Source of the DNA: Anaerolineaceae bacterium
Lineage (GTDB): Bacteria; Chloroflexota; Anaerolineae; Anaerolineales; Anaerolineaceae
DNA length: 64,000 nt
Direction of reading: 5' to 3'
Assembly: GCA_029265815.1 (NCBI GenBank)
Contig: JAJUGU010000001.1
Location: 547,941-611,940, forward strand
Shown here: positions 1 through 64,000 of the stretch, one piece after another
How the letters are laid out: each line of letters starts with the position of its first letter
Position numbering within the stretch: position 1 is the stretch's first letter
Program-made: the position numbers and the translations under genes
Notes under the pieces: generated by a model
Told to the model about the DNA's origin: nothing
Seen by the model: the letters and a program-made list of their open reading frames with translations, nothing else
The model's database searches: none

Positions 1-684
1 CTACTGGTTCAAGGACCTGCTCTCCATATACATAATCTTAAAGACAACCCAGATCTGATCTTGCTTCAAGAGGATCCCGATGCGGTTCTTTTGCCGCGTA
101 AGGGGTTTACAGCGATCTTTATTACTGCTATCACACTCACAATTGCCGCTCTTGAGATCCTTCCGATTGCGCTCGTAGTATTATCAGGAGCGGTCCTTCT
201 TGTTCTAACTGGCTGCATGAATCTAAATGATGCTTTTCACGGTATCGAGTGGAAAGCAATTTTTCTAATCGCCGGTCTTTGGCCAATGAGTATCGCTATC
301 CAAGAGACTGGACTGGCCGCTGTTGCAATTAATCAGTTGCTTGAATTAGTTGGTGGTGGTACCCCTCTGCTTATAATCTCGGTATTTTTATTTTTATCCA
401 TGCTGCTTACTTTATTGATCAGCGGACAGGTTTCCGCTATTGTGATGATTCCCCTTGCTCTTACAGCAGCCGGAAGTATGAACATTGATCCACGGCCCTT
501 CGCGCTGGCAGTTGCTATGGGTTGCTCTCTGGCGTTCATCACTCCACTGGGTCACCCGGTGAACATTATGGTCATGAATCCTGGCGGGTACACTTTCAAA
601 GATTTCAAACGTGTAGGGTTCCCTTTAACCATCCTTGTCTTTTTCACAATTCTGATCGCAATTAAAGTCTATTGGGGGCTATAA
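1..684 (+). CDS. SLC13/DASS-type anion permease, C-terminal part (gene truncated by window start; TrkA-C/RCK-like tail then membrane domain)
   Basis: Frame open from base 1 (LLVQGPALHIHNLKDNPDLILLQEDPDAVLLPRKGF...) followed by hydrophobic segments and the SLC13-like GHPVNIMVMNPGGY motif. Confidence 0.8.
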   Translation, partial: LLVQGPALHIHNLKDNPDLILLQEDPDAVLLPRKGFTAIFITAITLTIAALEILPIALVVLSGAVLLVLTGCMNLNDAFHGIEWKAIFLIAGLWPMSIAIQETGLAAVAINQLLELVGGGTPLLIISVFLFLSMLLTLLISGQVSAIVMIPLALTAAGSMNIDPRPFALAVAMGCSLAFITPLGHPVNIMVMNPGGYTFKDFKRVGFPLTILVFFTILIAIKVYWGL

Positions 685-1821
<1,137 letters not shown>

Positions 1822-3405
1822 ATGACATTACTTCAATCGATCATTCTCGGTATCATTCAGGGTCTTACTGAGTTTCTACCTATTTCCTCTTCCGCTCACC
1901 TTGTCTTGGTTCCATACATATTCAATTGGAACCTCCCTGAAAGCCAGATTTTTCCGTTTGATGTTTTGGTTCAAATTGGTACTCTCGTGGCTGTGATCAT
2001 TTATTTCTGGAAAGACCTGATCATTATATTAAAAGCATTCTTTCGAGGTCTGGTCGAGCGCAAGCCATTTGACGAGCCAAACGCTCGCCTGGGTTGGTAT
2101 CTCATCCTTGCTACCATTCCAGCTGGTCTTGCTGGTGTATTGCTAAAATCAAAAGTTGAGGCGGCTTTCAACAATCCCCGCCTGACCGCATATTTTCTGA
2201 TTATCACTGCAGTAATGCTGCTTGCCGCAGAATTTTTCAGCCGCCGCAGCCGCTCATTGGTGGATCTCAAATGGTATGATGCTTTATGGATAGGAATTTT
2301 TCAAGCTATATCCATTTTCCCTGGTGTTTCGCGCTCAGGTTCCACAATCACTGGTGGGATGACTCGCCATTTTGACCGGCCTTCCGCAGCCCGTTTTTCT
2401 TTTCTGATGTCCATCCCGGTAATGATCGCAGCAGGAGGAATGAGTCTTTTAGACTTGTTAGAGGTCCCAGATCTGGGTGCATTCCTACCTGTGCTCGCCA
2501 TTGGCTTTATTGCTGCTCTTCTAGTTGGGTATTTATCCATCCACTGGCTGCTCTCGTTTTTGAAAAAAAGGTCACTGGTTTATTTTTCCGCCTACTGTGC
2601 ACTGCTGGCGATTACTGTGATCATCATCGGCAACGTTCGCAGCGAAACAAACCAATCCCCTGCGGTGTTTACTTCAACTCAAACACAATCTCTTGCTGCT
2701 AACATAACTGAACTTCCCCAGGCATCCGTAACTAATATCGAATACACAGCTTCTCTAGACTGGATGCTCCCGGCAATGACATCCTGCGCTAATGCAACAA
2801 AAGATTTCTCAATCGTTACTCATCTCGTTCCAGGCAGCCAGTTCACCCCATCCGAAGGAGCGATCCTCCTTCGATGGGGAGAACCTCCCAACCTGATCGA
2901 ATATTCCACCCAGCTTGGAATCAACCAGCTTAAGGTCGTGGTCAATCCCTCAAACCCAGTGGATTCTCTGTCAAGTGATTTGATTCGTCAGATTTCACAC
3001 AAAGAACTCTCTTCGTGGAGTGAGGTATATCAGAATTGCCCTGATTGTTTTGCATCGAACCTGGGAACGGAGTTGGGCGCAACTTCACCTGGATTTAATT
3101 TTTATCTTGTCGGCGAGGAGATTCAGGACCTTTTCGACAGGGTTTTAATGGCCAATGCTCCGGTTTCACGTGCCTCATCCACACTGATTCCTTCTACATT
3201 GAGCATGCGTGATGCTGTTTCAAATTCCCCATCTCAGATCGGCTTTCTTCCTTCTGGGGCAATCGACACAACTGTGAAACCAGTGACAATAACCGGTATC
3301 GAAGAGGACAGCCTGACACTGCCAATCCTTGCCATTTCGAAGGAGAAGCCACAGGGTTCTACAGCTGAATGGCTTATTTGCTTACAGCAATCCCTAAATC
3401 CATAA
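1822..3405 (+). CDS. uppP: Undecaprenyl-diphosphatase fused to a C-terminal PstS/PBP-like extracytoplasmic domain
   Basis: N-terminal QGLTEFLPISSSAHL and GVSRSGSTI are UppP/BacA motifs; about 250 extra residues contain KVVVNPSNPVDSLSSDLIRQISHKELSSWSE, typical of PBP-like domains. Confidence 0.9.
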   Translation: MTLLQSIILGIIQGLTEFLPISSSAHLVLVPYIFNWNLPESQIFPFDVLVQIGTLVAVIIYFWKDLIIILKAFFRGLVERKPFDEPNARLGWYLILATIPAGLAGVLLKSKVEAAFNNPRLTAYFLIITAVMLLAAEFFSRRSRSLVDLKWYDALWIGIFQAISIFPGVSRSGSTITGGMTRHFDRPSAARFSFLMSIPVMIAAGGMSLLDLLEVPDLGAFLPVLAIGFIAALLVGYLSIHWLLSFLKKRSLVYFSAYCALLAITVIIIGNVRSETNQSPAVFTSTQTQSLAANITELPQASVTNIEYTASLDWMLPAMTSCANATKDFSIVTHLVPGSQFTPSEGAILLRWGEPPNLIEYSTQLGINQLKVVVNPSNPVDSLSSDLIRQISHKELSSWSEVYQNCPDCFASNLGTELGATSPGFNFYLVGEEIQDLFDRVLMANAPVSRASSTLIPSTLSMRDAVSNSPSQIGFLPSGAIDTTVKPVTITGIEEDSLTLPILAISKEKPQGSTAEWLICLQQSLNP

Positions 3406-3535
3406 GTGGTAATTTGTTATAGATCTCACAATTTCCCCATCACTTAAGACTATCAAGTAATTGGCATAAGAAAATCCAAGATCGTTCGCTTCCGAATTCT
3501 CTTTATTGAGGTGCATCGAGGTTCTTAATGATGTA

Positions 3536-3564
3536 AACCCCGGCTATTATTTTTAACCGGGGTT
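3536..3564. terminator. Inverted repeat between convergent uppP and glnA
   Basis: AACCCCGG-N13-CCGGGGTT; poor T-tract on either strand. Confidence 0.45.
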
Positions 3565-3590
3565 AGGGCACGCTGGTACTTATGAAATGA

Positions 3591-4928
3591 TTAAGCCAGT
3601 TCTAGATATTTTTCCAATTCCCAATCCATTACTTTCAATCGATAATCTTCCCACTCGGCCCATTTAGCCCTTTTAAACGCTTCATACAACGTTTCGCCAA
3701 GAGCATTCTTAATTAGAGGATCGCTATCCATTTCGATCAGAGCTTCTCGTAGTGACCCGGGAAGTTCAACGATGTTTCTCGCCTCTCTTTCTTCACGGGT
3801 CATGTCATAAACATTTATGTTATTTAATGGTGCGGGGGCTCTGAGATTTCTCTCAATGCCATCAATCGCAGCAGTAAGCATGACGGTAAATGCCAGGTAG
3901 GGATTGCATGACGGATCAGGACAGCGCAATTCTGCTCTTACCGCGGTGGTCAATCCATCGTTTGCACGCGGGATGCGGATCAATGCAGACCTGTTGGTTT
4001 GAGCCCAACCCACATAAACAGGAGCTTCATATCCTGATACGAGTCTTTTATAAGAATTAACCGTCGGAGAGGTCACCGCTGAGAATGCTCTTGCATGTGC
4101 CAGCTGGCCGGCGATGAATCCATACGCGATTTTTGATAGATGAAATTCGTCGTCTTTGTCATAAAAAAGATTACTGCCGTTTTTATCAAACAGAGATTGG
4201 TGGCAGTGCATCCCTGAACCAGCGATGCCAAAAATTGGTTTGGGCATGAAGGAAGCCACCAATCCATTCTGAGCGGCAATGGCTTTAACAGTGTATTTCA
4301 TCGTTAAAACATTATCAGCCGAACGCAGGGCGTCACTAAAGTGGAAGTCGATTTCATGCTGAGCCAGAGCACATTCATGGTGCCCCACTTCTACTTCCAA
4401 CCCCATAATGTCAAGCGCATGCATTAATTCCGTTCGAACACGAACAGCTTCATCATTGGGTGAAAAATCAAAATAACCACCGACGTCATGCGGAACAGGG
4501 CGAATTGAGGAATCTCCATTTCGGCGAAAGAGAAAGAATTCCGGTTCTGACCCCACCATGAATTTCCAACCTTTTCGATCAATCTCATCAAGTTTCGATT
4601 TGAGTACTCCCCTCGGATCGCCCTCAAACCGTCGCCCATCAGGGTGGAAAATATCGCAGAAAAGGCGGGCGCGTTTGAATTCCATTGGCGACCACGGGAG
4701 CACAGCATAAGTATCTATATCAGGGCATAACCGCATATCACTCTCCTGGATACGCGCAAAACCTTCCACAGATGAGCCGTCGAACCAGATGCCGTCATCA
4801 AGCGCTTCACCTAAACGCGAAATGGGCATGTCCACGCTTTTCACTGACCCCGTGACATCAGTAAATTGAAGCGAGATAAACCCAACCTCATCAACAGCAA
4901 TTCTTTCCAGCAATTCTTTCTTGTCCAT
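3591..4928 (-). CDS. glnA: Type I glutamine synthetase
   Basis: WFDGSSVEGFARIQESDM, GSGMHCHQSL, NSYKRLVSGYEAPVYVGWA; start reassigned from the ORF-track 5042 to 4928, preceded by AAAGGAGATAATC. Confidence 0.95.
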   Translation of the reverse strand: MDKKELLERIAVDEVGFISLQFTDVTGSVKSVDMPISRLGEALDDGIWFDGSSVEGFARIQESDMRLCPDIDTYAVLPWSPMEFKRARLFCDIFHPDGRRFEGDPRGVLKSKLDEIDRKGWKFMVGSEPEFFLFRRNGDSSIRPVPHDVGGYFDFSPNDEAVRVRTELMHALDIMGLEVEVGHHECALAQHEIDFHFSDALRSADNVLTMKYTVKAIAAQNGLVASFMPKPIFGIAGSGMHCHQSLFDKNGSNLFYDKDDEFHLSKIAYGFIAGQLAHARAFSAVTSPTVNSYKRLVSGYEAPVYVGWAQTNRSALIRIPRANDGLTTAVRAELRCPDPSCNPYLAFTVMLTAAIDGIERNLRAPAPLNNINVYDMTREEREARNIVELPGSLREALIEMDSDPLIKNALGETLYEAFKRAKWAEWEDYRLKVMDWELEKYLELA

Positions 4929-4941
4929 GATTATCTCCTTT

Positions 4942-4979
4942 GAATTAAAAAGACTAAAGGCATACGAAGGTATGCCTTT
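4942..4979 (-). terminator. Intrinsic-terminator-like hairpin in the glnA 5' UTR (possible attenuator)
   Basis: Minus strand AAAGGCATAC-CTTC-GTATGCCTTT (10-bp perfect stem) followed by AGTCTTTTTAATTC, immediately upstream of the glnA SD. Confidence 0.7.
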
Positions 4980-5046
4980 AAATAATGAATACATCAATAC
5001 GAGCATCCCTTCCATTTCAACAATACAGGTGTGCCTTACCACCAGA

Positions 5047-5251
5047 CCAATATCAGAAACCTGTCCCGAACGTCACCGTGCGGTTTTCATTGCTGATTTG
5101 TATTGGAAGGGAGATTGAAGCCCTTGGTTGGGCTCCGGAGGCATCCGCTGATCATTCGATTTTCCCCTGAATCCATCCCCCCAGGGTTAACATCCTTCTC
5201 GCGAAGGAGAACCTCCACCTCGTCATCTCGACATTCCGAGATGCAGCCGCT
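5047..5251 (-). ncRNA. glmS-like (glucosamine-6-phosphate) self-cleaving ribozyme/riboswitch candidate upstream of glnA
   Basis: Minus strand A|GCGGCTG-CATCTCG-GAATGT-CGAGATG-ACGAGGTGGAGGTT-[49 nt]-ATCGAATGATCAGCGGATGCCTCC-GGAGCCC-AACCAA-GGGCTTC then CCAAT..ATCAG...CTGATATTGG. Blocks GACGAGG, GGAGGUU, AUCGAAU and GCGGAUGCCUCC match the remembered glmS ribozyme core; P1-, P3- and P4-like helices can be drawn. Confidence 0.8.
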
Positions 5252-5287
5252 GTTTCTCTCGTTATTCAGTTGTTAAATATTGAAAGT

Positions 5288-5316
5288 ATCATACAGAGGT
5301 TGAATGAATTTGTCAA
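5288..5316 (-). promoter_or_regulatory. Sigma70-type promoter for the ribozyme-glnA transcript
   Basis: Minus strand TTGACA-17 nt-TATGAT; predicted start about 30 nt upstream of the putative cleavage site. Confidence 0.75.
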
Positions 5317-5459
5317 TAGGTATTCTTTACAATAAGGCTTCTGCAATTTTTTACCATATCAGCCAAGGCATATATGAAGTGTAACTGAATCAATTTTTCT
5401 ATTTTCACATACCCGAAAAATACCCTTGACAAAATTTGTATGATTCCATTCTCATTCGC

Positions 5460-5488
5460 TTGTCTAAATTGAACAAATGTACTATAAT
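5460..5488 (+). promoter_or_regulatory. Sigma70-type promoter for recA
   Basis: TTGTCT-17 nt-TATAAT. Confidence 0.65.
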
Positions 5489-5555
5489 AATTAAAAATAC
5501 AACAAAATTCATACTATAATTATTAAAATACCCTTTTATGAGAGGATTCCCCCCT

Positions 5556-6659
5556 ATGGCAAAGAAATCCCTTACCCAACCGGAGTTAAATCAGTTTGAC
5601 AAGTCAGTGCCCATGAACGAAGCCAAGCGCGCCGTACTTGACAAAGCACTTGGGGATATTGTTAAACGTTATGGAGAGGGATCAATCATGCGTTTAGGCG
5701 AAGCTCATCAGCTGGGAATTGAGGTGATACCCACTGGTTCTCTTTCGCTTGATATCGCGCTTGGTGTGGGTGGAATCCCCCGTGGAAGGATCACGGAGAT
5801 CTTTGGCCCAGAATCTTCAGGTAAAACGACGCTTTGTCTGCACATTGCTGCTGAAGCTCAAAAACTTGGCGGTACAGTAGCATTCATCGACATGGAACAT
5901 GCTCTTGATCCAGCTTATGCTGCAAAACTCGGTGTCGATGTTGAAAGCCTGCTCGTTTCGCAGCCAGATATGGGCGAACAGGCTCTTGAGATCGCTGAAA
6001 CCCTCGTCCGGTCTGGAGCAATCGAATTGGTGATCATCGACTCGGTCGCAGCGCTCGTGCCGCGCGCTGAAATCGAAGGTGATATGGGTGATGCCAGCAT
6101 GGGTATGCAGGCACGCTTGATGTCACAGGCGCTGCGCAAATTATCAGGGGCAATTAATCAAACGAAAACTGCGGTCATCTTTACCAACCAGCTGCGCCAA
6201 AAGATTGGCGTGATGTTCGGTAACCCCGAAACCACCCCGGGTGGTTTAGCATTGAAATTTTATGCTTCCGTCCGCCTGGATACGCGTCGCATTCAATCAA
6301 TTAAAATGGGTTCTGAAATTGTTGGCAATCGCACCCGTGTACGCGTAGTGAAAAATAAAGTTGCGCCGCCTTTCCGCACTGCTGAGTTCGACATCATGTA
6401 TAACGAAGGAATTTCGAAAGAAGGCGATATCATCGACCTGGCTGCTGCCATGGACGTGGTAACCAAGCGCGGAGCTTTCTTCTCTTACGGAGACATACGG
6501 CTTGGTCAAGGCCGAGAGAACGCCAAAGAATTCCTGCGTCAGAACATCGACCTCTGTGATGAGATCGAAAATGTGGTTCGCCAGCGAGCAATGGGCGGAG
6601 AATTTGCCTTCAATCTAGTTGGAAGCGCAGACGACGACACATCTATAGGCGATGAATAA
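5556..6659 (+). CDS. recA: Recombinase A (ORF track starts at 5538; ATGGCAAAG at 5556 preferred)
   Basis: [52 protein letters not shown]. Confidence 0.98.
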
Positions 6660-6668
6660 TTAAAACAA

Positions 6669-7226
6669 ATGTCACGATTTATCACACCAGCGGTCGTTGG
6701 AAAAATCATACTTATCGGAACCTTGCTTGTGTTCATGATAGCAGGATGTCGATCGTTCCCTCCATCACGCGAACTCCCTGCGGATGCCCAATCGGCACCC
6801 TTTAAGGCTCCTCCCATGCTGCCAACGCCAACGGTTCCAGTGCTGGTAGATGAACAAGCAACCCAGCAATCGGCGCAAGCTGCCAATTGCACCAACGATC
6901 TTCTTTTCCTTGAAGATCTAACGATTCCAGATGGAACTCAGGTCAATCCGGGTACAGTCATGAGTAAGGAATGGAAGGTCAAGAATAGTGGTACCTGTAA
7001 CTGGAATGAGACTTACTCCATTCGTCTGGTATCTGGTGAAAGCCTTGGGGCTTCATCACCTCAAACACTCATACCCGCGCGGAATGGAGCTGAAGCTACA
7101 ATCAGCATAACCATTACAGCTCCCTCAGATCCAGGAAAATACTCAAGCACATGGCGCGCTTTTGACTCTAATGATCAACCCTTCGGTGAATGGTTTTCAG
7201 TGGAAATCACCGTAATTAATCCTTGA
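6669..7226 (+). CDS. Lipoprotein with NBR1-type Ig-like domain
   Basis: Lipobox-like LLVFMIAGC; FLEDLTIPDGTQVNPGTVMSKEWKVKNSGTCNWNETYSIRLVSG...GKYSSTWRAFDSNDQPFGEWFSVEITV. Confidence 0.75.
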   Translation: MSRFITPAVVGKIILIGTLLVFMIAGCRSFPPSRELPADAQSAPFKAPPMLPTPTVPVLVDEQATQQSAQAANCTNDLLFLEDLTIPDGTQVNPGTVMSKEWKVKNSGTCNWNETYSIRLVSGESLGASSPQTLIPARNGAEATISITITAPSDPGKYSSTWRAFDSNDQPFGEWFSVEITVINP

Positions 7227-8146
7227 TCACACTTGGATTACTCGGAATGAACCGGTTTAATAAAGGTGTGCGCTGGATTTTCTACATTTTACTCGTCTGC
7301 GCAGTTGGAGTATTTGCTTTACTCTTGACGGCCCTTATTCCTGGCAGTTCAATCGGAATCGCCGCACCAATCGATCAAGTTTCACCGACCAGCACCTTTG
7401 CGCTCTATGATCCTTCCGTGTCATCCACTGTTACATTAACACCATTTCAGCCTCTACCCACAGATACCCCTACCCCCACCGCAACGAACACCCCAAAGCC
7501 AACGGCAACATTTACCGCATCACCCTTGCCAACAATCACACTGCAACCAACAAACCCGCCTCAACCCACAATTCCTCCGGTTGACGGGATCCCATCCTCC
7601 GCTGAAATTTCTGGTCTTGCAGGCTATCCACAAAACCATAATCTCTCCTGTGAGGCACGCTCTGCCGTAGATTGGGCAAGGTATTATGGTGTGTCGATAA
7701 GTGAGGCAGATTTTTTGGCTCAACTTCCAATTTCAGATAATCCAGAAACCGGATTTGTAGGTAATGTCGATGATCCTATAGGTCAAATTCCTCCTGATTC
7801 CTACGGTGTCCATGCCTCACCAGTGGCCCGGGTACTGCGTGGTTATGGACTGTCAGCAACCGCTCGAAAAGGATATTCCTTTGAAGAATTAAAGCGCCAG
7901 ATTGCTAGTGGAAACCCGGTAATTGTTTGGGTAATTGGAAACGTTTGGTCTGGATACCCTGTTAGCTATACCACCTCCGAAGGTGAAACAGTAACCGTAG
8001 CCCATAATGAACACACTGCGATTGTGGTTGGATACGATGAATATGGTGTTACGCTGGTTGATAATCATTATGTTTACTGGCGCTCCAATAGCGCATTTCT
8101 TGGATCATGGTCAGTGCTAGGAAACATGGCAATCACCGCTGATTAA
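7223..8146 (+). CDS. Membrane-anchored C39-like cysteine peptidase family protein with Pro/Thr-rich linker
   Basis: N-terminal TM, TPTPTATNTPKPT linker, then HNLSCEARSAVDWARYYG...GNPVIVWV...HTAIVVGYDEYGVTLVDNH. Confidence 0.75.
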   Translation: MITLGLLGMNRFNKGVRWIFYILLVCAVGVFALLLTALIPGSSIGIAAPIDQVSPTSTFALYDPSVSSTVTLTPFQPLPTDTPTPTATNTPKPTATFTASPLPTITLQPTNPPQPTIPPVDGIPSSAEISGLAGYPQNHNLSCEARSAVDWARYYGVSISEADFLAQLPISDNPETGFVGNVDDPIGQIPPDSYGVHASPVARVLRGYGLSATARKGYSFEELKRQIASGNPVIVWVIGNVWSGYPVSYTTSEGETVTVAHNEHTAIVVGYDEYGVTLVDNHYVYWRSNSAFLGSWSVLGNMAITAD

Positions 8147-8160
8147 CACCCGGATCAATA

Positions 8161-8187
8161 AAAAAAACGGAGCCAAAATAGCTCCGT
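8161..8187 (-). terminator. Intrinsic terminator downstream of ahcY
   Basis: Minus strand ACGGAGC-TATTTTG-GCTCCGT followed by TTTTTT. Confidence 0.8.
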
Positions 8188-8212
8188 CCCAATTCTCACC
8201 ACCCCAACCGGT

Positions 8213-10443
<2,231 letters not shown>

Positions 10444-10465
10444 TGATAATCCATCCAATTCGTAA

Positions 10466-11503
10466 TTATAAACGTAAACTCGTCAGATTCTGTGTAAAAG
10501 GAGGACGTATAATTCCGCGTTCGGTTACCCAGGCAGAAATCAATTCGTTCGGAGTAACATCAAATGCCGGATTTATCGCACTTGCATTCTCAGGTGCAAC
10601 AGCCTCACCCTGATATCTTAATCCTAATACTTCCTCTGGATCGCGTTGTTCGATACTGACCTGATGCCCACAGTCTATACTTAAATCCATTGTTGAGATA
10701 GGAAAGACGCATACGACTGGAACCTGGTTGGCATGAGCAGCCAGGCTTAGCATGTATGTACCAATTTTATTGACCACATCTCCGTTGGCTGCAACCCGGT
10801 CTGCACCAAAAAACACCTTTTTAACCTTTCCGCTCTGGAGGAAATAACCAGCAGCATTATCGGTAATGATATCGTACGGAATATGATACTGGTCAAGTTC
10901 CCAGGCGGTCAATCGGGAACCCTGAAGCCGGGGGCGAGTCTCATCCACTAACACATGCACTCTTTTACCATGTTCGTATGCATAACGGATCGCACCAAGT
11001 GCAGTACCCCAATCAACAACAGCTAATGCCCCCGTATTGCAATGATGGATGATCGTATCTCCATCGTCAATCAAACTTGCACCATTCTTTGCAAGGAGAA
11101 AGTTTGTCTGCACATCCTCTTCGGCAATAGCCTTTGCTTCAGATAGAATTTGTTGCTGGGCTTCGCTGATTGAAGTCTGACACTCAAGCACTGACATGAC
11201 CCTACGTACACCCCATGCCAGATTTATTGCAGTCGGCCGCGATTTTTCTAGCAGATCTGCAGATTCCTTCAGCTTTCGCTTCAAATCACTGATTGTGGAA
11301 AATTCATGATTGATCGCGTCTAGTGCAATCCCGAAGGCGCCTGCTACGCCCAACGCAGGTGCACCGCGAATCGCCATCGTTCGTATGGCCTCCGCCATCT
11401 CAGACGCAGAGGAACATGTAATATGGTCCAATCTGGCAGGCAGCCGGCGTTGATCAATCATGCGAACAGTGTTAGATTCAGAGAGCCACTCGATCGTACG
11501 CAT
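10466..11503 (-). CDS. mtnA: S-methyl-5-thioribose-1-phosphate isomerase (start MRTIEWL)
   Basis: MAIRGAPALGVAGAFG, HHCNTGALA, VHVLVDETRPRLQGSRLTAWEL, GADRVAANGDVVNKIGTYMLSLAA. Confidence 0.95.
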   Translation of the reverse strand: MRTIEWLSESNTVRMIDQRRLPARLDHITCSSASEMAEAIRTMAIRGAPALGVAGAFGIALDAINHEFSTISDLKRKLKESADLLEKSRPTAINLAWGVRRVMSVLECQTSISEAQQQILSEAKAIAEEDVQTNFLLAKNGASLIDDGDTIIHHCNTGALAVVDWGTALGAIRYAYEHGKRVHVLVDETRPRLQGSRLTAWELDQYHIPYDIITDNAAGYFLQSGKVKKVFFGADRVAANGDVVNKIGTYMLSLAAHANQVPVVCVFPISTMDLSIDCGHQVSIEQRDPEEVLGLRYQGEAVAPENASAINPAFDVTPNELISAWVTERGIIRPPFTQNLTSLRL

Positions 11504-11509
11504 TTCACT

Positions 11510-11535
11510 AAAAAACGCTCCCTCTGGAGAGCGTT
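11510..11535 (-). promoter_or_regulatory. Hairpin plus T6 directly upstream of the mtnA start
   Basis: Minus strand AACGCTC-TCCAGAGG-GAGCGTT-TTTTT 7 nt before ATG; the purine-rich AGAGGGAG overlaps loop and stem. Confidence 0.5.
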
Positions 11536-11734
11536 CCTTCCGATTTAGTTTAACATGGTTTATATAGAATGACAATATAAATCACTCCATACCATGCCAG
11601 TTGCTGCAAGTTTTCTATAATCAACCTTTCATTTTTTTGCGAGACCTTGAAATTGATGCGTTTTTTTACTTAAAAGTCCGGTAGAATTCTAGAAACAATG
11701 ATTTTATAAACCTGGAACGCATGGTAAACAATAA

Positions 11735-14137
11735 ATGAAAAAGCGATTACTTGCAACTTTTTTCCTATTGCTTATAGTTCTCGTTTCATGCAATCTTCCA
11801 TTATCCAACGATGGTGATGGAATCGATCTCAATCCATTTGATGCAAATACTCCAATGCCATCACCAACCCCCACTATCACTCCCACTCCACAGCCTGAAA
11901 CACGCATTTTGCTTGGAGAAAAAGATATTCTGAGTGGTGATTACGATGCTGCTTTGAATGAATTTTGGCTGGCTCGTTCACAATCAACTGATCCAGAGAT
12001 CATTGCTATTGCTCAACTGGGTGTTGGGCGAATCTTGCTGCTGCAAAAAGATTACCGGGGAGCAGTGGATCAACTCACCTGGCTGCTAACCAATTTCGCT
12101 GAAGGTGATACTCGCAATCGGGCTTATTTTTTTATCGCAAAAGCCTATGAAGGTTTGGGTGAATACCGCCTCGCTGCAGATGCGTATCAAAATTATCTGA
12201 ATGCTCTCCCGGGTCCGTTGGATAGTGAGATCCGTGAGATGCAAGGCGACGCGTTAATGCAGGCAGGAGATTATGCGGCAGCAAAAAATATCTATCTCCT
12301 GGCAGTAGAAAAGGCTTTACCTGAAAAAGCTGAAACGATTTCAATCAAAGTAGCGCGGGCAGCATCAGCCGCTGGTGACGATGCGGATGCCATCTCGCGT
12401 TATCTTGCATTGTATGAATCGAGCTCAACCGATTACATTAAAGCTCAGGTGAATCTCTTGCTTGGTCAAATTTACCTTAAACTCAATATGCCTGAACAGG
12501 CTTATGCGCGCTTTCAAGATTCGGTAATCCAATATCCGATCTATTACGATACTTTTTCCGGGCTGGTTGCCCTTGTAGAAGCCAACCAGCCAGTTGATTC
12601 ACTGATGCGAGGTATTGTCGATTATTATGCTGGATCTTACGGTCAGGCGGTATCTGCTTTCGATAATTATATGAATCAATATCCTGATCATGATGGCACA
12701 CCACACTACTATAAAGCTCTCAGCCTTTGGAAAATGGGAGACTATACCGGTGAAATCGCTGAATGGGATCAACTGATCAATGAACACCCAACCGATCAAT
12801 ACCTTGCACAGGCTTACCTTGAAAAATCCAGTTCTCAGTGGCGCTACCTTGAGGATTACGAAGGAGCCAGTAACACACTATTACAGTATGTGGCACGTTA
12901 TCCAGATGCACCTAAATCTGCAAATTATTTGTTTACCGCTGGTAGTATTTACGAAATTGGCGGTTATTTAACAAAAGCTGCTGAAACCTGGCAGAGGGTT
13001 TTTAATGAATACCCTTCTTCTGATGAATCTTATGAAGCAATGTTTAGATCAGGGATTGTCACCTATAGACTGCAGAACTTTCAAGACGCACAGATCATCT
13101 TCCAGCGTTTGCTAGTGCTGGCCAACTCTACCGAAGAACAGGCCGCCACGAATTTTTGGGTTGCCAAATGCCTTGAAAAACAAAATAAAAATAACGAGGC
13201 GATAACATATTTTCAACAGGCAGCCTCTGCAGATCCTACCGGTTATTACAGCATCAGAGCAGAAGAAGTTCTTGCTGGCCAAAATCCCTTTCCTGCATCA
13301 CAGTCCATTGACCTGTCTATTGATCTTGAAGGCACCCGCGAAGACGCTGATGACTGGCTCCGATCAACATTTAACATTGATCCTGCGATTGACTTGAAAA
13401 CAGTTTCCGATCTGGCCAGTAATCCCTTATTTCAGCGTGGTGAACTTTATTGGCAATTAGGCATGCGTGACCAGGCTCGCACAGAATTTGAAAACCTCCG
13501 TAATGAATTAAAAGGAGATGCCCTTAATACTTACCGCCTGATGAATCACATGGTGGATCTAGGTTTTTATCAAACAGCTGCTCTTGCAAGCCGGCAAATT
13601 CTGGACATGGTAGGTTTGTCGCCAGCAACCATGCTCGACTCTGCACCAAAATATCTAAGTTACATTCGATATGGAATTTTCTATCGTGATATCGTGGTAG
13701 CAGCTTCAAATGAACATAATATTGACCCTCTGCTGCTCTTTAGTATCATCCGTCAGGAAAGCCTCTTTGATGCAAGTATTGCATCAACCGCAGGAGCGCG
13801 AGGATTGATGCAGATTACTGACGACACAGGCGAATATATCGCGAGCAACTTCAACTGGCCAGAAAATTTTACTGTGGATGATCTTGACCGTCCTCTCATC
13901 AACATTCGTCTTGGGGCTCATTACCTGAAAATGTGGATCGATAAATACAATGGAAGTATTCCTTCAGCTCTTTCTTCGTATAACGCTGGTGATGGCAACA
14001 ACCTTGTCTGGTGGGAGCTTGCTGGAGGCGATCCAGATTTACTTTTGGAGGTTATCCGGTTTGACGAAACCCGAGATTATATCCGCTATATTGCTGAGAA
14101 CTACGCGGTCTATAAATCCCTTTACACTCACCCATGA
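11735..14137 (+). CDS. Soluble lytic murein transglycosylase (Slt-like) with TPR repeats, lipoprotein
   Basis: Lipobox LIVLVSC; TPR-rich region; SLT motif LLFSIIRQESLFDASIASTAGARGLMQI...NIRLGAHYL...ALSSYNAG. Confidence 0.93.
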   Translation: MKKRLLATFFLLLIVLVSCNLPLSNDGDGIDLNPFDANTPMPSPTPTITPTPQPETRILLGEKDILSGDYDAALNEFWLARSQSTDPEIIAIAQLGVGRILLLQKDYRGAVDQLTWLLTNFAEGDTRNRAYFFIAKAYEGLGEYRLAADAYQNYLNALPGPLDSEIREMQGDALMQAGDYAAAKNIYLLAVEKALPEKAETISIKVARAASAAGDDADAISRYLALYESSSTDYIKAQVNLLLGQIYLKLNMPEQAYARFQDSVIQYPIYYDTFSGLVALVEANQPVDSLMRGIVDYYAGSYGQAVSAFDNYMNQYPDHDGTPHYYKALSLWKMGDYTGEIAEWDQLINEHPTDQYLAQAYLEKSSSQWRYLEDYEGASNTLLQYVARYPDAPKSANYLFTAGSIYEIGGYLTKAAETWQRVFNEYPSSDESYEAMFRSGIVTYRLQNFQDAQIIFQRLLVLANSTEEQAATNFWVAKCLEKQNKNNEAITYFQQAASADPTGYYSIRAEEVLAGQNPFPASQSIDLSIDLEGTREDADDWLRSTFNIDPAIDLKTVSDLASNPLFQRGELYWQLGMRDQARTEFENLRNELKGDALNTYRLMNHMVDLGFYQTAALASRQILDMVGLSPATMLDSAPKYLSYIRYGIFYRDIVVAASNEHNIDPLLLFSIIRQESLFDASIASTAGARGLMQITDDTGEYIASNFNWPENFTVDDLDRPLINIRLGAHYLKMWIDKYNGSIPSALSSYNAGDGNNLVWWELAGGDPDLLLEVIRFDETRDYIRYIAENYAVYKSLYTHP

Positions 14138-14151
14138 TACATTAAAAAATC

Positions 14152-14190
14152 AAAAGCACCCCGCTGAGATTCTAACGGGGTGCTTTTTTT
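14152..14190. terminator. Bidirectional intrinsic terminator between slt-like gene and ppdK
   Basis: AAGCACCCCG-N12-CGGGGTGCTTTTTTT. Confidence 0.9.
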
Positions 14191-14201
14191 ATTATATTCG
14201 A

Positions 14202-16982
14202 CTACTTCTTGCGGTTTTTCAAGGCAGCCTGTGCAGCAGCAAGCCGTGCAACAGGAACGCGGAACGGTGAACAGGAAACATAATTATTACCAACCCGGTG
14301 GCAGAATTCGATTGATGCCGGATCACCTCCGTGTTCACCACAGATGCCAACTTCAAGATTGACTCGTTGTGACCGGCCTTCTTCGACTGCAATCTTCATT
14401 AACCTACCAACTCCATCCTGATCAAGCGTCTGGAAAGGATTCTTGGGAAGAATGCCTTCTTCAACATATTTGACAAGGAATCCGCGTTCAGCATCATCGC
14501 GGCTGTAACCATAAGTCATCTGTGTCAGGTCATTGGTACCGAAGGAGAAGAACTCAGCAATACTTGCAATCTCAGCGGCAGTAACAGCTGCGCGTGGGAT
14601 TTCAATCATGGTACCGAATTTATAGTTGAATTTAACCTTCTTCTCTTCCATAACCTGTTTGGCGATGCGCTCAAGCCGTGGTTGGATCCACTTGAGCTCG
14701 TTGACATGACCGGTCAGTGGAATCATGACTTCAGGTTTAACATCCATTCCGCGTTGTGCAACATTAGCTGCAGCCTCAAAAATTGCTCTCACCTGCATTT
14801 CGACAATTTCAGGCATAGCAATACTCAGTCTTACGCCGCGCAAACCCATCATCGGGTTACTCTCATGCATGCTATGTACTGCATTCATGATCTGGTTAAG
14901 TTCAGTGATTTCTTTAAGTTCGCTGCGGCCTAAAACATAACTTGAAAGTCCTTCACCGCTCAACCTCAGTGCAATAATCTTTGCCTGCAATTCTTCAGCC
15001 GAAGGCAGAAATTCATGCAGCGGAGGATCGATCAGACGAATGATGACCGGATAACCATTCATCGCTTCAAACAAACCTTCGAAGTCTTTTCGTTGCGTCG
15101 GCAGCAGCTCATTTAATGCAGCGGTTCTTTCCTCGCTGGTTTTCGCCAGGATCATCCTCTGCACAATCGGCAGGCGTTCCAATTCGAAGAACATGTGCTC
15201 GGTACGACATAGACCGATCCCTTTTGCTCCGTAAGAGCGCGCGCGTTGAGCATCCTTTGGATAATCTGCATTTGCCCAGACCTGTAAACCGGTGGTTGGC
15301 CATCCTTCAGGTGATTGGCGGATGCCTTTGGTTTCACAAATTTCATCCGCCCAATCTAACAATTTAAGCAAGTCTTTCTGTTCTTCAAATTTCGGAGTAG
15401 AAAGAGCAAGTTTTCCAATAAATACTTCTCCGGTAGTGCCGTCGATAGAGATCCATTCACCTTCCTTGACGATCTTCCCATCCACACTCATCTCGCGTTT
15501 ATCGAGATCAATGTGAACAGAGGCTGCGCCAACGATACAAGGCACACCAAATTGCCTGGCAACCACAGCTGCATGCGAGGTAGCACCGCCTTCACTGGTC
15601 AGGATTCCCTGAGCAGCAAGCATCCCATGAACATCATCAGGTTTTGTGAAAGGCCGCACCATGATGGTTTGTTGCTTTTCTTCTTTGGATTTCTTTTCGG
15701 TAAGGTCAGCATCAAAATAGATTTGCCCCACTGCAGCTCCTGGAGAAGCATTAACACCACTGGCATAGAATCTTCCCTCTTTACGAGCAAGCCGCTTGGT
15801 TTCTGCAGAGAATTGTGGGTGGAGAAGAGTATCCACATCGTTAGGTGTAATTCTCGAAACAGCTTCTTCTTTGCTGATCAATCCTTCATCGACCATATCC
15901 ACAGCAATTTTCACCGCCGCAAGCGCGGTGCGCTTGCCATTTCGACACTGCAGCATCCATAATCGACCACGCTCAATGGTAAATTCAACGTCCTGCATAT
16001 CGCGATAATGCAGTTCGAGCTTTTTTACAATCTCCAGGAATTGCTTGTTCGCCTCAGGTAGATCACGACCAAGTGTTTCAATTTTTTCAGTGTTTCGAAT
16101 CCCGGCAACAACATCTTCCCCTTGGGCATTGAGCAGATAGTCGCCATATAATACTCGTTCACCAGTCGACGGGTTGCGGGTAAATGCAACACCTGTTCCT
16201 GAATCGTTGCCCATGTTGCCAAACACCATAGTGACAATGTTTACGGCAGTTCCAAGGTCATCAGGAATATTAGTAGCGCGGCGGTAATCCACGGCGCGCT
16301 TCCCATTCCAGGATTTAAATACTGCTTCGGTTGCCAGTTTCAATTGTTCAAATGGATCCTGTGGGAACTCAATTCCTGCACGTTCTTTGGTTACCGATTT
16401 AAAAACTTCGATGAGCTCTTTCAAATCAACCGCGGTTAATTCAGTATCAGCTTGAACTCCCTTGGCTGACTTCGCAGCACTCAAGGGTTCCTCAAAAGCC
16501 TCGTCATCAATTCCCAGCACAACCGAACCAAACATCTGGATCAGGCGGCGGTACGAATCATAAACAAAACGTTCATTTTTAGTCAGGGCTACCATACCCT
16601 TTGCTGTTTCATCGTTGAGACCAATGTTCAATACGGTATCCATCATGCCGGGCATTGAGAACTTTGCCCCAGAGCGGCAGGATACAAGTAAAGGATTCTC
16701 TGCTGATCCAAATTTTTTACCGGTCTCAGCTTCAACCTTTTTCAATGATTCAAGCATCTGATCCCATAAACCGGCGGGAAATACCCTATTTTCCTGGTAG
16801 GCGTTGCAGGCTTCTGTCGTTACTGTAAATCCTGGTGGAACTGGAAGACCAATCCTGACCATTTCGGCAAGATTCGCTCCTTTTCCACCCAAAAGACCAC
16901 GCACGGCTTCCCAATCGCCTCCGACATATTGCTCAGCCTCTTTGATTTCACTGAACAGGTACACCCATTTCTTTTCAACCAT
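14202..16982 (-). CDS. ppdK: Pyruvate, phosphate dikinase
   Basis: LLGGKGANLAEM; EGGATSHAAVVARQFGVPCIVGA; FSFGTNDLTQMTYGYSRDD; VGICGEHGGDP. Confidence 0.97.
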   Translation of the reverse strand: MVEKKWVYLFSEIKEAEQYVGGDWEAVRGLLGGKGANLAEMVRIGLPVPPGFTVTTEACNAYQENRVFPAGLWDQMLESLKKVEAETGKKFGSAENPLLVSCRSGAKFSMPGMMDTVLNIGLNDETAKGMVALTKNERFVYDSYRRLIQMFGSVVLGIDDEAFEEPLSAAKSAKGVQADTELTAVDLKELIEVFKSVTKERAGIEFPQDPFEQLKLATEAVFKSWNGKRAVDYRRATNIPDDLGTAVNIVTMVFGNMGNDSGTGVAFTRNPSTGERVLYGDYLLNAQGEDVVAGIRNTEKIETLGRDLPEANKQFLEIVKKLELHYRDMQDVEFTIERGRLWMLQCRNGKRTALAAVKIAVDMVDEGLISKEEAVSRITPNDVDTLLHPQFSAETKRLARKEGRFYASGVNASPGAAVGQIYFDADLTEKKSKEEKQQTIMVRPFTKPDDVHGMLAAQGILTSEGGATSHAAVVARQFGVPCIVGAASVHIDLDKREMSVDGKIVKEGEWISIDGTTGEVFIGKLALSTPKFEEQKDLLKLLDWADEICETKGIRQSPEGWPTTGLQVWANADYPKDAQRARSYGAKGIGLCRTEHMFFELERLPIVQRMILAKTSEERTAALNELLPTQRKDFEGLFEAMNGYPVIIRLIDPPLHEFLPSAEELQAKIIALRLSGEGLSSYVLGRSELKEITELNQIMNAVHSMHESNPMMGLRGVRLSIAMPEIVEMQVRAIFEAAANVAQRGMDVKPEVMIPLTGHVNELKWIQPRLERIAKQVMEEKKVKFNYKFGTMIEIPRAAVTAAEIASIAEFFSFGTNDLTQMTYGYSRDDAERGFLVKYVEEGILPKNPFQTLDQDGVGRLMKIAVEEGRSQRVNLEVGICGEHGGDPASIEFCHRVGNNYVSCSPFRVPVARLAAAQAALKNRKK

Positions 16983-17221
16983 TTTGTCCTCCAGACAAAT
17001 AAATTGCTGTTAACCCGCTTTTGCGGGGAAATTTAAAACCAAATTGATGAATTTTACCACAGAATAAAAAAATGAATGACCTCCCTTCCCGTTCCTTTTA
17101 TCACTCCTTAGTTAATCATTTCAGTATTTATACTCATAACCTTTCTGTAAATCTATTGAAAGGTAAAATTGCGCATTTCTGGTTGATAATATCAGCAAGG
17201 AAAATGCCATCGGAGTCTTGA

Positions 17222-17626
17222 ATGAAGATCCTAATTATTAACGATGATCCAGCCACAACTGACTTGTTACTTTTAATGCTTACCCCAACACAGGCCAGCA
17301 TTCAATGTGTCGATAACAGTTTCGATGGTTTGGTTTTAGTGAAACGAACCAACCCTGATATTGTTTTGATCGATCTGATGACTCTTGACCAAGATGGTTG
17401 GAAGATTACCTCTCAGATTCGTGAGGTCAGCACCGTACCCATCTTGATCTTATCTGTTTTTGATAATCCCAGTATAGTCGCCCAGACGCTTGATATGGGA
17501 GCAGATGATTATTTAATTAAACCTGTTCCAAGAGAAACCTTGATCGCCCATATTAATAATCTAACTCGTCGGAAAAAAAACAAAGATCAGACAACACAGA
17601 AAACAATCACACCACAGATTGCCTAA
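17222..17626 (+). CDS. Single-domain response regulator (CheY-like receiver)
   Basis: ILIINDDPATTDLL, IVLIDLMTLDQDGW, ADDYLIKPVPRETL; no output domain, no adjacent kinase. Confidence 0.85.
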   Translation: MKILIINDDPATTDLLLLMLTPTQASIQCVDNSFDGLVLVKRTNPDIVLIDLMTLDQDGWKITSQIREVSTVPILILSVFDNPSIVAQTLDMGADDYLIKPVPRETLIAHINNLTRRKKNKDQTTQKTITPQIA

Positions 17627-17656
17627 CATAAGCCTCCAAAAAGGCTTATATTTTTA
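17627..17656. terminator. Inverted repeat between convergent receiver gene and cca
   Basis: ATAAGCCT-CCAAAA-AGGCTTATATTTTT. Confidence 0.6.
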
Positions 17657-19025
17657 ATGCGTTTTTTAGCAATCGAAAATCAATCCAATCGATCGCATCT
17701 TCTTTACTCTGGATGTTTCCCGCTGCTTGTTCTTCCTTCATTTCTTCAATTATCTCCCCAAGTAATGGGCCAGGATTAAGGTCAAAATGGAACATGAGAT
17801 CGTTACCATTAAGGAAAGGTTTGGGATTAATGATTTCTGGCTGATAATACCATGCTTGCAGAAGACATTCACAATTCTCTAGCAGTCTTAACCATTCTTG
17901 TTGGATAAATTCGCTACCTATGCGTGAAGCATAATTTGCGAGTGTGATGAATGCAAGATCAACACCTACAGCACCGTAGCAATGAAAAAATCGATAGATA
18001 GACCTTCGATCAAAATTTTGTTTTTCCTGCAAAAACCCCTGCTGATAACTCATATACCCGGCAATTGTGTGAAGGATTGACATCTCATTAGTCGAAAGGG
18101 CTAATTGATTGCTTAATTCATTAACCTGCGCGTCATTATTTAGCTCTAAAACCGTGCCAAGCAGTAACAGACTTTTACGGTTCCTGCCTGTTAATTTATT
18201 TTGGTAGAAGTGTTCCTCGAATTTATCTTTGAATCTTCCCAATCGAAGCAGCAACGACACTTTATAAAATGAAGCATTCTTGTCGGCTGGACTTCTACTA
18301 CAAAGCAACCCAATCATTTCATCAAGAACTTCTGAGCGTCTACATCCTGAATTGAAATCACTTCCAGTCTGAATATTGGAATTTTCGAAAATGGAAAATT
18401 TTTCCATCAATTGCATTGCTGCACCTACGCGATTGCCCTCAAGAATTTTGAATATTTCATCGCGTTTCCGTTCTTTTGAAACCCTGACCAGTCCTTTGCT
18501 CCCAGATCGAATTAATTCCACAGTTTCAGAGTCAATCGACAAACCCAGGTTAACCGCATAACGAATACTGCGGAGGGCTCGTACAGGGTCATCAGTAATT
18601 GCAGAATTTCGTACCAATCTCAAGCGTTTTTGCTGCAGATCTCTTCCCCCTTTGCTAGGATCGATAATTCGTTCTGGTGAATCGATATCAACTGCCATAG
18701 CATTGATCGTAAAATCACGTTCCATGAGATCATCGATGATCGAGTCACCCCTTATCAGCGAAAAATCAAAAATCATCCGTTGAGGAAGTCTGGGGTCGAT
18801 GATTACCCGACAAGTGTTTCGTTCCTCGTCAAGCATGTAGAACGCGCCATGGTAGAAATCAGCGAATTTATGGGCAATCGCACGTGGATTTGAGGAGCAA
18901 ACAAAGTCAAAATCTTTGCTTGGCAAGCCAAGTAGAGCATCACGAATGGCGCCGCCAACCAGGTAGAGATGTTCTCCTTCTGGCACAAACTCTTTGATCT
19001 TAAGCACGATTTCAGGAAATTGCAC
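17646..19025 (-). CDS. cca: CCA tRNA nucleotidyltransferase / poly(A) polymerase family
   Basis: LYLVGGAIRDALLGLPSKDFDFV; ERDFTINAMAVDID; DPVRALRSIRYAVNLG. Confidence 0.9.
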   Translation of the reverse strand: MQFPEIVLKIKEFVPEGEHLYLVGGAIRDALLGLPSKDFDFVCSSNPRAIAHKFADFYHGAFYMLDEERNTCRVIIDPRLPQRMIFDFSLIRGDSIIDDLMERDFTINAMAVDIDSPERIIDPSKGGRDLQQKRLRLVRNSAITDDPVRALRSIRYAVNLGLSIDSETVELIRSGSKGLVRVSKERKRDEIFKILEGNRVGAAMQLMEKFSIFENSNIQTGSDFNSGCRRSEVLDEMIGLLCSRSPADKNASFYKVSLLLRLGRFKDKFEEHFYQNKLTGRNRKSLLLLGTVLELNNDAQVNELSNQLALSTNEMSILHTIAGYMSYQQGFLQEKQNFDRRSIYRFFHCYGAVGVDLAFITLANYASRIGSEFIQQEWLRLLENCECLLQAWYYQPEIINPKPFLNGNDLMFHFDLNPGPLLGEIIEEMKEEQAAGNIQSKEDAIDWIDFRLLKNALKI

Positions 19026-19033
19026 GTAATAAC

Positions 19034-19594
19034 CTATGAACCAGGGTTGTACTTGTTCAGATCGACGACACCAATAAACGGTAAATTACGATAATAATCA
19101 TCAATATCCAAACCATAGCCAAAAACAAATTTGTTTGGAATCGTAAACCCACAATACTTGATAGGCACTTCCACCTCTCGGCGTTCAACCTTATCCAAAA
19201 GTGTACATACATTCAGGCTTGCGGGTTTTCTCGTAGAAAGGAGTTCAAGAATGGCCGCGAGGGTATGCCCGCTGTCAATAATATCCTCCACGAGCAAAAC
19301 ATGCTTGTTAAAAATATCCACGTTTAGATCAAGAGAAATACGAATCTGGCCAGTGGATTGGCGTCCACCAACCCCATACGAAGACACCGCCATAAATTCA
19401 ATCGCATGTGGAATCGAAATTTGTCGCATTAAATCTGTCAGAAACAGCACTCCACCGCGTAATATGCAAATTAAGAGCAGCTCTCCCTTTCCCGCGTAGT
19501 CTTTACTGATCTGTTCACCTAATTCAGTAATCCTTCGCTGAAGATCTTCCGAGGATATTAATACTTCACCAAGAAAATCATGATAATCTTGCAT
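19034..19594 (-). CDS. hpt: Hypoxanthine phosphoribosyltransferase (copy 1)
   Basis: LLLICILRGGVLFLTDLMR, VLLVEDIIDSGHTL, FVFGYGLDIDDYYRNLP. Confidence 0.95.
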   Translation of the reverse strand: MQDYHDFLGEVLISSEDLQRRITELGEQISKDYAGKGELLLICILRGGVLFLTDLMRQISIPHAIEFMAVSSYGVGGRQSTGQIRISLDLNVDIFNKHVLLVEDIIDSGHTLAAILELLSTRKPASLNVCTLLDKVERREVEVPIKYCGFTIPNKFVFGYGLDIDDYYRNLPFIGVVDLNKYNPGS

Positions 19595-19612
19595 ATTTAC
19601 TCCTCATTTTCA

Positions 19613-20185
19613 TTAATCCCTCGGAACTTCATGATGTAAACGACATCGTGCTTCGTACATCTCAGAAGCACCTACAATAATCACCGGATCATCGAAACGT
19701 GCTGGCTTCCCATTCACCAGCCGTTGCGTCCGACTCGCAGGTTCACCACAGATCATGCAGATGGCCTGTAACTTATCCACTTTTTCTGCACGCGACATGA
19801 TCAAAGGCATACATCCAAAGGGTTCTCCTTTGAAATTCATGTCCAGACCAGCCACAATTACTCGTATACCTCGGTTGGCCAGCGTTTCAACAATATCAAC
19901 AAGCTCTGGATCAAAAAATTGTGCCTCATCAATTCCAACAACAGTGGTTTGAGGATCGAGCCGATTGATGATCTCTTCTGAATCTGAAACGGGAGTCGCA
20001 TCAAAAGCTGAACCTGCATGTGAAGTAACTTTTTCAAGGTTAAAACGATTATCAATTGCTGGTTTAAAAACCTGTACCTTTTGCCTGGCAATAGTAGCCC
20101 TGCGAAGCCGGCGAATTAATTCATCAGTTTTTCCACAAAACATTGAGCCGCAAATTACTTCAATGCTGCCAGTCTTTTCTTTCAT
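19613..20185 (-). CDS. tdk: Thymidine kinase
   Basis: [43 protein letters not shown], zinc-binding cysteines. Confidence 0.96.
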
Positions 20186-20255
20186 GCATACTCCTCCTTA
20201 AAAATATTACCCTCATTCTACCTTAAATTAAACTTGAATATCCTTCCTTAACTAA

Positions 20256-20291
20256 CAAAAAGACCTCTGGTCTTTAATAAGGCCAGAGGTC
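20256..20291 (-). terminator. Intrinsic terminator downstream of rpmE
   Basis: Minus strand GACCTCTGG-N12-CCAGAGGTC-TTTTT. Confidence 0.85.
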
Positions 20292-20308
20292 AGTCAATCA
20301 TTTTTTAA

Positions 20309-20785
20309 TTAAACCACGATCTCTTCAGCTGCAGATGGAAGAGTGTAGCCCATCTGACGTAGATTTTTCTTCATATCGATCAAAGATTTTCGGCCAAATC
20401 CTTCGATCCCCAATAACGCAGCTTCACCTTCAGCAAGCTTTGCTAAAACCTGACCAACATTCGTGAGACCAGCTTTTTCTAATGCCTCAGTGGCCCGCGC
20501 GGGAAGCCCGATTTCTTTGACTGAGCGTTCAGGTGACACACGGGCTGCTGCCTTGGCTTTTTTCTCTTCAACATAATCCTGGCGAGCCTGCAATTTCTTA
20601 TAGAAGCGGTCAACCTGGCCTTCGATGTCAATAATGCGTTGTTGCTGTCCGGTAAAGAACGGGTGACATTTAGAGCATACTTCTGTATGGATTTCTTTCC
20701 TGGTTGAACCGGTAGTCCAGGTATTGCCGCAGGAGCAAATTACCTTCGCATCCGGATAATATGTGGGGTGAATACCTTTTTTCAT
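20309..20785 (-). CDS. rpmE: Ribosomal protein L31 fused to an RNAP alpha-CTD-like helix-hairpin-helix domain
   Basis: N-terminus [48 protein letters not shown] is L31; C-terminus [60 protein letters not shown] resembles alpha-CTD. Confidence 0.93.
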
Positions 20786-20851
20786 TCTCGCTGACCTTCC
20801 TGTATGATTTTTACAATTGTCTTAGTAGACGGATTTGTAAAAAATAATTAT

Positions 20852-21115
20852 TTATTCGGAGACAGCGGGTTTTACATTAACCCGTTTCTGCCCGTTTGGC
20901 AGAGTCTCATATTCAACAATACCCTGAGCGACTGCAAATAATGTATCGTCAGTGCCTACTTTGACATTGAGTCCGGGTTTGATTTTCGTTCCGCGCTGGC
21001 GGACGAGAATGTTGCCAGACAGCACTGCCTCACCGGCAAATTTCTTTACACCAAGCCGCTGTGCATTGCTGTCGCGGCCGTTTCGACTTGAGCCACCACC
21101 TTTTTTATGTGCCAT
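20852..21115 (-). CDS. rpmA: Ribosomal protein L27
   Basis: [26 protein letters not shown]. Confidence 0.98.
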
Positions 21116-21120
21116 TTTTC

Positions 21121-21438
21121 CTACTCCACACGAATTGATTCGATTTTTAAGCGAGTGTATTGCTGGCGGTGTCCGGTTTTTACACGAATTCTCTTTTTGG
21201 GCGAATATTTAAAAGTAAACACTTTCGGACCCTTTATATGGTCGACTACTGAAGTGGATACCATTGCACCCTTGACCGAGGGAGTTCCAACATGGACGTT
21301 CTCGTCTTCAACTACCAGCAGAACATCTTCCAGGTTGACCGGTTGGCCAACTTCTACATCCAGAAGGTCTACATCGATCGTAGCACCTTCGACGGCTTTG
21401 TACTGCTTGCCGCCAGATTCCAGTATTGCATATTTCAT
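21121..21438 (-). CDS. rplU: Ribosomal protein L21 (start [10 protein letters not shown])
   Basis: [18 protein letters not shown]...[21 protein letters not shown]. Confidence 0.97.
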
Positions 21439-21601
21439 TTTTATATTCTCCAATCTTCACTTCACCGGTTCCTCGCGCATAAATCACGCCAGTATGCGGG
21501 GAAGTTGGAATTTATTCACCCAAGAAGTATTACCTCCCGGATGAAAGGCAGACGCTATTATAAGGTGTACGGATAAACCTGTCAATGGATGTGGAAATTT
21601 T

Positions 21602-23497
21602 TTACAAACCTTGCTTTTTTAATTTGATTCGTCTGACTTCTCCTATTCGTTCTGTGATTCCCTTTTGATCTAGATGCTCCAAAAATGCCAGAGAATACTT
21701 TCTGCTTGATGCAAAATGATCCCTGAAATTTGCAACGGTAAGATTGTTTCCTTCCTTACAGGTCATCTGAACATAATCAATCATCTGACGGTATTCAACA
21801 TCTCGAAACACTATTTCTGCGGTAATTTGCACAAGTTTTTCCTGATCAATTAAGGATTGATAAAGATCAGGCCCAAGCATTTCTCTGATTTCTAAAACGC
21901 TTGGGGGATTGAACGGCTTTGTATTGATCAGTGCCTCAAACGCCTCCAATTTTTTGACCTGAGAAGGTAAATATCTAATAGAAAAATCAGATAATGCAAC
22001 GAATTGCCCATTATGGCGGATCGTTCCATCAGATATCCATCGATTAATACAACTTTGAATGATTTCATCATTTATGCCTATCCTGCGCTTCATTTCATCA
22101 ATTGACATTCCGGGCTTTAGAGGAAACCTGGAATGCCACTCTCGCAGGATATTCATCATTTTTTGGGTCATCTGGTTCCAGTTGCTCGATGTCAGAAACC
22201 ATGTATCTGATTTTTCAGGAAGTGATATGATCCTTTTTCGAGACTCTAAATCAAGCAAATCAGAATCGATGGAATCACCTAACCGCTCTCTCGCGTGGTG
22301 CAATTCGTTCATGCTTACAAATCTGGCATCTTCAATAAAATTAAACAATACTTCATTTCCTGATGGATGCAGTCTCGCCTCCAAATAGGAAATAACCCCT
22401 TGGTCATTAAGTTTATAACGACGTCCGGGATCAGGATTAACAACAATACCGCCCCCAAGCGTTTCAGCTGGAGACATACGCCGGAAAATGAAACGGTCAC
22501 CTTTGTCTGCAACGACTTCATTCTCAAATTCCACCTGCACCCACCCGCTGCAGCCAGTATCGATTCTTTCCTTTCCAAGTAAACGGATCCGCCCAACACT
22601 TTCAGAGGCCGCGAGGAAAATTTTTACAAGATCGTTATGGCGAATGATCGTTGAGGCGTCCGGTAATACCTCAACCCTGGCGTCAATCCGGCGAGTTGGT
22701 TTGAATAACCCCGGAAGCGTGATTACATCTCCTCTTTTAATTTCATTACGGGTCACTCCTGAAAGGTTGATTGCGGTTCGGCTTCCTGGCAATGCGATCG
22801 ATTCCTTTCGGTTATGAGTCTGCAGACCGCGGATTCTCGCTGTCGTCTTTGAGGGGAGTATCTCCACTGAATCTTCCACGCGAAGCGAACCGCCTGATAA
22901 AGTTCCGGTCACCACGGTTCCAAAACCCTGAATGGAGAAAACTCGGTCAACAGGCAGCCGCGGTCGCCCGTAATCTTGTAAGGGTGGAATTTGGGCAAGC
23001 ATTTTTTCAATTTCACTTTTTAAAAGGTCAATTCCTTCTCCATTCAGGGAAGAAACGCGTACGATTGGTTTCTCTTCCAGAACTGTACCTTTCAAGGTTA
23101 TACGGATATCCGTTTCGACCATCCCAAACCAATCCGTATCTTCAACCAGATCGGATTTAGTCAAAACCACAATACCAGTAGAAATTTTTAATAAATCAAT
23201 GATTGCCAGATGCTCTCGGGTTTGAGGCATTACTCCTTCATCAGCTGCGATAACAAGTAATACCGCATCAATTCCACCCACCCCGGCCAGCATGTTTTCA
23301 ATAAAATCCCGATGACCAGGAACATCAATAATCCCAACTTCTTCTCCATTGGTAGTATTAAAAAAGGCAAATCCCAGATCGATGGTCATTTGCCTTTGTT
23401 TTTCCTCACGCAAGCGGTCAGGGTCAGTACCCGTCAACGCCTTCACGAGTGTTGATTTTCCATGATCAACGTGACCGGCAGTGCCAATCACATGCAT
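21602..23497 (-). CDS. selB: Selenocysteine-specific elongation factor
   Basis: MHVIGTAGHVDHGKSTLVKALTGTDPDRLREEKQRQMTIDLGFA; IIDVPGHRDFIENMLAG; C-terminal winged-helix-type domains. Confidence 0.95.
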   Translation of the reverse strand: MHVIGTAGHVDHGKSTLVKALTGTDPDRLREEKQRQMTIDLGFAFFNTTNGEEVGIIDVPGHRDFIENMLAGVGGIDAVLLVIAADEGVMPQTREHLAIIDLLKISTGIVVLTKSDLVEDTDWFGMVETDIRITLKGTVLEEKPIVRVSSLNGEGIDLLKSEIEKMLAQIPPLQDYGRPRLPVDRVFSIQGFGTVVTGTLSGGSLRVEDSVEILPSKTTARIRGLQTHNRKESIALPGSRTAINLSGVTRNEIKRGDVITLPGLFKPTRRIDARVEVLPDASTIIRHNDLVKIFLAASESVGRIRLLGKERIDTGCSGWVQVEFENEVVADKGDRFIFRRMSPAETLGGGIVVNPDPGRRYKLNDQGVISYLEARLHPSGNEVLFNFIEDARFVSMNELHHARERLGDSIDSDLLDLESRKRIISLPEKSDTWFLTSSNWNQMTQKMMNILREWHSRFPLKPGMSIDEMKRRIGINDEIIQSCINRWISDGTIRHNGQFVALSDFSIRYLPSQVKKLEAFEALINTKPFNPPSVLEIREMLGPDLYQSLIDQEKLVQITAEIVFRDVEYRQMIDYVQMTCKEGNNLTVANFRDHFASSRKYSLAFLEHLDQKGITERIGEVRRIKLKKQGL

Positions 23498-23499
23498 CG

Positions 23500-24678
23500 T
23501 TATTTCCGTCTCCCAAGAGTCTGTTCGAAAGAATTCATCAATTCGTTACTCAAAGTCAATAAGGCTTTAATTCTTTTTTCGGTTTCTTCGTTAATTGTAT
23601 TTACAGCATCGACAAGGTTTTGTGACAGGTCTTCCAATTTTGCTAATCTCTCAGTAATCCTCGAGATTTCCCTGCTTCCCTCGCGTAGTTCTTCTTCCTG
23701 TGTCAATGAATAATTAGTCCACCGTTTTTGATCATCTGCCTTAAAAGAAATCCACTCCTGTCTGAAACGCTCCTCTGCCAACCGGTTCATTTCTGTGATT
23801 TCGTTGATCCGGCGATCAAGGCGTTGATTGATCTCATCAAAATCAGCCTGAGCCTTCTTCATAGCTCGATGTGTGGTGTCAAGGTCAAATAATTGAGTCT
23901 GGAACCCGGCTCCTAGTTTTTCCAATTGATCAACCTTTGATTGCCACTCCTTCCACATGTTTTCTCGATCAACATGCGACCTGGATTGAGTTTCAATAAA
24001 CGCGATTTGTTCTTGCTTTCTCGATTGCTCCTGGCTTAATAATTCGTTTAGACGATTCTCAAGTTTGCGCACAAATTCTTTTTGCGTTTCATCAGCCACT
24101 CTGCTCTCATCAATTTTCTTCCGAAGAGTAGAAACTTCTATTTGAATATCTGTAAATTTTTTTGAATCCAGTCTGTAATTATCTTCCAGTAATTTCTGGC
24201 TTTTCTCAAACTCAGTGATTATCATCTGAAAATCAGCCAAATTCTTTTGTAAAATATCCAACCGTTGACCGAGTCGATAATCTTCGTCAATTCTTGCCTG
24301 AAACGCTTTCTTGATTTCATTAATAGGCTTGATATCATTTTGGAGTTCAAGTAAGCGTTTGTTTACAGCATCAAGATCATCTTTACGCTGTTTATCATAT
24401 TTTCGTTCACTAGAAGTGACTTTCTTTTCCAGTTCTTGAATTTGATGTAAAATTTCGAGTCTTTGTTTAGAAATAATTTCATCAAATTCATCTTTCCTAA
24501 CAGAATTCTGTGTTGTTTTTTTCTGATCAACTTCAAATGCTTTAATCTTCGATTTTTGCGCACTAATTTCCTCTGTAAGTTCAGAAATCTTCAAAGTAAG
24601 ATCAGAAATCAGTTGTTTGTCTTTTCTTCGTTCAGTCTCCAGCCACTCAAGTCGAGTAATAAATTCTTCGTTTTCCAT
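23500..24678 (-). CDS. Coiled-coil protein of unknown function
   Basis: Long Glu/Lys/Gln-rich heptad-like sequence; stop adjacent to selB start. Confidence 0.75.
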   Translation of the reverse strand: MENEEFITRLEWLETERRKDKQLISDLTLKISELTEEISAQKSKIKAFEVDQKKTTQNSVRKDEFDEIISKQRLEILHQIQELEKKVTSSERKYDKQRKDDLDAVNKRLLELQNDIKPINEIKKAFQARIDEDYRLGQRLDILQKNLADFQMIITEFEKSQKLLEDNYRLDSKKFTDIQIEVSTLRKKIDESRVADETQKEFVRKLENRLNELLSQEQSRKQEQIAFIETQSRSHVDRENMWKEWQSKVDQLEKLGAGFQTQLFDLDTTHRAMKKAQADFDEINQRLDRRINEITEMNRLAEERFRQEWISFKADDQKRWTNYSLTQEEELREGSREISRITERLAKLEDLSQNLVDAVNTINEETEKRIKALLTLSNELMNSFEQTLGRRK

Positions 24679-24709
24679 TTGATCAACCTTTCCGCTTTGT
24701 AACTGGTTT

Positions 24710-26104
24710 TTATTTTAATACTGGAAGATTGGTAATTAAACCACTAATTAATCCTTGAGTGACCTGCGGGATCCACCCAATTAATACCAAGATTAAGCTT
24801 CCTAAGCATAAAAACACGATTTCAATTATAGACTCATGGATCTCCCATTTTTCGGTTGAAGGTATTGTCGCTTTTGAAAACACACGGATTGCTGAAATCA
24901 AAAATCCGATCATTCCTATCATTATCCAGATAATTGGCGCTGCGCCATCGCCACCGATCATTCTCAAGCTCTCATATTTATAGGAGAAACCTGCGAAAAG
25001 TGGCAATCCAATAATTCCTAAAAGAGATATAAGGATACTAATAGTAATGAAAGGAAAATTTTTTACCTTAGATTTCAGATCATCTACCAACAATGACGAT
25101 CCATGTCCATTTAATATTGAGAGAGACAATCCAAATAATGATAATCCTAGAATCCTCGGAACAAAGGATTGATAAAGCAATGAAATACTGGTATTGGATT
25201 GAATGCTGATCAGTAATAAAGCAAATCCAGTTTCATATAAAACAGTATAAGATACTAACCTTTTTAGATCCTGTTCCACGGCTGCCCATATACCAGAGGT
25301 AACAATCATGATGATACCAACAGTTCGAATAATGGGTGAAAGGTAACCTGCTTCGCGCAGCCATACGAGACTCGAAACATAATCCAGCACGATTAACAAT
25401 GTTACTACTGGTAGGAGACTAAAAATAAAACTGGAAAAATACGGAGATACTGCCTGAGAAAACTGCGACACCCACGAGTGGAAAGGAAATACAGCCAACC
25501 ACTGCGCAAAACCGACACTTAAAAAGAGTGCTGCTAAAGCTCGCCAGGTTTCATCTGAGGGACTGGCTTGAGCACCACTTAAAATCCAGCCAGCAAAGAG
25601 AATGAAAGGCATAGCCATGGATAGGTAGATCAAAAAACGGATCACCCCTTTATCTGGCATAGTACCTCTCACGGTTACCAATGGAATCATCAATAGAACC
25701 GCAAATTCAACGAATACTGCAGAGTATAAAAATGGTTGCACTGAAAGCGCTGCTGTCATTACTGAAGCAATTGCCAGCCCAAGCGGAACAAATTTTGCTG
25801 GTTGATTGGCAACTTTAAGACCACCGATGAACAAAGTCAATGTAAAAAATATCAGGCACAAAGTAAAACGGTCTGAATTTTCCAATAGAAATGCACGACC
25901 TAAAAAAGATAATTCTGGAATAATATCAATCGAGATTGGACCAACTTTTAAGACATGGCCAATCGGTTGAAATAATGCAAAGATTGCCAGTAACGCGCTG
26001 GTGATCAAGCCAATAGTTATCACAATTCTGGATTTTTCGAGAAAGAATAACAAAATTGCAGATACTACCATTGGCAAAATGATCCAGATAATCGGTGCGT
26101 TCAT
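24710..26104 (-). CDS. Proton-conducting (NuoN/NuoM/HyfB-like) membrane subunit
   Basis: Multi-TM; SYTVLYETGFALLLISIQ and LSVGFAQWLAVFPFHSWVSQFSQAVSPYFSSF resemble antiporter-type subunits of complex I. Confidence 0.75.
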   Translation of the reverse strand: MNAPIIWIILPMVVSAILLFFLEKSRIVITIGLITSALLAIFALFQPIGHVLKVGPISIDIIPELSFLGRAFLLENSDRFTLCLIFFTLTLFIGGLKVANQPAKFVPLGLAIASVMTAALSVQPFLYSAVFVEFAVLLMIPLVTVRGTMPDKGVIRFLIYLSMAMPFILFAGWILSGAQASPSDETWRALAALFLSVGFAQWLAVFPFHSWVSQFSQAVSPYFSSFIFSLLPVVTLLIVLDYVSSLVWLREAGYLSPIIRTVGIIMIVTSGIWAAVEQDLKRLVSYTVLYETGFALLLISIQSNTSISLLYQSFVPRILGLSLFGLSLSILNGHGSSLLVDDLKSKVKNFPFITISILISLLGIIGLPLFAGFSYKYESLRMIGGDGAAPIIWIMIGMIGFLISAIRVFSKATIPSTEKWEIHESIIEIVFLCLGSLILVLIGWIPQVTQGLISGLITNLPVLK

Positions 26105-26682
26105 TCTTCTTTATCCTCGAAACTATTGTTAATTAAGTAAGAACCCACCAGTGCAATCAACAGGTCAACAGCGGCGAACATGCCATTAATCAATAATGAT
26201 CTTTCCAAAGACCCATAAATGAATTCAAATCCTAAGAAAACTGTTATTAGACCCAAGAATACCCGATATGGATTTTGTGAGATTCCCAGTTGAATAAAAC
26301 CACATACCATCATGAACAACGAAATCAAGAGCTGTTCTGGATTGACTGATAAGAATGAGCTGACTGTGGGAACCGAAAACACGATTAGAACCAGTCCGAA
26401 TGCAAGAGCAGTGGCTCTAAAAACCTTCCCTGTTCTTCCTGCTCCCAAAACTGACTGAGCTGGCACAGGTGGTGAAGTATGTAAAATAATCGCTGCCATC
26501 ATTCCAGTAATCAGTTTTGAAAGCGCAAAAGTAAACGGCCAGATTTGAACATTGATCACAAATGCCATTAGCAATACACTGCCTAAAGCATAAAGGATCA
26601 TTTTTCGAGAATCTAAAACCAACAAGAGGAATAAGCCTGCGGTAAAGATTAAAATAAAAAGATAATTGAACCAGTGCAACAT
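26101..26682 (-). CDS. Small multi-TM protein, HyfE/NuoK-like by position and hydropathy
   Basis: LISLFMMVCGFIQLGISQNPYRVFLGLITVFLGFEFIYGSLERSLLINGMFAAVDLLIALVGSYL; overlaps both neighbours. Confidence 0.5.
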   Translation of the reverse strand: MLHWFNYLFILIFTAGLFLLLVLDSRKMILYALGSVLLMAFVINVQIWPFTFALSKLITGMMAAIILHTSPPVPAQSVLGAGRTGKVFRATALAFGLVLIVFSVPTVSSFLSVNPEQLLISLFMMVCGFIQLGISQNPYRVFLGLITVFLGFEFIYGSLERSLLINGMFAAVDLLIALVGSYLINNSFEDKEE

Positions 26683-28283
26683 CAGCGACCCTGCCCGGTG
26701 ATCAAGAGAGATGCCAGCAACACAAGGAATAAGAATGACCAGAGAATACCACCATCACCCTCAAGAACGCGAACTATCAGGTTCATACTGACTTCGATAA
26801 ACTTGCCTAAACCTTTGATGATTTGAGTGATCCACTCAAAACGGAAAAAACGATCAATAAATAACAGAACTGAATCCATTCCTCTCTTGATCTGCATATA
26901 AATATTCAGATTCCTGTTGTTTTCACGATTGAGATAAAAACGCCCGGCGAATAGTAGCCCTGAGACAACAACCAATACAATCGCGTACCACAAATAATTA
27001 AAACTTGATATGTTTTCCAAGAAAAAGACTTCTGAGATCCATGGTGATACCGCCAGAATGGTTAATCCCAAGACTTGAAACAACCATACCCAGCTTTCTT
27101 GATGATCAAGTTCTTCTTCTTTACGAGTGGCATGAAATATCAAACCAACAATTAATAGTGATAAACAAACGATGATAAAGAGATTGGCAATTGTTAATTG
27201 CCCACTCCAGAAGCCAACAGGCAAAATAGCTGTGGGTGTATAAGGAATGCATAACAAACCGGCTACCAATAAAGGTATGAATAAGTTGATTCCTCTAGTT
27301 CGACTTGCAGGAATGAACAATACAGCAGCACCAGCCATCATTATCGCACTTGTTCCAGAAATTACTTCAACAGAAGAACGCAGGTATCCAATCAGAGCCA
27401 GACACCCTAATGTAAAGATCCAGTATGGTCGTCCGTCCAGTTTATTTTTAGCAAGATACCAAGACACCGCCCCTAGTACCGCACCAATGATGAAAATTGC
27501 TGTAAGCCAATTATTTTGAGATTGTGAAAAATTCTGCGAACCCAAAACCAATAAGAATGAGAACACAGATAAAATCGGGGTAAACCTCAAGATAGAGCCA
27601 ATGCCAATGCGAATCTTTGGGTCTTCAGAATATGGAATATGGCTCGGAATAATTCCCATGCGCAGAATTGCCACAAGAATCATAATGATTCCGATATAGG
27701 ATGGATTTTGATTTTCAAGCGAATATTGGTTGCTCTTGGACTGTAAAACCAATAACAGGATCAATAAAAAAATTCCAAATGTTCGTGCAAAGAGAGAGGT
27801 TATCGCAATTTGATGTTTTGATTCTCCCTTAAGTAATAGTATTAAGGTCGCAAATTCTGCAATATCGATCAGTACCCATGTTAACAAGAAAGTAAATCCG
27901 TTTGCTGATAATATTGACAGCAACCCAAAAGCAGAAATTGTCAACGTCCCTGTGAGAATATTGACATAATTACTTGAGCCAAGAAACCTGGCCTCATAAA
28001 AAATTACAGCCACCAGCAATGAAATCAATAAGAAACCAAACATCCAAGTTTCTTTTGTAAATTGGAATGCAACTGATTCCAATGTTGACATCCCTGGCAG
28101 CCAGCCAGCAACTTGCCAACCCGAAGGTATCACTATTCGGATCAGGATCATTGCTATCCATGAAAACACAGCCACGATACTGGAAAACAACCAGGTTTGG
28201 CCTGGCAAGAATTTGGTTCTTCCCAGTATTTGGAGAAGAATTGATGCCGCGAGCAGTAAGAAAACAGGGATCATCGAAATCAT
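26682..28283 (-). CDS. Proton-conducting (NuoL/HyfF-like) membrane protein
   Basis: 533 aa, many TM helices; ILRMGIIPSHIPYSEDPKI; long C-terminal helix region. Confidence 0.6.
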   Translation of the reverse strand: MISMIPVFLLLAASILLQILGRTKFLPGQTWLFSSIVAVFSWIAMILIRIVIPSGWQVAGWLPGMSTLESVAFQFTKETWMFGFLLISLLVAVIFYEARFLGSSNYVNILTGTLTISAFGLLSILSANGFTFLLTWVLIDIAEFATLILLLKGESKHQIAITSLFARTFGIFLLILLLVLQSKSNQYSLENQNPSYIGIIMILVAILRMGIIPSHIPYSEDPKIRIGIGSILRFTPILSVFSFLLVLGSQNFSQSQNNWLTAIFIIGAVLGAVSWYLAKNKLDGRPYWIFTLGCLALIGYLRSSVEVISGTSAIMMAGAAVLFIPASRTRGINLFIPLLVAGLLCIPYTPTAILPVGFWSGQLTIANLFIIVCLSLLIVGLIFHATRKEEELDHQESWVWLFQVLGLTILAVSPWISEVFFLENISSFNYLWYAIVLVVVSGLLFAGRFYLNRENNRNLNIYMQIKRGMDSVLLFIDRFFRFEWITQIIKGLGKFIEVSMNLIVRVLEGDGGILWSFLFLVLLASLLITGQGR

Positions 28284-28289
28284 TTGATT

Positions 28290-29714
28290 TCACTTCAATG
28301 AACGATCAAAGACCTTCCGCTGAATGAATCTCCCCCCACCTGGTCTTCCGTACCATTCTCCGTCTTTTACGATCAATTTGCCGTTTGAGAAAACTTGAAC
28401 TGGATAACCTTTTAAACGCCATCCTTCATAGAGATTGTAGTCAGTCCGGTGTTGAGCATATGCAATCCCATAATAGATTTCTTTACAAGGATCCCATAAA
28501 ACAATGTCTGCATCAGACCCCGGTTTCAAGGTGCCCTTTCGTGGATACAAACCGAATAGTTTTGCGGGATTGGCGCTGGTTAATGCAACAAATTCGTTTT
28601 CTGTAAATCTTTTAGATGTAACCATCTCAGTCCACAATACCGGCAGCCGATCACCTACACCTGGCAAACCATTGGGAATCTTGGTGAAATCATCCTTTCC
28701 TAATTCTTTACCTGCAATGGCAATATCAACACCATCATACTTGATGGGTTGCTTACCGTTATAAAAGAATGGGCAGTGATCGGTGGCGATAGTCTTGATC
28801 AATCCAGTTTTAAGGCCTTCCCAAAGGCGCGTCTGGTCATCCTTCGTACGCAGCGGAGGTGAACAAATCCATTTCGCACCATCAGAACGTTCCAATTCAT
28901 CTTGAGTAAACAACAGGTATTGCGGGCAGGTCTCTCCATATACAGGAAAATGATTCTGAAGTGCATATTGCAATAGATCGACTTCTCCTCTGGTGTTCAT
29001 ATGAACAACATACAAAGGAGCATCTGCTATCACAGCGAGAGCCGCGCCGCGAAGCAAGGCTTCTGCAGCTCCCCAGGCTGGTCTCGTCCTCGCGTGCCAT
29101 ATCGGAGTCGTGTGTCTGGCTGCAAGAGCTTCCTGGATAAGCAGGTCGATCAAATCCCCATTTTCCGCGTGTAGCATCGTAAGCAAACCAGCCTCACGCG
29201 CGATCCGCAGCACCTTGAAAATCTCACCATCCTGCAGCCGCAGCCTGTTGTTATAGGCTGTAAACACTTTTATACTCGTCACACCCATATCTACTAATAA
29301 TGGAATCTGCTTTTCAGTTTCCTGTGTCAGGTGAGTGATATTCATATGCAAGCCATAATCAACTGATACTTTCTTATCTGCTTTTGCTCTTAAGTTTTCC
29401 ACGCATTCCAAAAGATTATCAGAGTCTTGCGACACAAAATCTATAACCGTAGTGGTCCCGCCAAACGCGGCTGCTCTGGTTCCGGTAAAATGATCATCCG
29501 ATGATATAGTCCCTGCCATAGGAAGATCAAGATGTACATGAACATCCACACCGCCGGGGAGTACAAATAACCCCATTGCATCGATTTCTTCAGCCGCTTC
29601 TCGTTCATGAAGATCAGAACCAATCTGCGAGATTTTTCCGTCTTCGATTAGAAGATCCGCCAGAAATGATTTTTCTTCAGTGACGATTTTCCCGTTTTTA
29701 ATTAAAGTCTTCAT
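28290..29714 (-). CDS. Dihydropyrimidinase / hydantoinase
   Basis: GGVDVHVHLDLPMAGT, GGTTTVIDFVSQ, VTSIKVFTAY, LHAENGD, YVVHMNTRGEVDLL, IATDHCPF. Confidence 0.92.
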   Translation of the reverse strand: MKTLIKNGKIVTEEKSFLADLLIEDGKISQIGSDLHEREAAEEIDAMGLFVLPGGVDVHVHLDLPMAGTISSDDHFTGTRAAAFGGTTTVIDFVSQDSDNLLECVENLRAKADKKVSVDYGLHMNITHLTQETEKQIPLLVDMGVTSIKVFTAYNNRLRLQDGEIFKVLRIAREAGLLTMLHAENGDLIDLLIQEALAARHTTPIWHARTRPAWGAAEALLRGAALAVIADAPLYVVHMNTRGEVDLLQYALQNHFPVYGETCPQYLLFTQDELERSDGAKWICSPPLRTKDDQTRLWEGLKTGLIKTIATDHCPFFYNGKQPIKYDGVDIAIAGKELGKDDFTKIPNGLPGVGDRLPVLWTEMVTSKRFTENEFVALTSANPAKLFGLYPRKGTLKPGSDADIVLWDPCKEIYYGIAYAQHRTDYNLYEGWRLKGYPVQVFSNGKLIVKDGEWYGRPGGGRFIQRKVFDRSLK

Positions 29715-29767
29715 AATGGAACCTGTGATCCAGATTACACTGATTGATTAATGTTATTCTACCAGTA

Positions 29768-30355
29768 TTACCACGTCTGAAGGTTATCTGGATCAGGAGA
29801 AGATGTTATCGGATCAAGATTTAAAAATTCATCAAGAACTGATGGATCAATGGTTATATCTGGCTGTGACATGGTATTGTATTGGGATCTCTGTTGTGTA
29901 CGCTCTCGAATTGCTTTCCAAAGCAATACCTTATCATCTGACCGCATCACCAGATCGCTGATGCATCGTGCACGATTAAACAACTCACCAGTCGTGTATA
30001 AAAAAGTAATTCGTTTCCATTTCTCAGCTTTGACCGCCTCAGGAACCTTAATCAAAGGCCCAAGTTGTACTTTGTAATACTCTTCCTTTGCACGCGGATG
30101 GTTCATTTCATTGCGTAGCAATTCACAGCGTGTGGTTAATTCATGCCCGCGACATTCAGCCAGATATTCAATACGCCAGCGGTGCTCCTCCCCAAAATTC
30201 GATCCCTGATAGAAGGCAAGGTAATCGACATCGATAATCTTAGGAGCAAACTTTAACGGGATACGATACCAGCCCAGCATTCGGGCAATTTGTAAATCTT
30301 TGGGAGATGGAATAACCGCAATTAATAACAAAGAATTGTGGGGTACGGTTTCCAT
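29768..30355 (-). CDS. Hypothetical protein
   Basis: Open frame with plausible codon usage, collinear with neighbours; no family recognised. Confidence 0.7.
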   Translation of the reverse strand: METVPHNSLLLIAVIPSPKDLQIARMLGWYRIPLKFAPKIIDVDYLAFYQGSNFGEEHRWRIEYLAECRGHELTTRCELLRNEMNHPRAKEEYYKVQLGPLIKVPEAVKAEKWKRITFLYTTGELFNRARCISDLVMRSDDKVLLWKAIRERTQQRSQYNTMSQPDITIDPSVLDEFLNLDPITSSPDPDNLQTW

Positions 30356-30380
30356 TCCAGATACCTCTCACACATTACAA

Positions 30381-30424
30381 CAAAAAAAATATCACCCTGG
30401 ACAAGTTTTCTGTCCAGGATGATA
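30381..30424 (-). terminator. Intrinsic terminator after the 488-aa PLP enzyme gene
   Basis: Minus strand CCTGGACA-GAAAACT-TGTCCAGG-GTGATATTTTTTTT. Confidence 0.85.
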
Positions 30425-30428
30425 CCTG

Positions 30429-31895
30429 TTATAAAAGGCCGACTTTATCGTTGAATTCAGAAATCAAAGCGTCTATTTCACTAACCTGACTCTGAACATC
30501 TGTCCAGTAATCTGGAGCATACCACTGATCTTGAATTTCTTCATACGTACGGCCTTGTTGCTCCACCCATGTATAGTATTTCAAATTGTGAATCCGTTTT
30601 CGCGATTCGTATGTTAATTCCAAAAGATGATCCGTTGATTCACCTTGGAGGTCACGGGCATAGGCTTCTGCAGCATCTATTTCATGAAATTCTCCAAGTT
30701 CATTACGCATTTCTTGAATTCGGCTGCCATAAAGCTGCATGGAATCTGTGAATACCGTAAGAATGATATCATTTTCTGTAAGCTCATAATACTTGGCAAA
30801 CTTGATCGCTGAAAGCATATTGGCAATTCCGGAAAAACCCAGCAAGTCCAGTTTAGAAACAATGCTTTCAGGAACACCTTTCTTCATCAGGTATTTCTGA
30901 CCTTCAGGTTCGTTAAAAAGTCTCATGATATTTACAACAGAATTATCGTCAATGGCAACGACGATATCGGTATTTTTTATATTGTGAATCCATGGAACGT
31001 GCTTGTCACCAATCCCTTCAATACGGTGAGCTCCAAAACCATTCAGCATCAGTGTCGGGCATTGCAAGGCTTCGCTCGCAATGATTTTACTGGATGGGTA
31101 TTGCTGCTTCAGGAAATCACCACAGGCAATAGTTCCTGCAGAGCCAGTGGTGAGGGCAACCCCGCGGTAGTGATCATTCGGTCCCATAACTTTCTGCAGC
31201 ACTTCCTGCATAGCATGACCGGTGATTTCATAATGCCACATATAATTGCCAAATTCCTCAAACTGATTGAAGATCATCAGGTCCTGCCCAGATTTTCTCA
31301 GCTCCCAACACTTGTCGAATATTTCCTTGACATTGGATTCGGTTCCAGGGGTGGCGATCACTTCACCAGCAATATTCTTCAGCCAGTCAAATCGTTCTTT
31401 CGACATTCCCTCAGGCAGAATAGCAATCGAATCACATGCCATTAATGCTGAATCGTAGGCACCACCCCGGCAATAATTTCCGGTTGAAGGCCAGACTGCT
31501 TTCTGTGTTGTTGGATCAAACTGCCCCGTAACCAGACGTGGCACCAGGCACCCATAAGCCGCTCCAACCTTATGAGCCCCTGTTGGAAACCACTTGCCGA
31601 CTAGAGCAATGATTCTTGCCTTCGTGCCGGTCAGGCTGGAAGGCAATTCCAAAAAATTTACATCTCCAAATTGACCGCCTTTTTCGACAGGGTGATTTTT
31701 CCAGGAAATGCGGAAAAGATTTCTTGGATGCACATCCCATAAACCGATCGAGCGCAATTCATCTTTGATCTTTACGGGGATCAAATCTGGATTTTTCATC
31801 TGGGCAAAAGTGGGCAAAATTATATTTTGCTTACGAGATCGTTCAATTGCACGTTCTAACCTATCCTTGTGAATGGTAAGATCGATCTTTGCCAT
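30429..31895 (-). CDS. Fold-type II PLP-dependent enzyme, 488 aa, substrate unknown
   Basis: KWFPTGAHKVGAAYG (candidate PLP lysine), WPSTGNYCRGGAYDSALMACDSIAILPEGMS, TTGSAGTIACGDFL. Confidence 0.8.
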   Translation of the reverse strand: MAKIDLTIHKDRLERAIERSRKQNIILPTFAQMKNPDLIPVKIKDELRSIGLWDVHPRNLFRISWKNHPVEKGGQFGDVNFLELPSSLTGTKARIIALVGKWFPTGAHKVGAAYGCLVPRLVTGQFDPTTQKAVWPSTGNYCRGGAYDSALMACDSIAILPEGMSKERFDWLKNIAGEVIATPGTESNVKEIFDKCWELRKSGQDLMIFNQFEEFGNYMWHYEITGHAMQEVLQKVMGPNDHYRGVALTTGSAGTIACGDFLKQQYPSSKIIASEALQCPTLMLNGFGAHRIEGIGDKHVPWIHNIKNTDIVVAIDDNSVVNIMRLFNEPEGQKYLMKKGVPESIVSKLDLLGFSGIANMLSAIKFAKYYELTENDIILTVFTDSMQLYGSRIQEMRNELGEFHEIDAAEAYARDLQGESTDHLLELTYESRKRIHNLKYYTWVEQQGRTYEEIQDQWYAPDYWTDVQSQVSEIDALISEFNDKVGLL

Positions 31896-31911
31896 ATTGA
31901 TTATCCTCTCT

Positions 31912-32844
31912 TCAATTTTCTTCTGGTACTTCGCTTGTTATATAAAGGGGTCGTCCCTTGGCTTCATCGTAGATTCGTCCAACGTACTCACCCAATATTC
32001 CAAGACTGATTAGCTGAACTCCACCCAAGAATAGGACGGCGATTAATGTAGTTGCCTGTCCATAGAAGAATTGTGAACCAACCAGGCGCAATATTATAAC
32101 AACCGGTATGGCAATAATACTAATGCCTGCAGAGATGAATCCAACCCATGTAGCAAGTTGGAGTGGCATATATGAAAAACTGGTAATAGCATTCAAAGCC
32201 AGCTTCAACATTTTTTTCAGTGGATATTTCGTTTTACCAGCAAAACGAGAGGCTCGTTTGTAAGGCACTCCAATTGATTTAAACCCTACCCAGGCCGACA
32301 TTCCTCTTAAGAAACGATGCCGTTCACGCATCGAGTTCATCACATTCACAACTTTTCGGTCGAGGAGTCTAAAATCACCAGTGTCCAGTGGAATCTTTAC
32401 ATCTGTAATCCGGTAGATCGTGCGGTAAAACAGTGAAGCAGTCGCGAGTTTAAACCAAGATTCTCCTTCTCGTTCAGTACGCTGCGCGTAAACCACCTGG
32501 TATCCTTCGCGCCATTTTGCGATCAAATCAAGAATAACCTCTGGTGGATCCTGCAGGTCAGCATCGATGATCACTACGGCATCTCCTCGTGAATAATCCA
32601 ACCCAGCCGTAACAGCAATCTGATGACCAAAATTCCTGGCAAAGATAACCGGTCGAACTCGTTTATCTTTCTTTGCCAGGTCACGGATCATATCAGTTGA
32701 GCCGTCTGTCGATCCATCGTCAACCAGCACAAGCTCCCAACTTTCATTCGTCGAATCCATTACTTCAGAAACACGTTCATAAAGCGCATCCAGACATCCA
32801 GTTTCGTTGAACACCGGAGCAATGATAGAAAACACAGGTTTCAT
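31912..32844 (-). CDS. Family 2 glycosyltransferase, DPM1/GtrB-like, with two C-terminal TM helices
   Basis: [71 protein letters not shown]. Confidence 0.93.
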
Positions 32845-34109
32845 CGCATTGAACCTTTCAATTGACTTTGATAACAATCCAATAATGCCTTAATATCAGG
32901 TTCGATTACGGGAGCATTTTTTACTGCCTGCATCGCCGTTTTAATATCCTTTAACCCGTTTCCAGTATTGATGACAAGCACCGGGTCATCTTGTTGGATT
33001 ATCCCTTCGTTTACTGCTTTTTGCAACCCGGCAAAAGCAGTAGATCCGGCAGGCTCTGCAAAGATGCCATATTTTCCTAGGTCAGCAATACCTTCAATGA
33101 TTTCGCTGTCTTTGACCGTGAGATATGCTCCACCGGTTTGAACCGCTGCGCGCACCGCTCTCACACCATCACGCGGTAGATCCACACTGATCGAATCTGC
33201 GATGGTAGTTGAATTCACAGGAATTATTTCTTCACTACCTGAAAAGTATGCGTTGGCCACTGCTGCTGATTTTTCAGATTGCACACCAAACAATCTTGGC
33301 ATCACTTCCATCCATCCCAGTTCGATCAGATCTTTAAACCCCTTATGAAGCCCTGAAATAATATTGCCATCGCCCACAGATACAAAAACACAAAGCGGCC
33401 GGTCTGCAGATTTCTGCTCTCGCATGACTGATTCCCATATCTCAAAGGCGGCAGTTTTTTTCCCTTCAGCAGTAAAGGGATTATAACCTGTGTTTCTACA
33501 GTACCATCCCAGATGCTTTGACGCCTCTATTGATAAATCAAACGCTGAATCATAATTCCCATCAACCAGTATCACTCTGGCACCATATATCAGCATCTGG
33601 GCTATCTTGGCTGGCGGTGCCGTTCGAGGCGCAAGGATCACTGCAGGCTGCCCGATAGCGGCTGCCATTCCGGCCAATGCTGCTCCAGCGTTCCCCGTTG
33701 AAGCAGTAACTACTACCTCAGCTTTGATTTCTCTAGCTCTTGCCACCACCACTGCGCTTGCACGGTCCTTGAATGAAGCCGTAGGATTTCGGCCTTCATC
33801 TTTGATCCATAGTTCATCCAGGTTAAGTATTTCGCGCAGCCCGGGGGGTGTATATAACGGAGTCCATCCTGCATTCTTCAAGGGAGTGCCTTCACCTCCT
33901 GGGTCTGCTACAGGCAAGAGTGGAAGGTACCTCCAAAGAGAAAAATCCGTACGAGAGATGATATCCTCTACCTGGTACTTGGATTTTATCTTTGAATAAT
34001 CAAGGATAACATCTAAGTTTCCATTGCATTTTGGGCAGGAATACAGATGATTAACTGCAGCGTATTCCTTCCCACAAATCGAACACTTGAACCCCAAAAA
34101 GTTCGACAT
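32841..34109 (-). CDS. Threonine synthase-like fold-type II PLP enzyme
   Basis: Zinc-ribbon-like N-terminus [60 protein letters not shown]. Confidence 0.88.
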
Positions 34110-34117
34110 AGTTTATC

Positions 34118-35110
34118 CTATTCTCGTTCGAATGGAATTCCCAGGGATGCCGGAGGTGACGTGCGCAGCATTCTAAGGATTTTTGATACGATCAAACGCG
34201 GTTTTTCTGGCATGGCTGCCAATTCACGCTCGACCCATTCTGCCCTGCCGATGTTGACAAGAAGCAGGGTAAAGATCATTAGTGGAAACGGCGCAGCCTG
34301 CAGGATTTGGATCGGAATATTTGTATTTGATTGAAGTGTGATCCCCAGCTGTTGAAGACCAGCAAAGAAATATGCGCCAAATGCAACCCTCAAAGGATGC
34401 CAGCCGCCAAAAATTGTTATGGCAAGGGCAATCCAACCTACACCATCCAGACCGGAAAGTTGCCCAGACCAGCCGATCTTCACCGCTAAAGAATACATTG
34501 GCCCAGCCAATCCGATGAGTGCCCCTCCAACCAGTGTGTACATGTATCTTTGAAAATTAACATTCACACCCCGGTTGTAAGCTGCGGCAGGACGCTCACC
34601 AATTCCTTGCAATTGAAGTCCAGGGCGAGTTTTATACAGGTAAACATACGCGAGGATGATAAATAGATACGAGGCATATACCAGTACATGATGATTGAAA
34701 AAGATGGGGCCAATCACCGGTATGTCCACTAGAAAATCTATCGGGGTTTTGGTCAGGAAGATACCTGGTTTGTTGTTGTAAGGGGCTCCGAGAAAATATG
34801 CCAGATCTCGGCAGAGCGTAGCTAAAATGAAACCAATGGCTACCTGTGATTGCTTCAACGTGATACTGCTGAAAGCCACCACAGCAGCAACCGCCATCCC
34901 GATCAATGCGCCAATAAGAAAACCAAGCAGAAGACTGCTGGTATTTAACGCAACAACAAAACCAGCCATTGCTGTGAGCAGGATAGTGCCATTCACAGAA
35001 AGGTTGGTAATTCCACTTTTCTCAATGAAATTTTCACCAATTGCTGCAAAAAGGATTGGAACCGCATACTCCATAATGCCGGCAAGGGTTGTTAGAGTCG
35101 TATTATCCAT
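34118..35110 (-). CDS. ABC transporter permease (BMP/nucleoside type)
   Basis: ENFIEKSGITNLSVNGTILLTAMAGF; GERPAAAYNRGVNVNFQRYMYTLVGGALIGLAGPMYSL. Confidence 0.9.
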   Translation of the reverse strand: MDNTTLTTLAGIMEYAVPILFAAIGENFIEKSGITNLSVNGTILLTAMAGFVVALNTSSLLLGFLIGALIGMAVAAVVAFSSITLKQSQVAIGFILATLCRDLAYFLGAPYNNKPGIFLTKTPIDFLVDIPVIGPIFFNHHVLVYASYLFIILAYVYLYKTRPGLQLQGIGERPAAAYNRGVNVNFQRYMYTLVGGALIGLAGPMYSLAVKIGWSGQLSGLDGVGWIALAITIFGGWHPLRVAFGAYFFAGLQQLGITLQSNTNIPIQILQAAPFPLMIFTLLLVNIGRAEWVERELAAMPEKPRLIVSKILRMLRTSPPASLGIPFERE

Positions 35111-35116
35111 GAACGT

Positions 35117-36190
35117 CTATCCTTTTTTATACAATCGTTGCCGTACACCGTTCGTCATTACCACAAAGAGCACAAGGAAACCTTGCAGCACACCAGCCAG
35201 GTACGAGTTGAGTCCCATATATTGAAGTTCAACATTTCCCACACTTAATGCTGCAAAGAAGAAAGCCACAATGGATGACAAGATTGGATGATAATTGACC
35301 AGCATAGCAACCAGTAATCCCAAAAATCCATATCCAAAACCAGCATCCGGAATCAAACTAAATTGCTTTGAAGTAACCAAAATTGATCCAGCAACGCCTG
35401 CAAAGATTCCACAAATGCCAAACGCAAGCAGAAAATAACGAGTCGTCGGAATGCCCAGTAAATGAGCAGCCCGGTCATTCTTTCCAATTGCTTTTAATCT
35501 CAATCCAAAGTGTGTACCTTTCAACATCAAGGCCACAAAGATAGCCCCTATCAATGCAATGACCACAATCACAGGGCTGAGACTGGTTCCCGGCAGATAG
35601 GTAAGCCGAAACTGCGGATCGATCCATTCGGTTCCACTCATCGAGGCGACTCCAGGCCGTTTCCAGGGTCCAAAAATCAACCAAATTGCTAAAGCTTTTG
35701 CAACAAAGTTTAGACCTAATCCGCCAAAAATTTCATTCACACCACCATAAATTCGCATCACACCTGGTAATATTGCCCACAAAAAGCCGCCTAGTGCTCC
35801 GGCAAGGAAAGCGATGGTGATCACAATCCAGGGATCCAATCCTGTTTGATCCAGAAAACGGAAAGCTCCCACGCAAAATACTGACCCCACCACAACCTGA
35901 CCTTCCATACCAATATTCCATAAACCCGCAGTGAAGGTGAACAATAAGCCTGATGTAGTTAATACCAGTGGTACCCATGAAGCGATCACTGCTGACACTT
36001 TCTGAGTTGATGAAAAAGCGCCAAGCACAATATTCCAGTATGCTTTTAGTGGTTGAGCATTGGCTACCAGTAAGATCAAAGATGTTATCAACAAAGCCAT
36101 GATTACGGCCCCTACCCGTAATCCCAGGTCAAGCCAGTTAATCCTGGACCGTAGAGAGGTAGTTTGTGGGGATTTTTCTTGCACTGTCAT
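35117..36190 (-). CDS. ABC transporter permease (BMP/nucleoside type)
   Basis: TAGLWNIGMEGQVVVGSV; YGGVNEIFGGLGLNFVAKALAIWLIFGPWKRPG. Confidence 0.9.
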   Translation of the reverse strand: MTVQEKSPQTTSLRSRINWLDLGLRVGAVIMALLITSLILLVANAQPLKAYWNIVLGAFSSTQKVSAVIASWVPLVLTTSGLLFTFTAGLWNIGMEGQVVVGSVFCVGAFRFLDQTGLDPWIVITIAFLAGALGGFLWAILPGVMRIYGGVNEIFGGLGLNFVAKALAIWLIFGPWKRPGVASMSGTEWIDPQFRLTYLPGTSLSPVIVVIALIGAIFVALMLKGTHFGLRLKAIGKNDRAAHLLGIPTTRYFLLAFGICGIFAGVAGSILVTSKQFSLIPDAGFGYGFLGLLVAMLVNYHPILSSIVAFFFAALSVGNVELQYMGLNSYLAGVLQGFLVLFVVMTNGVRQRLYKKG

Positions 36191-36209
36191 ATCGTCACAT
36201 CTCCAAGAT

Positions 36210-37673
36210 TTACCAGCCTATGCCGCCAATTAATTGCCCTAGTTCATCCACACTGGTCGTATTCGCATCGATCGGTTCCGATACCATCCCTCCAAAAAAG
36301 ACGAGGATCCGGTCGCTGTATTGAATAATTTCTTCAAGATCGGCCGAGATAAAAACAATACTTGTACAGTCGGCACATCTTTCTTTCATTTTTTTCCATA
36401 TCCAGATCGAAGATTCAATATCGAGACCGCGTGTAGGATGTTCCATCAAGATAAGATTCAATTTTTCACGCATCAGGGCTAACAACGCGCGTTGTTGGTT
36501 TCCACCAGACAGTTGCTCGACTTTGCTGTATGGAACCCCCTTGATTCGAAAATCATTAATCCTTGATTGGGTTAAGTTCAAGGCTTCTTTTTGCGAGATC
36601 AATAACTCATTATGCTCTTCAGATAAAATAAAATGTTCAGTCAGTGTCAACCCGGGGATTAATCCTTCTTCCATACGTGAAGCAGGTATGTACGAAATGC
36701 CTGCCTTTAAAAAGTTCTCATATCTTTTTCCGGCATAGTTCACATCATTGATCATGATCTTGCCGCAAACAGGTCGTTTGATTCCCGCCAGCATCTGCAG
36801 GAACAACTTTTGACCCGAACCTTCCATTCCAGCCAGCCCGAGAATCTCACCCCGGTAGAGGGTCAGATTAATATTACGCAATCGAAGCCGGTAATCTTCT
36901 ATTCCAATATTTTCAAGTCGCAGCAACGGCTCTGGCCTACAGGCAGTCGTTTTCGCGCCGATCTTTATTTCCTTGTCGAACATTAATTGAATGAACTCGT
37001 CAGTATTATAAGGAGGAGTTAATTCTCCAGCTACCTTTCCCTGACGAAAAACGGCAACTCTATCGCATAAACCTTGAACATCTTCTAATTTATGAGAAAC
37101 AAAAATAACCGTTAGATCCTGTTTTGCCAAAGTTACGAGGGTGGCGAATAGTTTTTCCTTCTGATTGGCTGAGATGCCTGTGGTTGGTTCGTCTAGGATC
37201 AAAATGCGGACGCCCATCCATAACAGACGCAGGATCTCCAATTGCTGCCGTTCGCCTACGGTCAGCGTTTCAACGTATGCATCTGGATTGATCTGGAAAC
37301 CAAATTTTTGAGATAGCTCTTGAATTTGTTTTTCAACTTGGGTCCGATTAAGAAAAAGACCCCCGTGTTGACCAAGCAGAAAATTGTCAATCACACGCAT
37401 GGGTGGAAAGTCCAACGGATCCTGGTGAAGCATTCCAATTCCAAGCCTGATCGCATCATCCGGTGATTTAATCTTAACCAGGTTACCATCCAGCAGAATT
37501 TCACCCGAATCGGCGTGGATAAACCCAGAAAGGATTTTCATCAGGGTGCTTTTACCTGCGCCATTTTCTCCTAATATTCCCTGAATGGTGCCAGATGTAA
37601 TCTTCAGGCTGATGTCATCGTTCGCATGAACTTTACCAAACCACTTGTGAATGTTGCGAAGCTCAATATTCAT
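36210..37673 (-). CDS. Duplicated ABC transporter ATPase (BMP/nucleoside type)
   Basis: GILGENGAGKSTLMKILSGF, LTVGERQQLEILRLLWMGVRILILDEPTTGIS, second half with LSGGNQQRALLALMRE. Confidence 0.95.
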   Translation of the reverse strand: MNIELRNIHKWFGKVHANDDISLKITSGTIQGILGENGAGKSTLMKILSGFIHADSGEILLDGNLVKIKSPDDAIRLGIGMLHQDPLDFPPMRVIDNFLLGQHGGLFLNRTQVEKQIQELSQKFGFQINPDAYVETLTVGERQQLEILRLLWMGVRILILDEPTTGISANQKEKLFATLVTLAKQDLTVIFVSHKLEDVQGLCDRVAVFRQGKVAGELTPPYNTDEFIQLMFDKEIKIGAKTTACRPEPLLRLENIGIEDYRLRLRNINLTLYRGEILGLAGMEGSGQKLFLQMLAGIKRPVCGKIMINDVNYAGKRYENFLKAGISYIPASRMEEGLIPGLTLTEHFILSEEHNELLISQKEALNLTQSRINDFRIKGVPYSKVEQLSGGNQQRALLALMREKLNLILMEHPTRGLDIESSIWIWKKMKERCADCTSIVFISADLEEIIQYSDRILVFFGGMVSEPIDANTTSVDELGQLIGGIGW

Positions 37674-37685
37674 GCACTCGTCCTG

Positions 37686-37729
37686 TAAAAAAAATTATAG
37701 GGGAAGGCGTAAAAAATACCTTCCCCTAT
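37686..37729 (-). terminator. Terminator between the BMP lipoprotein and the ABC ATPase
   Basis: Minus strand TAGGGGAAGG-N11-CCTTCCCCTATAATTTTTTTT. Confidence 0.85.
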
Positions 37730-37742
37730 ATTATGGATCAAA

Positions 37743-38948
37743 TTACTCGCTCTGACCTTCCATACCTTCAAGAAGTTGCGGCAAATACCAGATTTCCTGT
37801 TTGGTAGCAGCCACACCATCAGCAAGGTACTGCGTTCCATCCTGAAGATTAATCGGGCCAGTCCACAGGTTCAGACCACTGCCCAATTCACCAATGAATT
37901 TATCGATCAAGGCTGAGTTTTCTTCAGATAGTGCGCCACCTTTGTTGAATCCAACAGCTGAAGTATCAGGATTGTTAATGTCAGACCAATCCGGACCGTT
38001 CAGATCGAAGCTGGATTTCCAGGTGCCATCCTGAATGGACTTGATCGCTGCAAGGTAAGCAGGACCCCAGTTGAAATACTCAACACCGAGGCACACATCA
38101 TCTGCCCCTTCACAGGCTTTGGCATAATCATACGGGATTGCCCACACCTGCTTGCCATCAGCAGTAAATTTTTTCGCTTCGGTTAACGCTTCAGTGGTGT
38201 CGATGGAGCTGATGACTACATCATAACCGGTGTTGTAGAAATCATCTGCAACCTGCGTAGGATCAAGAGTGGTGCCGGGGATATTGAACCAGAAACCAAT
38301 CCAGGTCACTTTGAATTCGAGGTCAGCAGGATCTTTCCCAAGGTATTCAGTCCAGCAATATTTGGCGCCAAGATATGCAGAAGCCGCAAAACGTCTGGTT
38401 TCTTCATTGATCAATGGGCCAAGGAAACCAATCTTTCCTGTCTGGGTGGTGAGTGCTGCTGCACAACCGGCGATCATTTTTCCATATTCCATTTCACCCA
38501 TGATGTTTTTCAGGTTAGGAAGATCAATATAATTTTTGCCTTCCTTCCATGCTGTGTCACCAGAAGCATGAATCACATAAATATCAGGGTGTTCCTGGGC
38601 AAATTTAATCGCGTTGTCTTTCATGTCATCGGAATTGAAGATGACCAGTTTGGCACCCTTGTTGGTTGCCATATCAGTGGCCAGCTCAGCGCCTGTTTGA
38701 ACCTGTCCACCAGGTCCCTGGAAAACATTCTCAAGATAGATCATTTCTGTACCAGGGAGTTTTTCCTGTACATAAAGACCACCATCATAATGCGCCTGGC
38801 TCCAGCCCATATCGTTTGCGGGGCCGATCAGCAGCATGCCAAAGGTGAATTTTTCACCAGCAGCCGGGCCGGTTTTGGCGCACGCCGAGAGCAAGAGCGC
38901 CAAAATCAAAAGCATACTCACTACTAACCAAACTCTTTTCGAAAACAT
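37743..38948 (-). CDS. BMP-family substrate-binding lipoprotein (start MFSKRVWL)
   Basis: Signal peptide ending LLLSACAKT; FTFGMLLIGPANDMGWSQAHYDGGLYVQEKLP; SSIDTTEALTEAKKF. Confidence 0.9.
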   Translation of the reverse strand: MFSKRVWLVVSMLLILALLLSACAKTGPAAGEKFTFGMLLIGPANDMGWSQAHYDGGLYVQEKLPGTEMIYLENVFQGPGGQVQTGAELATDMATNKGAKLVIFNSDDMKDNAIKFAQEHPDIYVIHASGDTAWKEGKNYIDLPNLKNIMGEMEYGKMIAGCAAALTTQTGKIGFLGPLINEETRRFAASAYLGAKYCWTEYLGKDPADLEFKVTWIGFWFNIPGTTLDPTQVADDFYNTGYDVVISSIDTTEALTEAKKFTADGKQVWAIPYDYAKACEGADDVCLGVEYFNWGPAYLAAIKSIQDGTWKSSFDLNGPDWSDINNPDTSAVGFNKGGALSEENSALIDKFIGELGSGLNLWTGPINLQDGTQYLADGVAATKQEIWYLPQLLEGMEGQSE

Positions 38949-39081
38949 AGATTCTCCTCCTGGAATGTATTGCCTGTTATCAAGAAATAGAATAGTACTG
39001 GAAGCAAGAAACCGATTTTGGGGTGCCCCACCTCCTTTCAACTTTAAAATAACCATGTTACGAAAAGGAAGAAAAGTGCAA

Positions 39082-39093
39082 TTGTCTAGACGA
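39082..39093. promoter_or_regulatory. Candidate GntR/HutC-type operator upstream of the BMP gene
   Basis: TTGTCTAGACGA contains the palindrome GTCTAGAC. Confidence 0.45.
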
Positions 39094-39185
39094 CTTGCTG
39101 TATACCCCAATATTGTACATCACAAACAATAAACATACCCTGATAAGAATCTTAAAATATCATACCAAAAATCACATCAAAAAGA

Positions 39186-39220
39186 AAAGGGCTTTACGAG
39201 ATTTCGTAAAGCCCTTTGGG
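39186..39220 (-). terminator. Intrinsic terminator downstream of carbamate kinase
   Basis: AAAGGGCTTTACGA-N4-TCGTAAAGCCCTTT inverted repeat; minus-strand TTTTCTTTTT follows. Confidence 0.8.
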
Positions 39221-39224
39221 TGAA

Positions 39225-40181
39225 TTATTCTTTTACGATCCAGGTGCCAGTCTCACCTCTGAGCGCCCGCCCGATATTTTCGGGGTTCGTAATCAAGGCC
39301 TGCTTGCCGCCTCTCTCGAGGTAATTGATGATTGCTTGAATCTTGGGAGCCATAGAACCTTTGGCAAAATGAGTTCCCTCAGCCAGGTAAGCTTTGGCTT
39401 CCGCCAGGGTCATCCGGTCCAACCACTTCTGATCTGGTTTTCCAAAGTTGATGGCCACTTTTTCAACCGCAGTGGAAATCACGAAAAGATCCGCGTTAAT
39501 TTCGTTTGCAAGAAGGCTGCTGGCGTAATCTTTGTCGATGACTGCAGCAGTGCCAATGCATCCACCTTGACCATCGTCAATCACAGGGATACCACCGCCA
39601 CCAACGGTCACAACAACGACACCGGCATCGATCAGTTTCTTCACGGCTTCAATTTCAACCACTTCGATGGGAATTGGAGAAGCAACAACGCGTCTCCAAC
39701 CACGTCCGGCATCTTCGACCACGGTCCAGCCCATCTCGTTCGCGCGTTTCTTCGCTTCAGCTTCATCCATAAATCCACCGATCGGTTTGGTGGGGTTCTG
39801 GAATGCTTTATCGTTCTTATCCACTTTCACCTGGGTGATGACAGTGGCTACAGGTTTATTAATTCCACGGCGGGCAAATTCATTCTGCAGATTCTGCTGC
39901 AACATGTAGCCGATTGCTCCCTGGCTGTCTGCACCACAAACATCCATCGGAACTTCATGCATACCTTCGTATTTCGCTGCAATTTCAGACCTGCGAATGA
40001 TAAAACCAACTTGAGGACCATTTCCATGACCGATGGCCACATCCCAGCCAGCTTCGATCATGTCTGCGATATGCTTCGTGGTCTCGGTTGCTGCCCTATA
40101 CTGGTCCTCAACTGTTACCTTTTTCGGGTCAAGGATAAGTGAGTTTCCACCAACTGCTACTACTGCCAATTTCTTCGCCAT
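39225..40181 (-). CDS. arcC: Carbamate kinase
   Basis: AVVAVGGNSLILD; IGHGNGPQVGFIIRRSEIA; VVTVGGGGIPVI; DKDYASSLLANEINADLFVISTAVEKV. Confidence 0.95.
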   Translation of the reverse strand: MAKKLAVVAVGGNSLILDPKKVTVEDQYRAATETTKHIADMIEAGWDVAIGHGNGPQVGFIIRRSEIAAKYEGMHEVPMDVCGADSQGAIGYMLQQNLQNEFARRGINKPVATVITQVKVDKNDKAFQNPTKPIGGFMDEAEAKKRANEMGWTVVEDAGRGWRRVVASPIPIEVVEIEAVKKLIDAGVVVVTVGGGGIPVIDDGQGGCIGTAAVIDKDYASSLLANEINADLFVISTAVEKVAINFGKPDQKWLDRMTLAEAKAYLAEGTHFAKGSMAPKIQAIINYLERGGKQALITNPENIGRALRGETGTWIVKE

Positions 40182-40213
40182 CGTAAATCATTTCCTTTTC
40201 TAAATAAAAAATA

Positions 40214-41194
40214 TTAACTCATGGTCAAAGCCATCACCGCTTCTTGAACATGCATGCGATTTTCGGCTTCGTCGTACACCACCGATTGCGGACCATCAAT
40301 GACTTCATCCATCACTTCAATGTTCCGGTCAGCGGGCAACGGATGCATATAAATTGCATCCGGTTTTGCTAATTTCATTCGGCGTTCGTCAGTGAGCCAA
40401 TTCTCATATTTCTTGATAATCTTGGCCCCTTCCTCGGCATCAGGTGTGTGAACCATGGCACCCCATGATTTGGCATAAATAACGTCTGCATCTTTAAATG
40501 CCTCATCCATGTCATCGACCACCTCAAATTTCGTTCCAAACTTACGCGCCTGCTCTTCAGCCATCTGCATGATCTCAGGCATGAGTCGAAATTCAGGGGG
40601 ATGTGCCAGTGTAATATCCATTCCAAAGCGCGGCATTTGCAGAACTAATGATTGTGGAACAGACATTGGTTTCTGGTAAGACGCTGCATACGCCCATGAG
40701 ACAACCATCTTTTTCTTCCGTAAATCTCTGCCTTTTTTCTCAATAATGGTCATTAAATCAGCTAGACACTGGAAAGGATGGTAAACATCACATTGCATAT
40801 TGAGCACGGGAACGCGAGACGCTTTCGCAACCTCGTTCAGATATTTATTACCCAGACCCCAGTCACAATGACGGATGGCAATACCGTCGAAATAGCGGCC
40901 AAAAATCTCTCCGATTTCTTTGGGTGTATCGCCATGTGAGATTTGAGTCGTGCGCGACTCAATAAAAGCGGCGTGCCCTCCCAGATGTGCCATTCCGGCT
41001 TCGAATGAACCGCGTGTTCGCGTACTGCTGAAGAAGAAAAGCATTGCCAAGACTTTGTCGCGCAAGTAAGGGGTGAGTTCATTCAGCGCTCTCTTCCTTT
41101 TCAGGTCAAAAGCAACATCAAGAACGGTTTCAACTTCTTCTTTTGAAAAGTCGAGATCAGATATTAAATCTCGGCCTCGAAGATAAGTTTGCAT
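40214..41194 (-). CDS. YgeW-like carbamoyltransferase
   Basis: FFFSSTRTRGSFEAGMAHLGGHA (STRTR), MQCDVYHPFQCLADLMTI, SWAYAASYQKPMSVPQSLVLQMPRFGMDITLAHP, MHPLPAD. Confidence 0.88.
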   Translation of the reverse strand: MQTYLRGRDLISDLDFSKEEVETVLDVAFDLKRKRALNELTPYLRDKVLAMLFFFSSTRTRGSFEAGMAHLGGHAAFIESRTTQISHGDTPKEIGEIFGRYFDGIAIRHCDWGLGNKYLNEVAKASRVPVLNMQCDVYHPFQCLADLMTIIEKKGRDLRKKKMVVSWAYAASYQKPMSVPQSLVLQMPRFGMDITLAHPPEFRLMPEIMQMAEEQARKFGTKFEVVDDMDEAFKDADVIYAKSWGAMVHTPDAEEGAKIIKKYENWLTDERRMKLAKPDAIYMHPLPADRNIEVMDEVIDGPQSVVYDEAENRMHVQEAVMALTMS

Positions 41195-41242
41195 TTTTCC
41201 TCCAAAAATTTAATACCAGTTTGATTATACCCGGTACCCGGG

Positions 41243-42193
41243 TCATTCCATCTTACCTAACACAAGTGCAAGCAAAGCCATGCGCAATACTACACCATTA
41301 AACGCCTCTTGCCAGTATCGTGACCAGTGTGTAATGTCCACATCTGTTGGAATTTCGTCCATGCGTGGCAGTGAATGGAGTAGAATAGCATCTGATTTTG
41401 CTTTTGTAAAGAGCAATTCGCGGGTGATTTTGTAATTATCTGGTGTAAGGCCATGTTCCTCAACTTCATGACGAGACCTCGAATAATCGGGTTGAACGAC
41501 CGGTTCTACCAGAATGACATCCGCCTCGGCGATGACCTGCTCTACATGTTCAGCTTCCTTAAAATTGACAGAATACTTCCGTAGATCCTCCTTAAACTCG
41601 TTAGTTAAAGACATATCTGGCGGAGACACAAAAGTGATCGGGCAATCAAATTGCGAAAGCGCGTATCCGAGTGAGTGCATCGTTCGCATGCGCATGTCTC
41701 CAACTGCCAGCCATTTTAATCCATCAATCGTGCCCTTTTCGGTTAAAACCGTGTACAGATCGGTAAGAATTTGAGTGGGATGTTCACCCCATCCATCCCC
41801 GCCATTGATGATGGGAATCGATGCCCATTTAGCAGCCTCGTGTGGAGCACCTTGCTGGAAATGGCGCATGACAATGACATCTCCATAATATTCAAGCATC
41901 TTGACAGTATCTTTGATTGACTCCTGATAAAAATCTCCTGCTCGAGTCATTTTCGCATCCGAGAAGCCCGTCACATGACCTCCCAGTCGATGCATCGCGG
42001 CCTCATGCGCCAAACGGGTTCGGGTACTGGGCTGATAGAAGGCAGTCACCAGTGTTTTCTCAGCCAGAAGGTCCGAATTTCTCCTGCTCTTTGCAATAGG
42101 CGCCATCTCATCCGCCACCTCAAACACATGGAAAAATTCTTCACGCTCAAATTCCTTCAAAGACAAAATATCTCGACCTAAAAAGCTGCGCAT
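41243..42193 (-). CDS. Aspartate carbamoyltransferase-like protein (start MRSFLGRDIL)
   Basis: YQPSTRTRLAHEAAMHRLGG, IINGGDGWGEHPTQILTDLYT, LLHSLPRMDEIP. Confidence 0.88.
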   Translation of the reverse strand: MRSFLGRDILSLKEFEREEFFHVFEVADEMAPIAKSRRNSDLLAEKTLVTAFYQPSTRTRLAHEAAMHRLGGHVTGFSDAKMTRAGDFYQESIKDTVKMLEYYGDVIVMRHFQQGAPHEAAKWASIPIINGGDGWGEHPTQILTDLYTVLTEKGTIDGLKWLAVGDMRMRTMHSLGYALSQFDCPITFVSPPDMSLTNEFKEDLRKYSVNFKEAEHVEQVIAEADVILVEPVVQPDYSRSRHEVEEHGLTPDNYKITRELLFTKAKSDAILLHSLPRMDEIPTDVDITHWSRYWQEAFNGVVLRMALLALVLGKME

Positions 42194-42287
42194 TTTACCC
42201 CTCCATAAATGACTATGATCTGAGAACCTTATGTCTGCAAGAGGCAATTATTCCAGGATTAATCCTCCTTGTTTTCAAACTTAAGAA

Positions 42288-43034
42288 TCATTTCGTGTTA
42301 GAAACCTGCCTGACAACATGCAATCGAAAATAGCCGGGCAGGAAATAACTATATGAAAAATCCACTATTTCTCCCATATTACTGTAAAGCCTGGCAATTA
42401 ACAAAAGTAGAACGTCCCCTCGTTGAATTTCCAGTTTCTTGGCGATATCTGATTGGGCAGCAACAGCATGAATATCGGCAAACGATTTTGAAAGCGTAGG
42501 AGACCCGCGTTCTATCAAAAAATCCAGAACCGACCCTGTAAAACCAGCTTTAAGGTCTTCTTCAGTGAGAATATCAGGCGGGAGAATATCAATCAGATAC
42601 GCAACAGGACGGTTTTCAGCGTGAATCACGCGTGAGATCTGACTCAGCCGTGATCCCTCTTCTACTTGAAGTTTTTCAGCGATTTCTGGTGTTGCAATGA
42701 TTTCTTTGATTTCCAGTTCACCCATGGAAACGCTCAGCCCGATTCGATTTGCCAGACTTTCTATGCTTTCCAATACTTCCAGACCAGTTTCAATCACTTT
42801 TGCCTGTGGCACAACAAAGGTACCGACTCCCTGACGACGACGGATCAGCCCTTTCCCTTCAAAGGATCGCATCCCCTCACGCAATGTCGCGCGAGATACC
42901 CCCATCATTTTGGCGAGCTCAGGTTCTGAAGGCAATCGATCTCCGGCTGGGGTTGAAGCAATCAACCGCGCCAATTCATTCTGCAGCTTCTGAAATGGGT
43001 GCTGCAATTCACTTTCTATCTTGGACTTTCTCAT
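42288..43034 (-). CDS. GntR-family regulator, HutC/UTRA type
   Basis: LPSEPELAKMMGVSRATLREGMRSFEGKGLIRRRQGVGTFV wHTH followed by a UTRA-like ligand domain. Confidence 0.93.
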   Translation of the reverse strand: MRKSKIESELQHPFQKLQNELARLIASTPAGDRLPSEPELAKMMGVSRATLREGMRSFEGKGLIRRRQGVGTFVVPQAKVIETGLEVLESIESLANRIGLSVSMGELEIKEIIATPEIAEKLQVEEGSRLSQISRVIHAENRPVAYLIDILPPDILTEEDLKAGFTGSVLDFLIERGSPTLSKSFADIHAVAAQSDIAKKLEIQRGDVLLLLIARLYSNMGEIVDFSYSYFLPGYFRLHVVRQVSNTK

Positions 43035-43058
43035 TCCTGTGTTACCTCAATTCTTCGA

Positions 43059-44858
43059 TTATTTGGCAGCCTCGATTACTGGGATGAAATCGAAACGGTT
43101 AACATCGACCAATCCGAGATCTGAAATCCGAAGCTCAGGAATCACAACCAAACCCAGCAGGCTGAGCTGCATATTCGGATTGTTCATCATGCAACCGCAT
43201 TTTTTAAAACCCTCCAAAAGTCCTCTCGCTTGTTGGGCAACCACTTTTGCGCTTTCATTCGACATTAATCCGCCAACTGGCAGGCGTATCTCGCCCAGTA
43301 CTTGTTTTCCACTCACAACAACCTGACCACCGCCCACTTCTGCCAGACGGTTTGCTGCAATCGCCATGTCTTCTTCATCGGTTCCAACCACAATCAACTG
43401 ATGGCTGTCATGAGCAACCGTCGTCGCCACAGCACATTTAACATTGAAACCAAATCCACTTACCAGACCCACCTGCACCTTGCCAGTAGGGTTGTGCCGC
43501 TCGACCAGGGCAACCTTTGCAACATCCATTGAAACATCCGGCTTCACCTCGCCATTTCTAACTGGGAGCTGTAGGATCAAATGCCGGGTTGGAGCCTGAT
43601 TTTCGATCACACCAATTACATGCGCTTTTACAATATCTCCATTTTTGTATTTCAATGAAAAATCTTCAGCGGTCATCGGGTGCTTGAAATGTACAGATTG
43701 CACTGCCCATGAAGGGTACTCACGTTTGGGAAGGTCGACCAGGATCTCACCGTTGCGCACCACTTCCTTGCCTTTAGCCACTACGATATCCACTGTGAAA
43801 TTTTCTAAATCTTTTACTAGAAGCACATCCCCAAATCGCCCTGGAGCTATCAATCCCATTTCTCGAGAGACGCCAAAGTGTTCGGCGGTATTAATCGTAG
43901 CCATTTGAATCGCGGTCATTGGATCAAGCCCTTCTTTGATCGCATGCCTCAACACCCTGTCCATATGACCTTCGGTAATTAAGGTTTCTGACTGAGAATC
44001 ATCAGTGCAAAGCAAAAACCCGCGTGGAGACAATCCATGTTCTGTGATTGCTTTGACCTGCGCAGCAACATCATGCCAGGCTGACCCATAACGCATCATC
44101 ACTTTCATTCCCTGCCGGGCACGTTCAATTGCATCTTCTACCCGTGTTCCTTCATGATCATCCTGAGGACCACCGGCAACATAGGCATGAAAATTCGGTC
44201 CAAGGTCAGGTGATGCGTAATGCCCGCCAATCACCTTTCCAGCACAACGGGTGGCAGCCATCTCGGCATGCACTTTATCATCACCATCACAGACTGCCGG
44301 AAAATTCATCATCTCACCCAGTCCGATGATCCCCGGCCAGGTCATGGCCTCGGTTACATCAATGGGACCAAGAACCGCGCCAGGAGTTTCTAGCCCTGGC
44401 GCTGAAGGGACACAGGAGGGCATCTGCACAAATACATGAATCGGCTGCAGGGCCGCATCATCCACCATCAATCGCACCCCACGCAATCCAAAGACATTGG
44501 CTATTTCGTGTGGATCAATAAACATACCCGTCGTTCCGTGGGGCAGAACCGCACGCACAAATTCGGTTACGGTAACCATCCCCGATTCGACATGCATATG
44601 ACCATCCAGCAAGCCAGGAACCAGAAAACGGCCTTCAGCATCGATGACAATTGTGTTCTTTCCAATCGTGTAATGGGCATCTTTGCCAACGTAAGCAATG
44701 CGTTGTGCTCGTATCGCAATATCAATGTTTGGAATGATCTCGCCTGTTTGAACACACACCCACTGCCCATTTTTAATAACCAGGTGAGCAGGCACACGCC
44801 CCATGGCGCAATCGACAAGTTCACGAGCATTCTGGAGCCAGAACGAATCCATTCCCAT
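43059..44858 (-). CDS. ade: Adenine deaminase
   Basis: FLVPGLLDGHMHVESGMVTVTEFVRAVLPHGTTGMFIDPHEIANVFG; GFGFNVKCAVATTVAHDSHQLIVVGTDEEDM. Confidence 0.95.
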   Translation of the reverse strand: MGMDSFWLQNARELVDCAMGRVPAHLVIKNGQWVCVQTGEIIPNIDIAIRAQRIAYVGKDAHYTIGKNTIVIDAEGRFLVPGLLDGHMHVESGMVTVTEFVRAVLPHGTTGMFIDPHEIANVFGLRGVRLMVDDAALQPIHVFVQMPSCVPSAPGLETPGAVLGPIDVTEAMTWPGIIGLGEMMNFPAVCDGDDKVHAEMAATRCAGKVIGGHYASPDLGPNFHAYVAGGPQDDHEGTRVEDAIERARQGMKVMMRYGSAWHDVAAQVKAITEHGLSPRGFLLCTDDSQSETLITEGHMDRVLRHAIKEGLDPMTAIQMATINTAEHFGVSREMGLIAPGRFGDVLLVKDLENFTVDIVVAKGKEVVRNGEILVDLPKREYPSWAVQSVHFKHPMTAEDFSLKYKNGDIVKAHVIGVIENQAPTRHLILQLPVRNGEVKPDVSMDVAKVALVERHNPTGKVQVGLVSGFGFNVKCAVATTVAHDSHQLIVVGTDEEDMAIAANRLAEVGGGQVVVSGKQVLGEIRLPVGGLMSNESAKVVAQQARGLLEGFKKCGCMMNNPNMQLSLLGLVVIPELRISDLGLVDVNRFDFIPVIEAAK

Positions 44859-44867
44859 GTGGATACA

Positions 44868-46268
44868 TTATCCTTTCAGCAAACGCAACGATGCTTGGTT
44901 ATGTTTTTGAATGTGTGATTGAATATCCAGAGCAACCAATTCACGATTTTTAACCACAGCCTTACCATGAACATAGTTATGATCGACTTTTAATGGCTGG
45001 CAGAAAATGACGGCTGCAACCGGATCGTGTAACGCGCCAGCGTATTCCAGTTGATTAAGGTCAATGGAAATAAAATCAGCGCATTTTCCGGGTTCCAGCG
45101 ACCCGATATCCGTTCTCCCAAGAACCGCTGCGCCTCCGCGTGTCGCTAACTCAAGCGCCTGTCTGGCAGTGAGGATCTCACTCCCGGTTGATGAAAGAGA
45201 AGCGCCCTTCAAACCTGCTCCTAGTCTGGCCAACAGCATGGCCTGCCGCGCTTCATTCAGTAAATGAGAGCCATCATTACTGGCTGAGCCATCTACACCC
45301 AGACCAACCTTGATCCCGGCCTTGAGATATCCCATGATCGGTGCAATACCTGATGCCAGACGCATGTTTGAAGATGGACAGTGGGCTACACCGCAGCCCT
45401 TTTCTGCCAAAATCGGGATTTCATCTTCCGCCACGTGAACACTGTGCGCAAACCAGACATCGTTTCCAACCCAATCCACCGATTGCATATATGCCACCGG
45501 ACGATGTCCGAATCGCTGCAAACAGAACTCTTCTTCATCCTGGGTTTCGGCCAGGTGAGTATGCAGGTGAACGCCATGTTTCCGGGCCAACACAGCACTT
45601 TCTCTCATCAACTCGGTGGTCACACTAAAAGGCGAACAGGGAGCCAGGACAATTTGCAGCATCGATCCAGGATTAGGATCATGATAACGCTGGATTAGAC
45701 GTTCGCTGTCTAAAAGTATTTGTTCCTCACTGTCAACGACGCTGTCAGGGGGTAACCCTCCCTTACTTTCCCCCAGACTCATTGACCCGCGCGAAGCGTG
45801 CAGCCGCAGTCCGATCTCACGCGCTGCTTCGATTTCGTCATCCAGTTTTGCTCCGTTCGGAAAAAGATACAAATGGTCGGATGCAGTCGTACATCCAGAC
45901 AGGGCGAGTTCGCTAAGCGCGGTCTGTGTGGAAACCCGTATATCTTCTGGTGTCATCCTTGCCCAGATCGGATACAGCGTTTTGAGCCAGTTAAACAGAT
46001 TCGCGTTTTGCGCGGCCGGCACTGCTCTGGTGAGCGTTTGATAAAAATGGTGGTGGGTGTTGATCAACCCCGGCAGTACAATATGCCCCGACAAATCGAC
46101 GATTTCATCGGCTGAATCGGGCAATTGATCGGTTGGCCCAACCTGTTCGATGAACCCGTCTTTAATAAAAAGACCACCATTCGGGATTTCCCGGCGGTGG
46201 TCGTCCATCGTTACCAGTATTTGTGCATTTTTTATGAGAAGAGTTGTCATTAAATCGATTCCATTCAT
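44868..46268 (-). CDS. 8-oxoguanine deaminase / SsnA-like amidohydrolase
   Basis: LPGLINTHHHFYQTLTRAVPAAQNANLFNWLKTLYPIWA; HLHTHLAETQDEEEFC; HCPSSNMRLASGIAP; GLGVDGSASNDGSHLL. Confidence 0.88.
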   Translation of the reverse strand: MNGIDLMTTLLIKNAQILVTMDDHRREIPNGGLFIKDGFIEQVGPTDQLPDSADEIVDLSGHIVLPGLINTHHHFYQTLTRAVPAAQNANLFNWLKTLYPIWARMTPEDIRVSTQTALSELALSGCTTASDHLYLFPNGAKLDDEIEAAREIGLRLHASRGSMSLGESKGGLPPDSVVDSEEQILLDSERLIQRYHDPNPGSMLQIVLAPCSPFSVTTELMRESAVLARKHGVHLHTHLAETQDEEEFCLQRFGHRPVAYMQSVDWVGNDVWFAHSVHVAEDEIPILAEKGCGVAHCPSSNMRLASGIAPIMGYLKAGIKVGLGVDGSASNDGSHLLNEARQAMLLARLGAGLKGASLSSTGSEILTARQALELATRGGAAVLGRTDIGSLEPGKCADFISIDLNQLEYAGALHDPVAAVIFCQPLKVDHNYVHGKAVVKNRELVALDIQSHIQKHNQASLRLLKG

Positions 46269-46294
46269 GAAAGATTAAAAATCAGGCGTGGAAT

Positions 46295-46305
46295 TTGTCT
46301 GACAA
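46295..46305. promoter_or_regulatory. Candidate GntR operator 2
   Basis: TTGTCTGACAA, perfect 5+1+5 palindrome. Confidence 0.6.
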
Positions 46306-46318
46306 TTCACACGCCCTC

Positions 46319-46347
46319 AGTTTAATAGGATTTTTAAAAAAAGTCAA
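46319..46347 (-). promoter_or_regulatory. Promoter of the deaminase end of the catabolic operon
   Basis: Minus strand TTGACT-17 nt-TAAACT, flanked by the two palindromes. Confidence 0.6.
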
Positions 46348-46358
46348 TTGTCTGACAT
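46348..46358. promoter_or_regulatory. Candidate GntR operator 1
   Basis: TTGTCTGACAT, one mismatch to operator 2; centres 53 bp apart. Confidence 0.55.
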
Positions 46359-46369
46359 TGCTTCTTGAA

Positions 46370-47245
46370 TTAATCTCTCAAATTCGCTGCATGCAAAGTA
46401 TTCTTTAATAACATGGCGATGGTCAGCGGACCCACTCCACCTGGGACGGGTGTAATTGCCTGGGCAACCTGTGAAACCTCTTCAAAACACACATCACCCA
46501 CCAGGCGGTAACCGCGCGGCTTCGTTGCATCATCAACATGGTTAATACCAACATCAATGACCACCGCACCAGGCTTTACCCAATCCCCTCTTACCATTTC
46601 TGGCTTTCCCACCGCAGCTACCAGTATATCCGCAGTCCTCACAACCGACGCCAGATCTCTGGTTCGCGAGTGACAGATGGTCACTGTTGCATTCGCACGA
46701 ACTAACAACAATGCGACCGGCATCCCAACGATATTGGATCGACCCAAAACCACTGCGTTCATTCCTTCAAGGCTGGGAATTTCTTTTTCAAGCATGTACA
46801 TGACACCCGCCGGTGTGCAGGGAACAAATAGAGGATCTCTTCCCTTTTGTGCCAGTCGCCCGATATTGAGAGGATGGAAACCATCCACGTCTTTTTCAAT
46901 CGAAATTGCGCTTAGCACACGTTCCTCATCAAAGCCCGAAGGTAATGGAAGCTGCACCAGAATGCCGTTGACTTTCGGGTCGGCATTTAATTCACGTACC
47001 AGTTTCTCAACTTCGTTTTGCCTGGCATCTTTAGAGAGCTCAAATCCAAAAGATTCGATCCCCACCTCAGCACACGCTTTCTGCTTTGATTTAACATATA
47101 CCTGTGATGCGGGATTCTCCCCCACGAGGACAGTTGCAAGCCCTGGACGAGTCTTTCCAGCGGCTAGACGCTGCTCAACACCAAGAGCGACTTCCTGGCG
47201 GATTGCTTCACCAATCGCTTTTCCATCAATGATCCTTGCAGTCAT
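46370..47245 (-). CDS. folD: Methylenetetrahydrofolate dehydrogenase / methenyltetrahydrofolate cyclohydrolase
   Basis: [81 protein letters not shown]. Confidence 0.97.
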
Positions 47246-47358
47246 GAGGCACACTCCTTGAACCGATAGTCAATCTTATTATACCTATGCCCTCTGAATA
47301 AGAAAATCGACTGCATGGTAAAATTACGCTATCTTCAAAAATCTATTGGAGTGTTTTT

Positions 47359-48672
47359 ATGAGCAAAATTTGCGTCATTGGTACTGGTTACGTGGGATTG
47401 GTAACAGGTACCTGTTTTGCAGATCTGGGAAACGTAGTTACATGTCTCGATGTTAACCCCGATCGTATCAATAAGCTTAATTCAGGGATCATGCCCATTT
47501 ATGAACCAGGTCTCGAGCAACTGGTAAAACAAAACGTAAGCGCCAACCGATTGAGTTTTACAACTGATTATCCCACTGCCCTCAAGGGAGCAGAATATGC
47601 TTTTATCGCTGTGGGCACACCTTCAGGCAATGATGGTGAAGCTGATCTACGCTTTGTGAAATCTGCTGCAGAAGCGATCGCCGATCTTGCCGAAGAGTCA
47701 ATCCTGGTCATTAACAAATCCACTGTGCCAGTTGGCACCGGTGATTGGGTTGCTGAGGTCATCAAGAACCGGCGGGGAAACAGACCGTTGAATTTTCGCG
47801 TTGTCTCCAACCCAGAATTCCTGCGCGAAGGATCTGCCATCAGTGATTTTATGAATCCAGATCGGGTTGTGCTCGGTTCAGAGGATCGAAAGGCAGCGAA
47901 TCTGGTTGCCCAGCTCTACCAGCCTTTGCGCTGCACCATAATGATCACAGATTTACGTACAGCGGAAATGATCAAATATGCATCCAATGCTTTCCTTGCA
48001 ACAAGAATTTCGTTTATAAATGAAATCGGCAATATTTGTGAAGAAATGGGAGCGGATGTGCGCGAGGTTGCACTGGGGATGGGGTATGACAAACGCATTG
48101 GGCATTCCTTTTTAGATGCAGGGCTGGGATGGGGCGGCTCGTGTTTCCCCAAAGATGTAAAGGCGCTCGAACACATGGCTGTCCTTCATGGAACCCATCC
48201 TCAGTTACTGCAAGCAGTCATGGAAATAAACCGCAATCAACGCCGACGGGCTGTGATGAAACTACGCAAGGCGCTGAAGAACCTCAATGAAAAAACGATC
48301 GGCGTTCTCGGAATTTCTTTCAAGCCCAACACCGACGACATTCGCGACGCCGCTGCGATTGAGATTATCCACTTGCTTGAAAATGAAGGGGCTCATATCC
48401 GCGCTTATGATCCACAGGCGATGGAAAACGCCAGATCGGTCTTGAAAAATGTTGTTCTCTGTGAAAATCCTTACCAGGTCGCTGAAAACGCCGACGCATT
48501 GATTCTGGCAACGGAGTGGAATGAGTTTAAACAGTTAGATTTCAGCCGACTAAAAGTTCTGATGAAACACCCGATCATCCTGGATGGGCGTAACCTTTGG
48601 GATCCCGAAACAGTACGCAGTTATGGATTCACATATATTGGTGTTGGTCGAGGAAACACAACCAAACCCTAA
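47359..48672 (+). CDS. ugd: UDP-glucose 6-dehydrogenase
   Basis: [61 protein letters not shown]. Confidence 0.96.
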
Positions 48673-48689
48673 CAAACCGTGGGATTAAT

Positions 48690-48720
48690 GATGCGGATTT
48701 CTCATCCGCATCTTTTTTTT
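48690..48720 (+). terminator. Intrinsic terminator downstream of ugd
   Basis: GATGCGGAT-TTCTC-ATCCGCATCTTTTTTTT. Confidence 0.88.
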
Positions 48721-48864
48721 TAATTGATTTTCGTGATAGTAAAATTCATACTAACCATGCTACGCTTCAAATCCCTACTCCCATATAAAATCACTAATTT
48801 TTACAGTACAATACGATGTGGTAGTATCCAATCCACATATTTAGAAACATATATCGAGAAAAAA

Positions 48865-49425
48865 TTGGAAAATATTAATCCTTTCCCCTATGATTTTATT
48901 GACCGCATTTTAATTACTGAGGATGAAATAAAAGAGCGGGTAAACACCCTTGCCAAACAGATCACCAGTGATTACCAGAATTCGGAACACCTGCTTTTAC
49001 TTGGCCTGCTGCGCGGCAGTGTGGTGTTTATCACGGATTTGATGCGCAAAATTGAACGACCGATCACAATGGATTTCATGTCGGTTTCCTCATACAATAA
49101 AGCGCAATCCAGCGGCTTTGTTCGCATCGACTCGGATCACAAGACCAATATACACGGTTGGGACGTCATCCTTATCGATGATATTGTAGATTCGGGCTAT
49201 ACATTGAGCACAATCAGCAAGTTATTGCTTGACCGCCGACCCCACAGTTTGAAAATTTGTGCTCTGTTAGATAAGCCAGAGCGCCACAAAGTGCATATAA
49301 AAATCGATTATCTTGGGTTCAGCATCCCAGATTATTTTGTAGTCGGGTACGGACTGGATTACGACGAAAAAGGTCGAAACCTGCCCTATATAGCCAGTAT
49401 CAATCTTCATAAACACAAGGATTAG
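48865..49425 (+). CDS. hpt: Hypoxanthine phosphoribosyltransferase (copy 2); TTG start at 48865 proposed, ORF track begins at 48724
   Basis: LLLLGLLRGSVVFITDLMRKIERPITMDFMSVSSY; VILIDDIVDSGYTL; FVVGYGLDYDEKGRNLPYI. Confidence 0.9.
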   Translation: MENINPFPYDFIDRILITEDEIKERVNTLAKQITSDYQNSEHLLLLGLLRGSVVFITDLMRKIERPITMDFMSVSSYNKAQSSGFVRIDSDHKTNIHGWDVILIDDIVDSGYTLSTISKLLLDRRPHSLKICALLDKPERHKVHIKIDYLGFSIPDYFVVGYGLDYDEKGRNLPYIASINLHKHKD

Positions 49426-49427
49426 CC

Positions 49428-50726
49428 ATGCCTCTTGATATTGTGATAGGAACACAATGGGGGGATGAAGGTAAAGGCCGCGTAGTAGATCTTTTCGCAG
49501 AAAACTCACATCTCGTCGCACGCTACAACGGCGGTGATAATGCCGGACATACGGTTACTGTTGCAGATAAAATTTACAAATTACACGTCATTCCTACAGG
49601 AGTGATCCATCCGCAAACGTTTTGCGTTTTAGGAAACGGAATGGTCATCAATCCCGGCACCGTGATAGAAGAAATGGATATGCTTCGTTCCACAGGTGTG
49701 GAAATCAATCCGGCGAGATTGATGATTTCTGACGCCGCCCAGTTAATCACGCCTGGCCACCGGTTGCTCGACCGCGCACAGGATGCCGCACTGGGTAAAA
49801 ACCAGATCGGTACAACCGGGCGGGGAATTGGTCCCGCGTATGTAGACAAAGCTGCTCGTTCAGGCTTGCGCGTTGGCGAGATTTTAGATCGTCACTCATT
49901 TCCTGATCGATTGCGTGCTCATTTCACTGATATCAATAAACGCCTCTCCGCATTATATTCGCAGCCAGAGATCGACGTAGAAAAATACACAGCCGAGTAT
50001 CTCGAAAAAGCAGAATCTCTTCGGCCATATATTAAACGCATCGGCCCCGAAATTCAGACCGCCTTGAAGATGGGCAAGACCGTCCTCGCAGAAGGCGCGC
50101 AGGGTTCGCTATTAGATCTTGAACAGGGTACCTATCCCTTCGTCACCAGTTCTTGCACCACAGCAGCCGGTGTTTTTAGCGGGCTGGGGATTGGCATACA
50201 ACCAGTGCGCAAGGTGGTCGGAGTGGCAAAGGCATTTCAGACCCGCGTAGGATCAGGTCCCTTCCCGACCGAGCAAGCCGGAGAAATTGCAAGTTTTCTT
50301 CGTGGCAGCGGCTCCAAGCCCTGGGATGAATTTGGAACAACGACTGGACGCCCTCGCCGGGTGGGGTGGCTGGATCTTGTTCTTTTACGCTATACGCAAG
50401 AAATCAACGGCCTTACTGAATTATTCCTTACCAAGTTGGATATCCTTTCAGGACTAGAACAAATTCAGGTATGCGTAGCCTATGAGAGAGAAGGCCGAAA
50501 GATCGATATGCTTGATTTTTCCTGTGACGCAAAATCCCTGGCACAGTGTGTGCCGGTGTACGAATCTCTGCCAGGGTGGAAAGAAGATCTGAGTCTGTGC
50601 CGTCGCTGGCAAGACCTACCAGTCAACGCACGCGCTTACATTGAAGCGATCGAAGAAAAAACAGGTATTCCCATCACGACCATTTCCGTTGGCTCCGAAC
50701 GTACAGCAACGATCTATAGAGATTAA
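49428..50726 (+). CDS. purA: Adenylosuccinate synthase
   Basis: VIGTQWGDEGKGRVVDLFA; RYNGGDNAGHTV; IGTTGRGIGPAYVDKAAR; EGAQGSLLDLEQGTYPFVTSS. Confidence 0.98.
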   Translation: MPLDIVIGTQWGDEGKGRVVDLFAENSHLVARYNGGDNAGHTVTVADKIYKLHVIPTGVIHPQTFCVLGNGMVINPGTVIEEMDMLRSTGVEINPARLMISDAAQLITPGHRLLDRAQDAALGKNQIGTTGRGIGPAYVDKAARSGLRVGEILDRHSFPDRLRAHFTDINKRLSALYSQPEIDVEKYTAEYLEKAESLRPYIKRIGPEIQTALKMGKTVLAEGAQGSLLDLEQGTYPFVTSSCTTAAGVFSGLGIGIQPVRKVVGVAKAFQTRVGSGPFPTEQAGEIASFLRGSGSKPWDEFGTTTGRPRRVGWLDLVLLRYTQEINGLTELFLTKLDILSGLEQIQVCVAYEREGRKIDMLDFSCDAKSLAQCVPVYESLPGWKEDLSLCRRWQDLPVNARAYIEAIEEKTGIPITTISVGSERTATIYRD

Positions 50727-50727
50727 C

Positions 50728-52116
50728 ATGTCCTCTTTCGAGAATTATCAGAGTCCATTTTCATGGCGATATGGCTCACCCGAGATGCGCAGAATTTGGG
50801 GGGAGGAAAACAAAAGACGGTTATGGCGCAGGTTATGGGTAGCTATGGCTGAAGCGCAAATCGAATGGAACCTGGTCACTCATGCCCAATTACAGGAATT
50901 AAAAGAAAACGAAGGCAATATTGACATTCAAAAATCGTTAGAAATTGAAAAACACATTCACCATGATTTGATGGCCGAATTGAAGGTCTTTGCAGAGCAA
51001 TGCACAACCGCTGGTGGGATCATTCACCTCGGTGCGACATCCATGGATATCAAAGACAATGCAGAGATTCTACAAATTGCCCAATCACTGGATTTGTTAC
51101 TGAGTCGCCTGCGGGTTTTACTTGGAAACCTGGCTGGCTGCATCGAGCAATATGCCGCAACCCCTGTAATGGCTTTTACTCACCTTCAGCCTGCTGAACC
51201 TACCACCCTTGGTTATCGTCTGGCGAATTTCGGTCAGGACCTGCTGCAAGACTATCATACACTGAACGAGTCTCGAAAAACCTTGAAAGGGAAAGGATTT
51301 AAAGGAGCCGTCGGGAATGCTGCGTCTTATCAAATGCTATATGGCGAAGAAGGAGCCATAAGATTTGAAAAAGCAATCAGCCAGAAATTGGAGTTGCCTT
51401 TCTATCCGATTACCACACAGACCTATACCCGCAAACAGGATTTTTCGATTTTAACAGCCCTCTCCAGCCTGGCAGCAACCGCATATAAATTTGCGTTTGA
51501 TCTGCGTTTTCTACAAAGTGAAACCATCGGAGAACTTGCTGAACCATTCGGGGCTGAACAGGTTGGCTCCTCAGCAATGCCCTTCAAACGCAATCCAATC
51601 CTGTGTGAGAAAATTGATTCTCTCGCCCGCAGCCTTTCAGCAGCCCCACTGGTCGCCTGGAATAACTACGCGCATTCTTTACTTGAGCGTACACTGGACG
51701 ATAGCGCAAATCGCCGTTCCTTACTCCCTGAATCCTTTTTGTCTGTCGATGAAATTTTGCTCACCCTTATTCACATCCTTGAAAATATTCAGGTGAAAAC
51801 GGTCTCGATTCAAAAAACGATTGATCAATTTGGACCATTTTCTGCCATCGAGCGTATCTTGATGGCCGCAGTGCAAAACGGCGCAAACCGGCAAGAAATT
51901 CATGAAATCCTTCGTCAATTAAGTCTGAAGGCGTGGGAGGCAGTACAATCCGGGGCGAACAACCCGCTGGTTGAACTCGTCCGTCACGATCATGAGATCA
52001 TGCAGTGGATTACCCCGGATGCTTTACAAAAGTTGTTTGATGTTAAGGAATACACAGGTAGAGCTGAAAGTTTGGCAAGAGAGATGGCTCAAGTGATCAA
52101 ACAACAAATTGCATAA
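50728..52116 (+). CDS. purB: Adenylosuccinate lyase (ORF track starts early at 50641)
   Basis: IHLGATSMDIKDNAEI; THLQPAEPTTLGYRLA; GSSAMPFKRNPILCEKIDSLAR. Confidence 0.96.
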   Translation: MSSFENYQSPFSWRYGSPEMRRIWGEENKRRLWRRLWVAMAEAQIEWNLVTHAQLQELKENEGNIDIQKSLEIEKHIHHDLMAELKVFAEQCTTAGGIIHLGATSMDIKDNAEILQIAQSLDLLLSRLRVLLGNLAGCIEQYAATPVMAFTHLQPAEPTTLGYRLANFGQDLLQDYHTLNESRKTLKGKGFKGAVGNAASYQMLYGEEGAIRFEKAISQKLELPFYPITTQTYTRKQDFSILTALSSLAATAYKFAFDLRFLQSETIGELAEPFGAEQVGSSAMPFKRNPILCEKIDSLARSLSAAPLVAWNNYAHSLLERTLDDSANRRSLLPESFLSVDEILLTLIHILENIQVKTVSIQKTIDQFGPFSAIERILMAAVQNGANRQEIHEILRQLSLKAWEAVQSGANNPLVELVRHDHEIMQWITPDALQKLFDVKEYTGRAESLAREMAQVIKQQIA

Positions 52117-52179
52117 ATCTTTTTTTACCAATTTTCGATCTATCAGCCATAAAACAAATAAATTCATCCACTTTTTGAC

Positions 52180-52210
52180 TTGACATTAATGTTACGTCAT
52201 AGTTTATACT
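52180..52210 (+). promoter_or_regulatory. MerR-type promoter with 19-bp spacer and internal dyad
   Basis: TTGACA-19 nt-TATACT; dyad ACTTGACATTAAT/GTTACGTCATAGT. Confidence 0.75.
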
Positions 52211-52216
52211 CTCCTC

Positions 52217-52984
52217 ATGCATAAAACAGAATCTTACACCATCAAGCAGCTGGCTGATCTTGCCGGCATTAGTATTCGCACCCTCCATTATTATGATCAG
52301 ATTGGGCTGATCAAACCGGAGCGTATTGCTGAAAATGGCTACCGACATTATGGAAAGCAACAGCTTCTGCTTCTCCAGCAGGTCCTCTTTTTTCGCGAGT
52401 TGGATTTCAGCCTGAATCAAATTAAAAATATCCTTAATACCCCTGCGCTGGATCTGGTAAAACTTTTACAGACGCACAAGCAATCTTTGAAAGCAAAAAC
52501 TGAACGACTAACGCAATTGATCGACACAATCGATAAGACCATCAAGACACTGGAAGGAGAATTTGAAATGAAAGAAACCGAATTTTTTCAGGGATTTTCT
52601 GAAGAGAAACAGGCTGAATATCAAAAATACGCCGAGGAACACTGGGACCGGAAACTCGTCAATCAATCTTCGCAGCGATGGAACAAGTTGACCAATGATG
52701 AAAAACGCACCCTTTTAGCTGAAGGGGAGCGCATCACAAAGGAGATTGTGAAATCCATTCCATTAGGCCCGTCCGACCCACAGGTCCAATCACTGGTCAC
52801 AGAATGGCATGCATATATTAACCGGTTTTATGACTGCAGTTTCAAAATTTTGTTAGGTTTAGCAAAGGGCTATACCGAACACCCAGACTTTATCACTTTT
52901 TACCGCAAAATTCACCCTGAAATGCCTGAATTTCTATACAATGCAATAAAGATCTACTGCTCCGCTCATGGGGTCAACGAATAA
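52217..52984 (+). CDS. MerR-family regulator with TipAS-like effector domain
   Basis: YTIKQLADLAGISIRTLHYYDQIGLIKPERIAENGYRHYG; C-terminal TipAS-like helical domain. Confidence 0.93.
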   Translation: MHKTESYTIKQLADLAGISIRTLHYYDQIGLIKPERIAENGYRHYGKQQLLLLQQVLFFRELDFSLNQIKNILNTPALDLVKLLQTHKQSLKAKTERLTQLIDTIDKTIKTLEGEFEMKETEFFQGFSEEKQAEYQKYAEEHWDRKLVNQSSQRWNKLTNDEKRTLLAEGERITKEIVKSIPLGPSDPQVQSLVTEWHAYINRFYDCSFKILLGLAKGYTEHPDFITFYRKIHPEMPEFLYNAIKIYCSAHGVNE

Positions 52985-52987
52985 CAA

Positions 52988-53034
52988 ACACACTCCTGGT
53001 AGATTCTTCAAACCAGGAGTGTGCTTTTTTTTTA
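52988..53034. terminator. Bidirectional terminator between merR-like gene and uvrA
   Basis: ACACTCCTGGT-N-ACCAGGAGTGTGCTTTTTTTTT. Confidence 0.88.
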
Positions 53035-53045
53035 TTAATGATTGA

Positions 53046-55943
53046 CTAATGACAATGCTGGCCGTGCAGGTCAAGATAAGCTTTCAAGAACTGACCGGTA
53101 TAAGAATGGGGATTCTCGCAGATCTCCTTGGGGGTTCCGCAGGCAACCAGTTCACCACCCCGGTCGCCTCCTTCAGGTCCAAGGTCGATAATATAATCCG
53201 CGACTTTGATAATATCCAGGTTGTGCTCAATGATCAAAACGGAATTACCGCTATTCACCAGATCTTGCAGCACATCGATCAACATATGAACATCTGCGGC
53301 ATGCAATCCAACAGAAGGCTCATCCAACACATATAAAGTCCTTCCGGTTGCCCGTCTCGAAAGCTCCCTCGAAAGCTTTACGCGTTGTGCCTCTCCACCA
53401 GAAAGGGTTGTTCCTGGTTGACCTATGCGGATATAGCCCAGACCCACTCTTTCCAGTGTTTTCAGTTTATTATGAATGGCTGGAATGCTGGAGAAAATTT
53501 CCAATCCCTCTTCGACTGTCAGATCCAAGATATCAGCGATCGAGCGTCCTTTGAATTTCACCTGAAGTGTTTCACGGTTGAAACGGCTCCCATGGCACAC
53601 ATCGCAGGGAACATAAATATCGGGCAGGAATTGCATTTCGATGCGCATCTGTCCCTGACCCTGACATGCCTCACAGCGCCCCCCATGAACATTAAAAGAG
53701 AACCGGCCGGCTTTATATCCGCGCATCTTGCTCTCTGGCAACCCGGCGAACAAAGTCCGGATCTCATCGAACATACCCGTATATGTTGCAGGATTCGAAC
53801 GCGGACTGCGGCCGATTGGAGATTGATCGATGTTGATAATCTTATCGAGATACTGCAATCCTTCGATGCGATCATATTCGCCAGGTGTGGTGTGTGCTCG
53901 ATTCAGATCTCGGGCCAGTATGTTGTATAAAAGGTCGACCATTAAGGTTGATTTACCTGATCCCGAGACACCGGTGATACAGACAAATTGACCCAAAGGG
54001 ATCTCAACGTCCAGGTTCTTTAAATTATTCGCTCGCGCTCCGATGATTTTGAGTGCTTTTCCATTGCGCGGATGGAGTTTCGCGGGAATAGGTACTTTCT
54101 TCCTTCCTGATAGGTACGCACCCGTAAGACTCTTTGGGTGTTTGAGGATATCCTCTACTGTACCTTCAGCCACGACTTTCCCACCATGTTCGCCAGCTCC
54201 CGGTCCCAGATCTAAAATCCAGTCCGCGGCTCGGATCGTTTCATCATCATGCTCAACCACCAGCACGGTGTTTCCCTGATCGCGCAGCTGTTTTAAAGTT
54301 TCCAATAATTTTGCATTGTCGCGTGCGTGCAAACCGATCGAGGGTTCATCAAGAACATAAAGCACCCCCATTAACCCTGAGCCGATTTGAGTTGCCAGGC
54401 GGATGCGTTGAGCCTCACCACCTGAAAGAGAAGCTGCTGAACGGCTGAGCGTCAGATAATCCAATCCAACGTTTACCAGAAAGCCCAGGCGTGCTTTGAT
54501 CTCCTTAAGGATGCGTTCAGAAATGACCAATTCACGGGCAGACAATACACCAGAGCTGGATAATTGATTAATAAATTCAAGCGTTCGATTGATCGGCCAT
54601 TTCGTTATTTCGACAATATTTTTATCCAAAACCGTAACAGCCAGCGCTTCAGGCCGTAATCGCTCACCATTACAGGTTGGACACGGCCGGTCGCTCATAA
54701 ATTCGCTGATCTTACCTCGGATATACTCTGAATTCGTCTCACGAAACCGGCGCATGAGATTGGGGATAACACCCTCGAAGTTGATCTGCAGCGAGGTCTT
54801 GCGTTCATTGCGCCCCACCATAGTCATGTTAACTTGCTGGTTTCCCGTTCCATAGAGGATTTTATTTAAATCGTCTTCAGGGATCGTGTTTACAGGCGCG
54901 TTGAGATTAATATGGTAATGCCTGGCAACGGCTTCCACCATCTGCCAATAGTAACCCCCTTGTTCGCGCGGACCATTCCACTCAAGAGCTAGGATGGCTC
55001 CCTCGCTCAACGGTCGTTCGCGATCAGGAATCAATAGATCCGGATCAATTTCAGGTCGGCTGCCCAAACCCTGACAATCAGGGCAGGCACCATGCGGTGT
55101 GTTGAAAGAAAATGTCCGCGGTTCAATCTCTGGAATGCTGATACCGTGTTCGGGGCAGGCAAGATGTTCCGAGAAAAAGAGATCTACGGGAGGATTTAAT
55201 GATAGGTTTTGAACCGTGAGATACCCTTCGCCGACCTTTAATCCCGTTTCGACTGAATCTGTTAATCTTGAGCTGAACGAGCGGGCATCTTCCTCTTCAG
55301 CGGCATGAGTAATCACCACCCGGTCAACCACCGCCTCGATTGTGTGAATTTTATAACGGTCAAGCGTTACTTCATCATCAAGGTTATAAACCTGACCATC
55401 CACACGCACCCTGATAAAACCTGCCTTACGAACCTCATCAAATACCGCCTGATAGGTACCTTTGCGGGCTCTCACCACTGGAGCCAGGATGAGCAGCTTG
55501 GTTCCTTCTGGGAGAGCCTCAATTTGATCCACAATTTCCTGCGCAGACTGTTTTACAACTACCTTTCCACAGACCGGGCAGTGTGGAACGCCGATACGCG
55601 CGAAAAGCAAACGCAGGTAGTCATAGATTTCGGTAACCGTCCCAACCGTAGAACGAGGGTTATGTGAGGTGGCTTTTTGATCAATGGAAACAGCCGGAGA
55701 AAGGCCATCAATATAATCCACATCTGGTTTTTCCATCTGTCCCAGAAATTGTCGGGCATAGGAAGAAAGCGATTCAACATAGCGGCGCTGCCCTTCAGCA
55801 AAAATCGTGTCGAACGCCAGAGAGCTTTTACCAGAACCAGACAACCCCGTGATCACCACCAGTTTATCTCGTGGAATTTCAACGGTAATATTTTTTAGAT
55901 TATGTGCCCGCGCACCCACGACGCGGATAGATTCTTGAGTCAT
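53046..55943 (-). CDS. uvrA: Excinuclease ABC subunit A
   Basis: [41 protein letters not shown]; two ABC modules; zinc-binding cysteine motifs. Confidence 0.98.
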
Positions 55944-56086
55944 AAACCATCCTGGTCGAACATTTATTCTATATCAATAATTCTATCACAAAACCAACCA
56001 ATTATTATACCCGTTTCAATAAAACATTCTTCTCTACCTATTAATATTCAGTCGTGGTTTTCTTTTCTTCCGAACCTGGCAGTGTT

Positions 56087-56116
56087 TTGACAAATTGTAG
56101 ACACATTATGTATAAT
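56087..56116 (+). promoter_or_regulatory. Sigma70-type promoter for ldh
   Basis: TTGACA-18 nt-TATAAT. Confidence 0.7.
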
Positions 56117-56173
56117 TATGATAATAATAGTCTTAATTGCAAATCGATTACAGACTGCAGGAAAGGATATTTT

Positions 56174-57133
56174 ATGAGAGAAAGTAAACACAAACCCATC
56201 CGCGTCGCAATCGTCGGTGTTGGAAATGTAGGTGCAACCTTTGCCTATGCTTTATTGCAAAGTGGTCTGGCTGGTGAAATTGTTTTGATCGATCAAAACA
56301 GGGTCAAAGCCGAAGGGGAAGCGATGGATTTAAGTCATGCGGTTCCACTCACTCACCCCACCAAAATCTGGGCCGGAGATTATACCGACTGTAAAGGTGC
56401 TGCGATAACAGTAGTTACTGCCGGCACATCTCAGAAGCCAGGCGAAACCCGGCTCGATCTCGTACACCGCAATTACAGCATTCTTCAAGGTGTGATCCCT
56501 GAGATTGTGAAGCATAATCCCAACGGGATGCTGCTCATTGCCTCGAATCCGGTAGACATCCTGGCCTATGCTGCATGGAAGATTTCCAATTTACCAGCAG
56601 AGCGGGTGATTGGTTCAGGTACGATCCTGGATACCGCGCGTTTCCGATCAGCCCTCAGCCACCACGTTGGAGTTGATTCCCGCAGCGTCCATGCTTATAT
56701 CATTGGCGAACATGGTGACAGCGAAGTGCCGGTCTGGTCGCTGGCGAATGTAGCAGGCATGAACCTTCAGGAATATTGTATGTCGAATTGTAGAGAATAT
56801 GAACCGCAAGTCTATGAAAAGATATTTGAGAAAACCCGCGATGCAGCCTATGAGATCATTCAGAGAAAAGGTGCCACCTATTACGCAATTGCCAGTGGGT
56901 TAGTGCGGATTGTTGAAGCCATTCTCCGTGGTCAGGATACCGTTCTTTGCGTTTCAACCCTCGTTAACGAGTATTATGGGATCAATGATGTTTTCTTCAG
57001 TTTACCCTGCGTGATCGGCCATAATGGGGTTTCAAAAGCCATTCATTTATCGTTGAACGAAAAAGAACAGCAAGGGATTCAAAAATCTGCCGAAGTATTA
57101 CAAGAGATTCTTCATGAAATTGGCCTGCGGTGA
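56174..57133 (+). CDS. ldh: L-lactate dehydrogenase (start MRESKHKP)
   Basis: VAIVGVGNVGATFAYALLQSGLAGEIVLID; IASNPVDILAYAAWKISNLPAERVIGSGTILDTARFR; YIIGEHGDSEVPVWS. Confidence 0.96.
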   Translation: MRESKHKPIRVAIVGVGNVGATFAYALLQSGLAGEIVLIDQNRVKAEGEAMDLSHAVPLTHPTKIWAGDYTDCKGAAITVVTAGTSQKPGETRLDLVHRNYSILQGVIPEIVKHNPNGMLLIASNPVDILAYAAWKISNLPAERVIGSGTILDTARFRSALSHHVGVDSRSVHAYIIGEHGDSEVPVWSLANVAGMNLQEYCMSNCREYEPQVYEKIFEKTRDAAYEIIQRKGATYYAIASGLVRIVEAILRGQDTVLCVSTLVNEYYGINDVFFSLPCVIGHNGVSKAIHLSLNEKEQQGIQKSAEVLQEILHEIGLR

Positions 57134-57202
57134 AAACCATCTGATTAACAGGACTTATGTATAATTTCCATAAGAATAATCCCTGTAGTGAAAGGAATCA
57201 GT

Positions 57203-58543
57203 ATGGAATCATCGACGGTAATGGATGCGGAATCTGAAAAACAGCATAAGTTAGCCATTAGGGCCTGGACGATGTATGACTGGGCAAATTCATCCTTCGC
57301 CACCACAATCATGGCAGCAGTCTTACCTGTATATTATGCAACCTTGGGAGCAGCAGGCGAATCTTCAGCAATGATGACCTCTCGATGGGGATTCACCACC
57401 GCCTTTGCTGCTCTAGTCGCCGCTGTCATCAGCCCGGTTCTCGGAGCAGTAGCAGATTTTCGCGGTTCGAAGAAAAAGTTCCTCACCATTTTCATGCTCC
57501 TGGGTGTGATCTCGACGGCATTATTGTTCATTCCCAATAAATCAGGTGATTGGCTGATTGCTTCGATCTTTTTCATCTTCGCAAACATCGGTTTTGCCGG
57601 AAGCCTGGTTTATTATGATGCGCTGCTGCCCCATGTAGCCCGGGCAGATGAGATCGACCAGGTATCATCCCGTGGTTATATGATGGGATACATCGGTGGC
57701 GGTATTCTGCTTGCCGTAAACCTGGTAATGATCATGGTCATTCCTTCGATCTTTCCTGCCATTGGTACAGGATTGATGACCCGTCTTTCCTTCGTCACTG
57801 TAGCCATCTGGTGGTTCTGTTTCACCCTGCCCCTTCTTTTCCGGGTAAAGGAACCTGTACGCCGAATCGAAGCTGGTGAGGAAAACCTTCAACCGATCAA
57901 AGCCAGTTTCAACCGCCTCAAGAAAACTTTCGGGGAATTAAAAAAATACCGCGACCTTTCTCTCGGGCTTCTGGCCTTTTGGGTTTATGCCAACGGCATC
58001 GGAACGATCATCACTATGGCCACAATCTACGGTAAAGAGTTGCATTTTAGCGATACCACGCTAATTGGTACCCTGTTGATGGTTCAATTCCTGGCGGCAC
58101 CCTTTGCATATCTTTTTGGATGGCTGGCAAAAAAACTTGGCACAAAAAAATCCATTTATCTTAGTCTTGTGATCTACTCTCTGATAGCCATCGCCGGTTA
58201 TTTCCTCTATAAGGAATGGCAATTCTGGGCATTAGGCGCAGCTGTTGCTACTGTTCAGGGTGGTAGCCAGGCGCTGTCGCGTTCGATGATCGGGAAAATG
58301 ATGCCCAAGAGTAAGTCGGCAGAATTCTACGGTTTCTTTAGCGTATTCGAAAAATTCGCCAGTATTCTGGGTCCTTTCATCTTCGGCGTAGTATCGCGAA
58401 TCATGAATGAGTCCAGATTGAGTATCGCTTCTCTGATCGTGTTCTTCGTTTTAGGTATTTTTATCCTGACCAGGGTCAACATTGAGCGCGGTAACCAGGT
58501 AGCACTGCAGGAAGAAGCATCGATGATTTCAGCAAACAGCTAA
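57203..58543 (+). CDS. MFS transporter, UMF1/Atg22-like
   Basis: RAWTMYDWANSSFATTIMAAVLPVYYATLG; AVISPVLGAVADFRGSKKKFL; VQGGSQALSRSMIGKMMPKSKSAEFYGFFSVFEKFASILGP. Confidence 0.92.
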   Translation: MESSTVMDAESEKQHKLAIRAWTMYDWANSSFATTIMAAVLPVYYATLGAAGESSAMMTSRWGFTTAFAALVAAVISPVLGAVADFRGSKKKFLTIFMLLGVISTALLFIPNKSGDWLIASIFFIFANIGFAGSLVYYDALLPHVARADEIDQVSSRGYMMGYIGGGILLAVNLVMIMVIPSIFPAIGTGLMTRLSFVTVAIWWFCFTLPLLFRVKEPVRRIEAGEENLQPIKASFNRLKKTFGELKKYRDLSLGLLAFWVYANGIGTIITMATIYGKELHFSDTTLIGTLLMVQFLAAPFAYLFGWLAKKLGTKKSIYLSLVIYSLIAIAGYFLYKEWQFWALGAAVATVQGGSQALSRSMIGKMMPKSKSAEFYGFFSVFEKFASILGPFIFGVVSRIMNESRLSIASLIVFFVLGIFILTRVNIERGNQVALQEEASMISANS

Positions 58544-58550
58544 AAATTAA

Positions 58551-58578
58551 TCCGGGAAGTTTTCACAAACTTCCCGGA
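58551..58578. terminator. Inverted repeat between convergent MFS gene and mce
   Basis: TCCGGGAAGTTT-TCAC-AAACTTCCCGGA. Confidence 0.75.
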
Positions 58579-58623
58579 AAATTATTTGAACAAAATTAGT
58601 GCAGGCATTTTGTTTGCCTGCTA

Positions 58624-59031
58624 TTATTTTGTTACTTCATACAATTCAACCAGCACGCCACCAGTACTCTTGGGATGAACAAACGCCATCTTTCGTCCGG
58701 GAAGCTCGTTAGGAACTTCATTGATCAACCTTACACCCTTGGCTTTGAGTTCTGCCATCATTTCAACGATGTTATCCACTTCAAAGCATAGATGATGCAT
58801 TCCGCCGCCGCGTTCAGCCAGAAACTTGGCCACTCCTGAATCATCTGAGGTCGGTTTTACCAGTTCAACCTCGCTCTCCCCGATAGGGAGGAACGCCACC
58901 ATAGACTTTTGACTGGGTACATCCTCTACATGATGCAATTCGATTCCCATCGCATCCTGCCAGAATTTCAGAGATTCATCAATATCGCTTACAACAACTG
59001 CAACATGATTGATCTTTTTTATTTTTGCCAT
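58624..59031 (-). CDS. mce: Methylmalonyl-CoA epimerase
   Basis: KINHVAVVVSDIDESLKFWQDAMGIELHHVEDVPSQ; GMHHLCFEVDNI; GVLVELYE. Confidence 0.93.
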   Translation of the reverse strand: MAKIKKINHVAVVVSDIDESLKFWQDAMGIELHHVEDVPSQKSMVAFLPIGESEVELVKPTSDDSGVAKFLAERGGGMHHLCFEVDNIVEMMAELKAKGVRLINEVPNELPGRKMAFVHPKSTGGVLVELYEVTK

Positions 59032-59050
59032 CGTTTTCTCCTTTAGCTGA

Positions 59051-60700
59051 TTATCCCCATATGGGAGGCTGGTATTCACCCCAAACCTTGCGCAGAACCC
59101 CACAGACTTCGCCCAGGGTCATGTCATTTTCAACACAGGTCACCAGTAACGGCATTAAGTTTTCACTTCCCCGGGCAGCGTTCTCGAGTGTTGCCAGTAA
59201 TTCGTTCACCTTCTGGTTATCGCGGTTTTGCCGTAAACTGGCAAGCCTGGTGCGCTGCTCCTGTTCAATAGCAGGGTTTACACGCAGGCGCTCAAGTTCC
59301 ATCTTCTCTTCTGCCTGGAATGCGTTAACTCCAACCACCAATTGTGTCTTGTTTTCTACATCCTTCTGGAAGCGATACGCAGAGTCTTGAATCTCGTTCT
59401 GCATGAACCCTTTCTCAATCGCTGCCAGCGCGCCCCCAAGATCATCGATCTTTTTAATATAATCCATGGCACGTTTGCATATCTCATCCGTTAAGTATTC
59501 AATGACATACGAACCACCCATTGGATCGATGGTATCGCCAACGCCTGATTCATAAGCAATGATCTGCTGTGTTCGCAGGGCTGTACGAACCGATTTTTCA
59601 GTTGGCAGCCACAGCGCTTCATCCATCGAGTTCGTGTGCAGTGATTGGGTTCCTCCCAGCACAGCCGCCAGCGCCTGGATGGCAACTCGCACGATGTTAT
59701 TCTCTGGTTGTTGAGCGGTTAGTGTTGATCCACCAGTCTGAGTGTGGAAGCGCAGCATCCAGGATTTTGGGTCTTTGGCTCCAAAGCGCTCGCGCATGAT
59801 CTGCGCCCACAACCTTCTTGCAGCCCTGAATTTTGCTATTTCTTCAAGAAAATCATTGTGAGCAGCGAAGAAGAAGGAAAGCTGTGAGGCAAAATCATCT
59901 ACTTTCAACCCGGCGTCGATGGCAGCCTGAGCATAGGCAATCGCATCCGCTAGCGTGAAAGCCACTTCCTGCACGGCTGTTGATCCAGCTTCGCGGATGT
60001 GATACCCTGAAATACTGATCGTATTCCAGTTCGGCACTTCTTTCTGGCAGAATTTGAAAATATCCGTGATCAGTCGCAGCGACGGCGCAGGAGGAAAGAT
60101 ATAGGTTCCACGCGCGACATACTCCTTAAGAATATCGTTTTGAATCGTCCCGCGTAGGTCTTTGGTTGCTACACCCTGTTTCTTGCCTACGGCAATATAC
60201 ATAGCCAAAAGCACCGCGGCAGGAGCATTAATGGTCATGCTCGTAGAAACCTTTTCCAGGGGAATCTGGTTGAATAGTGTCTCCATATCACGCAATGATG
60301 AAATGGAAACTCCTACTTTGCCAACTTCGCCCATCGACATCGGATCATCTGCGTCGTAACCGATCTGGGTTGGCAGGTCAAAAGCTACTGAAAGTCCTGT
60401 CTGACCCTGGTCGAGAAGGTAGCGATAACGTTTATTAGATTCCTCCGCCGAGGCAAACCCTGCGTACTGGCGCATCGTCCAAAAACGGCTGCGATACATT
60501 GTCGGCTGGACGCCACGCGTAAATGGATATTCGCCGGGGAATCCTAACTGCTCCATGTAATCCATTTCTTGAGGCGTTGCCACGCGCGGCAGAGGAATTC
60601 CAGAAGGACTGGTAAACTCAGCTTTGCGCTCTTTAAACTTATTCAAAACGGGTTGTACAGTTTGCTCTTCCCAATGTTTTTTTGCTTCATCCAGGCTCAT
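59051..60700 (-). CDS. Methylmalonyl-CoA mutase large (N-terminal catalytic) subunit, no B12-binding domain
   Basis: [65 protein letters not shown]; ends at GEYQPPIWG. Confidence 0.96.
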
Positions 60701-60806
60701 TTTGTCCCTCGCTGAAGAATATCTAAACTGCCATTTAGTATACATGATTTCATTAATGTGAGGTATCAATTTATGTTATACTTTACCGAACATTGAGGAA
60801 TCAATC

Positions 60807-62045
60807 ATGACCGATTTTCTTCAACTCATATCCATCCTTACAATAATCCTCGTTGCAGCCAAACTTGCAGGGTATCTCAGCCGAAGATTAAGACAACCAT
60901 CGGTTTTCGGCGAACTGTTAATCGGTGTGCTGCTTGGTCCATCTTTACTCAACATTACACATTTGGGTTTTATCACCAGTGAACACCTTGACGCCACCAT
61001 TCACGAATTGGGCGAAATTGGTGTACTGCTCTTAATGTTTCTTGCAGGTCTTGAATTACATATCAAAGATCTTACCCGCAACAGGCGTGTTGCCATGTTC
61101 GCAGGCATTCTGGGTGTACTGCTGCCGGTTGGGTTAGGCATCGTTTTCGGTGAAATCCTGGATATGCCCTTCGACCATGCCCTTTTCTTGAGTCTGACAC
61201 TGGGGGCCACTTCGGTTTCGATTTCAGCTCAGGTATTGATTGAACTCAAAGTTCTCAGAACAAAAACCGGCCTTGGCCTTCTCGGGGCTGCAGTTTTTGA
61301 TGATATCCTGGTCATTCTTCTACTCTCGACTGCTGTAGCAATTCTTTCCGGTGGCGGAAGTTTTTGGCAGGTGTTATGGGTTTTTGCCAAAATGGTGATC
61401 TTCCTCGTACTTGCAGCGGGGATTGGAATCTGGTTGTTACCGCGGATGGTAAGGTTAACAGGCAAGCTGTCCATCAGCCAAGGCTTAACCACCTTTGCCA
61501 TCGTTATTCTTCTTGGTTACGGCCTCGCAGCAGAACTGATTGGGGGAATGGCTGCCATTACCGGAACCTTCATGGCTGGCTTGATGTTCTCCAGAACTCC
61601 TGAGAAAGCAGTTATTGAGAATAATCTGCGTTCTCTCGCTTATGCTTTCTTCGTGCCAATTTTCTTCGTCAGTATTGGCCTTAACGTGAACCTGAAAGAA
61701 CTGAGCTGGGATTCTGCCTGGGTGTTTGCGATCATATCGATCATCGCTATCCTTGGTAAAATCATTGGAGCTGGAAGCGGTGCTCTGATTTCAAAATTTT
61801 CACCGCGCGAGGCATTACAGTTGGGAATTGGCATGGTCTCACGTGGCGAAGTGGGGTTGATTATCGCGAATATTGGTGTTAGTAGCGGTTACCTTTCAGA
61901 AGAAATGCTGACAATTATTGTGGGAATGATTTTAGTTACTACCCTCGTAACACCACCCATGCTGCGCTGGTCTTTTAAAAAATCTGGGGCTGAAAAAATT
62001 GAAATTGAAACCATGCCTCTCGACTCAAGCAAGGAGATTCTATGA
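60807..62045 (+). CDS. Monovalent cation:proton antiporter, CPA2/KefB-like membrane domain
   Basis: LRQPSVFGELLIGVLLGPSLLN; LLLMFLAGLELH; AAVFDDILVILLLS; SRGEVGLIIANIG. Confidence 0.93.
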   Translation: MTDFLQLISILTIILVAAKLAGYLSRRLRQPSVFGELLIGVLLGPSLLNITHLGFITSEHLDATIHELGEIGVLLLMFLAGLELHIKDLTRNRRVAMFAGILGVLLPVGLGIVFGEILDMPFDHALFLSLTLGATSVSISAQVLIELKVLRTKTGLGLLGAAVFDDILVILLLSTAVAILSGGGSFWQVLWVFAKMVIFLVLAAGIGIWLLPRMVRLTGKLSISQGLTTFAIVILLGYGLAAELIGGMAAITGTFMAGLMFSRTPEKAVIENNLRSLAYAFFVPIFFVSIGLNVNLKELSWDSAWVFAIISIIAILGKIIGAGSGALISKFSPREALQLGIGMVSRGEVGLIIANIGVSSGYLSEEMLTIIVGMILVTTLVTPPMLRWSFKKSGAEKIEIETMPLDSSKEIL

Positions 62046-62416
62046 TTTACATGATCCTGTTCGTATTGCACGATCCTGATAAACTCACAGACTTGCTCGA
62101 CAGCTGGGATCAGGCCGGAGTGAGCGGCATTACCATCCTTCCCAGCACCGGTATGGGTAAACTGAAAGGAGAAGATATCCTGCGCGAGGATATGCCCCTC
62201 ATCCCCAGCCTTGAAGACATCCTTCAAACACCTGAAAAATCGAATCGAACCCTCTTTACCCTCGTCGAGGGAGAAGAAATGATCGATCAGGTTATTCAAG
62301 CCACCGAAGCCGTGATTGGTAACCTCGACGAACCCAACACCGGTATTCTCGCCGTGATTCCAGTGTCTAAAACCTACGGTCTGCGCCCAAAAAATGGCCA
62401 AAATTCTCACGGTTGA
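62042..62416 (+). CDS. PII-like (GlnB-superfamily-like) small protein
   Basis: LHDPDKLTDLLDSWDQAGVSGITILPSTGMGKL...VIGNLDEPNTGILAVIPVSKTYGL; 4-nt overlap with antiporter. Confidence 0.7.
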   Translation: MIYMILFVLHDPDKLTDLLDSWDQAGVSGITILPSTGMGKLKGEDILREDMPLIPSLEDILQTPEKSNRTLFTLVEGEEMIDQVIQATEAVIGNLDEPNTGILAVIPVSKTYGLRPKNGQNSHG

Positions 62417-63542
62417 TATTGGCACCGGAACTCAAGATATCCTACTCTTCGATTCGCGATTAAGTATCGAGAATGGATATAAGCTTATCCTTCCTTCTCC
62501 GACGATGATGATCAGGAGCAGGATTCACCAGGCTCTTAAAGAGCAACGAAGCATCCTGCTTAGCGGCGTGCTGATGGGTGGAGGACCCTGCTCCTGGGCA
62601 GTCACAGACCTTCTGCAAGCCGGTTTAAAAGTGTACGCTACCGCCGAAGCAGCCCAGACAATTGATGATGACCTTGAAAAGGTCAACCGGATGGGAGTGA
62701 ATCTCGTTAGTGCAGATGAAGCCCAGAACCTTCCTTCTGAAATCACACGCATCGAGATGAAAGATTTTGATTTCAACACGATCGCACAGGCTTTTGCGTG
62801 TTTTGGTGTCAGTCTTTCCGACCTCGATGCATTGGCTGTGGCGGTTTTCGATCATGGTGATGCCCCCGCAGATGTCTCAGACCGGCGCTTTAGATTTGAT
62901 TATCTCAAAAGCCGAATCCGTGAGAACAACCGCTTGAGTGCCTTTGCCTACGAACAGAGCCAGGTCCCGCACTTCCTTACCCGCATGAAAGCCGTCGCAC
63001 AGAGTGCGGCATCTATTCAGGTTCCTCTAATCTTGATGGATACCGCTCCTGCAGCGGTACTCGGCGCCTCCTATGATTCGCAAGCAGCGCAGCATCCGCG
63101 CCAGTTGATTGTAAACCTCGGTAACATGCACACCCTCGCATTTAGGCTCACACCGGGTGGGATCGAAGGATTGTTCGAGCATCACACTCCTATGTTGAAC
63201 CAGGCGAAGCTTGAAGATCTGCTGCGCCGTTTTGCTGAAGGTATATTGACCGACCAGCAAGTTTTCGAAGACCAGGGGCATGGTGCACTGTTGCTTTCAA
63301 ATGAACACTTTCCTTTGAGTGATCCGCAATCCGGCATCATTGTCACCGGTCCTCGCCGTGGATTAATGAACGGTTCCCAGTTAAACCCACTCTTCGCAGC
63401 CCCATTTGGAGATATGATGCTCAGCGGCTGTGTCGGTCTGCTGGCAGCGACGGCAGATATCCTGCCTGAATTATCTGAGCCGATCTTCAACGCATTGAAA
63501 AATCATACTTTCACAGGTACCGAACCCTGGAATTTGATCTGA
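62394..63542 (+). CDS. DUF1786-like protein
   Basis: MAKILTVDIGTGTQDILLFD; LSGVLMGGGPCSWAVTDLLQAGLKVYAT; LIVNLGNMHTLAFRL; overlaps the PII-like gene by 23 nt. Confidence 0.75.
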   Translation: MAKILTVDIGTGTQDILLFDSRLSIENGYKLILPSPTMMIRSRIHQALKEQRSILLSGVLMGGGPCSWAVTDLLQAGLKVYATAEAAQTIDDDLEKVNRMGVNLVSADEAQNLPSEITRIEMKDFDFNTIAQAFACFGVSLSDLDALAVAVFDHGDAPADVSDRRFRFDYLKSRIRENNRLSAFAYEQSQVPHFLTRMKAVAQSAASIQVPLILMDTAPAAVLGASYDSQAAQHPRQLIVNLGNMHTLAFRLTPGGIEGLFEHHTPMLNQAKLEDLLRRFAEGILTDQQVFEDQGHGALLLSNEHFPLSDPQSGIIVTGPRRGLMNGSQLNPLFAAPFGDMMLSGCVGLLAATADILPELSEPIFNALKNHTFTGTEPWNLI

Positions 63543-63605
63543 CCAATTTCCATAAATTTCTTGACCGTTTTCAAATGGTCTGGTAAAATCTTGCCGTTAA
63601 TTAAT

Positions 63606-63681
63606 GCCTCCATCGTCTAGGGGACCAGGACGCAGCCCTTTCAAGGCTAAAACCGGAGTTCGAATCTCCGTGGAGGCACCA
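63606..63681 (+). tRNA. tRNA-Glu (anticodon TTC), encoded CCA
   Basis: GCCTCCA...TGGAGGC acceptor; anticodon loop CTTTCAA; T arm CCGGAGTTCGAATCTCCG; ends ACCA. Confidence 0.96.
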
Positions 63682-63683
63682 TA

Positions 63684-63713
63684 ACCACCCACTATCGGGT
63701 GGTTTTTCTTTCT
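63684..63713 (+). terminator. Intrinsic terminator downstream of tRNA-Glu
   Basis: CCACCC-ACTATC-GGGTGGTTTTTCTTTCT. Confidence 0.85.
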
Positions 63714-63725
63714 AATCTCCAGCCT

Positions 63726-64000
63726 TTATACGGACTGAATACATGCCGGAATATCATTAACCGGGCTATTCACTACAGTAGAAACTACCCGTTTGGTCAT
63801 TTCCCCGGAAGGATACGGCTTGAGCATCGCCTGTAATACAGCTGGTTTCTGATCCTTGCTTAGCCAGTCCCATCGCCTCTCCTTCGGCAGAATCACAGGC
63901 ATCCGCTCATGATGCGCTCCTACCAATTCGTTTGCCGCACAGGTAATGATAGTACAACTATGTACAACATCACCCTCTGGTGGTTTCCATACTTCCCACA
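63726..64000 (-). CDS. SOS response-associated peptidase (SRAP/YedK-like), C-terminal part, truncated by window end
   Basis: VWKPPEGDVVHSCTIITCAANELVGAHHERMPVILPKE...VNSPVNDIPACIQSV. Confidence 0.85.
   Translation of the reverse strand, partial: WEVWKPPEGDVVHSCTIITCAANELVGAHHERMPVILPKERRWDWLSKDQKPAVLQAMLKPYPSGEMTKRVVSTVVNSPVNDIPACIQSV

Follow-up and report, generated by a model that had tools for sequence, protein, structure and literature searches.

The glnA leader

The window, i.e., the 64,000-nucleotide stretch of DNA analysed here, encodes a type I glutamine synthetase (glnA) on its minus strand. The gene is preceded by a long leader with a predicted glmS-class ribozyme and an intrinsic terminator. 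The features of the locus, all on the minus strand, are the following.

5316-5288: sigma-70-type promoter, TTGACA-17-TATGAT, 11 of 12 consensus matches
about 5281-4945: glnA leader, containing the glmS-class ribozyme
5253-5260: P0 5' strand GAGAGAAA, 5' of the cleavage site, pairing with UCUC at 5114-5111 (covariation)
5250-5251: predicted cleavage site A5251/G5250 (A-1/G1), from the RF00234 alignment
5244-5250: P2.2 5' strand, G1 C2 G3 (G4 bulge) C5 U6 G7, with partner C5150 A G C G5146
5224-5243: P1 hairpin CATCTCG/CGAGATG (model alignment, fold, covariation)
5210-5223: core ACGAGGTGGAGGTT, with the P2.1 5' strand (C5222 G5221 A5220), the general-base candidate G5218 and the P2 5' strand; ACGAGG invariant
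5164-5209: clade-specific insertion of two hairpins, P2a (5209-5193) and P2b (5186-5164), from leader comparison
5137-5161: core 3' strand AATCGA..ATCAGCGGATGCCTCC, the 3' strands of P2.1, P2.2 and P2; AUCG and UCAGCGG invariant
5117-5136: P3 hairpin GGAGCCC/GGGCTTC (fold)
5104-5116: J3/4 AATCTCCCTTCCA, where the P0 3' strand UCUC overlaps the P5 5' strand UCCCUUCCA (pairing, covariation)
5052-5097: P4 domain, made up of the helix AUCAG/CUGAU, an internal loop rich in A (GAAAAC/GACAG) and P4.1 with a GUGA tetraloop (model-aligned)
5006-5014: P5 3' strand UGGAAGGGA, whose GGG overlaps a possible antiterminator strand
4945-4981: intrinsic terminator TTAAAGGCATACC-TTCG-..TTTAG followed by TCTTTTTAA, directly 5' of the glnA ribosome-binding site (RBS)
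4940-4934: glnA RBS, AAGGAGA
3591-4928: glnA, 445 aa (TIGR00653, 517 bits; PF00120/PF03951)

We compared positions 4900-5350 with all Rfam families using cmscan. The glmS ribozyme family, RF00234, matched 5262-5042 of the minus strand over the whole model (1-167), with 34.7 bits and an E-value of 1.3e-6. This is 2.3 bits below the gathering score of the family (37), and the element is therefore missed by a routine scan: at the gathering threshold, the default Rfam scan returned only a tRNA in the window, and no RF00234. Other leaders of the glnA type do exceed the cut-off, e.g., L008 (46.3 bits) and L011 (42.9 bits). An earlier note, made from the sequence alone, had placed a glmS-type ribozyme ahead of glnA and called for a search with RF00234; the full-length match, significant though sub-threshold, bears this out, and all of the sequence blocks that it quoted are found between 5251 and 5047. 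The element extends beyond these bounds, on one side to the leader bases 5' of the cleavage site and on the other to the terminator at 4981-4945. The predicted fold of 5255-4927 is more stable than 100 out of 100 shuffled sequences (z = -3.1). The promoter, said to start transcription some 30 nt ahead of the cut, is also there: transcription is predicted to start near A5281, 30 nt upstream, and similar -35 and -10 boxes are visible in the leaders of close relatives.

Covariation was assessed by a register-free shuffle test, which compares the true partner strand with randomly dealt partners and controls for shared ancestry only in part. P1 scored 17.88 with its own partners and 10.93 with shuffled ones. 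The P3 hairpin was recovered as first drawn, and its loop ACCAA (5128-5124) pairs with UUGGU (5050-5046) to form the P3.1 pseudoknot (13.28 against 11.96 when shuffled, sd 0.30, 1 of 5000 shuffles). The proposed P4 helix was right in its ATCAG/CTGAT part and lacks support in its outer part, CCAAT/ATTGG, which fits P3.1 and P5 better: TTGGT pairs with the P3 loop, and CCTTCCA with TGGAAGG further 3'. Both the P3/P3.1 pseudoknot and the P4 domain of the glmS class are present in the glnA leader.

Genomic context and conservation

The whole genome has two credible matches to RF00234: the glnA leader (E-value of 1.8e-6) and a copy of ordinary type (38.7 bits) directly 5' of glmS. A third match (C13, 17 bits) lies inside a coding sequence and was discarded as noise. 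Both copies carry, between GGUU and AAAUCGA, an insertion specific to the clade and consisting of two hairpins around GUUAACC; in the order, this P2a/P2b insertion occurs in leaders of both the glnA and the glmS type. The copy of the window precedes glnA and not the usual glmS, a difference of context, location being no structural criterion of the class. The genome encodes two glutamine synthetases, of which the glnA of the window is one, and one clear homologue of RNase J (581 bits); the genome search returned no clear glutamate synthase.

RF00234 matched 53 of 61 genomes of relatives, often twice per genome, with 47 of the 75 loci ahead of glmS and 26 ahead of glnA. We then assembled 75 non-redundant glnA-type leaders from the order, with near-duplicates removed. 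The first gene downstream was glnA in 54 of them. Twelve preceded AraC/EamA genes, with glnA next in seven and the contig ending early in the other five. Five preceded a split glutamate synthase (GOGAT), one a small ORF, and in three the contig ended. The GOGAT subunits were identified by PF01645 (E-value of 3e-86), GXGXG and a weak GATase match; two more GOGAT leaders were found in relatives (L009 and L072). We also scanned named genomes by pattern; among the matches listed, the glnA-type motif together with the 3' core was present in MAGs of Anaerolineae and in isolates belonging to Bellilinea, Levilinea, Longilinea and Pelolinea. Matches of the pattern in Streptomyces and other non-Chloroflexota lacked the 3' core and were rejected as chance. 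Among 399 genomes sampled evenly over the phylum, 12 had the exact motif, 11 of them within the order of the window; the twelfth is probably a chance match. In the rest of the class, most of the RF00234 matches retrieved precede glmS. The conservation and covariation that the earlier note had asked for in orthologous glnA leaders are thus found order-wide. Judged from gene context, the association with glnA is conserved across the order, where the glnA-type leaders form a nitrogen-assimilation regulon.

Some loci have a less usual organisation. An AraC-family regulator and a YedA-like EamA exporter recur as a cluster between the ribozyme and glnA (L087, L102, L133, L152, L155, L156). In Longilinea arvoryzae (L118, 797-1250), a glnA-type ribozyme with neither P5 nor terminator precedes a 46-aa acidic ORF (MAEENALPIEFNEIEDEYIEQ...), and convergent genes for branched-chain amino acid ABC transport come next. 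A different family of the class has a glmS ribozyme with P5-like strands ahead of a DegT/DnrJ-type sugar aminotransferase-like gene (L219 and L222, about 1501-1765). A glmS ribozyme with P5 and terminator is apparently ahead of a FAD-binding oxidase-like gene (L228, 1501-1732, minus strand); the other copy in that genome, L241, precedes glmS.

Catalytic core

We aligned 73 glnA/GOGAT-type leaders. The catalytic core of the glmS class (A-1 G1 C2 G3, ACGAGG, AUCG, GCGG) is kept at 98-100%: A-1 is found in 98% of the leaders and G1 C2 G3 in 100%, and ACGAGG, AUCG and UCAGCGG are invariant. By the residue numbering of published work (PMC7125110, PMC11602151), G5218 is likely the general base.

The deviation from the class lies in the strand that follows the cleavage site. 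It reads GCGGCUG in nearly all leaders (68 with A-1, one with G-1), GCGACUG in two and GCGUAUG in two. Canonical P2.2 has the pairs C2-G56, G3-C55, C4-G54, C5-G53 and G7-C52, with A6 bulged (numbering of PMC7125110). In the glnA leader the pairs are C2-G56, G3-C55, C5-G54, U6-A53 and G7-C52, with G4 bulged, i.e., five pairs and one bulge as in the class. The odd strand is thus explained by a bulge moved from position 6 to position 4 at an equal number of pairs, and A(-1)G1C2G3 therefore remain in place. The pairing of GCUG with CAGC, noticed early on, turns out to be real, as P2.2 with its bulge at position 4. The exceptions AGCGACUG and AGCGUAUG agree with this model. In the glmS-type copies of the clade the bulge is mostly at position 5 (GCGCAUG). 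Position 5 and its partner covary in the glmS-type leaders of the order, C facing G in 5 leaders and A facing A in 39, which fits a bulge at 6 or at 5.

In a canonical core, G4 in place of C4 would do damage unless the bulge truly shifts. Mutants give a precedent: A6C rescues C4A about 24-fold, C4A becoming, as its authors infer, the bulged base, and shifted bulges retain better activity than mismatches, with partial rescue (PMC7125110). Since shifted-bulge mutants regain cleavage, it is plausible, by analogy, that the glnA leader is competent for cleavage.

The P0 helix

Base pairing between the leader 5' of the cleavage site and J3/4 defines a new feature, the helix P0, as predicted from pairing and covariation. 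In 75 glnA/GOGAT-type leaders the score was 14.13 with the own partners and 12.81 with shuffled ones (sd 0.20, 0 of 5000); in 48 mostly glmS-type leaders it was 16.79 against 13.20 (sd 0.33, 0 of 5000). The signal was not weakened by de-replication to 28 sequences. The position of the helix varies by 1-2 nt from species to species, which blurs a count per pair at fixed register, and we therefore relied on the register-free test. The window itself has only GAGA/UCUC. Leaders that lack P5 retain the P0 strand of J3/4.

P0 is stronger still in ordinary glmS copies of the class (L001 1501-1680, the glmS leader of this genome, and L010-L077), for example TTGGAAAG/CTTTCCAA in the glmS leader L051. 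It may be a general, hitherto undescribed trait of Chloroflexota glmS ribozymes. A motif resembling ACAAYYGAATA recurs in the transcribed leader just 5' of P0 (5272-5261 in the window) in 45 of the 75 glnA-type leaders.

Expression platform

The two strands of P5, CCUUCC in J3/4 and the downstream GGAAGG, are as a rule present or absent as a pair: 59 leaders have both, 12 have neither, two have only CCUUCC, and none has only GGAAGG (Fisher test, 5e-12, uncorrected for ancestry). This co-occurrence was used because both strands are invariant in most members, and the shuffle test accordingly gave no covariation for P5 in the main set of leaders. Scattered variants were read by eye, GCCCCUC/GAGGGGC in L009 and CCCCUCC/GGAGGGG in L228.

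A terminator-like hairpin with the core GGCAYGCCC..GCRUGCC and a U-run is present in 57 of the 75 leaders, usually 20-35 nt 5' of the first gene. About one-sixth (about 12) keep the core and have neither P5 nor terminator. The 5' arm and loop of the terminator complement GGAAGGGCNGCC, a strand that shares its GGG with P5. They covary with GGAAGGGNNNGC (-13.78 kcal/mol with the own strand against -12.84 when shuffled, sd 0.20, 0 of 10000, n = 55), also at the strictest de-replication (30 of 5000, n = 19). A control strand gave no covariation signal with the terminator arm in the same test. The leader therefore has a terminator with a mutually exclusive antiterminator strand, as terminator-type riboswitches do. 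In the window, the fold with P5 and terminator (-51.8 kcal/mol) is favoured by 8.5 kcal/mol over the antiterminator fold (-43.3 kcal/mol). Since it is favoured at equilibrium, the ON state must be kinetic, formed during transcription.

Proposed mechanism and alternatives

We propose that GlcN6P-triggered self-cleavage at A5251/G5250 lowers the expression of glnA, and give this reading a probability of about 0.8; cleavage, GlcN6P as ligand and the direction of control are all inferred. GlmS uses glutamine to make GlcN6P. When plentiful, GlcN6P would act as catalytic cofactor and the RNA would cut itself between A5251 and G5250. Expression would then drop through decay of the mRNA from its 5'-OH end, for which the genome has the RNase J homologue; decay of the cleaved mRNA is suggested by analogy with glmS. 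Most members would add a layer of attenuation: with CCCUUCC of J3/4 taking up GGAAGGG in P5, the latter would be unable to antiterminate, and the terminator would form before the RBS. The anatomy and the covariation make transcription attenuation somewhat more probable than its absence, its dependence on the ligand being conjectural. P0 and P5 share bases of J3/4, so that a cut removing the leader could favour P5, hence termination. The full chain, in which the leader strand of P0 is lost by cleavage, J3/4 becomes available to P5, the antiterminator is sequestered and transcription of the GS or GOGAT genes terminates, is a tentative proposal that we consider doubtful as it stands, the hand-over from P0 to P5 being suggested by the shared bases. 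The product of the glutamine-consuming GlmS would in this way restrain the making of glutamine (by GS) and, in some species, of glutamate (by GOGAT). The second GS gene of the genome counts against this reading.

The alternative that survives best, still an unlikely one, is a non-cleaving RNA derived from the glmS ribozyme, in which the rearranged substrate strand has left a plain aptamer that controls glnA through terminator and antiterminator alone. All glnA-type leaders do deviate from the canonical GCGCC (GCGGCUG, GCGACUG, GCGUAUG), unlike the glmS copies, and most have the terminator downstream. Yet the near-invariant A-1 G1 C2 G3, ACGAGG and AUCG..GCGG would be purposeless in a dead ribozyme, about 12 leaders retain the core with neither P5 nor terminator, and the shifted bulge has its cleavage-competent precedent (PMC7125110). 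Less probable again is a ribozyme that has kept its fold and exchanged its ligand, e.g., for a nitrogen-metabolism amine, and would sense nitrogen status and not GlcN6P. Catalysis by the glmS ribozyme requires only a suitable amine, and the targets are GS and GOGAT and not amino-sugar genes; however, within the clade the glnA and glmS copies have identical residues in the cofactor pocket, and we saw no systematic change in the pocket. The terminator between ribozyme and glnA could also mean that the RNA is a transcript of its own, with glnA expressed by readthrough or from another promoter and the ribozyme incidental. We regard this as improbable, given that the terminator is so close to glnA, that covariation links its arm to the antiterminator strand, and that the same leader also precedes GOGAT and the AraC/EamA/glnA operons. 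A chance resemblance to the glmS ribozyme, for which one could cite the sub-threshold Rfam score, is already refuted by the comparative data, with an E-value of 1.3e-6, order-wide conservation and covariation.

If GlcN6P-dependent control of glnA is correct, the level of amino sugars throttles the supply of glutamine, tying a cell-wall precursor to nitrogen assimilation. Should the doubtful chain from cleavage to termination hold as well, a self-cleaving RNA would turn a metabolite signal into termination and not only into mRNA decay. The element is also present in relatives that have been cultured, from Bellilinea, Levilinea, Pelolinea and Longilinea, and the model is therefore directly testable.

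Comparison with known systems

The closest known system is the glmS ribozyme (RF00234), reportedly the subject of Winkler et al. in 2004. The glnA leader has in common with it P1, the P2/P2.1/P2.2 double pseudoknot, P3/P3.1, P4 with its A-rich internal loop and GNRA loop, the A/G cleavage site and all core bases. It differs in controlling glnA or GOGAT instead of glmS, in the P2.2 bulge at position 4 and not 6, and in the addition of two P2 hairpins, P0, P5 and an intrinsic terminator as expression platform. By its predicted structure, the glnA leader is a sequence-divergent subfamily of the glmS ribozyme.

In the open literature searched, which did not include the survey of McCown 2011, said to be the main one for glmS ribozymes, we found no report of a glmS ribozyme controlling glnA or GOGAT, nor of one with a terminator/antiterminator platform. 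The glnA/GOGAT-linked glmS ribozymes are thus likely new, an earlier mention being possible. We know of no earlier cross-pathway use of this ribozyme. Reviews describe it as sensing GlcN6P to regulate the production of GlcN6P itself (PMC9971707, PMC10043782). An order-wide regulon of GS and glutamate synthase under a glmS sensor would, if confirmed, be the first known cross-pathway use.

The glutamine-I riboswitch of cyanobacteria (RF01739) is likewise a leader RNA that controls glutamine synthetase. It senses glutamine, unlike the GlcN6P presumed here, and the Rfam scan gave no match to it in the window. With attenuating riboswitches in general, the glnA leader shares a terminator just 5' of the RBS and a competing upstream strand, whereas here this platform is joined to a ribozyme of a self-cleaving class. 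The terminator would thereby provide a second output for a ribozyme known for destabilising mRNA.
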